Source: Deferrisomatales bacterium (GTDB taxonomy: Bacteria > Desulfobacterota > Deferrisomatia > Deferrisomatales > JARGFW01). From it: 52,681 nucleotides of DNA. The notes beneath the pieces were generated by a model, which saw nothing but the letters and a program-made list of their open reading frames with translations, was not told the origin of the DNA and made no database searches. Shown one piece after another: positions 1-52,681 of this stretch. The DNA lies in the NCBI GenBank assembly GCA_029211085.1, contig JARGFW010000012.1, forward strand, positions 1 to 52,681, read 5' to 3'. How positions within the stretch are numbered: the stretch's first letter is position 1; every line of letters starts with the position of its first letter. Made by a program: the position numbers and the translations under genes.

Positions 1-331
1 ATGAAACGGGGGCGGCCGGGCGCCCCAGAGCATAGCGGGACGCGGCTTTGGCACCGAGGGCTGCAATCGTGAGAGGGTGAAGTCCCCTCTTTTCCGCCCG
101 AAGGAACCCAGGATCGCTCAGGGATCGTCCCGCGTCGCGGCGGGGTGCCCGGCCGCCTCTGCGGAATGTTTGTTTCTTATAGAAACGGCGCAGAAACCGT
201 CACGAGCAGAACAGAGGGAAAGAGGGTCCTTAACCAGGCACGAAAGCCGGGACCGGGGACAGCACGGACGCTCATTTCTCCTGGATCGGTGGGATCGGAG
301 CAGTGGCAGGCCCCTGCCCCCCGTCTGTCGC
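1..331. other. Left-edge region without a recognised gene
   Basis: No convincing reading frame lies here; short open frames on both strands have no recognisable motif. It is the downstream flank of the leftward FeeM-like gene. A GC-only inverted repeat, GGGGCG / CGCCCC with a 6-nt loop, sits at positions 9-26 and could be a structured RNA or a terminator, but there is no T-run. Confidence 0.5.
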
Positions 332-1219
332 CTACGCCGCCACGAAGGCCGACGCCACGATAAAGGGGCCTTCGCTGGGGGCCCCTTGAAACCGATGTTG
401 CATCAACCGCTCCCCCCAACCGGTCCGCGACGCAACCAGACCCGGCTCCCGCCGTTCGAAAAACTGGACGATTTCCGGCTGCAACTGGCACAACTCCCTG
501 CAAGCCTTGGGGGAGAGGGCGCCCTGCAGCGGGGTCATGTCCGGGCAACGGAAGAACTCGTCGGTAAAGAAGTAGCGGTAGATGCCCGGACCCTCCTCTG
601 CCGAGGATTCCCGATACTTCTCCTCCAATCCGCTGATGGGTAGTTCCAAGGCCACCGCCGGAGCCCCATTGACGGCGCCGTAGGTGCGACACTCACCGAA
701 CTGCTCGAATAGGAAGACATCTTCATAAAAACGGGTGTGTTTGGGATGACAGGCGATCACCGCCGTGTCGGCGCCGCAGCACTGCGCGTAGTGGATTGCC
801 ATCTTCACCAGGTTCATAACGATGTACATCCCGATCGGGCGGTACTCAGGGTCGACCGCCAGACCGGACCCCTCCGCCGGTCGCAGTTCCCGCCTCCGCA
901 TGCCCTTCAGCTCCGGGTGGTAGAGCGCATCCATGGGGATGCCAAACGACGGGCAGTCCACCATCACGGACAGGGTGGCGATGACCCGCCCATCGAGTCG
1001 CGCCACGAAGGTTGCCGAGCTTTCCAGCAGGTTGAAGTGCGTGAAGCGAAGACCATGAGCATTGGGGTCGATCAAACCCCTTTCCAGATAGTTCTTATAC
1101 AGCAGGCGGAACGCCCCTTGGGCATCGGCCCAATCGGTCACCTGAAGAAACTCCATCTCCGCCAGAGAGCCGTGTATAGCCTTGGATTTTCTCCATCTCG
1201 CAAAAAGCGCCGAACCCAT
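332..1219 (-). CDS. FeeM-like N-acyl amino acid synthase (GNAT fold)
   Basis: A 295-residue protein resembling the N-acyl amino acid synthase FeeM group of GNAT-fold acyltransferases, which join a long-chain acyl group (usually from acyl carrier protein) to an amino acid. Supporting features are the early RLLYKNYLERGLI stretch (about residues 39-51), the central beta strand FVARLDGRVIATLSV, and the conserved-looking segment CHPKHTRFYEDVF near residues 155-167. The open frame extends 19 codons further, but the ATG at 1219 has AAGGAG six bases ahead, so that start is chosen. It is transcribed away from the acyl-ligase gene at 1553; the shared acyl chemistry of the two divergent units suggests one pathway. 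No signal peptide or membrane segment is seen, so it is probably cytoplasmic. The family assignment rests on motif-level recognition; the amino acid substrate is unknown. Confidence 0.72.
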   Translation of the reverse strand: MGSALFARWRKSKAIHGSLAEMEFLQVTDWADAQGAFRLLYKNYLERGLIDPNAHGLRFTHFNLLESSATFVARLDGRVIATLSVMVDCPSFGIPMDALYHPELKGMRRRELRPAEGSGLAVDPEYRPIGMYIVMNLVKMAIHYAQCCGADTAVIACHPKHTRFYEDVFLFEQFGECRTYGAVNGAPAVALELPISGLEEKYRESSAEEGPGIYRYFFTDEFFRCPDMTPLQGALSPKACRELCQLQPEIVQFFERREPGLVASRTGWGERLMQHRFQGAPSEGPFIVASAFVAA

Positions 1220-1552
1220 TTCGTCTCCTTGCCGAACGTGTCGGGGACCCCGAGCATCCCGTCGGGGTCTCATCACCTGCCGCGCCGCCGGATGACTCGT
1301 CCGCGCCCCCCATGTGCGTCAGCACGATGCCGGCGAAGATAGACAAGTGGAATTCTCCTGTCTACCATCAAAGCTCACTGTTACGAAAACGACACACCCA
1401 ACGTGTTGCCGCGAGGGGCGGCCGAGACTCGCGCGAGGGCGCCGTTTCAACCATTGCGCCCCGGCGCGCTTTGCTCTTGTCGCACGGCCCGTTCTCGGCC
1501 TAAGGTGGTCACTCTCTCCCCCCCCCCTGCTGCCTATCGGATTCCCTGGACG
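1220..1552. other. Divergent promoter region between FeeM-like and acyl-ligase genes
   Basis: This 333-base stretch separates the starts of two divergent genes and must hold promoters for both. I found no GG-N10-GC sigma-54 box in it on either strand and no confident -35/-10 pair. The only start-associated signal is the AAGGAG ribosome site of the leftward gene at its left edge. Confidence 0.45.
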
Positions 1553-3055
1553 ATGGATATCGGCAAGACTGCAAAATGCCTGTTCATCCGCACCCGGCTG
1601 TTTCCCCACCGACTCCTTGCCGGTGCCTTGAAGCACAACGGGCAGTGGCAGGCCTTCGGCGACGGCACCACCTATAGGGAACTGCTCGATCGCTGCCTGC
1701 GGCTCGCCGGTCATCTGCGGGCCAGCGGGTTGGGCCCGGGAGACCGGTTGCTGTTGGACCTGCCGAACGGCGCGGCGTTTATCGAGGCGCGGTTGGCAGC
1801 GATCCTCTCCGGCGTTACGGTGGTTCCGATCCCACCCGAAACGAGTGCAGAGCGGCTCGGCTGGCTGGCGGATTCCACCGGGGCGCGGTTCTATCTGGGC
1901 CCCCGAGCGACCTGCCTGCCCGGCCTTCCCGGCATCACCGTCTCGCTCCTGACCGGGGATCAGGAGGAGTATCGGCACTGTCTCGCACGGGCTCAACCGC
2001 TCTCCCGCCCGCCACGGCTCGGCGCGGACCACCTGCTGTCCATCAACTTCACCTCAGGCACCACCGGAGAGCCCAAGGGGGTGATGAGCACCATCTCTGG
2101 CTGGGGGTTCAGCCTGTACTACGCGCTGTTGGAAAACCGCGTTCCCCTGCAACCGGGAGAAGTATTCCTGCACACCATCCCGCTGGCCACCGCGGGGTCC
2201 ACCCTGCTTCTGCCCGCTGTCCTGTCGGGTTCGAAGAATCTCTTTATACAAGACTGGGACCCCGACTTGGCCGCTCAACGGGTGGAAGCGGAGCGCGTAA
2301 CCCGACTCTTCCTGACCCCGACCCTGTTGGCACAGTTCATGGACGCAGTGCGCGCCAGAGGAACCGACACCGCGTCCCTCAAGAGCGTCATCTATGGCAC
2401 GGAAGACATTCCGCCGGCGCGGGTCCGAAAAGCCCTGAAGATCCTCGGCCCCAAACTGCAGCAGGGGTACGGCATGGCCGAGGCCCTGCCCCCCGTGTGC
2501 CTGCTCCACCCCAGTGACCACGAGCGGGGGTTGCGACAAAATGAAGACCCCTCGCTGCTCGCGAGCGCCGGCAGGCCCACCCGCGCCGTCACCTTGCGCA
2601 TCTGCGACGCCGAAGGACACCCCCTGCCAACGGGGACCCAGGGATCCATTCGCCTCAAGGGCCGCACGGTTTCACCGGGCTACTGGCAGCGGCCGGATCT
2701 CACCGCAGCCACCCGGGCCAACGGGTACTACATCAGCGGGGACGAGGGATTCCTAGACGCCGGCGGCTATCTCCACGTGCGCGGGAGAGAAGGCTCGGTG
2801 CCCAGCCCCTGGTCCCGGGAGTTGAGGAACCGGGCCGAGTCGCGCGATGATGTGTCCCTCGCCTGGGTGGTTGAAGCGCGGGGTGCCGCAATCCTCCACG
2901 TGGTGCCAGCGCAGGGGCGCCGGTTGGAGGAGAACGAGCTCAGGGACTCCCTTGACAGGGCGGCGGATGGCCGGAAGGTGCACGGGGTGCGCGTTCACAG
3001 AGAACCACCCATGACCCCGAGCTACAAACTGGATACCAGGGGAGAGGCCCGGTGA
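1553..3055 (+). CDS. AMP-dependent acyl-activating ligase
   Basis: A 500-residue member of the ANL adenylate-forming superfamily, which activates a carboxylic acid as acyl-AMP and hands it to CoA or a carrier protein. The nucleotide loop TSGTTGEPKG lies at residues 167-176, the adenine-binding motif GYGMAEALP near 306, the ribose-binding SGDEG near 393, and a candidate C-terminal catalytic Lys in SYKLDTR close to the end. The hinge motif (HVRGREGSVPS) is divergent, lacking the usual Asp. The open frame continues 50 codons upstream through sequence of different character, so the ATG at 1553 is preferred although only a weak GGA precedes it. It leads a co-directional run with the acyltransferase and radical SAM genes, which suggests it supplies an activated fatty acid to that pathway. 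The substrate cannot be told from sequence. Confidence 0.85.
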   Translation: MDIGKTAKCLFIRTRLFPHRLLAGALKHNGQWQAFGDGTTYRELLDRCLRLAGHLRASGLGPGDRLLLDLPNGAAFIEARLAAILSGVTVVPIPPETSAERLGWLADSTGARFYLGPRATCLPGLPGITVSLLTGDQEEYRHCLARAQPLSRPPRLGADHLLSINFTSGTTGEPKGVMSTISGWGFSLYYALLENRVPLQPGEVFLHTIPLATAGSTLLLPAVLSGSKNLFIQDWDPDLAAQRVEAERVTRLFLTPTLLAQFMDAVRARGTDTASLKSVIYGTEDIPPARVRKALKILGPKLQQGYGMAEALPPVCLLHPSDHERGLRQNEDPSLLASAGRPTRAVTLRICDAEGHPLPTGTQGSIRLKGRTVSPGYWQRPDLTAATRANGYYISGDEGFLDAGGYLHVRGREGSVPSPWSRELRNRAESRDDVSLAWVVEARGAAILHVVPAQGRRLEENELRDSLDRAADGRKVHGVRVHREPPMTPSYKLDTRGEAR

Positions 3056-3144
3056 TCGGATGCCGGCAGGCAGTCACCTTTCCGAGCGGAAGATCCGGCC
3101 CAACCCAGGTGTTCGGTCTGACAAGATACCCGTAGGGAGAAGCG

Positions 3145-3900
3145 ATGAGCCCGTACCGCCAGTTCGAGGACTTTTTCCGCATCTCGATCGCCCGCACCGA
3201 GCAAGAACTCGAGGACGTGCAGCGCCTGCGGTATCAGGTGTACTGCCTGGAGCGGGAGTTCGAGAAGGAGGAGGATTGCGCCGACGGACTCGAGAAGGAC
3301 CCTTTTGACTCCCGGTCGGTCCACGCTTACCTACGGCACCTCGACACCGGGGTGCTGGCCGCCACCGTGCGCCTGGTCCTGGCCGACCCCGCGGACCCCG
3401 CCGCGGCGTTTCCCATCGAAGAGCACTGTGGCGATACCTTCGACAGGGAGTTCCGACCGGCGGAGTTGCCCCGCCGCCAGGTGGCAGAGATCTCCCGCTT
3501 CGCGATCTCCAGCGAGTTCCGCAAGCGCCGCAAGGACAACCCCTACGGCATTCCCCTGAGCAAGGAGCAGGAGCACCGCCTCGAAGCAGAGCGGCGCATC
3601 CTGCCGTTCATGACCATCGGCCTGTTCCGGGCCATCGTCGAGATGAGTCACGAGCACGGCATCACCCACTGGTACGCGGTGATGGAGCCGTTCCTGATGC
3701 GGCTGCTGAAACGCTTCGGCATCATATTCCCCCCCATCGGACCGCTGGTGGAGTACCACGGCAAGCGCCAGCCGTGCCTCGCCCTGGTCGACGACGTGCT
3801 CCGAGGCATCGGGGAGACCAATGACGATGTGTTGTCCTTCATCACCCGGAACGGGGAACTTTGGAACGGGGTAGCGGGAGAGGGGCGCTGCAAATCGTAA
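3145..3900 (+). CDS. PEP-CTERM/exosortase system-associated acyltransferase
   Basis: A 251-residue GNAT-fold protein matching the exosortase-associated acyltransferase family, which is related to acyl-homoserine-lactone synthases. The hallmark region QRLRYQVYCLEREFEKEE (about residues 26-43), followed by GLEKDPFDSRSVHAYLRH, is the family signature; the RF residues of EISRFAISSEFRKRR recall the autoinducer-synthase core. A GGGAGAAG ribosome site precedes the ATG by a few bases. It is the third gene of an acyl-metabolism neighbourhood (FeeM-like synthase, acyl ligase). Members of this family occur beside exosortase loci, in agreement with the exosortase at 25 kb. The actual acyl acceptor is not established for the family. 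Length and motifs look intact. Confidence 0.85.
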   Translation: MSPYRQFEDFFRISIARTEQELEDVQRLRYQVYCLEREFEKEEDCADGLEKDPFDSRSVHAYLRHLDTGVLAATVRLVLADPADPAAAFPIEEHCGDTFDREFRPAELPRRQVAEISRFAISSEFRKRRKDNPYGIPLSKEQEHRLEAERRILPFMTIGLFRAIVEMSHEHGITHWYAVMEPFLMRLLKRFGIIFPPIGPLVEYHGKRQPCLALVDDVLRGIGETNDDVLSFITRNGELWNGVAGEGRCKS

Positions 3901-4092
3901 GTTGTGGGTCGTGAGTGGAAGCCCGGGCGCCGCTGCCAGCCGGTGCCCGACCTCCCAGCCGCAGGATCCAGTCTCCGCAGCACGTTAGCCCAGCCCACCG
4001 ACACCCGGAACCCCGCGCAAGGCACTCAAGGTTTTGCTGCAACTGCCGAAGTAGTTTTTGAAACCTGAAGCTTCGGCACCCGAGGTCTACCG

Positions 4093-5871
4093 ATGGCCAC
4101 CATCCTGCTCTGGAACTCCCTCACCACGCGCCGCCGTTCCGCCAGCGACACCTTCCTGGACAACGGCCTGGGCGTGCTCCAGGCCCACTTGCAGCAGCAC
4201 GGCCACCGCGTGCAGGTGGAGGACTGGGCGACGGACCCCTTCTTTGCGTCCCTGGCCGTACCGGCCATCGCGCGCCCCCTGCGCCGCCTCTACGGGCACC
4301 TCCTGGGCCGTGCTCCCGGTTCCTCGGCTAACGCCTGGCACAAAGTCTGCGGCGCCACGGCACTCGGTCTGCAGTGGTTGCAAGACCGGATCCAGCAGGC
4401 GCGCCTGCGGCGTCGGCTGCGAGATCTGGCCTGGCGGGTCGCGGAAGAAGGCATCCCGGTGGTCGGCATCAAACTCTGGTACGGCGAGGCCTTCACCTGG
4501 GCCAAGTATTTGGCCCGCTGCCTGCGAGACGTCGCCCCGGACACCCTGATCGTGGTGGGCGGCTACCACGCCACCCTGTACGAAGAAGACATCCTGCGAG
4601 ACACCCCGTTCGATCTGGCGATCCGCGGCGAGGGGGAGTACGCCCTGTGTAAGGTCCTCGACCTGGCCGACGAGTGGGCCGGTCGAGGCAATCAATCGCT
4701 GCTCCGCGCCATCGCCGACAAACGCTTCGAGAACGCCGTCTGGCGCGAGGGCGATGAGATCCGCAAAGGCCGCAAACGACCGGTGCGCATCTCGCAGAAG
4801 GCCATCCCGACCTACGGGGCCGCCCCCGGCAAGGTGCGCATCCACGTCATGCTGGAGAGCCTGGGCTGTTCCTGGGGCAAGTGCTCCTTTTGCGTGCACC
4901 CCCACTTCTACAACAAGTACGTGCAGCGGGCGGTGGACGACGTGGTCACCGAGATGCAGGCCCTGGTGGACCAGGACATCGGCATCTTCCGCTTTGCCGG
5001 CTCGGACACCCCGCCCGTGTTCGGCGCCAAAATCGCCCAGGGGATCCTCGACGCCGGCCTGAACGTCATGTACGGCATGGGCAGCCGGGCCGTGCAGGGC
5101 TGCGCCCACGCCGCCGCCTTCGACCGCACCGTGGGGCAGTACGAGACCCTGCTCCGCTCGGGGCTGCGCTCGGTGTTCATCGGCGGCGAGACCGGGCACG
5201 ACGTGATCAACAAGACGGTGATGAACAAAGGCGTGACCCGGGCGGATCTGGTGGCCACGGCGCGGGCCATCCGCCAGGCGGAGGCGAACACCGGGCTCAA
5301 GCTCGATCTGATCCTGGCCCTGATCTACCCCGTCCCCCTGGTCGACGGGGTCGAGCAGCAAGACGTCTTCGATGCCAACGTGGCACTGCTGCGGGAGTTC
5401 CGGCCCGACTCCGTCATGGTCACCCCCCCGGGCCCGTTCAAGCACAGCGAGTGGTTCTCGGCCAAAGACACCTACGGGTTCACCCTCAACGACGACTTCG
5501 TCCGCTCCGCCATGGAGTACGAGTATGTGCTGTACAAACCCCCGTCCATGTGGCCGGAGCTCAAGATCGGCCTGCAGGGGACGAGCTTCGTGGAACTGCT
5601 GGAGGAGTGCGGCCGCTTCCGCAAGGCCGTCGAAGCCATGGGCATCCCCACCGACCTCTCCGACGAGCACTTCCTGATGCTGCGAGCCGCCGGCTACCGG
5701 GGACGGGAGGGAGCCGAAGAATTCAAGAGAGAGACGCTGCTGGACATCATTTCGTGCGACTATGCCACTCTTCGGGGCATCACGGCCAGAATCAACAAAT
5801 ATACATCGCAGGTAGCGGATCAGGTCGCCGCCTGCCCAGAGAAAGGGTTCGCAACAGGCGGAAATGATTAG
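4093..5871 (+). CDS. B12-binding-type radical SAM protein with CX4CX2C cluster motif
   Basis: A 592-residue radical SAM protein with the layout of the cobalamin-binding-domain class. The N-terminal third contains the Rossmann-like elements VVGIKLWYGE (near 123-132), IVVGGYHAT (about 153-161) and IRGEGEYAL (177-185), typical of B12-binding radical SAM enzymes. The iron-sulfur motif is C259-SWGK-C264-SF-C267, spaced CX4CX2C rather than the canonical CX3CX2C; this spacing occurs in some B12-type subfamilies but is unusual. A later FIGGETGHD segment fits the SAM barrel. The reaction is unknown; such enzymes often methylate or rearrange unactivated carbons. A second radical SAM gene follows 159 bases downstream. 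A truncated, frameshifted copy of this gene's 5' end lies at 22.6-22.8 kb, showing a past duplication. Confidence 0.88.
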   Translation: MATILLWNSLTTRRRSASDTFLDNGLGVLQAHLQQHGHRVQVEDWATDPFFASLAVPAIARPLRRLYGHLLGRAPGSSANAWHKVCGATALGLQWLQDRIQQARLRRRLRDLAWRVAEEGIPVVGIKLWYGEAFTWAKYLARCLRDVAPDTLIVVGGYHATLYEEDILRDTPFDLAIRGEGEYALCKVLDLADEWAGRGNQSLLRAIADKRFENAVWREGDEIRKGRKRPVRISQKAIPTYGAAPGKVRIHVMLESLGCSWGKCSFCVHPHFYNKYVQRAVDDVVTEMQALVDQDIGIFRFAGSDTPPVFGAKIAQGILDAGLNVMYGMGSRAVQGCAHAAAFDRTVGQYETLLRSGLRSVFIGGETGHDVINKTVMNKGVTRADLVATARAIRQAEANTGLKLDLILALIYPVPLVDGVEQQDVFDANVALLREFRPDSVMVTPPGPFKHSEWFSAKDTYGFTLNDDFVRSAMEYEYVLYKPPSMWPELKIGLQGTSFVELLEECGRFRKAVEAMGIPTDLSDEHFLMLRAAGYRGREGAEEFKRETLLDIISCDYATLRGITARINKYTSQVADQVAACPEKGFATGGND

Positions 5872-6030
5872 CGTGGGCTTCCGCTGCCGCCGTACGATCT
5901 CCCAGCGGGCCAATGAAACAGCCACTAACTCAAGGCAGTCGACCGCCGAGCGCAAACCAAGCACTAACCATGCCGTGCCGGATAACCCTCGCCTCACTCA
6001 TCGCACGCAACTGACTGGAACATACTCCAG

Positions 6031-7593
6031 ATGAACGTTCTCCTGATCAACGCCAATCGGTTCAAGCAGCCCTGGCCGGTCATCCCTTTCGGCCTGTGCT
6101 GCGTCGCCGCTTCGATCGAAGAAGCCGGTCACGACGTACGCGTGCTGGATCTGTGTTTTTCCAAAAAGGCCTCCCGCGATATCAAGCAAGCCATCGAGGG
6201 GTTTCAACCGGATATCGTCGGCGTCAGTATTCGCAACATCGACAACTCGGCGGGTTACAACACCTTGTTTCTGCTCGACCAAACCAGGGATGAGGTCATC
6301 GAGCCGTTGAAGGCAGCCTTCCACGGTCCGATCGTGATCGGCGGCCCTTCTGTTGGGATCAATGGTGCCGAGATGCTGCAGTACTTCGACCTCCCCTTCG
6401 CCATTCGAGGGGACGGCGAGACTGCCATGGTGGAGTTTCTGCGGCGCATCGAGAACGGCCAAGGCCTCGAGGGAGCAGGCGGTCTGGTTCGTCAAGAGAA
6501 CGGCCAGATCGTCGCCGACAACGAGCCCTTGAGGGTACCTGATCTGAACGAACTCCCCCTGGTTCGCCCCCATCGCTATATCGATCTCAAACCCTACAAC
6601 CGTTTTGATTCCCCGATTCAGATCCAGACCAAGCGCGGGTGCGCTCTATCCTGCACCTACTGCACCTACAACCGCATTGAAGGTACCCGTTACCGGCTCC
6701 GCGACCCTTCCCGGGTAGCAGACGAGATTGAGACGCTCGTCACCGAAACGGGCATCAACCACTTGGAGTTCACGGACAGCACCTTCAACGTGCCCCTCGA
6801 CCACGCCAAAGCCGTACTGCGCGCAGTGATCGCCAAAGGATTGGACCTCCGTCTACGCACCATGGGACTCAACCCGGGTGCCGTGGACGAGGAGTTGGCG
6901 GACCTGATCCACGAAGCGGGCTTCCGAGACGTAGATCTGGGTGTGGAGGCGGGCTGCGACGCCATGCTCCAGAGCCTGGGCAAAAATTTTCGCAAGGCCG
7001 ACGTGCTTCGGGCCGGCCGTCTGCTGCGCGAACGCAAAGTCCCGACCACCTGGTACCTTCTTGTCGGGGCACCGGGTGAGTCTGAGGCAACTCTGCGCGA
7101 AACCTTTGACACGATCAATACAGCCGCCTCTCCCTGGGATCTGGTCAACATTGGGGTCGGACTGCGGGTTTACAAAGGCTCCCCCATTGCCGCCGCAATG
7201 CGCCAGGGAATGCCGGAGTGCACCACCGACAGTTTCCTCCACCCCGTGCATGTGGAACCAGAGCAGGTTTCACTGGAAGAAATCAAGGCAATCACAAAGC
7301 GTGAGGCCCTCAGACATCCGAACTACTTTCTGTACGACGAAGACGAAACCACCCCCGTTCCCGTACTCATGACGGGTGCTCTGCTGCTGCGAATGATCGC
7401 CCCCAGACGGCCGCTGTGGAAGCTTCACATCCTGCTGCGAACCTTGCAACAACGGCTCGGCATCGCTGGGTTGAAACGCCTTCGCTTCGAGAAACAACTT
7501 CGCGCGGCGCGCCTTGTCCAGACGCCCCCCGCCTCCCAAGGGCCTACAACTGAGGACCGCTGGAACTGTGGCGCCTCAAAGAATCCCCCATAG
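6031..7593 (+). CDS. B12-binding domain radical SAM protein
   Basis: A 520-residue radical SAM protein with an N-terminal cobalamin-binding-like domain (MNVLLINANR start, VIPFGLCCVAASIEEAGHDV at about 17-36, IVIGGPSVG at 101-109, AIRGDGETAMVEF at 124-136). The canonical cluster motif is C204-ALS-C208-TY-C211, and the barrel carries LEFTDSTFNVP and DLGVEAGCDAML. The layout matches the large B12-radical SAM superfamily; the substrate is unknown. The last ~30 residues are Pro/Thr-rich and look non-essential. The stop is followed after 10 bases by the ATG of the epimerase, whose ribosome site GAGGAG lies in the gap, so the two are almost certainly co-transcribed. Together with the preceding CX4CX2C protein this gives two mechanistically related enzymes in one putative pathway. 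Confidence 0.88.
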   Translation: MNVLLINANRFKQPWPVIPFGLCCVAASIEEAGHDVRVLDLCFSKKASRDIKQAIEGFQPDIVGVSIRNIDNSAGYNTLFLLDQTRDEVIEPLKAAFHGPIVIGGPSVGINGAEMLQYFDLPFAIRGDGETAMVEFLRRIENGQGLEGAGGLVRQENGQIVADNEPLRVPDLNELPLVRPHRYIDLKPYNRFDSPIQIQTKRGCALSCTYCTYNRIEGTRYRLRDPSRVADEIETLVTETGINHLEFTDSTFNVPLDHAKAVLRAVIAKGLDLRLRTMGLNPGAVDEELADLIHEAGFRDVDLGVEAGCDAMLQSLGKNFRKADVLRAGRLLRERKVPTTWYLLVGAPGESEATLRETFDTINTAASPWDLVNIGVGLRVYKGSPIAAAMRQGMPECTTDSFLHPVHVEPEQVSLEEIKAITKREALRHPNYFLYDEDETTPVPVLMTGALLLRMIAPRRPLWKLHILLRTLQQRLGIAGLKRLRFEKQLRAARLVQTPPASQGPTTEDRWNCGASKNPP

Positions 7594-7603
7594 AGGAGAC
7601 CGC

Positions 7604-8746
7604 ATGGCAAGAGTCCTGCTAACCGGCGGCGCAGGTTTCATCGGTTCCCACACGGCTGACGAGTTGATCCGCCGTGGCCATTCCGTTCGAGCTCTCGACC
7701 TGCTCGACCCCCAAATCCACGGTGCGGAACGCTCGTGGCCTTCGCACCTCCATCCCGACGTCGAGAAAGTCATGGGCGATGTGAGAGACGTGGAACAGGC
7801 AACGCGCGCTCTCGCGGGGATCGATGCGGTGGTGCACCTTGCGGCCCAGACCGGAGTGGGCCAGAGTATGTACGAGATTCGCGGCTATGTGGATGCAAAC
7901 TGCACTGGAACAGCCGCGTTGATCCAAGCGCTGGTGCAGAGCAAACAGAAGATCAAGAGATTCGTCCTTGCGTCTTCACGAGCGGTATACGGCGAAGGTG
8001 GTCGCAGCTGTGATCGCTGTGGCCCCCTATTCCCCGGGCCGCGTTGTCGCGAAGACATGGAGCACGGCCGCTTCGACATAGTCTGCCCCCGCTGCGGTGA
8101 GGAAACCAGATCGATTCCCACCGCAGAAGATGCCCCCACACAGCCATTGTCGGTGTATGCCTGGACCAAACGGAAGCAGGAGGAACTCTGCCAGTTCGCG
8201 GCGCAGACATATGGCCTGCCCGTGACCATTCTGCGCTATTTCAATGTATATGGCTCCCGGCAGTCCCTCCTCAACCCGTACACCGGGGTAGTTTCCATCT
8301 TCTATTCCCGGCTTCTCGCCTCCCAGCCGATCTCCATCTACGAGAGGGGCAAGCCCGAACGTGACTTCATACATGTCTCCGATGTCGTTCAGGCGAACCT
8401 GCTCGCCCTGGATGCCGAGGTCCCACCAGGGACATGCATCAACGTCGGTCAAGGCACCGTAACCACCATTCCCCACTTGGCGCGGGCCCTGGCACAGGCG
8501 TGCGACCGCACCGCGGACCTCCAGGACACCGGGGAGTTTCGTGCAGGGGACATCCTCTCCTGCTATGCGGATCTGCAGCGCTCCGATCAACTGCTCGGTT
8601 ACCAGCCGAACGTCACCTTGGAGGCGGGAATGGCCGAGTTCGTCGCCTGGGCGAGGGGCCAAGCGGCCGTGGACCGCTATCAAACGACCGTCGAAGAGTT
8701 GGAACGCCACGGGCTGTTCGGCCGTGCAGCAGCTCGATCCACCTGA
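7604..8746 (+). CDS. Extended-SDR sugar-nucleotide epimerase/dehydratase with Cys-rich insert
   Basis: A 380-residue NAD-dependent epimerase/dehydratase. The NAD loop TGGAGFIG is at residues 7-14, the catalytic pair is Y185-AWT-K189, and DVIN-type downstream elements (RYFNVYGSRQ, DFIHVSDVVQA) are typical of UDP-glucose-epimerase-like enzymes. Between the third strand and the active-site Tyr is an insert with Cys136, Cys139, Cys148, Cys161 and Cys164 (CDRC...CPRC), a likely structural metal knuckle. I recall a similar insert in dTDP-L-rhamnose 4-epimerase-like enzymes, which is an inference; rmlBACD in this window would provide that substrate. The open frame extends 30 codons upstream into the previous gene, but GAGGAG placed before the ATG at 7604 decides the start. 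Two bases separate its stop from the next ATG. Confidence 0.87.
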   Translation: MARVLLTGGAGFIGSHTADELIRRGHSVRALDLLDPQIHGAERSWPSHLHPDVEKVMGDVRDVEQATRALAGIDAVVHLAAQTGVGQSMYEIRGYVDANCTGTAALIQALVQSKQKIKRFVLASSRAVYGEGGRSCDRCGPLFPGPRCREDMEHGRFDIVCPRCGEETRSIPTAEDAPTQPLSVYAWTKRKQEELCQFAAQTYGLPVTILRYFNVYGSRQSLLNPYTGVVSIFYSRLLASQPISIYERGKPERDFIHVSDVVQANLLALDAEVPPGTCINVGQGTVTTIPHLARALAQACDRTADLQDTGEFRAGDILSCYADLQRSDQLLGYQPNVTLEAGMAEFVAWARGQAAVDRYQTTVEELERHGLFGRAAARST

Positions 8747-8748
8747 CC

Positions 8749-9978
8749 ATGCCAAGCAACGGCAAGAAGCGCATCCTGTTCGTGGCCGAGGCCGTAACCC
8801 TCGCCCATGTGGTGCGACTGGTGTCTCTGGCAAAGACGCTCGACCTCTCGCGGTTCGAGATTCATTTCGCCGCCGCCCGCTTCGACGAATTCGTTTTTTC
8901 CGGGTTTCACCCCCAGCGCTGGGCCATCCACTCCCTGTCCCCGGAGACGTTCCTGCGCTCCATCGAAACGGGATCGCGCCTGTTCGACTACGCCACCCTG
9001 GCACGGTATGTAGAGGAGGACCTCCGGGTCATCGATGCGGTCCAGCCGGATCTGGTGGTCGGCGATTTCCGTCTCTCCCTGGCAGTGAGCGCCCCACTGC
9101 GAGCCGTGCCCTACGCCACCCTCATGAACGCCCACTGGAGCCCCTTTCACGAGGGCAAACTGCCCCTGCCTGAGATTCCCCTGGTCCGCTACCTGGGGGT
9201 CCGCCTGGCAACGGTGGTGTTTTCCCTCGTGCGGCCGTTGGTCTCGGCATACTTCGCCCACCCCCTCAATACCTTGCGGCGACAACACAATTTGAAGCCC
9301 ATCGGTGGCCTGCGTCGAGTGAACACCTTCGCCGACCACACCTTGTATGCCGACGTTCCCGGGCTCGTCCCCACCGTCAACCTGCCGCCCAACCACCACT
9401 ACCTTGGGCCGGTGCTCTGGTCACCGGACGTGGCCCTCCCCCCGTGGTGGTGTGTGCTGCCGGAAGACCGGCCGAGCGTCTATGTGACCATGGGCTCCTC
9501 CGGACCAGCCGATCTGGTGCCCAACATACTGCAGGCGCTGGCAACACTGCCGGTGAACGTCATCGTGGCCACGGCTGGCCGATTCGATCTCGACCCTCTG
9601 GTTGACAATGCGTGGGGCGCCCCGTTCCTGCCTGGGGAACAGGCGGCGAGACGGGCGGAACTGGTGATCTGCAACGGCGGCAGCGCCACGGTCTATCAGA
9701 GTCTTGCCGAAGGGGTTCCCGTGCTCGGGATCGCGACCAACATGGATCAGTTCATGACCATGGCATGTGTGGGAAAAGCGGGGGCGGGGAGGCTGCTGCG
9801 GGCGGGGCAAGCAGGGGTAGAAGTGATACGAGCCACGGTGGCCGGAATGCTGGAATCCTCCGAATACCGGCGCAGCAGCCGTCAGGTGGCGAAGCAATTC
9901 GCCGAATACCAAGCGCCTAAACGCTTCCCTGCGCTGGTCGATCGGTGGCTGGAGGCGCCGTTGGTCACCACCGTCTGA
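8749..9978 (+). CDS. UGT/MGT-type glycosyltransferase
   Basis: A 409-residue GT-B fold glycosyltransferase of the macrolide/UDP-glycosyltransferase type. The C-terminal half contains VYVTMGSSGPADLVP (about 244-258) and the nucleotide-sugar-binding segment CNGGSATVYQSLAEGVPVL (about 308-326), followed by a TNMDQFM motif, all typical of this class. The N-terminal acceptor domain begins with ILFVAEAVTLAHVVRL. The ATG at 8749 lies two bases after the epimerase stop, arguing for translational coupling; the longer upstream frame overlaps the epimerase and is rejected. The usual substrates are small lipophilic acceptors, so it may glycosylate the product of the acyl/radical SAM genes using the sugar made by the epimerase. 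It ends 24 bases before the stop of the convergent acyltransferase, too close for a separate terminator. Confidence 0.85.
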   Translation: MPSNGKKRILFVAEAVTLAHVVRLVSLAKTLDLSRFEIHFAAARFDEFVFSGFHPQRWAIHSLSPETFLRSIETGSRLFDYATLARYVEEDLRVIDAVQPDLVVGDFRLSLAVSAPLRAVPYATLMNAHWSPFHEGKLPLPEIPLVRYLGVRLATVVFSLVRPLVSAYFAHPLNTLRRQHNLKPIGGLRRVNTFADHTLYADVPGLVPTVNLPPNHHYLGPVLWSPDVALPPWWCVLPEDRPSVYVTMGSSGPADLVPNILQALATLPVNVIVATAGRFDLDPLVDNAWGAPFLPGEQAARRAELVICNGGSATVYQSLAEGVPVLGIATNMDQFMTMACVGKAGAGRLLRAGQAGVEVIRATVAGMLESSEYRRSSRQVAKQFAEYQAPKRFPALVDRWLEAPLVTTV

Positions 9979-10002
9979 GCATCCACGGCCACTACAAGCC
10001 GT

Positions 10003-10686
10003 TCAGTCGGCACCTCGAGTCTGCACCTCCCCGATCTTCTTAGCTGGAATTCCTCCCCAGATCTCGTTGGGGGGGATCTGCGTGTCTTCAAGCACCAAGG
10101 CGCTTCCCGCCACCACGGAGTTCGCACCGACCGTGACACCCGGCTGCACCACGGCACGGCCACCGATAAACGCATTCTCTTCAATCACAATCGGCTTCAA
10201 GCTCAGTGTCCCCGGCATGATGGAGTGGGCGGTGATCAGGCACTCGCCGCCGAAAAACGCGTTGTCCTTGGCCGTAATCAGGTACGGTTCGATGAAGCGC
10301 CCCCCGATGGCCACGTTCTTGCCGATCCGAGAACCAAAGAACATGAAGAACGGGGGCCGCAGGAAGATCGGGAGGAACGGCAGGAATGCGGTGCTGCCCA
10401 TCTCGTTGACCGAGGTGTACAACTTCCACACGAAGAACTCCCGACTGTCCATGGAATACGTGCCGGGTCGGAACGGGTGCACCCAAAGCAGGATCCGCAG
10501 GCCGATGCCGGTTATACCCATGTACAATAGCGACCAAAGCAGCACGTCACCCAGCACGTGGTAGGGCCCCATCATGGCTCGGGTAGTCGGCGTCAGAAGA
10601 GACGCACCCCACCAGGCGATGGCCACATTGAGGGTGATCCAAGGAATGGCCACCAGATAGTCGAGAACGCTTGTTTTCAAAGCCAA
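10003..10686 (-). CDS. Membrane-anchored hexapeptide-repeat (left-handed beta-helix) acyltransferase
   Basis: A 227-residue protein with two hydrophobic N-terminal segments (about 10-30 and 45-68) followed by a left-handed beta-helix of hexapeptide repeats from about residue 118 (IGKNVAIGG, VIEENAFIGGRAVVQPGVTV, GANSVVAGSAL) and the closing IWGGIPAKKIGEV typical of hexapeptide acyltransferases. This fold transfers acetyl or other acyl groups, often to sugars or lipids. The membrane anchor resembles that of terminal transferase domains in some peptide-synthetase-like proteins, a weak impression. It converges on the glycosyltransferase gene and could modify the same product or an exopolysaccharide. 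The substrate is unknown. Confidence 0.75.
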   Translation of the reverse strand: MALKTSVLDYLVAIPWITLNVAIAWWGASLLTPTTRAMMGPYHVLGDVLLWSLLYMGITGIGLRILLWVHPFRPGTYSMDSREFFVWKLYTSVNEMGSTAFLPFLPIFLRPPFFMFFGSRIGKNVAIGGRFIEPYLITAKDNAFFGGECLITAHSIMPGTLSLKPIVIEENAFIGGRAVVQPGVTVGANSVVAGSALVLEDTQIPPNEIWGGIPAKKIGEVQTRGAD

Positions 10687-10798
10687 TCCTCACCCAATCT
10701 CCCCCCCCAGAATCGTAGCTTAGGTCGTTCCTCTGGGCAAGCCATTGAACAGACCTCCACCTACAAGGCATTGCCCAGGCTACGTTCAGAGAACGAAC

Positions 10799-10826
10799 GG
10801 GGCCCTCCTTTCTCAAGGAGGGCCCC
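10799..10826 (-). terminator. Strong hairpin downstream of PEP-CTERM gene
   Basis: A perfect 12-bp inverted repeat (GGGGCCCTCCTT / AAGGAGGGCCCC) with a TCTC loop, 52 bases after the stop of the leftward PEP-CTERM gene. The stem is strong enough for an intrinsic terminator although the T-run on the minus strand is poor. Confidence 0.65.
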
Positions 10827-10878
10827 ATTATTCCTTCAGGCGTCCTTGTCCAACCCGAGGGTTGGACAACTGGCCAGA

Positions 10879-11868
10879 CTACTTACGACGGCGCCGCGCC
10901 AAACCTGCCAGCCCCATGAGGCCGGAACCCAGCAGCACCATAGTTCCCGGCTCCGGTACAGCGGAGAGGGGGGTATTGGCATCCGCATTGTAGAGCAGAT
11001 CGCCCGGCACGAAATCGGGGCCCAACACCCCAGCAAAATAGGTGTACGGATCCAGGCCGATCTTGCCACCATCGAGCAACCTGTCATCCAGCGGGTCGTG
11101 CAGCTGAATGGTGGAGGTAATCTCGGTGCCCACCAGCGGCTCCAGGCTGTCCGGATCGGACTGGATGTAGGCTGTGTCGTACCAACTGATGGCACCCCTC
11201 ATTTGCACCGCGTTCGCCGCGCTGCCCGTGCCGAAGATCCCAGAAGTTCCATACAGAGCCGCTTCTAGGAACATATCACCGTCCGTCGCGCCTGCACCAG
11301 TTGCCACATCGTAGTTCATCGCCGTGTCATAGAACCACTTCATGGTGCCATTGACCCCGGTGAAGGCGATAATGTAATTACCAAACAGGGAAGGATCAGC
11401 GACAACCACAGCCGTCTCTATGGCGCTAATGGCAGCAGTGATCTCGAAGTTAGTGTTCAAATCCAATGTACCATCAGCGCCGAGGCCGGTGCCATCCTGC
11501 GCCAGGAAGTCCAGCAGACCGATCTGGGCGTGGATCCCGAAGGACAGCGTGTCGCCCGCCACCCCGAAGTTGGCGGTACCGGTGTTTGCCCCGCCGTAGT
11601 CAAAAAACTCGAACAGGGAGGTGGCACCCGTGGACGAGGACATGTCCGTAACGTTCGGAATGACAAGGTTTCCGGTCAGGCTGTTCCAGTCGAACTCCAG
11701 TGCATCAGTGATGTCATAGCTTCCGTCAAACCCTGTCCCAGTCCCATCGGAACTGAACTGGAAAAAGGTCTGATTGTTGATCGCCAGCGCCGGGGTAACG
11801 CACGCCACCCCCAGCACCGCCAGCGATACGGCGACCCCTCTCAGCAACGCAATCCGTTTCCTTTCCAT
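10879..11868 (-). CDS. PEP-CTERM sorting-signal protein, paralogue of the divergent gene
   Basis: A 329-residue secreted protein. It starts with a signal peptide (MERKRIALLRG then a hydrophobic run ending near TPALA) and ends with a classic PEP-CTERM sorting signal: AVPEPGT, a hydrophobic segment (MVLLGSGLMGLAGLA) and RRRRK. Exosortase is expected to cleave at the PEP motif and anchor or release the protein at the cell surface. The mature part is rich in Gly, Thr, Asp and Asn. AGGAGGAG ahead of the ATG at 11868 fixes the start; a longer upstream frame is rejected. The N-terminal region (QFSSDGTGTG, ALEFDWNSLTGN) and the segment before the tail (ADANTPLS) match the divergent gene at 12546, so the two are paralogues. 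A near-perfect sigma-54 promoter lies 110 bases upstream. The precise function is unknown. Confidence 0.92.
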   Translation of the reverse strand: MERKRIALLRGVAVSLAVLGVACVTPALAINNQTFFQFSSDGTGTGFDGSYDITDALEFDWNSLTGNLVIPNVTDMSSSTGATSLFEFFDYGGANTGTANFGVAGDTLSFGIHAQIGLLDFLAQDGTGLGADGTLDLNTNFEITAAISAIETAVVVADPSLFGNYIIAFTGVNGTMKWFYDTAMNYDVATGAGATDGDMFLEAALYGTSGIFGTGSAANAVQMRGAISWYDTAYIQSDPDSLEPLVGTEITSTIQLHDPLDDRLLDGGKIGLDPYTYFAGVLGPDFVPGDLLYNADANTPLSAVPEPGTMVLLGSGLMGLAGLARRRRK

Positions 11869-11978
11869 CTTCGCGCTCCTCCTTTCCCATCTCATGAGTG
11901 GCACCTCCGTCTTTGCCTGGGTACCCGTTGTCGTGACCACGCACATGGGGCGCTCGGCCCTGTCCTGGCATGTCTTTA

Positions 11979-11994
11979 AGCAACTGCCGTGCCA
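11979..11994 (-). promoter_or_regulatory. Sigma-54 (-24/-12) promoter of the PEP-CTERM gene
   Basis: On the minus strand the sequence reads TGGCACG-GCAG-TTGCT, a complete match to the sigma-54 consensus TGGCACG-N4-TTGCW, 110 bases upstream of the PEP-CTERM start at 11868. PEP-CTERM genes in other bacteria are known to be controlled by a sigma-54-dependent regulator (PrsR) acting at an upstream PEP-CTERM box; no such regulator is in this window. Confidence 0.8.
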
Positions 11995-12450
11995 CTTCCT
12001 TGCACCCCCCCGTATTCGACGGGAAAAGCTGCCATCGCGCGACGTTTATGCGGTTTTTCCCCCATTCTCTCCGATTCGTCGAGGACACCGGTGTTACTAT
12101 TTTTTCCACTATTGGGCATGCCGGAGGAGCAATCCGATGGTCCACGGCGTCACCGGTTTCGCTTGCACTATGGGCCCTGCGGCCGAAGGTCGCCTGTGGG
12201 GGGTGTGGACCTGCGATTCATGCCGCGGTTTTCGGCGCTGGAAGAGGGAGTGGCAACTGCCCAACGGGAGCGGATAGCTCCACCGACATCCCCTTGCAAG
12301 CTACAGATATCTTTGGATATTCGCACGTGGATCACGTTCGGAGAGGTTGGCGTAGTCGGTGCGACTATGCGGGTCGAGGCGGGGAGCCCGTTCCGGCACA
12401 GGTTCCGGGCCGGCTCCTTCGGCAGGCCGATTGTCGCTAGTCACTCTTTT

Positions 12451-12466
12451 GGGCACGCTACGTGCT
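12451..12466 (+). promoter_or_regulatory. Sigma-54-type promoter of the tail-less paralogue
   Basis: GGGCACG-CTAC-GTGCT keeps the invariant GG and GC with ten bases between them and the full GGCACG -24 element; two positions differ from consensus. It lies 79 bases before the ATG at 12546. Confidence 0.65.
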
Positions 12467-12511
12467 TGCGTCCCTTATATTGGACCATGCCTGGGGTGTT
12501 GTTCGACACAC

Positions 12512-12528
12512 GGGGGGGGTTCCCCCCC
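12512..12528 (+). promoter_or_regulatory. G8/C7 hairpin just upstream of a ribosome site
   Basis: Eight G, TT, then seven C form a near-zero-loop palindrome ending a few bases before AAAGGAG of the gene at 12546. In RNA it would be a very stable stem beside the ribosome site and could limit initiation or stabilise the 5' end; the homopolymer is also prone to length change. Confidence 0.45.
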
Positions 12529-12545
12529 AAGAAAGGAGAAGAGTG

Positions 12546-14057
12546 ATGAAGAGAGCGTTCGCTGCAATGACCGGTTTCGTAATGCTTCTGATCCCGTACG
12601 TCGGCGAGGCCACCTTTCAGACAGAGGTGCAGTTCAGTCCCGACGGGCTGGGGCTGATTGCCGGCTACCCCATCACCAACGTGCTCGAGTTCGACTGGTC
12701 CAGCGTGTCGGGAGACATGGTGCTAGTCAACCAGCTTCCGCTTCCGGCGACCGTTCGGAAGGGAACCGCGGGGGAAACCCAGGTCAACACCCTTGTCGAG
12801 TTCTTTGCGCAGGCGCAACTGGGGGACGAGGTGACCTTCGACGCCCATGTGAACACCCGCCTGGGCGCTTTTCTGGGGAATTCCAGCACCGTCTACCCCT
12901 CGGGATACGAAGTGACGGCCGCTGCGAGCTTCCGCGAAACGGGGGTGCTGCTGTCTCCTGGCACACTCCTGTTCCTGGCGATCAGCGGCAACGCAGTGTT
13001 CTTCGTCGACACCGCGGAAAACGCCGTGGTGGAAAGCGGCAGCGGCTTCACCGACGGCATCCCCATTCTCGAAGCTCAGTTTGACACCGTCGACGGCATA
13101 TACGCGACCGGAGGCCCCAGCGCGGTCACCGTGCTGTCCACTGTGACCAACTACGACCCCGCGTTCCTCGACACCGATCCCGCCGCCATGCGGACCCTGA
13201 CCAACGTCTCCATCGTGACTACCATCGAAGACCACGACCCGCTCCAAGACACCCTGGCGCCGGGGGGCACCGCGGGACTTGCCCTGTACACGGTCATGCC
13301 GGCGGATCTCGTGCTGAAGGCCGACGCCAATACGCCGTTTTTCGCTGAGGAAGAAGTGCTGCTGGGGTCCTGCCGGGTTACCGCTGGCGGCAACAAGGAC
13401 GGCGTCTACTGCCCCCTCAAAGCCAACGGCCTGCCGGACACCAAACTCTGTATGGAAGACATCTATCACACCTGGGGAGGGCAAGCAGGCGCCCCGCCGA
13501 CCGTGGACGGGAACTGGACCCACCACTACAAACCCAGCAGCCGGGAAAGTTTCAACTTCCATTCCAACGACCTGTTCTACATCGGCTGCAGCGACCCGGG
13601 CCCCTTCTGCGAACCGGCACGCCCCGCAGACAATCGGCAGATCGACTTCGCCGGCCTTGGCAAGTTCAATGCCACGAAAGGCTCTTTCGAAGCGTTCCCG
13701 GGTGGAGAGGTCTGCTTCATGGTCCACCTGGAAGACCTGGGTGAGCCCGGGCAGGGCGGGAAATGGCCGGTCTCCGTGGCGGAAGGTCTGGATTGCGAGC
13801 ACTGCCCCGGAACACCAGTGGTCAACGGGGATGCCTCGGACCTGACAACTCGAAGTGACTGCAGAGACTGCACCGATTACTACGAAATCCAGATCTTCGA
13901 CAGCCCGGCCAATGACGGACGGGTGTGTCTCGGTAACCGGATCTGGGTAAATGGCCAACCGGACACGGTCCGCTGCGGCGCAGGGGACCCCCAACTTGAC
14001 GGGTTCTTCACCCGTGCCGGCAATGTTCAGATGCACCCGGACAACAACGGCCCGTAA
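12546..14057 (+). CDS. Secreted paralogue lacking PEP-CTERM, with Cys-rich C-terminal domain
   Basis: A 503-residue secreted protein. A signal peptide (MKRAFAAMTGFVMLLIP, cleavage near GEA) precedes an N-terminal ~265-residue half homologous to the divergent PEP-CTERM protein (QFSPDGLGL, VLEFDWSSVSGDM, KADANTPFF). Exactly where that protein has its PEP-CTERM tail, this one continues for about 230 residues with roughly a dozen Cys (for example GSCRVTAGG, CMEDIYHTWGG, CEHCPGT, CRDCTDYYEIQIF). The later part (EDLGEPG, DYYEIQIFD) recalls beta-sandwich domains seen after surface anchors in other bacterial proteins, an impression only. AAAGGAG supports the ATG. With no anchor, the product should be released or periplasmic. 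It is followed at once by a perfect terminator hairpin. Confidence 0.88.
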   Translation: MKRAFAAMTGFVMLLIPYVGEATFQTEVQFSPDGLGLIAGYPITNVLEFDWSSVSGDMVLVNQLPLPATVRKGTAGETQVNTLVEFFAQAQLGDEVTFDAHVNTRLGAFLGNSSTVYPSGYEVTAAASFRETGVLLSPGTLLFLAISGNAVFFVDTAENAVVESGSGFTDGIPILEAQFDTVDGIYATGGPSAVTVLSTVTNYDPAFLDTDPAAMRTLTNVSIVTTIEDHDPLQDTLAPGGTAGLALYTVMPADLVLKADANTPFFAEEEVLLGSCRVTAGGNKDGVYCPLKANGLPDTKLCMEDIYHTWGGQAGAPPTVDGNWTHHYKPSSRESFNFHSNDLFYIGCSDPGPFCEPARPADNRQIDFAGLGKFNATKGSFEAFPGGEVCFMVHLEDLGEPGQGGKWPVSVAEGLDCEHCPGTPVVNGDASDLTTRSDCRDCTDYYEIQIFDSPANDGRVCLGNRIWVNGQPDTVRCGAGDPQLDGFFTRAGNVQMHPDNNGP

Positions 14058-14078
14058 CCCCTCAGAATTCATCTAGAC

Positions 14079-14111
14079 GGCGGGGGACGAAGACGGGCTT
14101 CGTCCCCCGCC
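14079..14111 (+). terminator. Perfect 14-bp terminator hairpin
   Basis: GGCGGGGGACGAAG / CTTCGTCCCCCGCC with a 5-nt loop, starting 22 bases after the stop of the Cys-rich secreted protein. No T-run follows, but position and stem strength fit a transcription terminator. Confidence 0.65.
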
Positions 14112-14334
14112 CTAGGAGTGCAACACGACTGTTCACCATAGAATCCTTCGAGAGACCTGACGTCCGCCCCAAGGCCAGTCGCCCCCCGTCCCTTCTCTTC
14201 ACGTTTCCAGGTCCTTGTGCCGATTTGGCATCCGATGGTAGTAGTTTCCTACACCGCAATCCTTCTGCACACGGGAATAGGGGTTCTACTCCGCTTCGCA
14301 CTAGGGCGACCTTCCCCGTGGTCTGGGAGATGAA

Positions 14335-16506
14335 ATGAGATTCTTTATTGCCTTGACCTTGGTCCTGGGCCTCTTGGCCTGCGCCAAGACCCCGCAAGAA
14401 AAGGCCTCCGCGCATAATGCCAAAGCTGAGTCCTACCTTCAAAAAGGGCAATGGCGGGAAGCGGTCATCGAACTGAAATCCTCACTGCAGGCGCAGCCTG
14501 ACGACCCGCAAATACTGTTCCTGCTCGGAGATGCGTCCCTGCGTATGGGGCAACCCAAGGAGGCCTACGTTGCGTTTTCCAAGGCGGTCGAACTGGATCC
14601 GGCCCACATCAACGCACAACTGGCACTAGGCAATCTGTTCTTGATCGCTAACTCGCCCGCACAGGCAAGGGATGCGGCAGAACAAGTGCTTGTTCACGAG
14701 CCTGACAACGCCAAGGCACACATCCTATTAGGCAAGGTTCTGATCAGAGGAGGGAACATCGAAAAAGCCATCGTTCATCTCTCTAAGGCGAAAACGCTGG
14801 CCCCTTCAGACCCGACACCGCGGACAGTGCTTGCCACCACGCTTCTGGTGGCCGGCAGGCATGAAGATGCCAGGCGAGAGATTGAAGCATTCTTGGAAAA
14901 CATCCCTGACAACGCGGATGCCTTGCTTCTCTTGGCACAGGTGGCCGAACTCACGGGTGACGAGCAGACAGTTCAAGATGCCTTTGCACGTTTGCGGGCG
15001 GCCGAGCCAGACAACCCGAAGGTGTGGACCGCCTACGGGAATCTCTACTTGACTCGGGGAGAGATCGAGAAGGCACTGCCTGCACTCCAGAAAGCAGCGG
15101 AATTCGACAAGACGGGCACGGGAGGGTGGGAGAAGTTTGCCGAGGTGGCACTACGCCACGGCGATCTGAACGCCGTCCGCATCGCGGTAGAAAAGATGCA
15201 GTCAAGAAATCCAAGAGGCCGAGGGACGGAATTTTACGGGGCCTTGCTTCTATTAGCGGAGGGAAAGACGGATGAGTCCGTAGCGAAACTCCGGGAAATG
15301 TTGAAAGAAGCCCCGGAATCACCTGAAGTTAATTACTATCTAGGATTGGCACTTTTTGAGAGTGGGAACGCAAATCTATCTAAAGAATACATCATAAAAA
15401 GTGTAAGCATACAACCTTCTTCGGATAAAGCACGCATTTTATTGGCAAACGTGCATTTTCAATTACGAGAATATAAGGAATGCATCACAGCTGTCAGTGA
15501 AATGACAAAGTCTGGTTCGATAAACTCTGAGGCGGCTGTTATCGCAGCGGCTTCTCTATATAACATGAATCAGACAGAGCGTGCCGCCAACCTTCTGGAT
15601 AAAGTGCTGGAAGCCGTCCCGAATAACATCCAGGCCTTGGAACTTCTCGCACGCTGCCGCTATCGGACAGGTGCCATTGATCAGTCGGTGGCTATTTTGT
15701 CCAAAGTGCTCTCCCTGCAACCGGAAAATCTCCGTGCCCTTCACCTAGCGGCACAGTTTCTCATGAAATCGGGTAAGATTGCCCAAGCAGCGACGCTGGT
15801 TGAAAGCCATATCGAAAAAAATGGGGAATCGGCCGGGGCGCTGGAAGTTCTCGCCATGGTCCACCTGAAATCTGGCGCCACGGATAAGTCCCGAGAGGCG
15901 GTAGAACAGGCGCTGAAACTGAATCCGAATGCTCCCTACGCCTACATCATCTTGGCACAAATCCATGAACGCGGCGGCGACCCCAAATCCGCCATCGCCG
16001 AACTGGACACCCTGCTCCGGGAAAAACCAAGCTACGCTAGGGGTTGGCTGGTCAAGGCCATGTTGCATGATACTCTTGGTGAGTACAAAACTGCCCAGGA
16101 AGCGCACCGCAAAGCACTCGACATCTCACCCGATCTGGTGCCGGCATTGAATGACCTCGCGGCTAGCCTCACGGATCATGGCGGGAATATTGACGAAGCC
16201 CTCAAGTACGCGGAACGTGCCCTTGAACTTGCCCCTGAATCACCAATAACAAACGACACGCTGGGTTGGATCTATGTTCTCAAGGGGGTCTACCTCAAGG
16301 GGTTGAGCCACCTGGAACCGGCGGCGGAAATGCTGAGCGACAATCCGGTGGTGCTATACCATCTGGCAAAGGCCTACGACGGCGCGAAGGAGCAAGGGAA
16401 GGCGACTGAAACCTACCGGAGGGCGCTTTCTCTCAGCGATGCATTCCCGGGCAGCAAAGAGGCGCGGAAGCGATTGGAGGCGCTCGCTTCTACTCCAGCA
16501 AAATAG
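14335..16506 (+). CDS. prsT: PrsT-type TPR lipoprotein of the PEP-CTERM system (copy 1)
   Basis: A 723-residue lipoprotein made almost wholly of tetratricopeptide repeats. The signal peptide MRFFIALTLVLGLLAC has a lipobox with Cys16, so the protein should be lipid-anchored. Repeats begin near residue 29 (AESYLQKGQWREAVIELKSS) and run to the end (for example YAERALELAPESPITNDTLG near 622-641). The pattern, including the CAKTPQEKA segment after the lipid Cys, matches the putative PEP-CTERM system TPR lipoprotein family PrsT, thought to be a periplasmic scaffold in exopolysaccharide or surface-protein assembly. GGGAGATGA precedes the ATG. A stretch around 15.34-15.56 kb is visibly richer in A and T than the rest of the gene. 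A second PrsT-like gene is at 28.3-30.6 kb. Confidence 0.88.
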   Translation: MRFFIALTLVLGLLACAKTPQEKASAHNAKAESYLQKGQWREAVIELKSSLQAQPDDPQILFLLGDASLRMGQPKEAYVAFSKAVELDPAHINAQLALGNLFLIANSPAQARDAAEQVLVHEPDNAKAHILLGKVLIRGGNIEKAIVHLSKAKTLAPSDPTPRTVLATTLLVAGRHEDARREIEAFLENIPDNADALLLLAQVAELTGDEQTVQDAFARLRAAEPDNPKVWTAYGNLYLTRGEIEKALPALQKAAEFDKTGTGGWEKFAEVALRHGDLNAVRIAVEKMQSRNPRGRGTEFYGALLLLAEGKTDESVAKLREMLKEAPESPEVNYYLGLALFESGNANLSKEYIIKSVSIQPSSDKARILLANVHFQLREYKECITAVSEMTKSGSINSEAAVIAAASLYNMNQTERAANLLDKVLEAVPNNIQALELLARCRYRTGAIDQSVAILSKVLSLQPENLRALHLAAQFLMKSGKIAQAATLVESHIEKNGESAGALEVLAMVHLKSGATDKSREAVEQALKLNPNAPYAYIILAQIHERGGDPKSAIAELDTLLREKPSYARGWLVKAMLHDTLGEYKTAQEAHRKALDISPDLVPALNDLAASLTDHGGNIDEALKYAERALELAPESPITNDTLGWIYVLKGVYLKGLSHLEPAAEMLSDNPVVLYHLAKAYDGAKEQGKATETYRRALSLSDAFPGSKEARKRLEALASTPAK

Positions 16507-16773
16507 TCATGGCGCGCGTAGGTCTGTGCCTGAACCGCCACAGCCAGCTTCCAGCACGGGCGGATGAGATGTATCCCTGCCCGCGGATCCAGAGCGCCGA
16601 CGCGGTGCGCAGCCATGAGGGGCACTTCTCCAGGATGAATCGTTTCATCGCAGCACCGATGAGGGCGTTTCCGACAGGCCATACGATATCATATATTGTT
16701 CAATAATTTTTTATGTGTTACGAGTATTGCAGCCCGCTACAAAGGAAAGAAATGCACAGATTCAGATTGGGGT

Positions 16774-18012
16774 TTATACATGCCCGAGGGCGTCGACAAT
16801 GTTTTGTCCAGCGGCTCTCCGAGCCGGGATTAATGCGGAGAGGATACTCAACCCCACGAAAAGCAGATATATCCATACAAGCGTCTCCGGCGCTAGATTG
16901 ATCTGGATGGTTACTTTGTCGGCTACGCCCGGAGGGGTATAACTCAGATCTGCCCACAACAAGGCAAAATATGTGGTGAAAGTTAGCAGCAAGCCTACCA
17001 AACTTCCAAAAAACCCGAGAATAGCTCCTTCCACGGAAAAAAGAACAATTACCATGCGTGCTTTCATTCCCATTGATCGCAGAGTTCCAATCTCCCTCGT
17101 TCTTTCATAGACAACCATTGACATTGTATTGAAAGTTCCAGTAACCACAATTATAGAAACAATGCAAAAAATGAACGTGAAAACAGTATTCAAGTATCCC
17201 GTAACTTTTTCATAAAATGCGGATAATTCATTCCATGTGTGCGCATCTACATCGTATCCAATCATTGCCAAATTTTTTTCAATATAACGTGCCGTATCAT
17301 CTGTTAATTTAACGTTCTCCAAAAGTACACATAGGCGATCGGCGCCATCAAAGTCATATAGAGATCTTCCCAAAGACAAAGAAATCTTTACATATTTGTC
17401 ATCAAGTCCCTCCGCAATGGGGGGCATGAATCCAGCAACTTGTATATCAACAGCATTCATCTGGCCGAATTGAGTGGTCGACATCAAAACGGCGTCGGAG
17501 TTCAATCTCAACTGCAGCAAGTCTGCCAACTGTGGCGCCAAGAGCGCCGCAAAAGGTACGTCTTCCGGTATCATCTTCGGCGCATAAACGCTGCTCTTGA
17601 ATGGAAAATTTTCCCATAGTTTCCGCACATCACTCGGTTCCATCGCGTCAGCGATAAATACTGTCGACCGATCTCCATCGGTGATCAAACCCGACAGGGC
17701 CAATTTGGGTGCGACCCAAACAACCCCTGGCAGGTCTTCGATGACCTTACGGATCGTCTTCAGGTCTTTGGCAGAGAACATGTAATGTGATGGATCCAGC
17801 TTGCCCTCCTGCAAGAACCCTTTTTTAAACACGACCACATGTCCCGGAGCTTCAAGGAAAACCGCTCCCACCTGAATCCGATGGTAAGCGTCCTGCATAT
17901 ATCCATCAAACACCCCTACCGCCATGTACCCGATAGCTACCGCCAAGACGGTGACGAGACTTCGCCTACGGTTCCGCAACACATTTCGAAACGCGAGCCG
18001 CAGAAACGTCAC
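16774..18012 (-). CDS. LolC/MacB-type ABC transporter permease (FtsX domain)
   Basis: A 412-residue ABC permease with the LolC/E-MacB topology: an N-terminal membrane segment (RRSLVTVLAVAIGYMAVGVF, about 16-35), a large periplasmic domain, then three membrane segments from about residue 280 (FIFCIVSIIVVTGTFNTM, then the FtsX motif RTREIGTLRSMGM, then the last two helices). Such proteins with their ATPase extract lipoproteins or drive periplasmic mechanotransmission. It overlaps the upstream ATPase gene by four bases (ATGA), so the two are coupled. Only one permease gene is present, so it is a homodimer or part of an incomplete set. The gene is clearly more AT-rich than its neighbours. Lipoprotein or exopolysaccharide export is possible, but the substrate is unknown. 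Confidence 0.88.
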   Translation of the reverse strand: MTFLRLAFRNVLRNRRRSLVTVLAVAIGYMAVGVFDGYMQDAYHRIQVGAVFLEAPGHVVVFKKGFLQEGKLDPSHYMFSAKDLKTIRKVIEDLPGVVWVAPKLALSGLITDGDRSTVFIADAMEPSDVRKLWENFPFKSSVYAPKMIPEDVPFAALLAPQLADLLQLRLNSDAVLMSTTQFGQMNAVDIQVAGFMPPIAEGLDDKYVKISLSLGRSLYDFDGADRLCVLLENVKLTDDTARYIEKNLAMIGYDVDAHTWNELSAFYEKVTGYLNTVFTFIFCIVSIIVVTGTFNTMSMVVYERTREIGTLRSMGMKARMVIVLFSVEGAILGFFGSLVGLLLTFTTYFALLWADLSYTPPGVADKVTIQINLAPETLVWIYLLFVGLSILSALIPARRAAGQNIVDALGHV

Positions 18013-18695
18013 GTTCGGACCTCCTCTTCACAGATCCGTCCGTCCTCGAGTTGCACGAGTCGTTTCACCTGATCGAGCAACCGCGGGTCATGGGTGGAAA
18101 AGACAAAGGTCGTTCCTTCGCGGATGTTGAGGTCGTGCATCAACTCAATAATGTGATGGCTCGTCTTGGAATCAAGATTTGCGGTCGGCTCATCGGCAAT
18201 GACGATGGCCGGGTCCGTGACGAGGGCGCGCGCGATGGCCACACGTTGCCGCTGCCCCCCACTCATCTTGTCGGGCCGATGCAACCCGAAATCGCTCAGT
18301 TGAACCTCATCCAAACGTCTTTGGGCTTCGCGCCGGGCGTTCTGAACAGGCATGCCGCGGATCTGGAGAGGCAACATGACATTTTCCAGTGCCGACAGGA
18401 CTGGAACCAAGTTGAAGTTTTGGAAGATAAACCCAATGTTTCGATTTCGCAGATCGGCCTTGCGGTTGCTGGACATCCCTCGGGTATCTTCCCCTGTGAC
18501 TTTGACCTCTCCAGCAGTGGGCTCGTCGATTACACCGATTAAATTCAACAGGCTGGATTTGCCACTCCCAGAGGGCCCCCAGATAGCAACGAACTCGCCC
18601 TCTTCGACGGTGAGATCTACTCCGCGCAGAGCATGAACCTCGGTCTCACCAAGGCGGTAGATCTTCTCAACATTCAGGAGTTCTATGAGGGCCAT
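18009..18695 (-). CDS. LolD/MacB-type ABC transporter ATP-binding protein
   Basis: A 228-residue ABC ATPase with Walker A GPSGSGKS (residues 40-47), Q-loop QNFN near 92, signature SGGQRQ at 145-150 and Walker B IVIADEP at 164-170, followed by an H-loop in FSTHD. The LolD/MacB subfamily is indicated by size, the INR-like [11 protein letters not shown] segment and the coupled FtsX-type permease. The start at 18695 ([13 protein letters not shown]) fits family alignments; a frame 13 codons longer exists and the ribosome site of either is weak. The gene lies downstream of rmlBACD on the same strand, with a hairpin between, so it may be a separate transcript. Confidence 0.9.
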
Positions 18696-18723
18696 GGGTC
18701 GTCGTCGCCAATAGCTGAGGGTA

Positions 18724-18749
18724 AGTGCCGGCAACCGTTTGTCGGCACT
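18724..18749 (-). terminator. Hairpin between rmlD and the ABC ATPase gene
   Basis: AGTGCCGGCAA / TTGTCGGCACT forms an 11-bp stem (one G-U pair in the RNA) with a 4-nt loop, 29 bases before the ATPase start and 164 bases after the rmlD stop. It may terminate rml transcription or act as a leader structure for the ABC genes; there is no clear T-run. Confidence 0.45.
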
Positions 18750-18912
18750 GGGTCACACAAGGTGAAGCGGGAAGGGCACTGAGCTCAACGGAAGAGGTAG
18801 GAAATGGCGCACTCGTCCTCCATCGCCAAAATGACTATGTTCTCCCCGAGTTCGAATCCGAATCAATCCCTTTTCTGGACACCGAGGACTTGAGGCCCAT
18901 CTTTTTGCGGTA

Positions 18913-19845
18913 TCAACCCCGGGTTTCTTGCGGAAGAGGTTGCGGGGAGGAATCCTCTGCCCTGTTCTCCACCGCCATCGCGAGCAAGACCTCTCGCAGG
19001 CCTTCTACCCAAGGCTCCTGTTCTACCGCAAAGCACTCGGCAATGCGAGTGCAGTCGAGCACGGTGTTGTTGGGTCTTCGTGCGGCACTCGGCCACTGTG
19101 CCGACGGAATCGGAAGCAGGCGCGCTGATGCTGCCCGTCCGGAACCTTCTGCCATGCGCAGGACTTCCTGTGCGAAACCATACCAGCTGATCGCGCCCGC
19201 GCCGCAGTAGTGGAAGGTTCCCCACTCCGCAAAGTTTCCGGCTACCACCGTGACTGCGATGTCCCAGACGACACGGGCCAGATCCTCCGCGGCTGTGGGG
19301 CACCCCCACTGGTCGTCGACGACGCGGATGGGCGCGCCGCCCGCGCTCAGACGCAGCATGGTCTTGACGAAGTTCGCGCCGTGGGCACCGAAGATCCACG
19401 ACGACCGGAGGATGACGTGGCGCGGGTTGTTCTCTCGCACCAAATCCTCGCCCGCAGCCTTGCTGGCCCCGTAGATGTTGAGCGGCCGCACCGGATCGGT
19501 TTCCGTGTAAGGTTGGCCTTTTCCCCCGTCGAACACATAGTCTGTGGAGAGGTGGACGAGGGGCAACCCTGCCTGGGAACACGCGGCGGCCAGGGCCCCG
19601 GCGCCGTCCCGGTTGACCGAGAAGGCAGCGTCCGACTGCGACTCCGCACCGTCGACATCGGTGAACGCGGCCGCATTGACCACCACGTCCCAGCCGCCCC
19701 CTGACACCACTTCCGCGACCCGGGCAGCATTGGTGATATCGAGGGAGGTGCGATCGAGGCCGACGACCTCGATCCCCTGCGCGCGGCCCCGTTGCACCAG
19801 TTCGCGACCCACTTGGCCGTTTGCACCCGTCACCAGGGCTCTCAC
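18913..19845 (-). CDS. rmlD: dTDP-4-dehydrorhamnose reductase
   Basis: A 310-residue short-chain reductase that reduces dTDP-6-deoxy-L-lyxo-4-hexulose to dTDP-L-rhamnose, the last step of the pathway. The dinucleotide loop VTGANGQVG is at residues 5-13, the STDYVFDG signature at 100-107 and the catalytic Y125-GAS-K129. It overlaps rmlC by four bases and closes the rmlBACD operon. The C-terminal ~15 residues (NRAEDSSPQPLPQETRG) look like a non-conserved extension. Cytoplasmic. Confidence 0.96.
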   Translation of the reverse strand: MRALVTGANGQVGRELVQRGRAQGIEVVGLDRTSLDITNAARVAEVVSGGGWDVVVNAAAFTDVDGAESQSDAAFSVNRDGAGALAAACSQAGLPLVHLSTDYVFDGGKGQPYTETDPVRPLNIYGASKAAGEDLVRENNPRHVILRSSWIFGAHGANFVKTMLRLSAGGAPIRVVDDQWGCPTAAEDLARVVWDIAVTVVAGNFAEWGTFHYCGAGAISWYGFAQEVLRMAEGSGRAASARLLPIPSAQWPSAARRPNNTVLDCTRIAECFAVEQEPWVEGLREVLLAMAVENRAEDSSPQPLPQETRG

Positions 19846-20408
19846 CGCCGCCCTCCGCCGGCCGGCAAGCGCTCTGGGGGAATGTCACGAAGCCGTGGGT
19901 TGTTGCGGTCCTTTTCCGAGAGCAGCGGGGTGCCGACGGGCCACTGGACCCCCAGGTAGGGGTCGTCCCACAGGAGGCCCCCTTCGTCGCCGGGCACGTA
20001 GAAATCCGAGCACTTGTACAGCACATCGGCGACATCGCTGAGAACACAGAAGCCGTGGGCAAACCCTTCGGGCACGAAGAGCTGTTGCGGTTCTGCGTCG
20101 GTCAAGTGCACCCCAAGCCACTTGCCGAAGTTCGGTGATCCCGGCCGGAGGTCGACGGCGACGTCGTAGATCGCGCCGCGCACTACCTGGACCAGTTTGG
20201 CCTGCGGCCTGCCGATCTGGTAGTGCAGCCCCCGGAGCACGCCCCGCCTCGACCGGGACCAGTTGTCCTGGACGAACTCCGGAAAAGCCGGAGCGTCCCC
20301 GCAGTACCGCTCCCGGTGGAACGTCTCCACGAAGAACCCGCGGGGGTCTTCGAACACCTCAGGGGTAACGATCCGGACGCCCTCCAGCGCCGTGGCCGTC
20401 ACCTTCAT
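19842..20408 (-). CDS. rmlC: dTDP-4-dehydrorhamnose 3,5-epimerase
   Basis: A 188-residue cupin-fold epimerase converting dTDP-4-keto-6-deoxyglucose to the L-lyxo form. The motif GVLRGLHYQ places the catalytic His62, with the partner Tyr131 in [17 protein letters not shown] follows the usual pattern. Length is normal. Four-base overlaps with rmlA before it and rmlD after it indicate tight translational coupling. Confidence 0.97.
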
Positions 20409-21286
20409 CGGGAGGTGCCCTCCTCCCTCAGGATGTCCAGCAGATAGGTTCCGTATCCGCTATTGAGCAGCGACGCGGCCAGTCGCTTTACCTGCGCGGC
20501 GTCGATGTACCCCATCCGGTAGGCGATCTCTTCGGGGCACGCGATCTGGAGGCCCTGTCGCTCCTGGACACTCATGACGAACGCGGACGCCTGATGGAGG
20601 GATTCAAAGGTGCCGGTGTCGAGCCACGCGAGGCCCCGACCCATGACTTCCACGTTCAGCTCGCCGCGGCGCAGATAGGCGTTGTTCACGGCGGTGATCT
20701 CCAACTCGCCCCGGGCCGACGGATGCAGACCCTGCGTGATCGCCACGACCCGTGCGTCATAAAAGTAGATGCCCGGCACCGCGAAGTTCGACCGCGGCAC
20801 CACGGGCTTCTCCTCGATGCTGACGGCCCTGCCCGCCCCGTCGAACTCGACAACCCCGTACCGGCTCGGATCCTTCACGGGATACGCGAAGACCACCCCG
20901 CCCGTCTCCAGACCCGCGCAACGGCGCAGGATCTCGGGCAGGCCGTGGCCGAAAAACAGGTTGTCCCCGAGAACCAGGCATACGCCGTCACCGGCAAGAA
21001 AATCCTCGCCGATCAAAAACGCCTGGGCGATCCCCTCCGGCCGTTCCTGGACGGCATAGGCCAGGGAAATCCCCCACTGGGATCCGTCGCCGAGCAGGGC
21101 TTCGAAGCGGGGCAGGTCCTCGGGGGTCGAGATCAACAGGATTTCGCGGATCCCCGCCAGCATCAGGACGCTCAGGGGGTAGTACACCATCGGCTTGTCG
21201 TAGATCGGCAGCAGTTGTTTGCTCACACTGCGGGTGAGGGGGTAGAGGCGGGTTCCGGTGCCTCCTGCGAGAATGATCCCTTTCAC
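20405..21286 (-). CDS. rmlA: Glucose-1-phosphate thymidylyltransferase
   Basis: A 293-residue nucleotidyltransferase that makes dTDP-glucose from dTTP and glucose-1-phosphate, the entry step to dTDP-L-rhamnose. The N-terminal signature [18 protein letters not shown] carries the nucleotide loop; [20 protein letters not shown] and DNLFFGHGL are typical of RmlA. Length matches the short RmlA form. It lies 63 bases after rmlB and overlaps rmlC by four bases. Confidence 0.97.
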
Positions 21287-21349
21287 AGCGTGCTCCCTCC
21301 GGTCCCGCGTTCAACCTGTTCCGTGCTCAGGCGAGTCCATCGCCGTTCC

Positions 21350-22438
21350 CTACCCTGCTGCATCCCGTCCCCCGTAGTTCTGGTCCATCCACTTCTGGTA
21401 CTCGCCGCTCCGCACATGGGCCACCCATGCCGGGTTTTCCAGGTACCAAGAAACCGTGGCATCGATCCCTTCCTCAAAGGTGTGCCCCGGAACCCAGCCG
21501 AGTTCGCGGCGGATCTTGGCGCAATCGATCGCGTACCTGCGGTCATGGCCGGGGCGATCGGTCACGTGTTGGATCAGGGCGCGGCTGCTCTGTGCCGGGG
21601 ACCTCCCCAACCGCCGATCGACGACATCGCACAGGTGGTGGACCACTTCCAGGTTCGTCCGCTCCGCACCACCGCCGATATTGTAGGTCTCTCCGGGTTG
21701 TCCGCTTTCGAGGACCCGGAGCAGGGCCTCACAGTGATCCAGCACGTACAGCCAGTCCCGCACGTTCCCACCCTGGCCGTAGACCGGCAACGGCTTGCGT
21801 TCCACGATGTTCAAGATCATCAAGGGAATGAGCTTTTCCGGGAACTGGAAGGGCCCGTGGTTGTTGGAGCAGTTCGTGACCAGCGCCGGCAACCCGTAGG
21901 TGCGGTGGTAGGCCCTCACGAAGTGGTCCGACGCCGCCTTCGAGGCGGAATAGGGGCTCGACGGCTGGTACGGGGTGTCTTCGCGAAAAGCCCCCTCGGG
22001 ACCCAGATCCCCATAGACCTCGTCCGTCGAAACGTGGAGGAAACGAAAACCGCTCGGGCTTCCGGTTTCCGCCCACCGCTGCCTCGCGGTTTCGAGCAGC
22101 CGGAAGCTGCCGAGGACGTTCGTCTCCACGAACGCCGCAGGACCGAGGATCGAGTGGTCCACGTGGGACTCGGCGGCAAAGTGGATCACGGCGTCGAAGG
22201 GGTGAGTGAAAAACAGTTTCAGGAGCAGCGCGGTGTCCCTGATGTCCCCTCTCACGAAGGTGTGCCGGGATGCGGCGTCGGGCCCGAGACCCTTGAGATT
22301 GGCAGGATTTCCCGCGTAGGTGAGCGCATCCAGGTTCACCACCTGCCAGCCGGGGCGGGTTCCAAGCACGGACCGAACAAAATTCGACCCGATGAACCCC
22401 ATGCCCCCGGTCACCAGAATCTTGGATTGTTCCTTCAT
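21350..22438 (-). CDS. rmlB: dTDP-glucose 4,6-dehydratase
   Basis: A 362-residue extended SDR enzyme producing dTDP-4-keto-6-deoxyglucose. The NAD loop TGGMGFIGSN is at residues 10-19, the active-site strand STDEVYGDLG contains the Thr-Asp-Glu triad used in dehydration, and YSASKAASDH supplies the Tyr and Lys. The C-terminal segment RRELGWVPGHTFEEGI is typical. First gene of rmlBACD; a degenerate radical SAM fragment lies upstream, so the promoter must be in that region. The product feeds rhamnose into surface polysaccharide and possibly into the epimerase at 7.6 kb. Confidence 0.97.
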   Translation of the reverse strand: MKEQSKILVTGGMGFIGSNFVRSVLGTRPGWQVVNLDALTYAGNPANLKGLGPDAASRHTFVRGDIRDTALLLKLFFTHPFDAVIHFAAESHVDHSILGPAAFVETNVLGSFRLLETARQRWAETGSPSGFRFLHVSTDEVYGDLGPEGAFREDTPYQPSSPYSASKAASDHFVRAYHRTYGLPALVTNCSNNHGPFQFPEKLIPLMILNIVERKPLPVYGQGGNVRDWLYVLDHCEALLRVLESGQPGETYNIGGGAERTNLEVVHHLCDVVDRRLGRSPAQSSRALIQHVTDRPGHDRRYAIDCAKIRRELGWVPGHTFEEGIDATVSWYLENPAWVAHVRSGEYQKWMDQNYGGRDAAG

Positions 22439-23376
22439 GCGTCGACCTTCATGCCGTCAAGCTCCAACCCGTCCATCACGGAAGACCTGGTTTTCAAGCC
22501 TCCCGGGGAGCGCTCTGCCCGATGCAGCAAGCCGGTGGCTTTCCGTGTTGATGCGGCCCGCGATCACCCCTAGCGTTGGGGCAGGGCCGGCAGCTTTCCG
22601 TGAGAACAGCAGGCGGTACAGCGACCGCAGGGGACGGCCAGCGTCGCGTGTTGGCCCAGTCCTCCAAGTGAACATGGTGTCCGGCGCCCTCGATATGGGC
22701 CTGGAGCACCCCGAGGCCGTTGTCGAAGAAGGTGTCACTCACCGACCGGCATCGGGTGGCGAGGGAGTTCCACAGCAGGATCTTGGCCAAAGCGCGCCTC
22801 GGCTCGAGCGGGAAGACTGGAGAGGGGCCCCTACAGCCTGCCTTGTCGACGATGTTGCCGAGAATCTTGAGAGCTCCATAAGAGCCCCAAAACGCCGGAA
22901 TGGCAAGGCGGCACCCGGTGCAAGATAGCACGCGAGCGGAGACCGGTGATGCGTGCTCGGGGCGATGGCTCTCCACCCCGTGCTGGAGGGGCATTGCGGG
23001 TGGACACGACCCGTTTGACCAGACCAGCACGGACACCCGCCTCTCAAACCCGCCCCAGGCGGGCCCGAGCCGTTGCCCCAGGGGTTTCACGGCCATGTGG
23101 CGTGCACTGATCTTCTACGCTAAACTGCTGAAAATGTAGTTCGACCGCGCTCTCCCATCCTGTGCAGCGGGGTGCTCGCCGGTCCGTGGGCAGCGCGGTC
23201 GTCCTCTGCTCAAGGCAAAGGCAAACAGCGCCGATCTTTCGCCAAGTGCGGCACCCGTTTCGTCCATACAACCCTTTTGCCATGGCCTTTGGAAGCGGGT
23301 AGGCGCTGGGAGTTTCCTTGTGATTTCCTGAATCTGGTTTGTCCTCCCTCGTGAGATTCGACGAAACAGCACTCCG
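22439..23376. other. 938-base region holding only a gene remnant
   Basis: Between divergent rmlB and the Sel1-repeat gene. Apart from the radical SAM fragment at 22595-22788, frames here carry no recognisable motif. The length and the fragment suggest a scar of past rearrangement; promoters for rmlB and the Sel1-repeat gene should lie at its two ends. Confidence 0.55.
22595..22788 (-). pseudogene. Decayed 5' fragment of a B12-type radical SAM gene
   Basis: Minus-strand translation from 22788 gives KILLWNSLATRCRSVSDTFF then DNGLGVLQAH and HVHLEDWAN, nearly the same as residues 4-46 of the intact radical SAM protein at 4093 (ILLWNSLTTRRRSASDTFLD, DNGLGVLQAH, HRVQVEDWA). After that the match shifts to another frame (RPLRSLYRLLFSR versus RPLRRLYGHLLGR), with about a dozen codons missing at the junction, and then disappears. 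There is no ATG; a TTG occupies the start position. It is a truncated, frameshifted paralogue on the opposite strand about 18 kb from the intact gene. The end at 22595 is approximate. Confidence 0.85.
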
Positions 23377-24171
23377 ATGCAAAAGTGCCCGAAATGCGGC
23401 AGTTTCAACACGCGAAGATCGAAGCACCGTCTTAAAGAGAGACCTCTGAGACGATTGTTCTCGGCTTGGTTTCGCTGCCGCGACTGCCGCACCCGATTTC
23501 TTCGCACCGACTGGCGCCTAGGGGGGCGATGCGCTGCTGTTGCAGCCCTCGCCCTGGGCCTGATCTGGGCCGGAAAGTGGGCACTGGTCAGTGGGCGCCA
23601 GCTCGAGAATGCCACCGATTCCCATCCCGTGCCGATGCCCGCTGGGCTTGTCGCTGGCGAGGGTCTCGAGGAACAACCGTGGACGCTGCCCCTGCGGGCG
23701 CTGCGCGAGGCCGCGCAGCAAGGCGATCGCGATGCCCAGTATCGGCTGGGAATCGCCCTCTCCCGGGAGTACCAGGACCAGGGGAGCATGGGAGCGGGCA
23801 CCGAGGCCGCGCGCTGGTTGACCGAAGCGGCGACCCAGGGCCATGGCCGAGCGCAGCTGGAATTGGGGGTCATGTATGAAAAGGGTCAGGGGGTGATACA
23901 AGACTACTCGGAAGCCTGCCGCTGGCTGCAGAAGGCAGCAGAGCAGGGGGAACCGGTGGCCATGTACCGGCTGGGGCAAATGGCGGAAATTGGCAGGGGG
24001 GTCCAGAAGGATGCGATGGAGGCGTACGTCTGGTTCAACCTGGCGGTTGCACGAGGGGAAGCGGCCGTGGAGCCGGCCCGTGATCGGGCGAGGAGCCTGC
24101 TCTCGGAAGAGCAGGTCGCTGAAGCCCAGAAACGTTCCCGGCTTCTGGATGCGCAGATTCCCGGCCTCTGA
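23377..24171 (+). CDS. Zinc-ribbon, membrane-anchored Sel1-repeat protein
   Basis: A 264-residue protein with three parts. The N-terminus has a zinc-ribbon-like pair of knuckles (CPKCGS at residues 4-9 and CRDC near 34-37). One hydrophobic segment follows at about 50-66 (CAAVAALALGLIWAGKW). The remainder contains Sel1-like repeats, for example AAQQGDRDAQYRLGIAL, AATQGHGRAQLELGVMYEKG and AAEQGEPVAMYRLGQMAEIG. Sel1 repeats mediate protein contacts, here probably on the periplasmic side with the zinc knuckle in the cytoplasm. The function is unknown; the position next to the exosortase genes (convergent) suggests but does not prove a link. The start has no strong ribosome site. Confidence 0.8.
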   Translation: MQKCPKCGSFNTRRSKHRLKERPLRRLFSAWFRCRDCRTRFLRTDWRLGGRCAAVAALALGLIWAGKWALVSGRQLENATDSHPVPMPAGLVAGEGLEEQPWTLPLRALREAAQQGDRDAQYRLGIALSREYQDQGSMGAGTEAARWLTEAATQGHGRAQLELGVMYEKGQGVIQDYSEACRWLQKAAEQGEPVAMYRLGQMAEIGRGVQKDAMEAYVWFNLAVARGEAAVEPARDRARSLLSEEQVAEAQKRSRLLDAQIPGL

Positions 24172-24198
24172 ATACTGCACGAACCCAACTCTATTGGC

Positions 24199-24214
24199 CC
24201 GGCGCCTGCGCCGG
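24199..24214. terminator. Small GC palindrome between convergent genes
   Basis: CCGGCGC-CT-GCGCCGG lies between the stops of the Sel1-repeat gene and the leftward EpsI gene. It could terminate either side; no T-run follows. Confidence 0.3.
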
Positions 24215-24341
24215 CCGCCCCCTCCCACGCCCATCATTCCCCCGCCCGCAACCCCTTGCTGACAGGATTCTACCCGTCTCGGGTTCCGGGGATTGCGGAA
24301 GCGCAGTGCTCGGCGGTGGCGCCCGGCGCGCAGCGAACTCC

Positions 24342-24998
24342 TCAGTCGGGGAGTACCTGTTTCAACTCCGGCAGAAACTCCCGACAAAACGACACCAGTT
24401 CCGCCTGTTCCGTCTCCAGTTCACTGCGCTCCGACAGCGGCATCATGAACCGCACGAGGGAGCCGTCGTTGCGTTTGCGCACCACGGAGTCTACCACCAG
24501 CCACATCTTGGCGGAGTACTCGCTGACGATATTGCGGCCGCGGCTCTGGTACCAGTAGAGCACCAACTGGCGCTGATCGCCCTTGGCGATGAGGTAGCGG
24601 TTGGCCGCAGTCACGCCGCCGTTGAAACCCGGGGTCTCGAACTCCACCCGGTCACTCTTCACCGGCCGCCACCCCGCCCCCGGCAGGCAATGCTTCGGGG
24701 AGTGGATGGTGTCCCCCTCCCGCTGCTGTTCGTAGAACCCCACATAGACAGATACCGCCCTGCCATCGGGCCGCCGGTAGGTGCGCAGCAGGTAGTCTTC
24801 GACCCCCACCGCGTCAACGATCTTCTGTTCCATCTCGCTGCCCCGGCCGCGCCACTCCCCGATCTGCAGGGGTACATCACCCAGGGGCGCCCGGCTGGGG
24901 ACCGCACGTACGTCGGAGAGGAACCGGGTGTAGCCGGCAGTGGCTAGTACCAGGAAAACCAGCAACCAGAGGCGTGCCACACGCAGCGTCGGCATCAT
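24342..24998 (-). CDS. epsI: EpsI-family exosortase-associated protein
   Basis: A 218-residue protein of the EpsI family that accompanies exosortases in exopolysaccharide loci. After an N-terminal membrane segment (LWLLVFLVLATAGYTRFL) come the family features: PLQIGEWRGRG, YRRPDGRAVSVYVGFYEQQR, and DTIHSPKHCLPGAGWRP with the conserved His and Cys; YWYQSRGRNIVSEYSAK follows. The ATG at 24998 overlaps the exosortase stop (ATGA), and AGGAAACG precedes it; a much longer upstream frame lies inside the exosortase gene and is rejected. Expected in the cell envelope; its precise biochemical role is not established for the family. Confidence 0.93.
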   Translation of the reverse strand: MMPTLRVARLWLLVFLVLATAGYTRFLSDVRAVPSRAPLGDVPLQIGEWRGRGSEMEQKIVDAVGVEDYLLRTYRRPDGRAVSVYVGFYEQQREGDTIHSPKHCLPGAGWRPVKSDRVEFETPGFNGGVTAANRYLIAKGDQRQLVLYWYQSRGRNIVSEYSAKMWLVVDSVVRKRNDGSLVRFMMPLSERSELETEQAELVSFCREFLPELKQVLPD

Positions 24999-25861
24999 CG
25001 TTTCCTGGCCCCAACGAACCGCAGCGCCCCGCCCACCAGGAACAGGAGCACGAACGCCACCACGAACACCAGCCAGCCGGAGAAGGTGTGGAAGAAGCCC
25101 TCCGCGGCCTGGGGGCTCACGTAGTGGGTCAGCACCCCGGTGCCTGCAACCCGGAAGGCGTTGGCCGCAATCGCGATAGGCACGGTGGAGAGGACGATCA
25201 ACCCCCGTTTCCACTGCACCGTCTCAGTGAAGTAGGCGTACACCACGCCCAGGGCGAGGAGGCTGAGCAGGCTGCGGATGCCGCTGCAGGCGTCCGCCAC
25301 CTCCAGGGTCTGGCTGGCCAGATGGATTATGTTGCCCTCCCGGAACACCGGCACCCCCAGGTAAAACAGGCTTTCCGTGGCAATGCGCGCTGCAAAGAGT
25401 TTGAGCGGGAAGGCCACGGCGTCGTACACCAGGTACGGCAAGGGCACCATGAAGAGCAGAAACCCCAGTGGGAACGCCGCGACTCGCACCGTCCCCCAGC
25501 CCCACAACCACCACACGCCCCCCCACAGCAGCGTCACCAGGCTGAACCGCTGCAGGAACAACTCCGCGCCCGCGCGGCCCACGATCAGCAGTCCCAGGCT
25601 TCCCACGCAGAGGGCCAGCCCTGACCACAGGCTCGAGTCTCCCTCTCTCGCCGCCTCTGCCAAGGCCACTCGCCGCGTCCAGAGAACGTAACCGCTGATC
25701 AGCGGCACCAAGATGCCGTGGGAGTAGTTCTCGTCTTGGAGCCAGTCCTGCACCATCGGCGGGACAACCCCGGAATACAACGCGGCGACAGCGCCTAGAA
25801 GCACGGCCAGAGGCCACCATTGCAATGACTTTCCGAGATCAATCACGTCGATGGTTCCCAC
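24995..25861 (-). CDS. xrt: Exosortase
   Basis: A 288-residue polytopic membrane protein with about eight helices. Exosortases are proposed cysteine transpeptidases that process PEP-CTERM tails. The three catalytic residues are visible: Cys192 in ADACSGIRSLLSLLALG, Arg237 in ANAFRVAGTG and His258 in FFHTFSGW. The early motif ENYSHGILVPLISGYVLW is also typical. The EpsI gene is coupled through a four-base overlap, a common arrangement. Substrates in this window are the PEP-CTERM proteins at 10.9 and 31.0 kb. Which numbered exosortase subtype it is cannot be decided by eye. Confidence 0.95.
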   Translation of the reverse strand: MGTIDVIDLGKSLQWWPLAVLLGAVAALYSGVVPPMVQDWLQDENYSHGILVPLISGYVLWTRRVALAEAAREGDSSLWSGLALCVGSLGLLIVGRAGAELFLQRFSLVTLLWGGVWWLWGWGTVRVAAFPLGFLLFMVPLPYLVYDAVAFPLKLFAARIATESLFYLGVPVFREGNIIHLASQTLEVADACSGIRSLLSLLALGVVYAYFTETVQWKRGLIVLSTVPIAIAANAFRVAGTGVLTHYVSPQAAEGFFHTFSGWLVFVVAFVLLFLVGGALRFVGARKR

Positions 25862-26322
25862 CGATGTTCAACATCTCGTGCTCCGTTTGACTGATCGCTA
25901 TCCAGTCGTTCCCAAGTTGGACATTCTCACCGGCCCGGCTTCCGCCAACCAATCCCACTAGGCATTGATCCAAATCGCTCCAAAACAACTCTGCTCCGAT
26001 CTGCGCTTGAGCGGCCCTGAAATTTGCCCCATCCACGCAGTATTTGGTCACCTGAGCATCAAGCTTTACGGTAGCACACACTCCCCGGTGGATAAAGCTG
26101 CCAGTGGCCCTGGGACCGCGGTTGACAGCCGTTTCTTGCACGCCCCCACACGCGGACGGCCGTTTACGAAATCAGGTTACGCAAATGGGACCGCGCCAAA
26201 CTGGCTGCCAGTACATCGCTTCCCCAAAAGACGCAATTCGTTAGCGCAGAACCCTGGCCCGGCTACTGCATGTGTGGGGAGTCACCTCCATCCATCCCCC
26301 GCCATACCTAGGAGATTCTTCG
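25862..26322. other. Divergent control region between exosortase and subtilase
   Basis: 461 bases with no gene recognised. It holds a sigma-54-type box facing the subtilase (26255-26270) and that gene's AGGAG ribosome site at 26310-26314. No comparable box was found facing the exosortase. Confidence 0.55.
26255..26270 (+). promoter_or_regulatory. Sigma-54-type promoter of the subtilase gene
   Basis: TGGCCCG-GCTA-CTGCA keeps GG and GC at the required ten-base spacing and differs from the consensus TGGCACG-N4-TTGCW at two positions. It lies 52 bases before the ATG at 26323. Confidence 0.6.
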
Positions 26323-28170
26323 ATGCGTCGAAGCATACTTGCTGCCACCCTCCATCCCCGTACCGGGCCAAATTTCAACTGGCTCGCGGCTCTGGTGGGA
26401 ACCGTGTTGATCACTGCCTGGCTGATCCCCTCGCAGTCCCACGCCAGACCTCTCAATCCACCCCAGAAGTGGGCGGAAGGCCACATCCTGGTCCAGCCGC
26501 GTGCCGGACTGGCCGAGGCGCAGTTCGACACTGTTTTGGCTAGACACGGCGGCCAACGAAAAGGGCAACTGGGGAAGATCGGGGTCCACATCATCGCCGT
26601 ACCAGCGAAGGCCGAAGTAACGGTCGCACAGGCACTGGCGAAACACCCGTGGATCGAGTTTGCGGAGCTGGACCGCCTCATCGCACCAGAATGGGTACCC
26701 GATGACCCCAGTTTCACCAGTCAGTGGCACCTGCCGAAGATCGCGGCACCCGCGGCTTGGGACCTTTCCACCGGCTCCGGCGTCGTCGTTGCGGTCCTCG
26801 ACACGGGTGTGGATCCGGACCATCCAGACCTGGTGGGCAAACTGGTCCCTGGTTGGAATGCGTTCGACGGCAACGACACATGGGAGGACGTTAACGGACA
26901 CGGTACTCAAGTCGCCGGTACCATCGCTGCAGCGACCAACAACACGCTCGGGGTGGCATCCATCGCACCCGGTGCCCTCATCATGCCGGTACGCATCAGC
27001 GGGCTGGACGGCTATGCCTACACCAGCACCATCGCTTCCGGCCTCACCTGGGCCGTCGACCACGGGGCCGACGTCGCCAACATCAGCTACGGGGTAACCG
27101 GCATATCCACTGTCGACAGTGCCGCTGCCTACATGCGAGAAGCCGGGGGCATTGTGGTCGCCTCGGCGGGCAACGGTGGTGGGGAAGTCCTCGCGGGCGA
27201 GGATCCCAACATCATCTCCGTGTCGGCCACCACCAGCAGCGACACCCGCGCGAGTTGGTCCAGCTACGGCCAGTATGTGGACGTTTCCGCCCCAGGAGTC
27301 GGCATTCTTACTACCACCAACGGCGGCGGCTACGCCGCCGTTTCCGGCACCTCCTTCTCCAGTCCGTGCGCCGCGGCAGTTGTGGCACTGATGAAGGCGG
27401 CGAATCCGACCCTGTCTCCGGATCAGCTGGAGACGTTACTGCGGGAAACTGCAGTCGACCTGGGAACCTTCGGCTGGGACGCCTACTACGGAAACGGGCG
27501 GGTCGACGCTGCAGCGGCTGTGGCCGCCGCGTTGGGAGCCCAGGCTGAAGACACCCAGCCTCCCATGGTTCGCATCGACTCGCCCACAGGGGGTACGGTC
27601 TCTAGCACCGTTCCAGTGGATGTGACCGCCACCGACGCAGGGGCGGTCGCCAGGGTGGAGTTGTGGGTCGACGACGTGCTGGATGCGACCGACACCATGG
27701 CACCGTTCAGTTTCGCATTGAACACGGGCGCATACGCCGATGGGCCTCGCGCCCTCATTGCCCGGGCCGTCGATGCCGCAGGCAACACTGCCACATCAGA
27801 CGCCGTCCTGGTGACCATCGACAACGTCCGGGACCCGTTGGACGAGGTGCCCCCGACCGTCGCGATCACCTCCCCCGCCGCAGGAGCGTTGGTTGGTGGC
27901 CGGGTAGAGATCACCGCAGTGGCCACAGACGATGTTCAGTTGTCGCTGTTGGAAATCTTGGTGGACGGCAACCCAATCTGTGCGTCGAATTTCTCCCCAT
28001 TGGGGTGCACCTGGAACGCCCGAAAGGCCTCCTTCGGTTCTCACAGTATCGCCGCACGGGCTTCCGACACAGCGGGCAATCAGGCGGTAAGAGTTGTCGG
28101 CGTGCAGATCGGGTCTGACGAGGAACCGACGAAGACGTCAACCGGGAAAGGCAAGAAACCGCAGAGATGA
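26323..28170 (+). CDS. Secreted subtilisin-like serine protease (S8) with Ig-like C-terminal domains
   Basis: A 615-residue subtilase. A hydrophobic export segment (about 19-40, ending SHARP) is followed by an I9-type propeptide (HILVQPRAGLAEAQFD to about 118) and an S8 domain with Asp160 in AVLDTGVDPDHPD, His193 in NGHGTQVAGT, oxyanion Asn284 in SAGNGGG and Ser344 in SGTSFSSPCA. After about 435 come two Ig-like repeats beginning PPMVRIDSPTGGTVS and PPTVAITSPAAGALV. The C-terminus KTSTGKGKKPQR is basic with no PEP-CTERM tail, so it is probably released. AGGAG nine bases ahead supports this ATG over one 17 codons upstream. A sigma-54-type box precedes it, as for the PEP-CTERM genes. Maturation or turnover of surface proteins is an inference. 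Confidence 0.93.
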   Translation: MRRSILAATLHPRTGPNFNWLAALVGTVLITAWLIPSQSHARPLNPPQKWAEGHILVQPRAGLAEAQFDTVLARHGGQRKGQLGKIGVHIIAVPAKAEVTVAQALAKHPWIEFAELDRLIAPEWVPDDPSFTSQWHLPKIAAPAAWDLSTGSGVVVAVLDTGVDPDHPDLVGKLVPGWNAFDGNDTWEDVNGHGTQVAGTIAAATNNTLGVASIAPGALIMPVRISGLDGYAYTSTIASGLTWAVDHGADVANISYGVTGISTVDSAAAYMREAGGIVVASAGNGGGEVLAGEDPNIISVSATTSSDTRASWSSYGQYVDVSAPGVGILTTTNGGGYAAVSGTSFSSPCAAAVVALMKAANPTLSPDQLETLLRETAVDLGTFGWDAYYGNGRVDAAAAVAAALGAQAEDTQPPMVRIDSPTGGTVSSTVPVDVTATDAGAVARVELWVDDVLDATDTMAPFSFALNTGAYADGPRALIARAVDAAGNTATSDAVLVTIDNVRDPLDEVPPTVAITSPAAGALVGGRVEITAVATDDVQLSLLEILVDGNPICASNFSPLGCTWNARKASFGSHSIAARASDTAGNQAVRVVGVQIGSDEEPTKTSTGKGKKPQR

Positions 28171-28201
28171 CCAGCCAATCTCCCTGTTCTTACATACGCA
28201 G

Positions 28202-28225
28202 CGGGGCGCCCAAGTAGGCGCCCCG
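28202..28225. terminator. Hairpin between convergent subtilase and PrsT genes
   Basis: CGGGGCGCC / GGCGCCCCG, a perfect 9-bp stem with a 6-nt loop, 32 bases after the subtilase stop and about 105 bases from the stop of the convergent TPR lipoprotein gene. It can serve both directions. Confidence 0.6.
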
Positions 28226-28330
28226 TTGCCTGTGCATCGGCGATCGCAATGTGGTGGGAGCGCAAACTCCGCTTCCCCGGGTCCGGCACATCAATACCTG
28301 GTTTGGGTCATTGGGGTCTTGGGCGACTAC

Positions 28331-30628
28331 TCAACGAATCTCCCTGAGAACCTCTCTTGCTCGAACGGCCGGTGGAGTGTCACCCGCCAGGGAGACAACC
28401 TCCTGCAGGATCAACTCTGCCTCTCCCGTTAACCCCCTGGACGCCAGGTTGACCCCCCAGTGGAGCAGCACCTCCGGGTGATCCGAGTAACTCGCCAGCG
28501 CCTCCCGCAAGAACGGCTCTGCTTCGGCCGCCTGACCGGCCCTCTCAAGCGCCCAGCCCAAAGTATCCAGCACCGAGGGGTTCTTGGGCGCCCCAGCGTA
28601 GGCTTCGCGAGCCCAACGCAACGCCTCGTCCACTCTTCCCTGCTCCAGGAGTAGATTCGCCAGGTTATTGGCCGTCTGTGGATCTCCCGGCTGCCAATCC
28701 AAGAGACGTTGGTAGGTCGTCTCGGCGGATGTGAAGTCGCCCCTTTCGCGATAGATTTGGGCTAGCATATTGTAGGCGTCCGGGTGAACGGGGTTCAGGT
28801 TGATCGCCTCTTCCAACTCTACTGCCGCTTTGGGTCCCTCCCCCGCGCCGATGAGCATCGCAGCCCTCAACACCCGCGTCTCCCAATAATTGGATTCGAG
28901 AAGCACGCTTCTATCCAGTGCCCGCTGTGCCTCCAGTCTCTCACCGCCCTCCAAATGGATTCTCGCGATCATGTTCAAGACTCGGGGGTCTTCGCCTTGT
29001 TTCAACTGGTGGTCCTGCAATAATGCGACGACTTCTCTTGCCTGCGACCCACTCTGCAGCAGTACCTTGGCTTCAGCAAAAAGTGGTTCAACGGCTCTTG
29101 GGTTTTGTTCACGCGATTTTCCATAGTACAAACGAGCCTGTTTGAATCGACCGCTAACTTGTTCCACATCCCCCATCAGTTTCAGAACAACAGGGTTACT
29201 GGGGGACTCCGTCAGGATCTCCTGTAGAATTGTTCGTGCCTCGGCGGCATCTCCTCGGTCCAACAAGACTTGAGCCTTTTCCAGACGAATACGGGGGCCC
29301 TGAGCCACACTCTCCGGCAGGGCGTCAAACTGGGCCAAAGCTCCTGCAAAATCTCTTTGAACCCGCAACAGTCTTGCAAACTCAATCCGCGCCAGCACGT
29401 GGTCAGGAACTCGGCGCAGAACTGCCACGTACTCGCGGCGGGCCATTGCCCAGCGGGCTTCCCGCGCCAAGGCTACGGCGTAGAGAAACCGTGTCTCCAC
29501 GCTTAGATCCCCCTTCGCCACCAAGTTTTCCAACACCAAAAGCGCCCAATGCGCCCGCCCGTCCGCCAGGTGGGCGCGGGCCTCGAGCAGACGCGGGATG
29601 CGCCCCGAAGGGTCGAACTTCCGCGCCAGAGGGAAGAACTCGCGGGCTTCGTCCGGTCGTCCCTCGGTGATCAATACATCGGCGAGCACAGCGCCCAACC
29701 CGGGGTGACCGGGGTGTGCATCCTGTGCAACCTCCAACACCTTCCGCGCCTGGGAGGCCGCTCCCAGTTGGAGCAGCAGCCGGGCCCTTTCCAACGCTAT
29801 CGCCGCAGCCGCCTTCGGGTAGCGATCCTGGGCCTGTTCGAGAAAATCCAGGCCCGCCTGCAACTGTCCTTGGCGAATCAACAGCCGGGCCCGCGTCGCC
29901 AAGACCAAGGGTGACTCCGGATGGGTGGTCTCGGCTTCTCCCAGAGCGACCTCCGCGGCCTCGAAGTCACCCGCGCCCATCTGGAGCTGGGCCAGTGCCA
30001 GCCGAAGGGAGATCGCCTGGGGTATCACCTTGAGTCCGGCCTGCAGGATCTCTGCGGCCCGTTCACCTTCACCGCTCCACCCCTCGAAGAGCGCAGCGTC
30101 CAGGTAGATAGCCTCGTCTTGCGATCGCTCTTCGAGCAGTCGTTTCCAAACATTTCGCGACTCTTCTCGCTGGCCCAAGGAGGCCAACGCCCGTGCCTCC
30201 AGGCGGCGGGCGTTCGTCCCGGCGACCGCCTCAGAGGGAACACGCCGGGAGAGGTCCAACGCTTCCGTATAGTTTCCTGACGCCCACAGCAACCCGCCCA
30301 ACTCGACACAGGCCTGCGGGTGGCCGGCCTCCAAACGCAGCAGACGGGCCAATGTTTCCCGATACTCGGTTTGCTGGCCGAGTGCCTCCAGACTCTTGGC
30401 CAAGCCGAACATAGCCTCTGCGTCTTCCGGAAACACCTGCAGCGCGGCCTGGTACTCGATGCTCGCCTCCTGGTTCTGCCCCGCCTCCCGGTAGGTGTCG
30501 GCGCGTTGCCGAAGCTCTCGAGCTTTCTCCGCGGGGTTCTTCGCGCACCCGACGGAAAGCGACAGAATGGCCAGCGCCCCGATCACCGCCACCACCTCGA
30601 ACCACCTAAACGATCTAGTACGATTCAT
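28331..30628 (-). CDS. prsT: PrsT-type TPR lipoprotein of the PEP-CTERM system (copy 2)
   Basis: A 765-residue TPR protein. The signal sequence has a hydrophobic run (VVAVIGALAILSLSVGC) ending in a lipobox with Cys28, then CAKNPAEKA, the same start to the mature protein as in copy 1 (CAKTPQEKA). TPR units fill the rest, for example AINLNPVHPDAYNMLAQIYR and PKNPSVLDTLGWALERAG (LGW also appears at the matching place in copy 1). The two differ a good deal in sequence, so this is an old duplication or independent acquisition. Presumed lipid-anchored scaffold for surface polysaccharide or PEP-CTERM function. Convergent with the subtilase gene. Confidence 0.87.
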   Translation of the reverse strand: MNRTRSFRWFEVVAVIGALAILSLSVGCAKNPAEKARELRQRADTYREAGQNQEASIEYQAALQVFPEDAEAMFGLAKSLEALGQQTEYRETLARLLRLEAGHPQACVELGGLLWASGNYTEALDLSRRVPSEAVAGTNARRLEARALASLGQREESRNVWKRLLEERSQDEAIYLDAALFEGWSGEGERAAEILQAGLKVIPQAISLRLALAQLQMGAGDFEAAEVALGEAETTHPESPLVLATRARLLIRQGQLQAGLDFLEQAQDRYPKAAAAIALERARLLLQLGAASQARKVLEVAQDAHPGHPGLGAVLADVLITEGRPDEAREFFPLARKFDPSGRIPRLLEARAHLADGRAHWALLVLENLVAKGDLSVETRFLYAVALAREARWAMARREYVAVLRRVPDHVLARIEFARLLRVQRDFAGALAQFDALPESVAQGPRIRLEKAQVLLDRGDAAEARTILQEILTESPSNPVVLKLMGDVEQVSGRFKQARLYYGKSREQNPRAVEPLFAEAKVLLQSGSQAREVVALLQDHQLKQGEDPRVLNMIARIHLEGGERLEAQRALDRSVLLESNYWETRVLRAAMLIGAGEGPKAAVELEEAINLNPVHPDAYNMLAQIYRERGDFTSAETTYQRLLDWQPGDPQTANNLANLLLEQGRVDEALRWAREAYAGAPKNPSVLDTLGWALERAGQAAEAEPFLREALASYSDHPEVLLHWGVNLASRGLTGEAELILQEVVSLAGDTPPAVRAREVLREIR

Positions 30629-31036
30629 GCAGCCTCCGTGGAAGACAGAGAATCATGGACTAGCCCCATCCATACACCACAAGGCCGAAACGGACAACGA
30701 TCTCGGGACGATCTCAGCACCAAGCGCTGAAACCGGAACAGTCCGGCTCCTTGCCTGCTACGCCCTGCACACCTTGGGCATCAATGTCGGCCAAACCGAG
30801 CATTGGCGTGCGGCATGCCTTGGGGGAGTCCCACAGAGTTCGACGGGCCCTGGATCTGCTACATGAAACGGCGGAAGGGACGAGTGCGAGGAGAACCAGA
30901 GGAAGCACCGAGTACTCAGAATACCACTCGCAAGACGCTGGAGCAGGGGGAGAAATGCCGCGGTAAAGTAGCTCGGGGCGCCACGGCTGGACGCCCCGAT
31001 ACTGCAAGCACAGCAGACGAACCGTTGGCTGAGGAG
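30629..31036. other. 408-base intergenic region upstream of PrsT copy 2
   Basis: Two leftward genes flank it. The right end carries the hairpin at 30973-30999 described separately; the left end must hold the promoter of PrsT copy 2. Short frames on both strands have no recognisable features. Confidence 0.5.
30973..30999 (-). terminator. Hairpin after the second PEP-CTERM gene
   Basis: TCGGGGCG / CGCCCCGA, 8-bp stem with an 11-nt loop, 38 bases after the stop of the leftward PEP-CTERM gene; a short T stretch (CTTTACC) lies a few bases further on that strand. Confidence 0.55.
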
Positions 31037-31900
31037 CTAACCCTCTTGTTTCGCCGCAGTTTTCCGCCGCCGGGCCATACCACCGACGCCCAGTAACCCC
31101 GTCCCCAGCAGAAGAATGGTGGCAGGCTCGGGAACGACATTGAGCGGAGGTAGGCTCCCGTCTCCGGGAAGGTTGGGCTGACTCAAGCTGGTCCCATACT
31201 GAAACGAGATATTGCTGATCTTGTCGAGGACCTGACCAGGAGAGTTGAAATCGTAGTCAGCAAGACTGGCTGTCAAGCTAAAGGTGACCGAGTCCTGGAT
31301 TAACGGCACACCACCGGTTACTTTGGCGTTCCCCAGGGTCAAATCGTCGTTTGCTGAGACAATGCCGTAGTTCAGTCCATTTACCGCCCCCGGCGGATCC
31401 AAATCCACGCCGTTGAAGTTCGCGGCCCCGAAAAGGTCCAGCCCTGAGCTGCTGATACCGGACGTGGCTCCCCTGGGCGCACCGGACAGGCCCCCTGCGT
31501 AGGCCCACTCCCCACCGACATTGCCGCCGCCATCGGCACCAAAGTAGACCGTTGACCCGCCCAACAGAGCAGACATGGGATCCAGCACCACATCATTGCC
31601 ACTCTTGTCGGTCAGAGTAAAGAAGACACCCGTAAGGACGGACGAAGGGACGCTGGTGGCATCGCCCAGGCCATCGTCCCCAAACGTTTCCGGCGCGACG
31701 TTGGTCAGGGTTACCATCAACTCCAACACGTTCCCGTTGAACGTCGCCTGGAAATTTGCGCCAGCTTGGAGGATGTCATCCGTTCCGAACAGCGGAACCG
31801 GGTTCGACTCCACGTAGAGCGCCCAGCTACCAACGGCGGTGGTCAAGACAACCCCCAACGCCGCAACCACCAGGTAACACGTCCGTTTAAGCGCCATCAT
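31037..31900 (-). CDS. PEP-CTERM sorting-signal protein
   Basis: A 287-residue secreted protein with signal peptide (MMALKRTCYLVVAALGVVLT, cleavage near WALYV) and a C-terminal PEP-CTERM signal: VVPEPATI, hydrophobic LLLGTGLLGVGGMA and RRRK, followed by an extra eight residues (TAAKQEG end), slightly longer than usual. The mature region is rich in Gly, Asp, Asn and Ser, with FNGNVLELMVTLTNVAPETF and GLGDATSVPSSVLTGVFF segments. AAGGAG lies ahead of the ATG. A sigma-54-type box is 70 bases upstream. Not paralogous to the pair at 10.9-14.1 kb apart from the tail. Function unknown; surface or matrix protein expected. Confidence 0.92.
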   Translation of the reverse strand: MMALKRTCYLVVAALGVVLTTAVGSWALYVESNPVPLFGTDDILQAGANFQATFNGNVLELMVTLTNVAPETFGDDGLGDATSVPSSVLTGVFFTLTDKSGNDVVLDPMSALLGGSTVYFGADGGGNVGGEWAYAGGLSGAPRGATSGISSSGLDLFGAANFNGVDLDPPGAVNGLNYGIVSANDDLTLGNAKVTGGVPLIQDSVTFSLTASLADYDFNSPGQVLDKISNISFQYGTSLSQPNLPGDGSLPPLNVVPEPATILLLGTGLLGVGGMARRRKTAAKQEG

Positions 31901-32310
31901 CCTAGTTGCTCCTTATGGGTGAAATCCGTTTTCGCGGATGAAGTTCTCGCACCATTATTGGTTAAGCGTATGCATCTGTCATGCCAAAGCATCGCACTGC
32001 GCGGCGCATCGGCGATACCTGTGTAAGTATCCGATGATAAATGGTATTTCTGGCAGTGTGCTGCCAAGATCACCCCATTGGCGTCCTTTGAAATCCTTTG
32101 GGAGGGAAAAGGTTTTCCACTTATGTGGACTTTGGTGGCCGCACTACCTTTCATGCAACTGATGGGCGCTGCGAGATCCGCACGACCTACCCCCTACGGG
32201 AACCGACGTGACTCTCGCGCCGCCCCAACGCTTGCAGTGGGGCTTTGCTCCGGCAGAAAAGACTCTGTGGAGCGTTGGTTTCCGGGTCGCCGACGATCGA
32301 CACCACCCCC
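31901..32310. other. 410-base region upstream of the PEP-CTERM gene
   Basis: Contains the sigma-54-type box at 31971-31986 and, nearer 32222-32243, a weak GCCCCA / TGGGGC stem that may mark the end of the upstream leftward gene. No gene recognised. Confidence 0.5.
31971..31986 (-). promoter_or_regulatory. Sigma-54-type promoter of the second PEP-CTERM gene
   Basis: Minus strand reads TGGCATG-ACAG-ATGCA: GG and GC correctly spaced, two differences from consensus. It ends 70 bases before the start at 31900. Confidence 0.65.
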
Positions 32311-35205
32311 TCACGGCGAAACGCTTCTCACCAAACCGAGAGCCGGCAGGTCGTCAAGATCCCACTTCGGCGCCCTGAACTCAACCCAGCGATCGCGGTC
32401 GGTCACCGGGTGCCGATCGAGCCAGGCACCCACCCGGGTGCGCAGCTCCCACAGCGCCACGGGGTCCAGGTCCTGGAAGCGCACGCTGCCGGCGTCCTCG
32501 TCATCCGCCTGGGAAAACGTGCCATTGAGTTTGAGTTCCCGCAGGACCCGTTCACCGACGACCCGGCGCGACAGCCCGGAGGCCGCCGCCAACCGGGTGA
32601 GGTACTCCACGTCCTGCTGCCCGCGGCGAAACGCCTTGAGCCGGAGGCTCGGCTTCGGGCCGGGCCGGCCGATCTCCGTGCCGGGGTAGAACAGCGCGTT
32701 CGGGTCGGCGCCTTTCCAGGACCGCGGCTTGCCCAGAGTCTGCCAGGGGACCACCCCGTCCAGCCCGCGGCACCAGGTGTCCACGCACCAGGCGGCCGGT
32801 TGGGCGTTGCCCTCCTCGAGGCTGTTGGCCGAGCCGTAGTTGTAGGCCACCTCGCCCCAGCGCTCCTTGCGGTCGAGCACCACCCGCTCGTAGCGCCGGA
32901 ACGCGCCGCCCACCACGTTGACGTCGAGCACCCCGTCCAGGATGTCCCGCTGCCACTGGGGCCGGGAGATGTCCGCGCGGAACAGCAACTGCACCTCCTC
33001 CCGCGCCCGGCCCACCCCGTGGTGGAACATCAACCCGTACCAGCGCAGGGCCCAGAAGTCCTGGGTGTTCATCGGTTCGTCGAAGATCCAGGGCGCGGAG
33101 GACCCGTTCCACTTGTTTTTTTTGTGACTGATCTTGTTGTTCAGGTAGAACTCGAACATGGTGTCGCGCCACCTCTTTTCCCGCAGGTGGCCGGCGAACT
33201 GCCGGGTCGCCCCCACGAACTCCTTCCAGTAGGCCGGCGTGAGCGCCTCCTCGATCCAGTACCCCCCCCGGAAACCGCTGTGGATGTCCGCCGGCCAGTT
33301 CTCGTTCAGGGGCAGGTAGAACGCCTCCACCGGCACCGCCCCCCGGGGCAGGTCGGCGAACGCCGAGCCGTCCAGCAGCGGGCCGAAGCGGCGATCGTAG
33401 GCCGTCCAGTCGAAGTCCCGACCGTCCCAGACGGGAGCACGATCGTCGGCGATCCGCCCGGTCCAGCCGTAGGGGAGGATGTTGAGGCAGGTGCGGTGCC
33501 GCTGGGCCAGGCGATAGTAGTCCAGCTCGTGCTCGGCCTCGGGCACGCGGCCGTAGCCGTTCATCTGCGGGATGAACGACAGCCGGTCGGGCAGCGAGAA
33601 GTCCCACACCCGCAGGCGCAGCGCCAGCTCGACGGCCCCCTCCGCGGTCCGCAGCACCAGCCGCCCCGGGTGCTCGCCGGGGGGCGTGGCCTTGGGCACG
33701 TGCACGTCCACCAGGAACGAGGCGTACCGCGCCCCGGGAACCACGGAGGCCGGCAACGGGTTGCGGCCCGAGTTGCTGCCCGAGCCGGCCCAGGGGAGCA
33801 GGGGGTCCGCCACCAGCCGCCCGGCCGCGTCCACGTACACCACGGTGAAGAACTCCACCAGCGGCGCACCCCCGCCCAGCCCCTCGAACCGCGCCTCCGC
33901 CGCCACCCCCTCCGCCGGGCCCAGCAGCACCACCTGGAACGCCACGGTCTCGCCGCGGGCGGCGAACAGGTGCACCGTGGCGTCTTCGGCCGACCAGAGG
34001 TGGTTCCCTCTCCGGTACGCTTCAGTCCTTGCCGGCTGCATCACGCCGCTGACGGGATCGACCTTGTCCAGGGGATCGACGACGAACACCTCCGTGGTCC
34101 CTGCCCGCGGCAGGGAACCCGGGGTGGCGGGTGTACTTCGGGGGGGTTTCGGCAGCACCAGGGCCGGACCCGACCCGGCCAGGGCCACCCCGGTGGTGGC
34201 CACCGGCCCGGGGTTGCCGGCAGCGTCCACGGCCCGCACCCCGAGGGCGAAGCGGACGCCCGGTGGCAGACCCAGGTCGCGCAGATGCATCGACACCGTC
34301 CCACCGGTCTTGCCCGCCAGGGGCACCAGGTACTGCGGCACCGGGACACCCGAGTCCCACTCCAGGGCCCCGGGGCGGAAGATCCGCGCCTGGAAGCCCA
34401 GGGTGCCGGCCGGCCCTTCGTCGGCAGGTGTGACCCAGCGCACCGTGGCCTCCCCCGGGGGCAGTCCGGCGGTGTCCGTGCCGAAGCCCTCGGGAGCTGC
34501 CGGCGGCAACCGGTCCTCAGCCCCCAGGGCGACCGTGAAATAGGGTGCCTGCGCGGCACCGGCCTCCCGGCTGGAGACGTAGCGGTTGGGAAAGCGCTGG
34601 AACGTCACGGCGTCGCCGTCGCGGCGGTACTCGCTGCCCACGTCGTCGAACACCACGAACCCGTAGCTGATGCCGGCCACCCGGGCCGCCACCACCGCGG
34701 GGTCCACGGCCACCGTCTGCCAGCCCCCGGCGTCGGGCAGGGTCGCCTCGGCGAAGCGCCACAGGGTATTGCCCTGCCCGTTCATCACCGCCGTCACGTC
34801 GCTGCCCGGCCAGGCCCAGGTTTTTTGGTCCTGGGCCGCCCAGTCGAAGGAAGCGGCACCGGCTTGGCGGGCATAGCGGGTAGACCGCCCCTCCACCCAG
34901 TCAGTTGCCAGAGTGGAGATGGACAAGCGGCGCTGGGGGGTGTCGGAACGGGAGTGGAGGTGGAGGGTGGCGGATTGGATCACCCGGCCCCGGAGCCGGG
35001 CGGTGTCCAGATCGACCAAGGCGAACTCCTGGATACCCTTGGTCTTTAGGCGGTCGGCGCCGCCCAGGTTCGCGTCCCGCTCCCCCCGAGAAGCGGAAAA
35101 CCACGTGTCGCGGGTTACCGGCACATTGATCAAGTCCGATGGAAACGATGGACGAGAACACAGAAAGACTGCAGACAGGAGCAAGGGGAACGACTGTATT
35201 CGCAT
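32311..35205 (-). CDS. Large secreted DUF4091 glycosidase-like protein
   Basis: A 964-residue protein with a short signal peptide (MRIQSFPLLLSAVFLCSRPS). The N-terminal ~200 residues resemble DNRLRE/CBM-like beta-sandwich modules (VTRDTWFSASRGERDANLGG, SATLHLHSRSD). A fibronectin-III-like section follows (ATVRWVTPADEGPAG to about 340), then a glycoside-hydrolase-like half with FYLPLNENWP, a candidate acidic cluster PWIFDEPMN and, near the end, a DUF4091-type region (PALFYPG-like NALFYPGTE, LRLKAFRRGQQDVEYL). The last motif, where a short, gene-terminal RRGQQDVEYL follows LFYPG, is the strongest support. It may trim or remodel surface polysaccharide. An ATG 14 codons upstream (35247) is possible but would precede the signal peptide awkwardly. 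Confidence 0.82.
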   Translation of the reverse strand: MRIQSFPLLLSAVFLCSRPSFPSDLINVPVTRDTWFSASRGERDANLGGADRLKTKGIQEFALVDLDTARLRGRVIQSATLHLHSRSDTPQRRLSISTLATDWVEGRSTRYARQAGAASFDWAAQDQKTWAWPGSDVTAVMNGQGNTLWRFAEATLPDAGGWQTVAVDPAVVAARVAGISYGFVVFDDVGSEYRRDGDAVTFQRFPNRYVSSREAGAAQAPYFTVALGAEDRLPPAAPEGFGTDTAGLPPGEATVRWVTPADEGPAGTLGFQARIFRPGALEWDSGVPVPQYLVPLAGKTGGTVSMHLRDLGLPPGVRFALGVRAVDAAGNPGPVATTGVALAGSGPALVLPKPPRSTPATPGSLPRAGTTEVFVVDPLDKVDPVSGVMQPARTEAYRRGNHLWSAEDATVHLFAARGETVAFQVVLLGPAEGVAAEARFEGLGGGAPLVEFFTVVYVDAAGRLVADPLLPWAGSGSNSGRNPLPASVVPGARYASFLVDVHVPKATPPGEHPGRLVLRTAEGAVELALRLRVWDFSLPDRLSFIPQMNGYGRVPEAEHELDYYRLAQRHRTCLNILPYGWTGRIADDRAPVWDGRDFDWTAYDRRFGPLLDGSAFADLPRGAVPVEAFYLPLNENWPADIHSGFRGGYWIEEALTPAYWKEFVGATRQFAGHLREKRWRDTMFEFYLNNKISHKKNKWNGSSAPWIFDEPMNTQDFWALRWYGLMFHHGVGRAREEVQLLFRADISRPQWQRDILDGVLDVNVVGGAFRRYERVVLDRKERWGEVAYNYGSANSLEEGNAQPAAWCVDTWCRGLDGVVPWQTLGKPRSWKGADPNALFYPGTEIGRPGPKPSLRLKAFRRGQQDVEYLTRLAAASGLSRRVVGERVLRELKLNGTFSQADDEDAGSVRFQDLDPVALWELRTRVGAWLDRHPVTDRDRWVEFRAPKWDLDDLPALGLVRSVSP

Positions 35206-35276
35206 TAGCCGCAAGTGACCTACAGACGCAAGCAAGGCGGTAGACACCCTCAGATATCAGGCAACATCACGCCACA

Positions 35277-35954
35277 TCATTTCCCTAAAGATTCTAGAAA
35301 CTCTTTCGCCTTGCCTGAATACACGCTGTTTCCAGATACAACAGTCATTAAATCATATTGTGCTTCTTCGTATTTTCCAGTTGCATTATATATTTCTGCT
35401 CTCAGAAGAAAAGCCTTATCATATCTAAACTTCTTATTTTCTTCTGCTATATCAATAGCTCTTGAGCAGACTGCTATAGCTGAATCATACTCTTTTAGTT
35501 TAAAAAATGACTTACACATTCTATAGTATAGAACCTCATGCTCAGCGACACTACCTTTTACAAGCTTTACAACATGAATATAATCTTCAGTTGCTTCTCT
35601 ATATTTATGAAGATAATCATACCGCAAAACACCTCTAGCATAATACAAACTGTGTTCGTAAGGGAACTCCTGCAGTCCTCGGGAAAGGACAAGTTCCGCC
35701 ATTTCATAATCTTTGTCCGACAGAAGTTTAGAATAGACAGCATGATACTTCTGCAAACCTTCTGTGGTTCCACCATAGGTGTTCTGCGCACACAGAAGCA
35801 GAGAACAGCAGAACAGGAAACCCAGCCACGCACCAACATGCGAGCCCACCTTGCCTAGGAATTCAGGTGACAACAGCACCCCTCCTTGCGGAAAATGCCG
35901 AACAATACTGAATTGTACGGTCTGCCACACCTGCCAGTAACGAGGAAAGTGCAA
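35277..35954 (-). CDS. Small exported TPR-like protein of AT-rich composition
   Basis: Up to 225 residues. A hydrophobic export segment (GAWLGFLFCCSLLLCAQ) is followed by TPR-like helices (LSRGLQEFPYEHSLYYARGV, EYDSAIAVCSRAIDIAEENK, YEEAQYDLMTVVSGN). The 35.28-35.70 kb part is strikingly AT-rich against its neighbours, suggesting foreign origin. The ATG at 35954 would overlap the upstream acyltransferase gene by 92 bases; a GTG at 35849 would give a normal signal peptide (VGSHVGAWLGFLF) and no overlap, so the true start may be there. Function unknown; another helper of the surface system is plausible. Confidence 0.7.
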   Translation of the reverse strand: MHFPRYWQVWQTVQFSIVRHFPQGGVLLSPEFLGKVGSHVGAWLGFLFCCSLLLCAQNTYGGTTEGLQKYHAVYSKLLSDKDYEMAELVLSRGLQEFPYEHSLYYARGVLRYDYLHKYREATEDYIHVVKLVKGSVAEHEVLYYRMCKSFFKLKEYDSAIAVCSRAIDIAEENKKFRYDKAFLLRAEIYNATGKYEEAQYDLMTVVSGNSVYSGKAKEFLESLGK

Positions 35955-36921
35955 GTACGGTTACCACCGAGATCACTACGTTCACCGCCTTCATATCGGT
36001 AGGCGTCAACCGGAAGTACGGGTGAATCAGGTAGACCTCCAAGAGGACCCCCGAAAGCCATCCGCCGATGCGATTCACGGCTAGAGGAAGGTTGATCTCC
36101 ATACAGAAGAGAAGCCCTGCCAATGCAATCAGCAGGATGAAGAAGAAGTTCGCCCCGTCAAACTGAAACAGGAAGTGACCACCCAACATGACCCCGGTGG
36201 CGACCACCGCTACGCCTCCGGAAATGGCCGCAGGCAGATGGAGTTCGGTTCGGGCCAGGCAGAGCCCTACCAGAAAACCGCACGCGGTCAGCCACAGCGC
36301 GTGCGTGTACAGCACCACCGTGTGCAGCCAAAACAGCAATAGAAGCCCCATCACAGTGAACGCAACAGCCGCGATCTTCTTGCGGTACAGGGGTTCGATC
36401 ACCGGATACAGAGCGTAGAACAACAGCAGCATGGTAAGAAACCACATCCCCCCACCGTAGGGACTCATGTTCTGCACTCGGAACCAGGTGATAAAGCCCT
36501 TCATTCCGAGCCAACTAATCAATGTATGCCAGGAAACCAAACCCGTGGTCCGCGCCTTCACCTCCAGCCAATCCATCACCCAATACCGTTGCAACAGAAA
36601 CCAACCGAGCAGGAACAGGTTGATGACGATCAAGCGGGGGAACAGCCGGACGATCTTCCGCTTCCAGAAAGTGGCCCAGGAGAACGCCCCGTGGTAGCGC
36701 TGCCAGGTGAAGAAACCGGATGATATGGTGAAGACTAGCAGACCTACGGTGACGACAACCCAGAAACTCGGGATGCCGAGGCCCGAATGCCCCATGACGA
36801 TCACCAGCGTGGAGAAGCCCTTGACCGTCGCGAGGTTTGTGCTGGTCCGCGCGGCGCGGGACGCATCTGGATTCGACACTTCCGCTCCTCCGTGTGCTAC
36901 GACAGTCCGTGGTAGGCTCAT
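35863..36921 (-). CDS. Acyltransferase-3 family membrane protein
   Basis: A 352-residue integral membrane protein with about ten helices of the acyltransferase-3 (OafA/NodX-like) family, which O-acetylates or otherwise acylates polysaccharides. The conserved His is in VIVMGHSGLG near residue 45, and WKRKIVRLFPRL carries the expected Arg-rich motif (R-R-x-x-R-L type). Membrane segments include LVIVMGHSGLGIPSFWVVV and LLFWLHTVVLYTHALWL. The start is taken as the ATG at 36921; a TTG six codons upstream is possible. It is divergent from the VanZ-like gene. Likely modifies the exopolysaccharide made by the neighbouring group. Confidence 0.85.
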   Translation of the reverse strand: MSLPRTVVAHGGAEVSNPDASRAARTSTNLATVKGFSTLVIVMGHSGLGIPSFWVVVTVGLLVFTISSGFFTWQRYHGAFSWATFWKRKIVRLFPRLIVINLFLLGWFLLQRYWVMDWLEVKARTTGLVSWHTLISWLGMKGFITWFRVQNMSPYGGGMWFLTMLLLFYALYPVIEPLYRKKIAAVAFTVMGLLLLFWLHTVVLYTHALWLTACGFLVGLCLARTELHLPAAISGGVAVVATGVMLGGHFLFQFDGANFFFILLIALAGLLFCMEINLPLAVNRIGGWLSGVLLEVYLIHPYFRLTPTDMKAVNVVISVVTVLALSSLLAGVADRTIQYCSAFSARRGAVVT

Positions 36922-37104
36922 TTTCCCGTCACCCTTCAATAGCGCTGCATAGTCTGGCTCTCACCCGCATTCGTCGCACACCATACCGTACGGTTCTGCG
37001 TTGGGGGTGACGCAGTGGCCCAGGATCAACCTATCCCCTTGATCCCTAGCCGCCAAAACTGAAAGGATAGGCGGCAGCGCAGCGCCACTTGCCCCCTGGA
37101 GCCT

Positions 37105-39306
37105 ATGCCCCCCTCTCCTGCAAAGAGCAAAGCCCCCACTGCCGCCGGTTACCTCCTGGTGTTCCTGCTGGTGGAGACCCTCGCCATCCTAACAGTCTTG
37201 CACCTACCCGGGGTGCCCTACAATGTGCGGGAACTGTTTGGCAGCAGCTTCGTATCGGCCAAAGTGTTCCTATTTTCCCTGCTGACCCTTTGGATCGGGC
37301 TCGCCCCGGCAGTAGCGGGGCGAGTTGTCACAGCCGTACCCCGGTTGGCTCTTGCAACACCATTCTTCGCAATTGTGATTGCCCAGGCATCGTACTATCT
37401 GCTTCGTCTCTCGGTCACGATTGAGAGTATGAACGACATCCTCGGCTCCCGCCTATGGAACTGGCCGGGGAACTGGGAGCGACTGGCCCGGTTTTGGGCC
37501 CTGGACACTCCCCTCACCATCTTCCTGATCGTCTTCAGCGCTGGATTCTTGAGTGCCCGCGCCTACGGCCGGGCCATCGCACGGAGACTCGCGCTCGCGA
37601 CACTTCTCAACGGGTTGCCGTGGATCATCCTGTCCGGCTTGGTGGTGTTCCACTGGCCCAGCACCGACAACCTGGTGGAACTGGTCCGTTCTGCCCCCTC
37701 CCCCTGGCTGGGCCCCACCCTCTTGACCCTGCTGACCGCCCTGCTCGCGGGAAACGCCGTGTGGCTGGCTTCGTCACCGCCTGGCGGCTTCCGACCCACC
37801 ACCCGTCGCCTGCTATTTACCCTGGCGATGGTAGGACCCGGATGGCTCCTCCTATTTTACGGGCTGGAGCCCGCAGTGGAGAAGTACGGGTTGACGTTCC
37901 CGGCGCTGCGATTCCTCCTGGGGGCTAGCCGTTCCCACGAGATCGGTTGGTTCAGCCTGTTCCTGCGGTGGATTGTGGTCCAATCCTGTGCGACCGGGTG
38001 CCTCGCTGCCGGCGTGTGGTTCGCGAACAGGTTATTGCCACTCGGCACCTCTCGATCGGTAGCGCCCGCTGCTGGGCAGAGTCCCACGCCCGATGGTGGC
38101 ACGGCCGACAGGAGGACACAGGAAACCAGCATTTCCAACAACCAGAATCTGGCCAGGGTCAGTCTGGCCCTGGCGCTCCTGTCCCTCGCCGTCATCGTCG
38201 TGGGCCTGTATGAACCGCTCGACCGCAGCAGCGTCGGCAGTTCCCCGTGGCGTGAGTTTTTTATGATGGCCCTGCGCGCCGGCAATGTGCGCGACGTCGT
38301 GGAGAACGTACTCCTAGCGTGCCCGGCGGGTTTATTCCTCGGCATCAACGCCTACGCCCGGCAGAAGGGGCACCTGCACACGCTGGTGTTCGGTTTCGTG
38401 GCAGTGTCTGTCGTTGCCCTGCCCAGCGAACTGCTTCAGCTATGGATGCCGTTCCGCCACCCCTCAGCTCTGGACGTGGCAGCCCTGGCGACCGGCGGGG
38501 CGGTCGGGGCCTGGTTCGCTTGGGCCAACCGCGGCCGAATCCACAGAGCGTGGGCACATCTCGCGACCACGGGAGGCCTAGTACCCTGGTCGGCGGCAGT
38601 CCTTTGGGTGACGGCGAATTGGGTTCCCGGGCACCTGCGACTCACCCGCGACCTGCTCCTGAGGGGAGTCGCTCCCATGCTGCGCGGCGTGCAACTCCAG
38701 GTCCCACACCTAGTTACCACGACGGCCTGTTGGGTAGGGGTCTTCACCCTGCTAGGAAGGCAACTTAGCGTCAGGGGGTCCGCTCTATTGCTGCTCGCGG
38801 CCTGGGGTGGACAGACCTTCTCTCCCGGGCGGGCGATTACCTGGGAAGCAGTGCTGGGCGGCGCGGCGGCGTGGGTATGGTGGGCCACCACCACGGCACG
38901 GGGCCGCACCCGCTGGGGCCCCACAGGCCTCGTCCTCGTCTTTGGAGTATTCGCACTGCGCCTGTTCCAGGGCACCGCCATCATGACGCCAGAGGTCCTG
39001 CCGCAGTTGCCCCCCTTCGGTGAACTCATCACACTAGGCAAACTACGCGGCCTCCCATATGTGCTCGAGGCCTTGGTGCTGGTGCTATCTCTCACCAGCA
39101 TCCCCACCTGTGCACCACGGGTACCGCACGCTGTGCGCGCCCGGTGGATTTGGGCGTGCGGATTGGTGCTCGTGACGGCAGAACTGGGCCGAGCCGTGCT
39201 GACCCCAGCTCTGCCCGGCACGACGACACTGTTCGCCCTGTGGCTCGGCACCCTTACCTCCGGGGCATCACCGGGTGTCGCGGCGCCACGCGAAGGAATA
39301 TCGTGA
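37105..39306 (+). CDS. Large polytopic membrane protein with central VanZ-like domain
   Basis: A 733-residue protein with many membrane segments. Around residues 390-460 it has the VanZ-like pattern DVVENVLLACPAGLFLGI ... VALPSELLQLWMPFRHPSALDV, found in small membrane proteins linked to cell-envelope functions; here it lies inside a much longer protein with hydrophobic N- and C-terminal regions of unknown type (GYLLVFLLVETLAILTVL near the start). GGAG lies three to four bases before the ATG. It is followed by the O-antigen-ligase-like gene, with which it forms a surface-polysaccharide group. The combined architecture may be a fusion; its role is unknown. Confidence 0.75.
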   Translation: MPPSPAKSKAPTAAGYLLVFLLVETLAILTVLHLPGVPYNVRELFGSSFVSAKVFLFSLLTLWIGLAPAVAGRVVTAVPRLALATPFFAIVIAQASYYLLRLSVTIESMNDILGSRLWNWPGNWERLARFWALDTPLTIFLIVFSAGFLSARAYGRAIARRLALATLLNGLPWIILSGLVVFHWPSTDNLVELVRSAPSPWLGPTLLTLLTALLAGNAVWLASSPPGGFRPTTRRLLFTLAMVGPGWLLLFYGLEPAVEKYGLTFPALRFLLGASRSHEIGWFSLFLRWIVVQSCATGCLAAGVWFANRLLPLGTSRSVAPAAGQSPTPDGGTADRRTQETSISNNQNLARVSLALALLSLAVIVVGLYEPLDRSSVGSSPWREFFMMALRAGNVRDVVENVLLACPAGLFLGINAYARQKGHLHTLVFGFVAVSVVALPSELLQLWMPFRHPSALDVAALATGGAVGAWFAWANRGRIHRAWAHLATTGGLVPWSAAVLWVTANWVPGHLRLTRDLLLRGVAPMLRGVQLQVPHLVTTTACWVGVFTLLGRQLSVRGSALLLLAAWGGQTFSPGRAITWEAVLGGAAAWVWWATTTARGRTRWGPTGLVLVFGVFALRLFQGTAIMTPEVLPQLPPFGELITLGKLRGLPYVLEALVLVLSLTSIPTCAPRVPHAVRARWIWACGLVLVTAELGRAVLTPALPGTTTLFALWLGTLTSGASPGVAAPREGIS

Positions 39307-39373
39307 AATTTGGGCGGCAAGCGTCCCCGAGGGTCCACCGCCGCAGCCGTCCACGACGTCTGGAGTACCGCTA

Positions 39374-41344
39374 GTGGCGCGGCTTCCTTCAGCGACACAC
39401 GGCCCTGACCGCCCGGCCCTGGGGTTGCACCGCCTCCTTGGATGGATGCTGTTGATCGCCACCCTGGGGGCTGCGACGCAGTACCCTCTGCATCCGCTCT
39501 TCCTCGTAGCTGCGCTCGCCCTGTATGGGGGGGGCCAGCACCAATTGCCAGTGGCGTTCCCGTTCCTCGCCCCTATCGTCCTAGCGTGCGTGAACCTCTA
39601 CGCCTGGTCGGGGTGGCATTTCATCGAGATCCCGGATTTCTTCATCTGCACCTCCATAGCCGTCGAACTGCTGCGGGTCGAAGGAGGCGGGCCTCTACCC
39701 GCCCGCGGCAAGGGCGTCTGGGCGTGCCTGGCGCCACTCTATGTTTCCCTGGCCATTTCCACTGTGGTTGCATTGCACGGTGCCTGCATCCCGTTTCAAA
39801 CCAACCACTTCGACTATACCGCACCCATCAACGCCCTACGGGTGCTGAAAGGCTGGGTGTGGGCGCTGGTCGCCCTGGAACTGCTGCGACGGTTCGCCGC
39901 CCGCGGGAGGGACGGCTGGCACTGGTTCCTGCGCGGAGTGGTACTCGCACTCTGGATCGTAAGTCTGGTGGCGCTGCGGGAACGCTGGCTGTTCTTCGGA
40001 TTGTTCGAGTTCGACAAACACTTCCGGGTGGTGAGCACGTTCTCGTCCATGCACGTGGGCGGTAGCCACATCGGAGTGTTCCTAGCACTGGCGATTCCAA
40101 CCGCCGTAGCGACGGCCCTGCTCGACCCCTCACGTCGGGTTCGCATCGCTGCCGGCGTCGCCCTGCTCCCCGGGGCATACACCCTGCTGGTCACCTACAC
40201 CCGCGGGGCCTGGATCGCGACCGGAGTTGGGGTCGCGGCGACCCTGGTCATGGCCGCATGGCAACGTTGGCAGCACAGCACCAGCCGCCTCCTGCCCTGG
40301 CGACGTCTGTCCCTGCCCGCCTTCGCCCTACTCGCCTGCGCGTTCCTGGTCGCCACGGCGTGGCACGGCCGGTTCTTCCAGGCACGGCTGCGCACCACTC
40401 CCAGCGACCTGGCCAAGCGCCTCGACATCTTCTCCGAAACCCTAGCAATGATGGACGACACCGTCTGGAGCCACCTGTTAGGTATGGGCCTCGGCAGCTA
40501 TCCGAGGATCTACTACGAGCGGAATCAGGATGGGTACCGGCCCGTGACCCGCGAGTTTCTCACGGAGGAGGGGAACACCTTTCTGCGCAGCCGCGCCCCG
40601 TCTCTCGCCGAAGCCAACCGGGCGGACAAACTGACCTTTGGCCAACGAGTTGCAGTGGAACCAAACCAGATGTACCGGTTTCGTGTGCGGGCCCGGTCCA
40701 GTACTCCCTCTCTGATCATCTTCGAGGTGCAAGAACGCACCGTCCTGCACTCGTGGCAGGGGGTAGTTGTGGCTCAAATCCGGGATTTGGGGCCAAACTG
40801 GGAGGCTCATGAGTTTGAGTTCAGTACGGCGGGCATCGGGGAGGGAGCGGGGCCGTTCAGGCCTGATCTGGTCCTACACTTCTACAACCCGATCATGGGT
40901 TCGGTTGTTGACCTGGACGACATCGAGATCATCGATGAGCAGGGCGACCCATTGGTCCGGAACGGGGATTTTTCGAGCAACCAGGATTTCTGGTACGTCC
41001 AGGAGCAGAATCACGTGGCGTTCCAGGCCAAGAACGCGCTGGTAGGAACCTACTTTGAACAAGGAGTCCTGGGCGTGGTCGGGCTCATCCTGCTGTTCCT
41101 CCCGGCGCTACGGACGGCACGGGTCACATTGGGCTCCGCCCCGTTGCGATCCATCTCGGTCCTGGGCCCGGTGTCTGGGTTTCTAGCGATCTGCCTGAGC
41201 GAAAACCCGTTCACGGTGCCCCGCTTGACCGTGCTCGTGGTGATGTACCTCGGAGTTGCCCTCGCCTGGCGTCACCACGGCTCACCCGCGAGCCGACCGG
41301 ACCCGGAACTCCACCGAGGCGACAGCCCGGCGATGCCACGATGA
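39374..41344 (+). CDS. O-antigen ligase/polymerase-like protein with inserted extracytoplasmic domain
   Basis: A 656-residue polytopic protein. The long helices and the periplasmic segment MHVGGSHIGVFLALAIP, TYTRGAWIA and LLGMGLGSYP match the O-antigen ligase/Wzy-like family that polymerises or transfers surface sugar chains. Between the last helices (about residues 395-560) sits an extra hydrophilic, beta-rich region (VEPNQMYRFRVRARSST, SLIIFEVQERT, GDPLVRNGDFSSNQDFWYV) resembling a carbohydrate-binding beta-sandwich. The GTG at 39374 has GGAG nine bases ahead; an in-frame GTG at 39275 would overlap the VanZ-like gene. The stop overlaps the start of the next gene (ATGA). Confidence 0.82.
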   Translation: MARLPSATHGPDRPALGLHRLLGWMLLIATLGAATQYPLHPLFLVAALALYGGGQHQLPVAFPFLAPIVLACVNLYAWSGWHFIEIPDFFICTSIAVELLRVEGGGPLPARGKGVWACLAPLYVSLAISTVVALHGACIPFQTNHFDYTAPINALRVLKGWVWALVALELLRRFAARGRDGWHWFLRGVVLALWIVSLVALRERWLFFGLFEFDKHFRVVSTFSSMHVGGSHIGVFLALAIPTAVATALLDPSRRVRIAAGVALLPGAYTLLVTYTRGAWIATGVGVAATLVMAAWQRWQHSTSRLLPWRRLSLPAFALLACAFLVATAWHGRFFQARLRTTPSDLAKRLDIFSETLAMMDDTVWSHLLGMGLGSYPRIYYERNQDGYRPVTREFLTEEGNTFLRSRAPSLAEANRADKLTFGQRVAVEPNQMYRFRVRARSSTPSLIIFEVQERTVLHSWQGVVVAQIRDLGPNWEAHEFEFSTAGIGEGAGPFRPDLVLHFYNPIMGSVVDLDDIEIIDEQGDPLVRNGDFSSNQDFWYVQEQNHVAFQAKNALVGTYFEQGVLGVVGLILLFLPALRTARVTLGSAPLRSISVLGPVSGFLAICLSENPFTVPRLTVLVVMYLGVALAWRHHGSPASRPDPELHRGDSPAMPR

Positions 41345-42714
41345 CCCGGCCCAAGGGCATTGCCTGGGGGGGCCTCGGGGGCGCCCTCCTCCTGCTCACC
41401 TCCTTGGTATTCCTGGCCTTGGACAGCACCCCCACGGTGCCCCCCGCCCAGACAGCCGACGTGAACGCCGCCGTGCGTACCCGCCGGCTGGTCAAGAAGA
41501 CTTGGAGGACGGTGAAACACGCCCAGGGAGACGTCCGTCTGGTCTTCACGGAAGAGGAACTCAATAGCGTCGCGGCGTTCGTGGCCCGGGGAACGGGTCG
41601 GCTGGCAGGCCGCACCGGCATCTCTGCCGACGGCGTCGACGTGGCCCTGACCCTACGGCTCCCGGAGCTGCCCCTGCGAAAGTTCGTCAACGTCCGGTTC
41701 CGCATCCTGCCGTCCGAACGGGGGATCGCCCTTTCTCGTGTCTACCTGGGGTCGCTGCGACTGCCGGGAGGTCTGGTCCTGGGCGCCGTCCGACAGGTGC
41801 TGAACGCGACTCTGGGCAACAACGAGGGGTCGCTGCTGCTGGACGCCGTGCTCTCGGTGCAACCGGACGCCGGCCAAGCGGTGGTCTCCCTGTGCTCGGT
41901 CGACTGCCTCGAGGAACGACTAGCAGCGGTGAGGCGGCGGCTGGAACTGCTGCGCGACCGTGCCGCCCCGTTCGGAGACCCGGACCGGGCGCGCGGGTAC
42001 TACCGAAAGCTGACCGAAGTGGACGGCGCCATCCAGGGACACGGGGCGGTGTCCCTGGCTCGTTTCGTCGAACCCCTGTTCCTCTTCGCAGCCCGGGGCG
42101 CAGCGCCACCCGAAGAGGAGAACCAGGCGGCCCTGCTGGCCCTCGCCACGTTCCTGGGCAGCGAACGCGTCGAGACCTTCACCGGACCGGTCCGCGAACC
42201 GGCTCTGAAGAACCACCGGCGGGTGCCACGGCCCGTGACCCTGGGGGGCCGGGAGGACCTGCGCCTCCACTTCCTCATCTCCGCGGCGCTGAAGGTCCTC
42301 TCGGACCGGGTCGCCGCCCACGCCGTCGGCGAGTTCAAGGAACTCCTCGACGCCCGCCGCGGCGGCAGCGGCTTCAGCTTCGCCGACCTGGCAGCGGACC
42401 GCGCCGGGGTCCGCTTCGCGGAAGCCGCCCTGGACTCCGACGGGGGGGCACGGCGACTGCAAGACGTGCTGGCGCAGGAACGGGGGGAGGAGATGTTCTT
42501 CCCCGATGTCCACGGACTGCCCGAAGGGCTCTCGAAGACCCGGTTCGAGAACCTCTTCGGGGGCATCGAAGATCCCCGATACGCTGCCCTAGTGGCCGCC
42601 ATCGACGCCTGCATCGCCCGGCTGCCGGCGTATGCGGACGGCGAGGCGGTGGGGCACGAGCCAAACCGCGAAGCCTGCCGGGTCGCTAACGTGCTGCCGC
42701 CCGGAATCCGATGA
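41341..42714 (+). CDS. Unrecognised envelope-associated protein coupled to the ligase-like gene
   Basis: A 457-residue protein I do not recognise. It has one N-terminal hydrophobic segment (GGLGGALLLLTSLVFLALD), suggesting export or a membrane anchor. The mid-part has FTEEELNSVAAFVARGTGR and a beta-rich stretch; the C-terminal half is helical and contains GFSFADLAADRAGVRFAEAA. ATG overlaps the stop of the O-antigen-ligase-like gene by four bases, so they are translated together, which implies a shared role in surface polysaccharide assembly. The first heptad repeat of the right-hand 10 kb lies just downstream, so this gene ends the compact operon-like part of the window. Confidence 0.75.
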   Translation: MTRPKGIAWGGLGGALLLLTSLVFLALDSTPTVPPAQTADVNAAVRTRRLVKKTWRTVKHAQGDVRLVFTEEELNSVAAFVARGTGRLAGRTGISADGVDVALTLRLPELPLRKFVNVRFRILPSERGIALSRVYLGSLRLPGGLVLGAVRQVLNATLGNNEGSLLLDAVLSVQPDAGQAVVSLCSVDCLEERLAAVRRRLELLRDRAAPFGDPDRARGYYRKLTEVDGAIQGHGAVSLARFVEPLFLFAARGAAPPEEENQAALLALATFLGSERVETFTGPVREPALKNHRRVPRPVTLGGREDLRLHFLISAALKVLSDRVAAHAVGEFKELLDARRGGSGFSFADLAADRAGVRFAEAALDSDGGARRLQDVLAQERGEEMFFPDVHGLPEGLSKTRFENLFGGIEDPRYAALVAAIDACIARLPAYADGEAVGHEPNREACRVANVLPPGIR

Positions 42715-42739
42715 GGGGAGCGGGCGCAGGCTAAGAATT

Positions 42740-42880
42740 CTTGTCTCACGCAAAGCCGCCAAGCTCGCAAAGGAAGGCATAAACTTTTTTTGGTAGGGAT
42801 TCCCATTGATCATGGATTCCGGAAGTGGGCCGTTCCCCTTCCCTGGTTTCCCTTTGCGCCTTTGCGTCTTTGCGTGAGAA
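42740..42880. repeat. Heptad repeat locus 1: inverted B pair
   Basis: A B-type unit (TCTCACGCAAAGCCGCCAAG, 42740-42775) faces an inverted B unit (42850-42880) across about 75 bases, giving a long imperfect palindrome between the coupled 457-residue gene and the M55 gene. B is a run of 7-base CGCAAAG-like steps beginning TCTCACG. This is the leftmost locus of the family in the window. Confidence 0.9.
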
Positions 42881-42912
42881 CGATTCGTCTTGTGTGAGAA
42901 GGGAAGTAGTGC

Positions 42913-43698
42913 ATGAAATTCATGATCGCGGTGGACTGCGACGGACCCGCCTGTGTGGTGGGGGACCCGGGGAAGGCACTGAGCTTCTCCCGGGACATGC
43001 CGTTCGCCCGGGAGCAGGCCACCCGGGAGACCGACGCTGCCGCCCGGGCGCTGTTCGATGTGGGAGCCGAGTCGGTGGTCGTGTGGGACAACCACGGCAA
43101 CGGCAACAACCTGGTCTTCGACCGCATCGACCCGCGCTGCGAGTTCTATTTGGGGACCGGGTTCGGCCGGCGATTTCCCAGTCTGGACGAGGATTTCACC
43201 GGGGTCCTGATGATCGGTTACCACGCCATGGAGGGCACCCCGAACGCTGTGCTCGCCCACACCTACAGCCCGGACGCCTACAAGGTGATCCGGGTCAACG
43301 GGCAGCCAATGGGGGAAATGGCATTGGATGCTGCGGTGGCCGGGGAGCTTGGGGTGCCGTTGGTCTTCCTGGCCAGCGACGACCACGGGTGTGGGGAGGC
43401 AAAGCGGTTCATGCCCTGGGTTGAGACCGTGGAGACCAAGCAGGGGATGGGCCGCAACTGCGCCCGCAGCAAGCACCCGGCGGTGGCCGAGGAAGAGATC
43501 TACACGGGGGTGCGAAAGGCGGTGGAACGCATTGGCGAGATGCAGCCCCTGGTGTTCGAGAAACCGGTGCGGGTTGAGATCGAGTTCAAGAGGGTCGTGC
43601 AGGCGGTGAAAGCCCGTGTCCGCCGCCCGGGGTGGAGACTGGCCAGCCTGCGTACCATCCGCGGGACCCTGCCGAGCATGCTGGAGTGGCGCTGCTAA
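42913..43698 (+). CDS. M55-family D-aminopeptidase-like protein (DppA fold)
   Basis: A 261-residue protein aligned to the zinc peptidase family M55 (DppA). The known metal/catalytic positions are Asp8, Glu10, His60, His104 and Glu133 in the B. subtilis enzyme; here the corresponding residues are Asp8, Asp10, His61 (WDNHGNGNN), His104 (IGYHAMEGT) and Glu135 (GEMALDA), so the second ligand is Asp rather than Glu. HTYSPDAYKVIRVNGQPMGE is typical of the family. Members cleave D-amino-acid peptides. It is flanked by two repeat palindromes (42.74-42.88 and 43.72-43.84 kb). The substrate is unknown; peptide from cell wall is possible. Confidence 0.88.
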   Translation: MKFMIAVDCDGPACVVGDPGKALSFSRDMPFAREQATRETDAAARALFDVGAESVVVWDNHGNGNNLVFDRIDPRCEFYLGTGFGRRFPSLDEDFTGVLMIGYHAMEGTPNAVLAHTYSPDAYKVIRVNGQPMGEMALDAAVAGELGVPLVFLASDDHGCGEAKRFMPWVETVETKQGMGRNCARSKHPAVAEEEIYTGVRKAVERIGEMQPLVFEKPVRVEIEFKRVVQAVKARVRRPGWRLASLRTIRGTLPSMLEWRC

Positions 43699-43717
43699 AA
43701 GAGAACACCCAAAGGCG

Positions 43718-43842
43718 TCTCACGCAAAGCCGCGAAGACGCCAAGAACGGCCTTATTACCTTGAAAACAGTAGTCCATCTCTTCCGTAAACAACAAAAAG
43801 CCGTTCTTGATTTCCTTTGCGACTTTGCGGCTTTGCGTGAGA
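43718..43842. repeat. Heptad repeat locus 2: near-perfect inverted B pair
   Basis: B (43718-43750) and inverted B (43801-43842) pair over nearly their whole length, including the extra AAGAACGG / CCGTTCTT ends, around a 50-base core. The locus sits between stops of two convergent genes, 20 bases after the M55 stop and 15 bases from the FemAB-like stop. Confidence 0.92.
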
Positions 43843-43857
43843 TGAGCCGTTTGTCTT

Positions 43858-44910
43858 TCACGACAGTTGGCGGATGAGCCACGGCCCCAGGGTCCGGGCC
43901 ACGGGCAGGGGCAGTTTTTTCCAGTACTCCACCATCCGCGCATACTTGCCGCTGTCCGGCCGGACCTCGGGCACGGCGGCACCGTCGGCCACGAACTGCT
44001 GCCAGTGCAGCTGCACTGGTTCCGCCCCCCACTCCCGCTTGAACTCGTAGGTTCCCGCGTCCACCGTACTCCTGCCGAAGTCGAATCTTCCCGCCCCTGC
44101 TTCCGCGGCGTGGGCGAGCATCTCCCAGTACAGGAAGCGGTTCGCCCCCAGATTGCGGTAGCGGTAGTCGCTGCCCGACCACGGCACGTGGAAGCCCCAG
44201 GGGTCGGTCAGGGTAAAGGACGCCGCGTGGGCCGCGCCTCCCCGGCGCACCACGAAGAGGCGGGTCTCTGCTGTGAATTCCGCAGCAATACGCTGGAAGA
44301 TCCGCCGCCCATGGGGCGGGCTCCCCAGATCCCGCATGGCCCGCGAGTAGACGTCGTGAAACGCGTCGACCAACTCGACCCCACCGACCGCAAGGCTGAA
44401 GTCGTTTTTCTGGGTTTTGCGCACCTTGGTGCGCACCTTGGTCTTCAGTTGCTCCCACATCGCCTCCGAATTGTCGGCAATGTCCAGCCACAGGGTGACC
44501 TTGTCGGTCCGGGTCGCGTCCTCCTTCGCCACCGGCGTCAGCTGCCGCAGCTCCAGCACAGCGTACCCCTCGGCTTCGCGCAGCTCACGCGCCCGGGCCA
44601 GCAGGGCCGACGCGGCCCCGTCGTCGTCACTGAGGATGCCGGCGGCGTCGAAGTAGGGCGTGCTGGTCAGGCGCGAGCCAAACAGCAGGCTCTTCTGTCC
44701 CACCAGCAGCAGGACACCGACCACCGCGGCGCTCCGCCGCGCGGTCAGGTAGAACGGCTGCCCTCCGCAAGCATCGCGGAGGATGCGCCCCCAGCGGGGA
44801 TCGTGGTAGATCGTCGCCGCGGGGTGCGCGGCCAGGTAGGCGCCCCAATCCGGCACCTCCCGGTCGACCGCCACTACGCAGGGCGCTGCACTCGTCGCCG
44901 AACCGCTCAT
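43858..44910 (-). CDS. FemAB-family (PEP-CTERM-associated type) acyltransferase-like protein
   Basis: A 350-residue GNAT-fold protein of the FemAB group, in the branch often found with PEP-CTERM exopolysaccharide loci. Recognisable elements are YHDPRWGRILRDACGG near residues 32-47, LTSTPYFDAAGILSDD near 80-95, KVRTKVRKTQKNDF near 157-170, and DFGRSTVDAGTYEFKREWG near 295-313. FemAB proteins use aminoacyl-tRNA or acyl donors to extend peptide or polysaccharide; the substrate here is unknown. The ATG at 44910 is chosen because the frame upstream runs into repeat sequence. It is bracketed by repeat loci 2 and 3. Confidence 0.83.
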   Translation of the reverse strand: MSGSATSAAPCVVAVDREVPDWGAYLAAHPAATIYHDPRWGRILRDACGGQPFYLTARRSAAVVGVLLLVGQKSLLFGSRLTSTPYFDAAGILSDDDGAASALLARARELREAEGYAVLELRQLTPVAKEDATRTDKVTLWLDIADNSEAMWEQLKTKVRTKVRKTQKNDFSLAVGGVELVDAFHDVYSRAMRDLGSPPHGRRIFQRIAAEFTAETRLFVVRRGGAAHAASFTLTDPWGFHVPWSGSDYRYRNLGANRFLYWEMLAHAAEAGAGRFDFGRSTVDAGTYEFKREWGAEPVQLHWQQFVADGAAVPEVRPDSGKYARMVEYWKKLPLPVARTLGPWLIRQLS

Positions 44911-44979
44911 GTCCAGGGGTCTTCTTCCTTGCTTGCGGGGATGGGTTGGGGAACGTATCGGCCGGTCCACGACCATTCT

Positions 44980-45317
44980 GAACCGCCAAGGCGACAAGGA
45001 CGCCAAGGGATGCCATTCTTGGGGGAAACCTAAGATCCCTGTCTCACGCAAAGCCGCCAAGTCGCAAAGGGGGGAAATACCATTTACGATTCTCGGACTT
45101 GCCACCATTCACGGCTTCTCTGAACCGCCAAGACGCCAAGGGACGCCAAGGAAGACACTTCTCGTGTGAAACCCTGGAAACCTTGTCTCACGCAAAGCCG
45201 CAAAGAACGGCGGGCTGTATCTTCAAAAACAAATCAGTGAAGGCTCGTCCGGGTTGATCTTGCGCCTTGGCGGCTTTTCGTGAGAACGCCCTTGGCTTTT
45301 GACGTCTTGGCGGTTCA
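44980..45317. repeat. Heptad repeat locus 3: A-B and nested A-B...B'-A' element
   Basis: Units in order: A 44980-45009, B 45039-45070, A 45122-45151, B 45182-45207, inverted B 45259-45285, inverted A 45300-45317. A is GAACCGCCAAG plus CGCCAAG heptads; B is TCTCACGCAAAGCCGCAAAG. The second half is a complete nested palindrome A-linker-B-core-B'-A'. The A-B linker contains CTTCTCGTGTGAAACCCTGG, close to the linkers at 51.46 and 52.4 kb. It separates two divergent genes, and the frame of the CapA-like gene begins inside inverted A. Confidence 0.93.
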
Positions 45318-45385
45318 AGCCCCTACAGTGCAGCGCCCTCGGGATGATAGGATGTGCCCCCCCACCCGAGACCAAAGGACGTTCC

Positions 45386-46486
45386 TTGCAACCAACGGAA
45401 AGCCTCCAACCGCCCGAACCGGGCTCCGTGCGCCTCGCCGCGGTGGGCGACCTGCTGTTCACCACGCCCACCGTGCCGGGCCGGGCGGCCCGCGGCCTCG
45501 AGGCCCTGGGGGCCGACGTGCGGGAGCTGCTCGGCGGCTGCCACGTGGTGCTCGCCAATCTTGAAGCCACCCTCCCCGGTGGGGAAAAGGTGCCGACCGA
45601 ACCCCGGGTGATCGCCACGGAGGAGCAGATCCGCTCGCTCTCCGGCGCCGGAATCGGCGTCGTCACCCTGGCCAACAACCACGCCTTCGACTGCATGGAC
45701 GAAGGGTTCCAGCGCCTGCGGGCGCTCCTGGACGAACTGGGGATCGTCCACTTCGGCGCCGGCGGGGATCGGGCCGAGGCGCTGCAGCCGGCAGTCGTGG
45801 AGATCGGCGGGCAGCGCCTCGCCTTCCTGGGCACGGTGGACCCGTCCACGGGCCCCAACCGCTTCGCCTCCCCGACCGCCAGCGGCGTCGACCGGCTCGA
45901 CATCGAGGAGTTCAGCAGGGCCATCCAGGAAGCGAAACGCAGCGCCGACCACGTGATCGTCTCCCCCCACTGGGGGGAGGAGCGCTTCCGGGTCCCCGCG
46001 CCGCGGCAGGTCGAAGAGGCCCGCGCCTTCGTCGATGCCGGCGCCGCGCTGGTGCTGGGCCACCACCCCCACGTCCTCCAGGGGATGGAGCGTTACCGCG
46101 GCACCCCCATCGCCTACTCCCTGGGCAACTTCCTGACCAACCACGTGTACTGGGACAGCGGCGCGTTCCTCACCTGGAGCCGCTTCGAACGTACCGGGTG
46201 CATCGTGGTGGCGGACCTGGACGCCTCCGGGCTCCGGCAGGTCCGTCAGGTCCCGACCTACGACGACGGGGAGACCATCCGCCTGGAGACCTCCGGGTGG
46301 GGCGAGCGCTGCCTGCGCACCGCCAACCGCCGGGTCGCCCGGGGCGTCACCCCGGAGCAGTACCGGCGGGAGCGCTTCCGGGTGGAGAGGCTGGAGCCGA
46401 TCCTGCGGCAGCTGCGCTGGGCCAGATTGAAGAAGATCCGCCCGGGGCACTTCACCAAAGCCGCCAGGCTACTTCTGGGAAGATAA
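45386..46486 (+). CDS. CapA-like metallophosphatase-fold protein
   Basis: About 366 residues, with the CapA/PGA-type pattern of calcineurin-like fold: GDLLFTTP near the start, LANLEATLPGG, TLANNHAFDCMDEG, SPHWGEER and GHHPHVLQGMERYRGTPIAY. Such proteins accompany poly-gamma-glutamate or polysaccharide capsule production. The frame opens upstream in repeat sequence; the most credible starts are TTG at 45386 (AAAGGA six bases ahead) and ATG at 45344 without a good ribosome site. The function here is probably in surface polymer assembly, by context. Confidence 0.85.
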   Translation: MQPTESLQPPEPGSVRLAAVGDLLFTTPTVPGRAARGLEALGADVRELLGGCHVVLANLEATLPGGEKVPTEPRVIATEEQIRSLSGAGIGVVTLANNHAFDCMDEGFQRLRALLDELGIVHFGAGGDRAEALQPAVVEIGGQRLAFLGTVDPSTGPNRFASPTASGVDRLDIEEFSRAIQEAKRSADHVIVSPHWGEERFRVPAPRQVEEARAFVDAGAALVLGHHPHVLQGMERYRGTPIAYSLGNFLTNHVYWDSGAFLTWSRFERTGCIVVADLDASGLRQVRQVPTYDDGETIRLETSGWGERCLRTANRRVARGVTPEQYRRERFRVERLEPILRQLRWARLKKIRPGHFTKAARLLLGR

Positions 46487-46498
46487 AGGCAACGTCGG

Positions 46499-46748
46499 TC
46501 TCACGCAAAGCCGCAAAGTCGCCAAGAAGATCTTTGTTCTTGTTTTTCTAAACAGAGAGTAAAAAGGCAACTTCTGCCTCACGCCAAGCCAAGATGTCTC
46601 CAATAGGGATGGTTGTTTATCAAAAAAAATCCAAAAAAGGTTTTCCTGCTTCACCCTTGGCGCCTTGGCGGCTTTGCGTGAGAATGCCTTTAATGCCCTG
46701 TCTTTGATCCTTTTCCAACCTCACCTTGCGACTTTGCGCGAGACAAGG
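46499..46748. repeat. Heptad repeat locus 4, reaching into the PaaK-like gene
   Basis: B at 46499-46528, a partial B near 46578-46597, inverted B at 46655-46684 and another inverted B at 46724-46748. The last lies inside the open frame of the leftward PaaK-like gene and supplies its final ~8-codon segment LSRAKSQG. Between convergent genes. Confidence 0.9.
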
Positions 46749-48129
46749 TTTCGTTCCCGAATTGCCGCTTCCGGTACAACTCCTCCGCCACCTTGCTGAT
46801 CACCGGGCGGTACTTCCCGGAGCGGGCCGGGGCGATGTCGTCAACGAGTTCCACGGTGATCTCGTCGTCGCCCCCCAGGCGCTGGGCGACCTTGGCCCGG
46901 ACCTGGGCGGCGCCGTCCTCGGGGAAACGCCCGTCCACCGCCAGGCGCACGCGGATCTCCCCGAGGCGCTCCTGCACCACCTGGAACTTCACGATCCCGG
47001 GCACGGCCCGGGCGATGTAGATGAAGGAGTAGCCCACCACCCACTTGCCCTCCTTGGTCACCACGAACTCCACCGCCCGCCCGCCGCTGATCTGCACCCG
47101 GGACAGGGTGCGGCCGCAGGGGCAGGGTTCGTCAGAGAGGGTGACGATGTCGCCGGTGCGGTAGCGGAACACCGGGAACGCCGGGCCGACCAGGTTGGTG
47201 ACCACCAGCTCGCCCTCCCCCGCCGTGGGCTCTCCGGTCTCCGGGTCGATGGTCTCCAAGAAGACCTGCTCGTCCACGCAGTGCATGGTGCCGTGGGCGC
47301 ACTCGTGGCCGATCAGCCCCGCCTCGCGCAAGCCGTAGGAGTCGCACACCGGCACCCCGAACGCCTCCGCGATCAACTGTCGGTCCACGTCCGAGAGCAT
47401 CTCGCTGGTGGTGCAGATCACCTGCAGCCCGCGGGGCTTGAGGCGTTTCAGGTCCAGGCCCAGGCTCTCGCAGATCGCAGCGGTGAGCACGAAGGTGCTC
47501 GGGTACCCGAAGATGCAGCGCGGACGCCACCGCAGCCAGTGTTCAAAGTACCCGCGCACCCTGGCTGGAGTCACCTCGAAGCCGTTGGTGAGGCCGTCGT
47601 TGATCAGCCAGTCGCGCACCCGCTTGACCCGGTCCTGCTTGCTCAGCTCGATCGGCGAGCCCCAGTAGTACATCTCCCGGTCCCCCCGGCGCACCCCCAC
47701 CCACTCGTGGCCGCGCATGCGGGCGGCGTTGATGTGGGCCTCCCGGGTCGACGAGGTGTAGAACTCCAGGGCCTCGTTGGTGGAGCCGCTGGTGCGGACG
47801 AGTTGGACGCGCTTGCCCTCCCCCTTCCACACCATCTCCTCCCGGCTGTCGCGGATGGTCTGCTTGTCCAGCAGGGGGAAGCGGCGCAGGTCCTCCAGCG
47901 AGCGGACGTCGGCCGGGGCGATCCCCCGCTGGTCCAGCACCTGGCGCCAGAACGGGGTGTGCGCGTAGGCCAGGGCGACGGCCCGCCGCAGCCGCAGCAC
48001 CTGCTGCGCCCGGAGGCGCTCCCGTGGCCACCACTGGCTCTCGTTGAGGCCGTCGAGCAGCAGGAAGCTCGGGCGGCCGAGGAGGGATTCCTGGAGGTGG
48101 AAGATGTTACGGGCAAGCGCAGGGATCAT
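46690..48129 (-). CDS. PaaK/CapK-like adenylate-forming ligase
   Basis: A 479-residue enzyme of the phenylacetate-CoA ligase-like class common in capsule loci. Motifs: RTSGSTNEALEFY for the nucleotide loop, SYGLREAGLIGHEC near 270, FRYRTGDIVTLSDEPCPCGR with a Cys pair, and the C-terminal ARSGKYRPVIS. Substrate unknown; capsule-locus members may activate amino or organic acids. Its ends are unusual. The last residues (LSRAKSQGEVGKGSKTGH) come from an inverted B repeat and following sequence, so the original stop was probably lost. The ATG at 48129 lies only four bases from an A repeat, leaving no room for a normal ribosome site; expression may be weak, leaderless or from an internal start. Confidence 0.87.
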   Translation of the reverse strand: MIPALARNIFHLQESLLGRPSFLLLDGLNESQWWPRERLRAQQVLRLRRAVALAYAHTPFWRQVLDQRGIAPADVRSLEDLRRFPLLDKQTIRDSREEMVWKGEGKRVQLVRTSGSTNEALEFYTSSTREAHINAARMRGHEWVGVRRGDREMYYWGSPIELSKQDRVKRVRDWLINDGLTNGFEVTPARVRGYFEHWLRWRPRCIFGYPSTFVLTAAICESLGLDLKRLKPRGLQVICTTSEMLSDVDRQLIAEAFGVPVCDSYGLREAGLIGHECAHGTMHCVDEQVFLETIDPETGEPTAGEGELVVTNLVGPAFPVFRYRTGDIVTLSDEPCPCGRTLSRVQISGGRAVEFVVTKEGKWVVGYSFIYIARAVPGIVKFQVVQERLGEIRVRLAVDGRFPEDGAAQVRAKVAQRLGGDDEITVELVDDIAPARSGKYRPVISKVAEELYRKRQFGNETLSRAKSQGEVGKGSKTGH

Positions 48130-48133
48130 TTTT

Positions 48134-48426
48134 GAACCGCCAAGGCGCCAAGTACGCCAAGAAAGACCATCCTTATGGGAGAGACAGATACGTCAGACCA
48201 TCTCATACAGAACCACAAAGGTGCAGAGAACGGCTGCCGTTGCACCGACCAAACCTCTTGAACCGCCAAGACGCCAAGATCGCCAAGAAACAACCCTCAT
48301 CGGTGAGAACCTGAAAAATCATATCTCGCGCGAAGTCGCGAGGATGTTTGGATTCCTGGATGGGGTCAACGGGAAGAAGACCTTTCCCTTCTCACACCTT
48401 GGCGCTCTTGGCGCCCTGGCGGTTCC
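48134..48426. repeat. Heptad repeat locus 5: two A, degenerate B, inverted A
   Basis: A at 48134-48162 and 48260-48290, a diverged B-like unit at 48324-48343 and inverted A at 48397-48426. It fills almost the whole gap between the PaaK-like start and the deacetylase stop, leaving four and six bases respectively. Confidence 0.9.
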
Positions 48427-48432
48427 CAGCCT

Positions 48433-49440
48433 TTAGAACCAATACCAGTTGTTCACCATCTGCACGGCCCGTCTCGTCAAGGCCCGGAGGGGGCGGTTCA
48501 GGGTGCACGGCTCCACCGCCTTGGGTTGGTAGCCCTCTTCCTTCACCAGCCGTCCCAGCTCGGCGAAGGTGCGGGCCGGGTAGGCATCCCGGTTCTGGGC
48601 CAGCCAGGCGCAGTACTGCTCGAAGCGCCGGATCACCACCCGGTTGGGCCGGCCGCCGTTGTACTGGACGTCGCGCCACTTGAACAGGCTGAAGCTGTGC
48701 AGGATCGCCACGGCATCCCCACCCGCGTCGCAGATCATCCGCGTCACCTCCCGGCACTCGGGCGCGGAGGCGCCCATCAGGTCCAGGGGCTGGGCAGCGT
48801 GGAGCCCGGGGAGGTTCGGTAGGCGGAAACCGGACAGGGCCACTTCCAGCACCTCGCCGTACCACTTGCAGCCGTTGTAGCGCTCGGTCTCCTCGAACCG
48901 GCACTGCCCCCCCACGTAGGGGAAGGTGTAGCTGGAGTCGAGCCACAGCCCCGCTTCTTCCAGCGCCCGCAGGGTCTCCTCCGAGGCCCCCATGTTCCCG
49001 GCCCGGAAGGCGATGGGGCGGGTGCCGGTCCAGCGCTCCAGGCGCTCGGCTCCGTCGGCGAGGATCTCCGCCTGACGCTGTCGGGGCAGATCGGCCATCT
49101 GGTCGGTGCGCGGGTGCGGCTTGCCTTCCCGGTGCAGGCCGTAGTGCACGTGGTTGGGGTGCACGTGCAGCTGCACGTCCTGGCCGCGCCCCACCAGGTA
49201 GCGGCACACCGGTTCGGTCTCCCCCGGGTGGCCCAACTCGTCGTTGAAGGGCTCGACGAAGAAGGTGGCCTGGAGGCCGTACCGGTCGAGAAGGTCGCAG
49301 ATCAGGGGTACGCCGTAGGCTTTGTCGCCGTACCGGCCCAGCATGCCGCGGTGCGGCGGGATGGGCTGCAGGGCCGGGTTCTGCCAGGCACCGCCCATAG
49401 AACATTCGACGTCGAAGGTGAGGTAGACGCTGGGATTCAA
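48433..49440 (-). CDS. Polysaccharide deacetylase-like protein
   Basis: About 335 residues. The start YLTFDVECSMGGAW has the metal-binding Asp of the NodB-like fold, followed by TFFVEPFNDELGHPGE and the His-rich LHVHPNHVHYG, then FRAGNMGASEETLRALEEAG (the Arg-Ala-Gly-type third motif) and HSFSLFKW. This fits the WalW-like branch of polysaccharide deacetylases that remove N-acetyl groups. Upstream codons encode DLGALAVERV from an A repeat, so the frame start at 49503 is not credible. TTG at 49440, with AAAGGG six bases ahead, or GTG at 49446 is preferred; the ribosome site thus abuts or was donated by the repeat. Confidence 0.83.
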   Translation of the reverse strand: MNPSVYLTFDVECSMGGAWQNPALQPIPPHRGMLGRYGDKAYGVPLICDLLDRYGLQATFFVEPFNDELGHPGETEPVCRYLVGRGQDVQLHVHPNHVHYGLHREGKPHPRTDQMADLPRQRQAEILADGAERLERWTGTRPIAFRAGNMGASEETLRALEEAGLWLDSSYTFPYVGGQCRFEETERYNGCKWYGEVLEVALSGFRLPNLPGLHAAQPLDLMGASAPECREVTRMICDAGGDAVAILHSFSLFKWRDVQYNGGRPNRVVIRRFEQYCAWLAQNRDAYPARTFAELGRLVKEEGYQPKAVEPCTLNRPLRALTRRAVQMVNNWYWF

Positions 49441-49450
49441 GAACACCCTT

Positions 49451-49481
49451 TCAACCGCCAAGGCGCCAAGGTCGCCAAAAA
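49451..49481. repeat. Heptad repeat locus 6: single A unit
   Basis: CAACCGCCAAGGCGCCAAGG followed by TCGCCAAAA, a lone A unit directly upstream of the deacetylase start. It and locus 7 bracket the GxxExxY gene. Confidence 0.88.
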
Positions 49482-49552
49482 TTGCTTTGTGTTCTTTCCG
49501 CAAGAAACGTTGATTGGCTTATTCCCTTTCGCGACAACGCTGCATCTTCGGT

Positions 49553-49960
49553 TCAATCATCAACCTTTCCCAAGACGACACGCTTGATGCCACGCTTCAG
49601 GACGGGCACCTTGAAGTTGATCAGGAGCCCCAGGGACAGGCCGGTAGCCTTGAGGTACGAGAGCAATTGCGCGTGGTGGATTGGAGCCAGTTGGTCAACG
49701 GCTTTTAGCTCCACGATCAGCACGCCACCAACCAGCAGGTCGAGTCGCCCCTCTCCGACAGGATGCCCTTTGTAATTCACGGCCACTGGCGCCTGTCTTT
49801 CGAAGGCGATGCCGCGCAGCCCGAACTCGTGCGCGAGAGCTTCCTCGTACACGGACTCAAGGAATCCGGGGCCCAGAACTCGATGGACTTCAATCGCAGC
49901 GCCGATCACTACTTTGGCGATCGCGTCGCACTGTTCTCCAGGCTCACTGAACACCAACAT
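49553..49960 (-). CDS. GxxExxY protein, PD-(D/E)XK nuclease fold
   Basis: A 135-residue protein with the defining motif G32-FL-E35-SV-Y38 (GPGFLESVYEEAL) of the GxxExxY family, classed in the PD-(D/E)XK nuclease superfamily. The nuclease core is visible: Asp74 in GRLDLLV, then Glu84 and Lys86 in LIVELKA, and the family's QLLSYLKATG. GGAGG lies three bases before the ATG. Cellular role unknown. It stands alone on its strand between heptad repeats at 49451-49481 and 49981-50089. An involvement in repeat spread is suggested as a hypothesis only. It is intact and of normal length. Confidence 0.9.
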   Translation of the reverse strand: MLVFSEPGEQCDAIAKVVIGAAIEVHRVLGPGFLESVYEEALAHEFGLRGIAFERQAPVAVNYKGHPVGEGRLDLLVGGVLIVELKAVDQLAPIHHAQLLSYLKATGLSLGLLINFKVPVLKRGIKRVVLGKVDD

Positions 49961-49980
49961 CCACCTCCATCAGGCCAGTC

Positions 49981-50089
49981 CAAACGCCAAGACGCCAAAG
50001 TCGCCAAAGAATTCCAGGGCTATTGACGTTTTCGCATTTCCAACAAAGAAACAAGGACTTCTTGGCGACCTTGGCGTCTTGGCGGTTCC
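49981..50089. repeat. Heptad repeat locus 7: inverted A pair
   Basis: A at 49981-50010 and inverted A at 50060-50089 around a 49-base core, giving a palindrome with CTTGGCG/CGCCAAG steps. Between the GxxExxY start and the ATP-grasp stop (10 bases away). Confidence 0.91.
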
Positions 50090-50099
50090 ATCAATCCTC

Positions 50100-51341
50100 C
50101 TAATTCACTATCTCATGCCCCCTCGCTCCCAACTTCTTCACCATCTGCTTGAAGTCCACGAAGAAAGGTTTCGGATCCGACAGGAGAAACGAGTCGTCCT
50201 TGGTCCAGGGGCCGCAGTTCCACAAAAAGGTTCCGATGGCAGCGAGTTTGCTGAGGTGCACGTGCCCCGGGGGCAGCTCGTCGCCGCGGATGTTGCCCAG
50301 CACCCAGTTGGCGTCGCCGCCGAGGATGCGGGTGCGCAGGCCCAGGCGGTAGGTGCCGCGGCGCATCTTCTCCGGTTCGAAACGGCTCTGCCACAGCAGG
50401 AACGGCGCCTCGAACCCGGCCAGGATCACGGTGGGCAGGCCGCCGCTGAAGCGGGGGTTGATCTCCAGGAAGATGTACTCGTCGGTGGCCGTGTCGTAGT
50501 GGAACTGCACCCCGGCGACCCCTTCGTAGTCGATCGCCTGGAGCAGGCGGATGGCGTCCTGGACCATGGGCTCGTGGTTGCAGCTGATCCGCTGCACGGT
50601 TACGCCCCCGGCCAGGGGCATGTGGTGCTCGCCGATGTAGTCCCCCCAGCCCACCGCCTCGCCGCCGTGCATGACGATCTGCACGTGGTCCTCCGCCCCC
50701 GGGTGGTACTCCTGGACGATCACGTTGTCGGCGCACGCCTCGACCGTGCTGTGGAGCTTCTTCAACTGCTCCAGATTCTCCGCGTAGGCTGCTTTGGCAC
50801 CCAGCTTTGGGCCCGGGACGTTCTGCTGCCGGGTGCGCAGCACCAGGGGAAAGCGCAGTGCCGTGCCGCCCTGCCCCATGAGTTCGTCCAGCCGCATGCC
50901 CCTGGCCACCGGCACGCCCAGTTCCCCGCACAGGGCGTGCATCGCATCCTTGTCGGTGGCCTGGTCAAACGCCTCCCGGGAGGGGGAGAACAGGTGCACG
51001 TCCATTGTGTCCAGTTGGCCGCGAAGGGAGATCAGGCGGTTGTGGTAGCCCTCGGAGACCGGCATCACGGAACCCACGTCGAGCTCGCGGATCAGCCCCA
51101 GGATCTCGTCGTTGAAACCGGGCTCGCCGGGGCGGGCCTCCACGGTCCAGGCGCTGGCCGTGTAGCAGCTGTGGGCCGCCTGACCCTGCGCGGAGTTGAC
51201 GACGGCGTGCACGGTGAGGCCGTTGCGGGCCAGGCTGCGCACAACCCACAGCCCCACCTGGGTGTCGCCGACGATGGCGAGGACGCGGCGGCGGCGGTCG
51301 GGTTGGAGTAGAGCCTGGTTGATCGGCTTGACGCAGTTCAT
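50100..51341 (-). CDS. ATP-grasp enzyme
   Basis: A 413-residue ATP-grasp protein. The N-terminal pre-ATP-grasp domain shows RRVLAIVGDTQVGLWVVRSL near 18-37; the grasp domain includes PLVLRTRQQN, VIVQEYHPGAEDHVQIV near 208-224 and the metal-binding FLEINPRFSGGLP near 292-304. Enzymes of this fold ligate a carboxylate to an amine or other nucleophile with ATP, as in carbamoyl-phosphate-synthase-like or amino-acid ligases. The substrate is unknown. In neighbourhoods with FemAB-like, CapA-like and deacetylase genes this may modify a surface polymer. Repeats lie on both sides. Confidence 0.87.
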   Translation of the reverse strand: MNCVKPINQALLQPDRRRRVLAIVGDTQVGLWVVRSLARNGLTVHAVVNSAQGQAAHSCYTASAWTVEARPGEPGFNDEILGLIRELDVGSVMPVSEGYHNRLISLRGQLDTMDVHLFSPSREAFDQATDKDAMHALCGELGVPVARGMRLDELMGQGGTALRFPLVLRTRQQNVPGPKLGAKAAYAENLEQLKKLHSTVEACADNVIVQEYHPGAEDHVQIVMHGGEAVGWGDYIGEHHMPLAGGVTVQRISCNHEPMVQDAIRLLQAIDYEGVAGVQFHYDTATDEYIFLEINPRFSGGLPTVILAGFEAPFLLWQSRFEPEKMRRGTYRLGLRTRILGGDANWVLGNIRGDELPPGHVHLSKLAAIGTFLWNCGPWTKDDSFLLSDPKPFFVDFKQMVKKLGARGHEIVN

Positions 51342-51370
51342 GGGAACCCCTGTTGTTGAACCGGCTACAG

Positions 51371-51402
51371 CTGAGTGCTGAGTACTGAGTGCTGAGTGCT
51401 TA
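51371..51402. repeat. Heptad repeat type D
   Basis: Four 7-base steps CTGAGTG-CTGAGTA-CTGAGTG-CTGAGTG followed by CTTA. Its period equals that of the A and B units although the sequence differs. Upstream of the ATP-grasp gene. Confidence 0.85.
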
Positions 51403-51427
51403 CTGCCTCACCATTCACGGCCCTTTT

Positions 51428-51608
51428 GAACCGCCAAGACGCCAAGGACGCCAAGAGAACCTCTTATTGTGTGAAAACCTGGAAACCTTGTCTCACGCAA
51501 AGCCGCCAAGTCGCAAAGAAAGACAGATCGACTCTTTTCGTAACTAGTTACCGCTTACGACTCACGCCCCCCTCGCCCCCTTGGCGTTCTTGGCGCCTTG
51601 GCGGTTCC
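51428..51608. repeat. Heptad repeat locus 8: A-linker-B, type C, inverted A
   Basis: A at 51428-51457, conserved linker (TTGTGTGAAAACCTGGAAAC), B at 51487-51520, a type-C stretch (TACCGCTTACGACTCACG) around 51550-51567, and inverted A at 51578-51608. It lies between the divergent ATP-grasp and vapB-like genes, with the antitoxin promoter immediately to its right. Confidence 0.92.
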
Positions 51609-51627
51609 AGGGTTTAAACTCTCCTTC

Positions 51628-51656
51628 TTTACAGCTCATAGTTATGGCGCTATGGT
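51628..51656 (+). promoter_or_regulatory. Promoter/operator of the toxin-antitoxin pair
   Basis: TTTACA and TATGGT are separated by 17 bases, a good sigma-70-type promoter, 22 bases before the antitoxin ATG. The spacer and -10 region carry CATAGTTATGGCGCTATGG, with CATAG/CTATG arms and repeated TATGG, a likely site for autoregulation by the antitoxin. Confidence 0.65.
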
Positions 51657-51678
51657 TATGGCACACAAGGAGGATGCC

Positions 51679-51918
51679 ATGCACCGAACCACCATCATGT
51701 TGCCCGACGATCTTCTCAACCGGGCCCGCCGGCGCGCCGAGTCGGACGGCACCTCCCTCGGCGAGTTGATCCGCCGGTGCCTGGATCGGGTCCTGGCCGA
51801 GTCCGCGAAACCCACCGGACCGGACCCCCTGTTCGCGGATGACGCGGTATTCCGCGGTCCCGCTCCCCAGGACATCGCTGCCGAGCACGACCGTTACCTG
51901 TACGGCGAAGACCCGTGA
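51679..51918 (+). CDS. vapB: VapB-like ribbon-helix-helix antitoxin
   Basis: A 79-residue protein whose N-terminus MHRTTIMLPDDLLNRARRRA followed by SLGELIRRCLDRVL is a ribbon-helix-helix DNA-binding domain; the acidic C-terminal tail would bind the toxin. A perfect AAGGAGG lies five bases before the ATG at 51679, so upstream in-frame ATGs are not used. The stop overlaps the GTG of the toxin gene (GTGA), the usual coupling in such pairs. It should bind its own promoter. Confidence 0.88.
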   Translation: MHRTTIMLPDDLLNRARRRAESDGTSLGELIRRCLDRVLAESAKPTGPDPLFADDAVFRGPAPQDIAAEHDRYLYGEDP

Positions 51919-52319
51919 TCTACATCGACACGGGGGCGTTCATCGCCCGCCATGTGGTGAGAGACCACCACCACGAGTCGGCGGTAGGCTGTTGGAAAGA
52001 GCTCGAACAAACCGGCACCCGCTGTTTCACCAGCAACTTCGTTCTCGACGAAGCTTTCACCCTGCTCGCCCGGCGCACGACCTATGCCTTCGCCGCAGAC
52101 CGCGCCCGGCACATCCTGGCGTCCTCAGTGTTGACCATCCTGCGCCCGGGAGCCGAGCAGGACGGCCGCGCCGTCGAACTCTTCGAGAAGTACGCCGACC
52201 AGGCCGTCAGCTTCACCGACTGCATTTCCTTCGTCCTGATGACGGAGGCGAAGTTGAAGCGGGCTTTCACCTTTGACCGCCACTTCCAGTCCGCCGGTTT
52301 CACCCTCTGGCCCGGGTGA
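51915..52319 (+). CDS. vapC: VapC-like PIN-domain toxin
   Basis: A 134-residue PIN-domain ribonuclease. The acidic active site is complete: Asp5 (IYIDTGAF), Glu46 (VLDEAFTLL), Asp102 (SFTDCISFVL) and Asp121 (TFDRHF). VapC toxins cleave RNA, often tRNA, when free of antitoxin. It starts with GTG overlapping the antitoxin stop. The pair sits between repeat loci 8 and 9. Intact, so probably functional. Confidence 0.93.
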   Translation: MIYIDTGAFIARHVVRDHHHESAVGCWKELEQTGTRCFTSNFVLDEAFTLLARRTTYAFAADRARHILASSVLTILRPGAEQDGRAVELFEKYADQAVSFTDCISFVLMTEAKLKRAFTFDRHFQSAGFTLWPG

Positions 52320-52330
52320 ACCTATGGAAC

Positions 52331-52361
52331 GGCTCACCGCTTTCGGCTCACGACTTACCGC
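52331..52361. repeat. Heptad repeat type C
   Basis: GGCTCACCGCTTTCGGCTCA then CGACTTACCG: 7-base steps of the form (C/T)ACGGCT. The same type-C run recurs within the 152-bp units to the right and in locus 8. Confidence 0.75.
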
Positions 52362-52370
52362 CCTTTGGAA

Positions 52371-52681
52371 CCGCCAAGACGCCAAGGTGCGCCAAGGAAA
52401 CCACTTCTTGTGTGAAATACTGAAAAACCTTGTCTCACGCAAAGCCGCAAAGTCGCAAAGAAGGGCGACTCTCTGTTTGGAACGGCTTACCGCTTACGGC
52501 TCACGACTCACGGCCTCTTCCACCGCCAAGACGCCAAGGTGCGCCAAGGAAACCACTTCTTGTGTGAAATACTGAAAAACCTTGTCTCACGCAAAGCCGC
52601 AAAGTCGCAAAGAAGGGCGACTCTCTGTTTGGAACGGCTTACCGCTTACGGCTCACGACTCACGGCCTCTTCCACCGCCAA
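52371..52681. repeat. 152-bp tandem duplication of an A-linker-B-C block, cut by the window edge
   Basis: Two units, 52371-52522 and 52523-52674, appear identical base for base; a third begins at 52675 and runs off the window. Each unit holds A (CCGCCAAGACGCCAAGGTGC), the TTGTGTGAAATACTGAAAAA linker, B (TCTCACGCAAAGCCGCAAAG) and type C (CTTACCGCTTACGGCTCACG). Identity means a recent duplication or an assembly effect. Confidence 0.93.

Follow-up and report, generated by a model that had tools for sequence, protein, structure and literature searches.

The roles that exosortase-sorted proteins play outside the cell, and the ways in which they hold exopolysaccharide in flocs and biofilms, are poorly known. 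The closest described system is PepA of Aquincola tertiaricarbonis, whose gene lies upstream of prsT and is RpoN1-dependent; in the excerpts of that study cited here, PepA moves exopolysaccharide from the soluble to the cell-bound form (PMC9850573). The passage of Haft et al. (2006, PMC1569441) drawn on here reports rapid paralogue expansion of PEP-CTERM proteins. A single sentence there, whose purpose is to delimit the tail length, notes homologous proteins of which one has and the other lacks PEP-CTERM and whose homology stops at the PEP-CTERM module. That passage describes no recurring replacement domain, matched neighbour pairs or shuffling of C- and N-terminal parts.

We analysed a stretch of 52,681 nucleotides from a Deferrisomatales bacterium (assembly GCA_029211085.1, contig JARGFW010000012.1), hereafter the window, which carries a PEP-CTERM protein and a paralogue with a cysteine-rich C-terminal domain (Cys domain) in place of the sorting tail. 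As with PepA, the PEP-CTERM protein matches the floc_PepA family (NF033554) over its full length, and its gene lies near prsT and has a −24/−12 site. The differences are that it scores below the curated cut-off of 80 (69.3 bits), that its Cys-tailed partner (22.6 bits) has an extra domain and no sorting tail, and that a Cys-type partner is not described for Aquincola in the excerpts cited (PMC9850573). Because both window proteins fall below the cut-off, 'PepA-like' is used as a label only. Homologous pairs with and without PEP-CTERM have been known since 2006, whereas the recurring Cys domain and the matching of modules look new.

A divergent pair with one module and two tails

The features of the locus are as follows.

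10003–10686, minus strand: hexapeptide-repeat (LbH) acyltransferase-like gene, adjoining the pair
10879–11868, minus strand: gene of the PepA-like PEP-CTERM protein, 329 aa, with a signal peptide, one module (residues ~30–300) and the PEP-CTERM tail
10882–10962, minus strand: PEP-CTERM sorting tail, residues 303–329
11979–11994, minus strand: sigma-54-like −24/−12 site TGGCACGGCAGTTGCT, 110 nt upstream of the PEP-CTERM gene
12451–12466, plus strand: sigma-54-like −24/−12 site GGGCACGCTACGTGCT, 79 nt upstream of the Cys-tailed gene
12546–14057, plus strand: Cys-tailed PepA-like paralogue, 503 aa, without PEP-CTERM
12612–13340, plus strand: N-terminal module (N-module) in common with the partner, residues 23–265 (HMMER match 23–275)
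13371–14054, plus strand: C-terminal Cys domain, residues 276–503, delimited by homologues and alignment
14335–16506, plus strand: PrsT, PEP-CTERM system TPR protein (TIGR02917, 400.8 bits, above 312.2)
24342–25214, minus strand: EpsI, exosortase-associated protein (TIGR02914, 132.1, above 42.8), in a frame that overlaps the exosortase frame
24998–25861, minus strand: exosortase XrtA (TIGR03109, 224.2, above 208; PF09721, 264 bits)

The initial annotation had described two divergently transcribed paralogues that match up to the sequence ADANTP and then differ in their tails, and this description holds. BLASTP gives an alignment of 291 aa that runs through ADANTP and is 35% identical (E 3e-36). 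The similarity stops at about residue 265 of the 503-aa protein; beyond it one protein carries PEP-CTERM and the other the Cys domain. The cysteine-rich region, put at about 230 residues, is borne out by a remainder of ~235 aa (~266 to 503), within which the homology domain, 228 aa from C276 onwards, contains 12 Cys. This N-module occurs in only two copies in the genome, the remaining genome matches being to the PEP-CTERM tail alone. The 503-aa reading frame starts at the ATG at 12546, preceded by AGGAGA at 12533–12538.

The 329-aa protein passes the PEP-CTERM families of Pfam (PF07589, 29.6 bits, cut-off 20.7) and NCBIfam (TIGR02595, 26, cut-off 16), and its C-terminus is hydrophobic, with a best 15-residue mean of 1.88 versus −0.04 in the 503-aa protein, which has no hydrophobic C-terminal stretch and no PEP-CTERM match in either database. 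The expectation that one protein should be exosortase-processed and the other not is sustained as far as the sorting signal and XrtA are present for one and such a signal is missing from the other, and of the pair only the PEP-CTERM partner is expected to be acted on by XrtA. The AlphaFold2 model of that partner (mean pLDDT 67, pTM 0.66) is largely beta; Foldseek found no PDB match for it at E ≤ 0.001, and the best VIA-align result, to small beta-barrel cyclases (Z 7.7), lies under the level taken as relationship. Sequence searches of the PDB returned no useful match. The model of the 503-aa protein, built with nine relatives, had a mean pLDDT of 41.9 and was left unused; the N-terminal halves were therefore compared by sequence only, and by BLASTP they are homologous, as annotated.

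Gene neighbourhood and putative promoters

The pair sits between the acyltransferase-like gene and PrsT, and the Marinobacterium and A. toluolicum pairs likewise have an LbH acyltransferase-like gene next to them. The window genome encodes two exosortases; among 12 genomes examined, an exosortase was not found in two, both draft assemblies. PrsR is absent above its family cut-off from the window genome (best 417.7 vs 502.6), and 10 of 13 genomes examined pass that cut-off.

Scored with a weight matrix not taken from a database, the sigma-54-like site before the PEP-CTERM gene reaches 19.6 of 20.1 (0 of 400 shuffles) and that before the Cys-tailed gene 13.5 (4 of 400 shuffles). A score of at least 10 is found for 23 of 32 PEP-CTERM genes versus 13 of 201 other ORFs. 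The alternative-tail gene stands in tandem behind its PEP-CTERM partner in seven of 11 pairs compared. Only two of 14 alternative-tail genes have a sigma-54-like site of their own, and such a site is lacking in five of the seven among these 14 that do not stand in tandem behind the partner.

The Cys domain and its recurrence in matched pairs

The C-terminal domain is named in neither Pfam nor NCBIfam and is rare: among 395 genomes of the phylum it occurs in four, each of which encodes an exosortase. Plasmid records gave no match to it. The window copy keeps six conserved Cys and the motifs CRxT.GG, GGQ, GxW.H and QxH, and is strongly divergent, with a branch of 4.8 and 12 Cys versus the six of most other members. 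Identity with the post-COAP-1 domain (NF041523) was considered and rejected: five of 12 members show a weak local match of ~20 residues at DLGEPG (best E 0.011), and the best score, 16.2 bits, falls well short of the cut-off of 40, with no full-length match. A post-COAP-1 search in 59 genomes of the phylum found nothing, and neither did its control, so this result does not demonstrate absence.

A search for the Cys domain elsewhere, as proposed in the initial annotation, recovered it in 10 further proteins, each facing a PEP-CTERM partner, and on three unrelated N-modules (PepA-like, EDSAP-1 and DUF4114-like). The tail exchange is consequently no isolated local event. Each of the 11 Cys-tailed proteins whose N-terminal part is complete is matched, in its own genome, by a PEP-CTERM partner that carries its module, and in eight of the 11 the two genes lie within 5 kb; in G324/G342 the Cys gene is distant from its partner, and L032 consists of the C-domain only, at a contig end. 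Both L036 proteins pass the EDSAP-1 cut-off of 100 (NF041538; PEP-CTERM 167.3, Cys-tailed 129.2) and show the same tail swap on an N-module that has no similarity to the window one. N-modules pair by genome, but the C-domains group otherwise in Aromatoleum and in the L035/L036 pair: the Aromatoleum pairs L037 and L038, at one conserved locus, have N-modules that are 23% and C-domains that are 56% identical. In L108, L109 and L113 a PepA-like module beside a PEP-CTERM partner likewise bears another tail, here SdrC/SdrD-like B repeats and DUF11 rather than the Cys domain.

Phylogeny and alternative explanations

In the N-module trees, the two window modules form a sister pair, although the support of 83/81 and 82/71 is not decisive. 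The AU test disfavours the two groupings by tail type that were examined within the window clade (p 0.02 and 0.014). These trees omit the PEP-CTERM rows L115, L116, L118–L123 and L127, whose similarity is weak or partial, and the L036, L035/L129 and L113 pairs, which have other N-modules; L114, on a long branch in the first tree, was dropped from the second. A quick tree that included L113 placed its two rows as sisters. A single old subfamily of Cys-tailed proteins is rejected (AU p 9e-8 and 5e-32). The proposal of domain replacement after duplication thus stands in part: sister N-modules and the disfavoured tail groupings fit a tail difference, whether by loss of PEP-CTERM or by gain of the Cys domain, that would have arisen after duplication in this lineage, or else homogenisation of the N-modules.

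Homogenisation leads to a possible though somewhat doubtful history, in which one old Cys-tailed gene was inherited beside its partner and had its N-module overwritten time and again by gene conversion from that neighbour, with no repeated fusions. The partners' N-modules are sisters in L037 and L038 too, as they are in the window, and these two Aromatoleum pairs occupy a single conserved locus with flanking genes 71–88% identical and sister C-domains. The identity between partners in the pairs compared is, however, just 31–46%, which leaves no room for recent copying, and the presence of the Cys domain on unrelated EDSAP-1 and DUF4114-like modules goes beyond what homologous conversion can give. 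This explanation touches on how the pattern arose, not on the matching of N-modules.

Two further explanations bear on function, and we regard both as unlikely. The Cys domain could itself be an alternative surface-attachment or sorting domain, so that both partners would be held at the surface by two routes and none released. It is always C-terminal, where the sorting tag would be, most members conserve a terminal GGNxQIHPxTGFD, and the other tails found in place of PEP-CTERM, namely SdrD/SdrC-like B repeats and DUF11, resemble adhesins; yet the Cys-tailed C-termini are not hydrophobic and have no basic cluster of the PEP-CTERM type. Alternatively, the pairs may have no joint function, neighbours being recent duplicates produced by fast PEP-CTERM duplication with random loss or replacement of tails. 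The paralogue expansion and homologous pairs in the passage cited from Haft et al. (2006, PMC1569441) would suit such a process, but in all 11 cases the same rare domain stands opposite a partner whose module matches. Moreover, the pairs of Marinobacterium and A. toluolicum, in which each tail type groups with its own type in the N-module tree and which are therefore old, are still side by side.

A proposed anchored and unanchored pair

The explanation to which we lean, with modest confidence and from sequence evidence, is a matched pair of extracellular-matrix proteins, probably co-expressed, that would share one interaction module in an anchored and an unanchored form. In its favour are the exchanged tails on homologous modules, the presence of XrtA, EpsI and PrsT in the window, the properties of PepA in Aquincola, the promoter-like sites before both genes, and the recurrence of the Cys domain opposite partners with matching N-modules. 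Against it stand the few alternative-tail genes with a sigma-54-like site of their own, the lack of a PrsR above the cut-off in the window genome, the distant Cys gene in G324/G342, the strong divergence of the window C-domain, the two draft genomes in which no exosortase was found, and the floc_PepA scores below the cut-off. The signal peptide would direct export of the PEP-CTERM partner, after which processing by XrtA would leave it attached to the cell surface or to surface glycan. The Cys-tailed partner, with the same module and no exosortase signal, would be exported but bypass exosortase sorting, with its C-terminal domain, probably stabilised by disulfides, in the role of the anchor. 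Since both proteins carry one and the same module, the form at the surface should bind the exopolysaccharide that the form in the matrix binds, or the two should bind one another; either way, cells would be tied to the matrix through the pair.

We read these loci as instances of a pairing that recurs in exosortase-made matrices and matches a surface-sorted with a secreted protein, the two having a ligand in common or binding one another. A broader version, offered tentatively and with less confidence, is that such matrices commonly hold matched pairs of a cell-fixed and a free or cross-linked protein, which have an exchangeable binding module in common, the sorting tag being replaced on the free one by a domain dedicated to that place. 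Module swaps would then hit both partners, since the pair would work only if matched, for example as a surface seed and a matrix subunit.

The replacement domain provides a handle for spotting unanchored partners, which tag-based searches miss because they lack PEP-CTERM. Unrelated bacteria appear to have reached the same anchored and unanchored pairing several times, and this repeated, independent pairing suggests that it plays a role in building the slime around cells. A recurring pair with matched modules offers a direct, testable idea about the fate of the polysaccharide.

Results

The initial annotation held that two divergent proteins match up to ADANTP, beyond which one ends in PEP-CTERM and the other continues with a different C-terminal region, and this is borne out by BLASTP, which aligns 291 residues at 35% identity (E 3e-36) up to and including ADANTP. 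The 329-aa protein then carries the PEP-CTERM tail (PF07589, 29.6 bits; cut-off 20.7), and the C-terminal region of the 503-aa protein has no meaningful match in Pfam or NCBIfam; structure prediction of the whole 503-aa protein gave no confident model. The start of this protein is the ATG at 12546, the GTG of the longest frame being set aside. These are the only two module copies in the window's genome (a draft of 470 contigs, estimated contamination 8.5%), where the remaining matches cover the PEP-CTERM tail alone. By sequence comparison, the common module is like PepA, the flocculation-associated PEP-CTERM protein, though the PEP-CTERM and Cys-tailed proteins score 69.3 and 22.6 bits, under the family cut-off of 80. 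The pair is flanked by a hexapeptide-repeat acyltransferase-like gene and the gene of PrsT, the PEP-CTERM system TPR protein.

The window pair and its flanking genes
10003-10686, hexapeptide-repeat acyltransferase-like gene
10879-11868, (-), PEP-CTERM gene, 329 aa
12546-14057, (+), Cys-tailed gene, 503 aa
14335-16506, PrsT, 400.8 bits (cut-off 312.2)

The window also encodes the exosortase XrtA (224.2 bits; cut-off 208) and EpsI; exosortase and EpsI lie at 24342-25861 as two overlapping frames, and in several relatives the exosortase frame exceeds 500 aa, which would fit a fusion. A second PrsT-like TPR protein (28331-30628; 235 vs the PrsT cut-off of 312) and a second PEP-CTERM protein, of the XDD4 family (31037-31900; 152.1 bits, cut-off 40), follow. 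An exosortase is present in 10 of 12 genomes examined, including all nine that bear a PepA-like Cys-tailed protein; among these 12, none was found in the draft assemblies of L036 and L032, and L036 nonetheless has PEP-CTERM genes and PrsT.

The C-terminal Cys domain is rare. Two peptide patterns run against contigs of 84,980 species recovered it at nine loci, in Marinobacterium (three), Aromatoleum (three) and one each in a delta-proteobacterial, an Ectothiorhodospiraceae and a planctomycete MAG (the last with its N-part cut off), and genome searches added G324 and G342. A profile search of 395 genomes from the window's phylum detected the domain in 4; among 398 from the phylum of A. toluolicum, the sole carrier was A. 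toluolicum. Six cysteines are common to the 12 aligned members; the sample as a whole is small and has several closely related rows (Marinobacterium, G324/G342). Because most members hold exactly six, against 12 in the window's domain and eight in that of L036, 'Cys-rich' is mostly a trait of the window copy.

Of the Cys-tailed proteins, 11 have an intact N-part (window, L024, L025, L030, L031, L033, L034, L035, L036, L037 and L038), and each of the 11 has a same-genome PEP-CTERM protein with the same N-module. This partner lies within 5 kb in eight (window, L030, L031, L033, L034, L036, L037, L038), elsewhere in the genome in G324 and G342, and on a separate contig in G009 (34% identity); that of L038 is broken by a contig end, its PEP-CTERM half opening another contig with the same residues. 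Partners are 31-46% identical to each other (BLASTP, 11 pairs, three with another kind of tail). At L036 both partners pass the EDSAP-1 cut-off of 100 (167.3 and 129.2), and the G009 N-part is DUF4114-like by a weak match under cut-off. Neither L035 nor L036 has an N-part like the window's, and the two N-parts are also unlike each other, yet their C-domains are 62% identical; the Cys domain thus appears on three unrelated N-modules. In G324, G342 and G001, a different tail made up of SdrC/SdrD-like repeats and DUF11 replaces it opposite a PEP-CTERM partner.

Pairs with SdrC/SdrD-like repeats and DUF11, sharing the N-module of the PEP-CTERM partner
L113, 4094-7701
L108, 5626-8782
L109, 4790-10827

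The L113 pair adjoins a TPR protein, and an LDDYNxGxLCAP-like end occurs in L113 and in one L109 frame. Near another PEP-CTERM gene, frames at L114 9276-10468 are built of the repeated stretch SIHAPARGAT and resemble a repeat array translated into protein.

In the N-module tree (23 rows), Cys-tailed proteins need five changes, at least four forced by well-supported branches, and a single Cys-tailed clade is rejected (AU p 9e-8; p 5e-32 in a repeat tree without L114 and with the L038 fragment). Partners are sisters at L037 (97/96 and 95/95), at L038 (87/84, the partner row being a fragment) and, with moderate support, in the window (83/81 and 82/71); a grouping of the window's Cys-tailed protein with that of L037 is disfavoured (p 0.02). 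Each tail type clusters with its own type in Marinobacterium and A. toluolicum, so this pair is older. The C-domain tree joins L037 with L038 (99/99) and L035 with L036 (100/100), the window's branch being very long. L037 and L038 share a single locus, whose flanking genes are 71-88% identical between the two; their C-domains are 56% and their N-modules 23% identical, and sister N-modules are rejected (AU p 2e-6). The Aromatoleum Cys-tailed N-module therefore varies between species as its partner's does.

With a sigma-54 weight matrix not drawn from a database, a near-perfect site (TGGCACGGCAGTTGCT) lies 110 nt upstream of the window PEP-CTERM gene start and a good one (GGGCACGCTACGTGCT) 79 nt upstream of the Cys-tailed gene start. 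With this matrix, 23 of 32 PEP-CTERM genes reach a score of at least 10, vs 13 of 201 other ORFs (at least 150 aa, loci used), and three more PEP-CTERM genes score 9.96. Only two of 14 alternative-tail genes, those with a Cys domain or another non-PEP-CTERM tail, have their own site (the window's and L109's). Seven (L030, L031, L033, L034, L037, L108, L113) follow their PEP-CTERM partner gene in a tandem arrangement and could share its transcript; five of the remaining seven have no such site. According to Haft et al. 2006 (PMC1569441), proteobacterial PEP-CTERM genes have such sites together with PrsK/PrsR/PrsT. PrsR was found above cut-off in 10 of 13 genomes examined and not in the window's (best 417.7 vs 502.6). 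A window protease at 26272-28170, subtilisin-like with an Ig-like end, has a site scoring 13.55 and possibly belongs to the same regulon; G324/G342 have proteins of similar length and place near the Cys-tailed gene (L110 3496-5250, L111 5359-7113). The XDD4-family gene has a site scoring 14.1.

Discussion

The window's two proteins share one module and bear opposite tails in a conserved neighbourhood; this arrangement recurs on several modules, and the modules match within pairs. Haft et al. 2006 (PMC1569441) mention comparable homologous pairs, one with and one without PEP-CTERM; within the open-licence PMC literature, so far as its texts were accessible, no description of the replacement domain or of matched pairs was found. 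The closest likeness is PepA of Aquincola tertiaricarbonis, with the window pair also near a PrsT gene and its module PepA-like: there, pepA lies upstream of prsT, is RpoN1-dependent and, when overexpressed, shifts soluble exopolysaccharide into the cell-bound fraction (PMC9850573).

Two explanations chiefly compete with a functional matching of fixed and free forms. The Cys domain may be another route of staying on the surface, in which case neither partner would be free. Alternatively, gene conversion, rather than functional matching, may keep the N-modules alike, which cannot account for the same Cys domain on unrelated modules. We infer that both partners would be exported, that XrtA would sort only one of them, and that the two would act on a common component of the matrix, or else each on the other. 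The mechanism we favour would link the cell to its matrix through fixed and free forms of a shared binding module, the free form bearing a disulfide-stabilised domain.

Follow-up and report, generated by a model that had tools for sequence, protein, structure and literature searches.

Positions 45122-45317 of the window (the whole stretch of DNA analysed, 52,681 nucleotides, which is one entire contig, C259, of a 5.8 Mb draft genome) raise the question of what a long nested palindrome represents in a bacterial intergenic region. An earlier note had described the locus as A-linker-B-core-B'-A' and had proposed a hairpin DNA or RNA as its functional or transposed form. The nested architecture is present in the window sequence, as follows:

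45122-45150, plus strand: A end, outer left arm, three iterons CGCCAAG(N), GAACCGCCAAG-ACGCCAAGG-GACGCCAAGG
45151-45183, plus strand: linker, common to the A-linker-B copies at 51.4, 52.37 and 52.52 kb
45184-45205, plus strand: B end, inner left arm, TCTCA plus CGCAAAG iterons, GTCTCACGCAAAGCCGCAAAG
45206-45258: core, not homologous to those of other copies
45259-45285, minus strand: B' end, inverted, inner right arm, one base altered, CTTTTCGTGAGA
45286-45318, minus strand: A' end, inverted and degenerate, outer right arm, CTTGGC...GACGTCTTGGCGGTTC

Each arm proved to consist of 8-9 bp units in tandem, a point absent from the earlier note. Written as tandem units, A reads GAACCGCCAAG-ACGCCAAG-gACGCCAAG and B reads TCTCACGCAAAG-CCGCAAAG-TCGCAAAG; both consist of a short run of octamer iterons (CGCMAAGN) preceded by a constant end sequence, GAACC.. 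or TCTCA.., respectively. Alignment of the inverted arms scored 15.5, compared with a mean of 7.1 (SD 1.0, maximum 11.0) for 500 dinucleotide shuffles. When 45122-45317 was folded, we obtained -50.4 kcal/mol for DNA (z = -6.25) and -87.3 for RNA (z = -5.34), with no shuffle as stable in either case.

Such strong folding is what favors the view that the palindromes are selected hairpins, of RNA or single-stranded DNA, with a functional stem. However, the two arms do not vary in a compensatory manner: in a set of 21 independent nested copies, the left B arm differed from the right by 10.19 positions within a copy and by 10.07 between copies (permutation p = 0.62). Moreover, the 7-base iterons are conserved but the spacers within the arms vary freely, many copies are one-sided, and Rfam yielded no match in the window. 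A tRNA scan of it was also negative. With iterons defined in either species, thereby avoiding labelling bias, divergence between orthologous copies was 3.3% in iterons, compared with 15.5% in the remaining element sequence (p = 3e-13), and 10.5% in the flanks; iterons are conserved while cores drift. Retention of the iteron, but not of the pairing, fits sites read by a protein and, judged from these sequence comparisons, the arms resemble paired ends for protein binding, not a stem selected for its pairing. We therefore regard a functional hairpin as highly improbable, and that part of the earlier proposal did not survive the comparison of arms.

Iteron elements and a nuclease gene in the window

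Between 42.7 kb and the end of the contig, iteron units occupy nearly all intergenic gaps, a crowding likewise missing from the earlier note, and they take the forms A..A', B..B', A-linker-B and B inside A. Elsewhere in the 5.8 Mb genome they are almost absent (27 of 33 exact double-unit matches lie on the window contig). Besides the palindrome, the following elements were identified:

42741-42879: B..B' element, the inner form alone
43716-43842: B..B' element with extended pairing, AAGAACGGC/GCCGTTCTT
44980-45070, plus strand: separate one-sided A-linker-B unit just upstream of the palindrome
46498-46683: B..B' element, with additional partial B units at 46578 and 46732
48134-48161, plus strand: one-sided A end
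48260-48421: A..A' element
49453-50088: A-gene-A' element, the nuclease-bearing form
51428-51607: A-linker-B..A' element
52359-52662, plus strand: 152-bp tandem duplication, A-linker-B twice (97%)

The companion loci cited previously (B..B' at 43718-43842 and 42744-42879, and A..A' at 48260-48421) are real. They had been interpreted as one architecture at different completeness; nesting accounts for this variation, each locus having a single A element, a single B element, or a B element lying within an A element.

The genes amid these units are surface-polysaccharide and related genes, encoding an M55 peptidase, a PEP-CTERM-type FemAB protein, PGA_cap, a PaaK-like CoA ligase, a deacetylase and an ATP-grasp enzyme. 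We did not find the FemAB-CapA gene pair of the window in any relative of its genome, so an empty site for the window locus is not demonstrable. The FemAB gene has a truncated paralogue (~78-80% identity) at C14:11893-12507 (L046), flanked, as in the window, by a B' unit and an A-linker-B unit. Between A/B elements, at 51679-52319, lies a likely toxin-antitoxin pair, consisting of a ribbon-helix-helix protein (FitA-like, below cut-off) and a PIN-domain protein (PF01850, 49.5 bits). Further short tandem tracts (GCTGAGT and CGGCTTA-like heptamers) occur beside A/B elements at 51378-51405, 52325-52362, 52478-52515 and 52630-52667, and are possibly the ends of additional families.

One gene of the region, 4 kb from the palindrome, is itself enclosed by an inverted A pair (49453-49487 and 50053-50087), which the earlier note had also not recorded:

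49553-49960, minus strand: GxxExxY protein, 135 aa, PD-(D/E)XK nuclease (TIGR04256, PF13366)

The protein scored 146.7 bits against TIGR04256 (cut-off 35) and 144.5 against PF13366 (cut-off 22). In an alignment of 80 sequences, D74, E84-x-K86, Q98 and Y102 were invariant and E35 was conserved. Its predicted structure (pLDDT 93) indicates a PD-(D/E)XK fold with intact catalytic residues, the nearest solved structures being LHK-Exo, Cas4 SSO0001, lambda exonuclease and MGME1, at weak E-values (best ~2e-3). No sequence relatives were found in the PDB or in a scan of viral contigs; a plasmid scan yielded eight distant relatives. The same genome carries two more GxxExxY genes, one on C232 between inverted tandem units ATCCGTGA and one on C435 between ACATGAAGG. 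Thus, its three GxxExxY genes have three distinct iteron types, each matching on both sides.

We consider it probable that these loci belong to a widespread family of iteron-ended elements, in which the gene-bearing member is the GxxExxY unit and palindromes such as 45122-45317 are gene-less nested members. The palindrome itself would then be two non-autonomous insertion elements, B..B' nested inside A..A', a reading that we hold jointly with this explanation and with the same confidence.

Iteron ends at GxxExxY loci across bacteria

Scanning of 84,980 species genomes identified 80 GxxExxY loci in many phyla. At these loci and at the three genes of the window's genome, we counted iteron pairs, defined as CRCNRAG occurring twice. 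Their density reached 9.3/kb on the plus strand in the left 100 bp and 12.8/kb on the minus strand in the right 100 bp, versus 0.03-0.25/kb beyond 500 bp, so that inward-oriented iterons are ~50- to 100-fold denser at the gene edges; a reversed-pattern control gave ≤1.4/kb. Of the 73 loci that could be scored, those with both flanks, 64 had correctly oriented iterons at the gene edges (both sides in 39, one side in 25). The ends are mostly triplets of the general form ACC or TCA followed by CRCNRAG x3, with 7-base iterons at 8-9 base spacing, and the gene-bearing unit measures ~460 bp (range 460-650 bp).

At each locus, the two ends match each other and the nuclease that they enclose. Left and right iterons of the same locus showed 1.63/21 unit differences, compared with 4.64 between loci (p = 5e-5), and their spacing patterns agreed in 97% of cases within a locus versus 31% between loci. 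Consistently, iteron type tracked protein distance (Mantel r 0.23, p 0.0002; r 0.234 with G+C controlled).

A clean case of B-type (TCTCA-type) ends, TCTCACGCAGAG..., was provided by a Nostoc GxxExxY gene (L144); hence, both the A-type and the B-type ends of the window have gene-bearing counterparts. We found no GxxExxY gene with B-type ends in the window's own genome, and for this reason its B copies may be relics. In Nostoc, the GxxExxY gene resides at one site in 11 of 11 genomes. Separately, we observed in Nostoc relatives (L185-L224) that a GxxExxY-type iteron unit hitchhikes in a dispersed, many-copy MITE of ~150 bp with TATAGCAATCC ends. Solo iterons of Nostoc were considered as free copies and rejected; because most of them lie inside the TATAGCAATCC MITE, they were not counted as evidence of mobility.

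Site occupancy and nesting in Thioalkalivibrio

Our sample of 30 Thioalkalivibrio genomes revealed that copies come and go at orthologous sites. At one site (L100), a GxxExxY unit is located between two conserved genes, and eight relatives are without the unit there, having a short gap instead. Seven genomes at this site present three nuclease alleles and three iteron types, namely CACAGAG (G001, G036), CACGAAG (G034, G032, G054) and CAGGAAGA (G031, G040).

Dispersed gene-less copies in these genomes have the structure A (CACGAAG x3)-linker-B (CACAGAG x3)-core-B'-linker'-A', with mirrored spacing. Many such nested A-B-core-B'-A' copies exist, with iterons other than those of the window, and queries built from joined flanks showed that the same sites are empty in relatives. 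Two sites display the following states:

L262 site: empty in G026, G033, G035 and G037; A..A' in G036; A(B..B')A' in G034 and G032; A(C..C')A' in G031 and G040
L267 site: empty in G040, G054 and G037; A..A' in G036; A(B..B')A' in G034, G001 and G039

G054 was also considered as empty at the L262 site and rejected, since it carries a deletion remnant, and it was left out of the empty count. Elements nest, and the occurrence of different inner elements in the same outer element is direct evidence of successive insertion. Nested copies in unrelated bacteria, and a site that is empty in some genomes and holds a single or a nested element in others, bear out the suggestion that the palindrome is a transposed form. 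No target-site duplication was definable at the two aligned sites, where flanks are too diverged.

An alternative view holds the iteron arrays to be host binding sites or terminators, comparable to BIMEs and kept for regulation or chromosome packing. Consistent with such a role, copies are intergenic and the iterons of solo copies are under purifying selection, but it leaves the flanking of GxxExxY genes, the nesting and the empty sites unexplained. We accordingly give a host-site origin very little weight, although such a role could be secondary.

Copy number varies in step with the presence of the nuclease and with its iteron type. A whole-genome pattern count found 53-272 iteron pairs in seven of nine genomes with the gene and ≤13 in 20 of 21 without it (Fisher p = 1.3e-4, a value that overstates independence because the genomes are related, the seven high-copy gene carriers being one clade). 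The two gene-bearing exceptions had 3-4 pairs, their CACGGAT ends being invisible to the pattern. In these two Thioalkalivibrio-group genomes (L247, L248), the GxxExxY genes lie within CACGGAT iterons beside putative nucleotide-sugar genes. Among genomes without a detected gene, G042 had 77 iteron matches, and G039, in which the gene is absent and which by its flanks looks to be of the same clade as the seven, had 12 matches and kept filled sites.

From these patterns, we infer that GxxExxY moves the elements. It would bind the iteron triplets at both ends of an element, the gene-bearing member in the window being the A..gene..A' unit at 49453-50088, and then cut or process the DNA there, after which host repair would place a copy into a new intergenic site. 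Existing elements would be favored or tolerated landing sites, which could account for both nesting and clusters such as that at 42.7-52.7 kb. B elements would require another GxxExxY with TCTCA-type ends, as in Nostoc L144.

Conversely, GxxExxY may be passenger cargo, with another transposase or host recombination moving the iteron-ended elements. The filled sites or many iterons of G039 and G042 would then need no nuclease gene, and the fixation of GxxExxY at a single site in all 11 Nostoc genomes and the carriage of Nostoc iterons in a different MITE point the same way. On the other hand, the arms enclose this one gene family in many phyla, and the units are too small to encode a second enzyme; even at a single orthologous site, iteron type and nuclease allele correspond; and copy number follows the gene. 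On balance, a cargo role seems unlikely, and movement by GxxExxY remains our preferred explanation.

One further finding sits less easily with it. We looked for shared cores among paralogous copies and found none homologous, although orthologous cores are alignable, and non-homologous cores are not expected from simple whole-element copying unless the copies are old. Either these are old copies that keep only their arms, or arms were placed around other DNA by another route. Three Thioalkalivibrio copies (L272, L276 and L285) have a common short core motif resembling GATGAGCGCNGCGAATCGCATC, perhaps a fourth nested family.

Relation to known repeat systems

By analogy, the system is best read as REPIN/RAYT-like, built on a different enzyme, and not as a member of REPIN/RAYT. 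The two resemble each other in having intergenic palindromic doublets in which a spacer separates conserved arms, a distinctive gene that is often single-copy and has repeats at its edges, and long genomic persistence (PMC3116915, PMC8266576, PMC8049555). The elements described here are symmetric doublets of two conserved arms plus a spacer, and their cognate gene occurs at one site with repeats at its edges (all 11 Nostoc genomes, Thioalkalivibrio, and the 64 of 73 loci above). In contrast, the REPIN/RAYT enzyme, TnpA-REP, is an HUH (Y1) IS200-like transposase, whereas profile HMMs and the predicted fold indicate a PD-(D/E)XK nuclease here; REPIN/RAYT palindromes end in a GTAG or CGTC tag, rather than ACC-CRCNRAG or TCA-CRCNRAG; and the ends here are tandem 8-9 bp iterons without REP hairpins, on elements that nest.

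Rpn/YhgA-like proteins are also nucleases of the PD-(D/E)XK kind; they came to be called transposases and have been tied to recombination and horizontal transfer. We know of no iteron ends associated with them. They form a family (PF04754) distinct from GxxExxY, and were later reported as phage-defence toxins (PMC5350276, PMC10327210).

The elements also resemble MITEs in being short, non-autonomous, intergenic and inverted-ended, and short inverted-ended elements are indeed missing at orthologous sites of relatives, as shown in Thioalkalivibrio. At the loci analysed here, the gene between the ends is GxxExxY, and no DDE transposase with such ends was encountered; no target duplication was seen at the two aligned sites with their diverged flanks.

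In a 2018 survey, short tandem repeats, chiefly heptamers, were the most abundant periodic intergenic repeats in prokaryotes, with no clear clue to their function (PMC6344855). Our results tie an 8-9 bp class of such repeats to a named, uncharacterised nuclease through matched ends, orthologous presence/absence and a stepwise nesting series. An old repeat puzzle thereby becomes testable, in terms of cognate iteron binding or cutting by GxxExxY and of gene loss versus new copies. Such repeats are easily mistaken for regulatory palindromes. In the open-access literature, we found no earlier description of iteron-ended GxxExxY elements, and searches with the repeat strings likewise gave nothing relevant; one paper names GxxExxY merely in passing (PMC8934634). 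The evidence suggests a family of bacterial mobile elements that has attracted little notice.

More broadly, and tentatively, it is quite possible that GxxExxY nucleases serve a new class of mobile element in prokaryotes as its enzymes, the element being a ~460 bp one-gene unit with ends of 8-9 bp iteron triplets, that this class together with its gene-less nested derivatives accounts for many unexplained intergenic short tandem repeats, and that S23 genes with heptamer iterons are a parallel class. The 23S rRNA intervening sequences with S23 four-helix-bundle ORFs share a small ORF, heptamer direct repeats, terminal inverted repeats and a long-suspected mobility with the elements described here, but they encode another protein, their classic copies are in rRNA, and their iterons are 7 bp (PMC4990558). 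S23 genes with heptamer repeats may be a parallel class of iteron-ended elements. In the window's own genome, two S23 (PF05635) genes, at C143:3490-3804 (L129) and C14:115-420 (L130), are situated amid inverted heptamers (AACCCAC/AACCCAG; GGAACCC).
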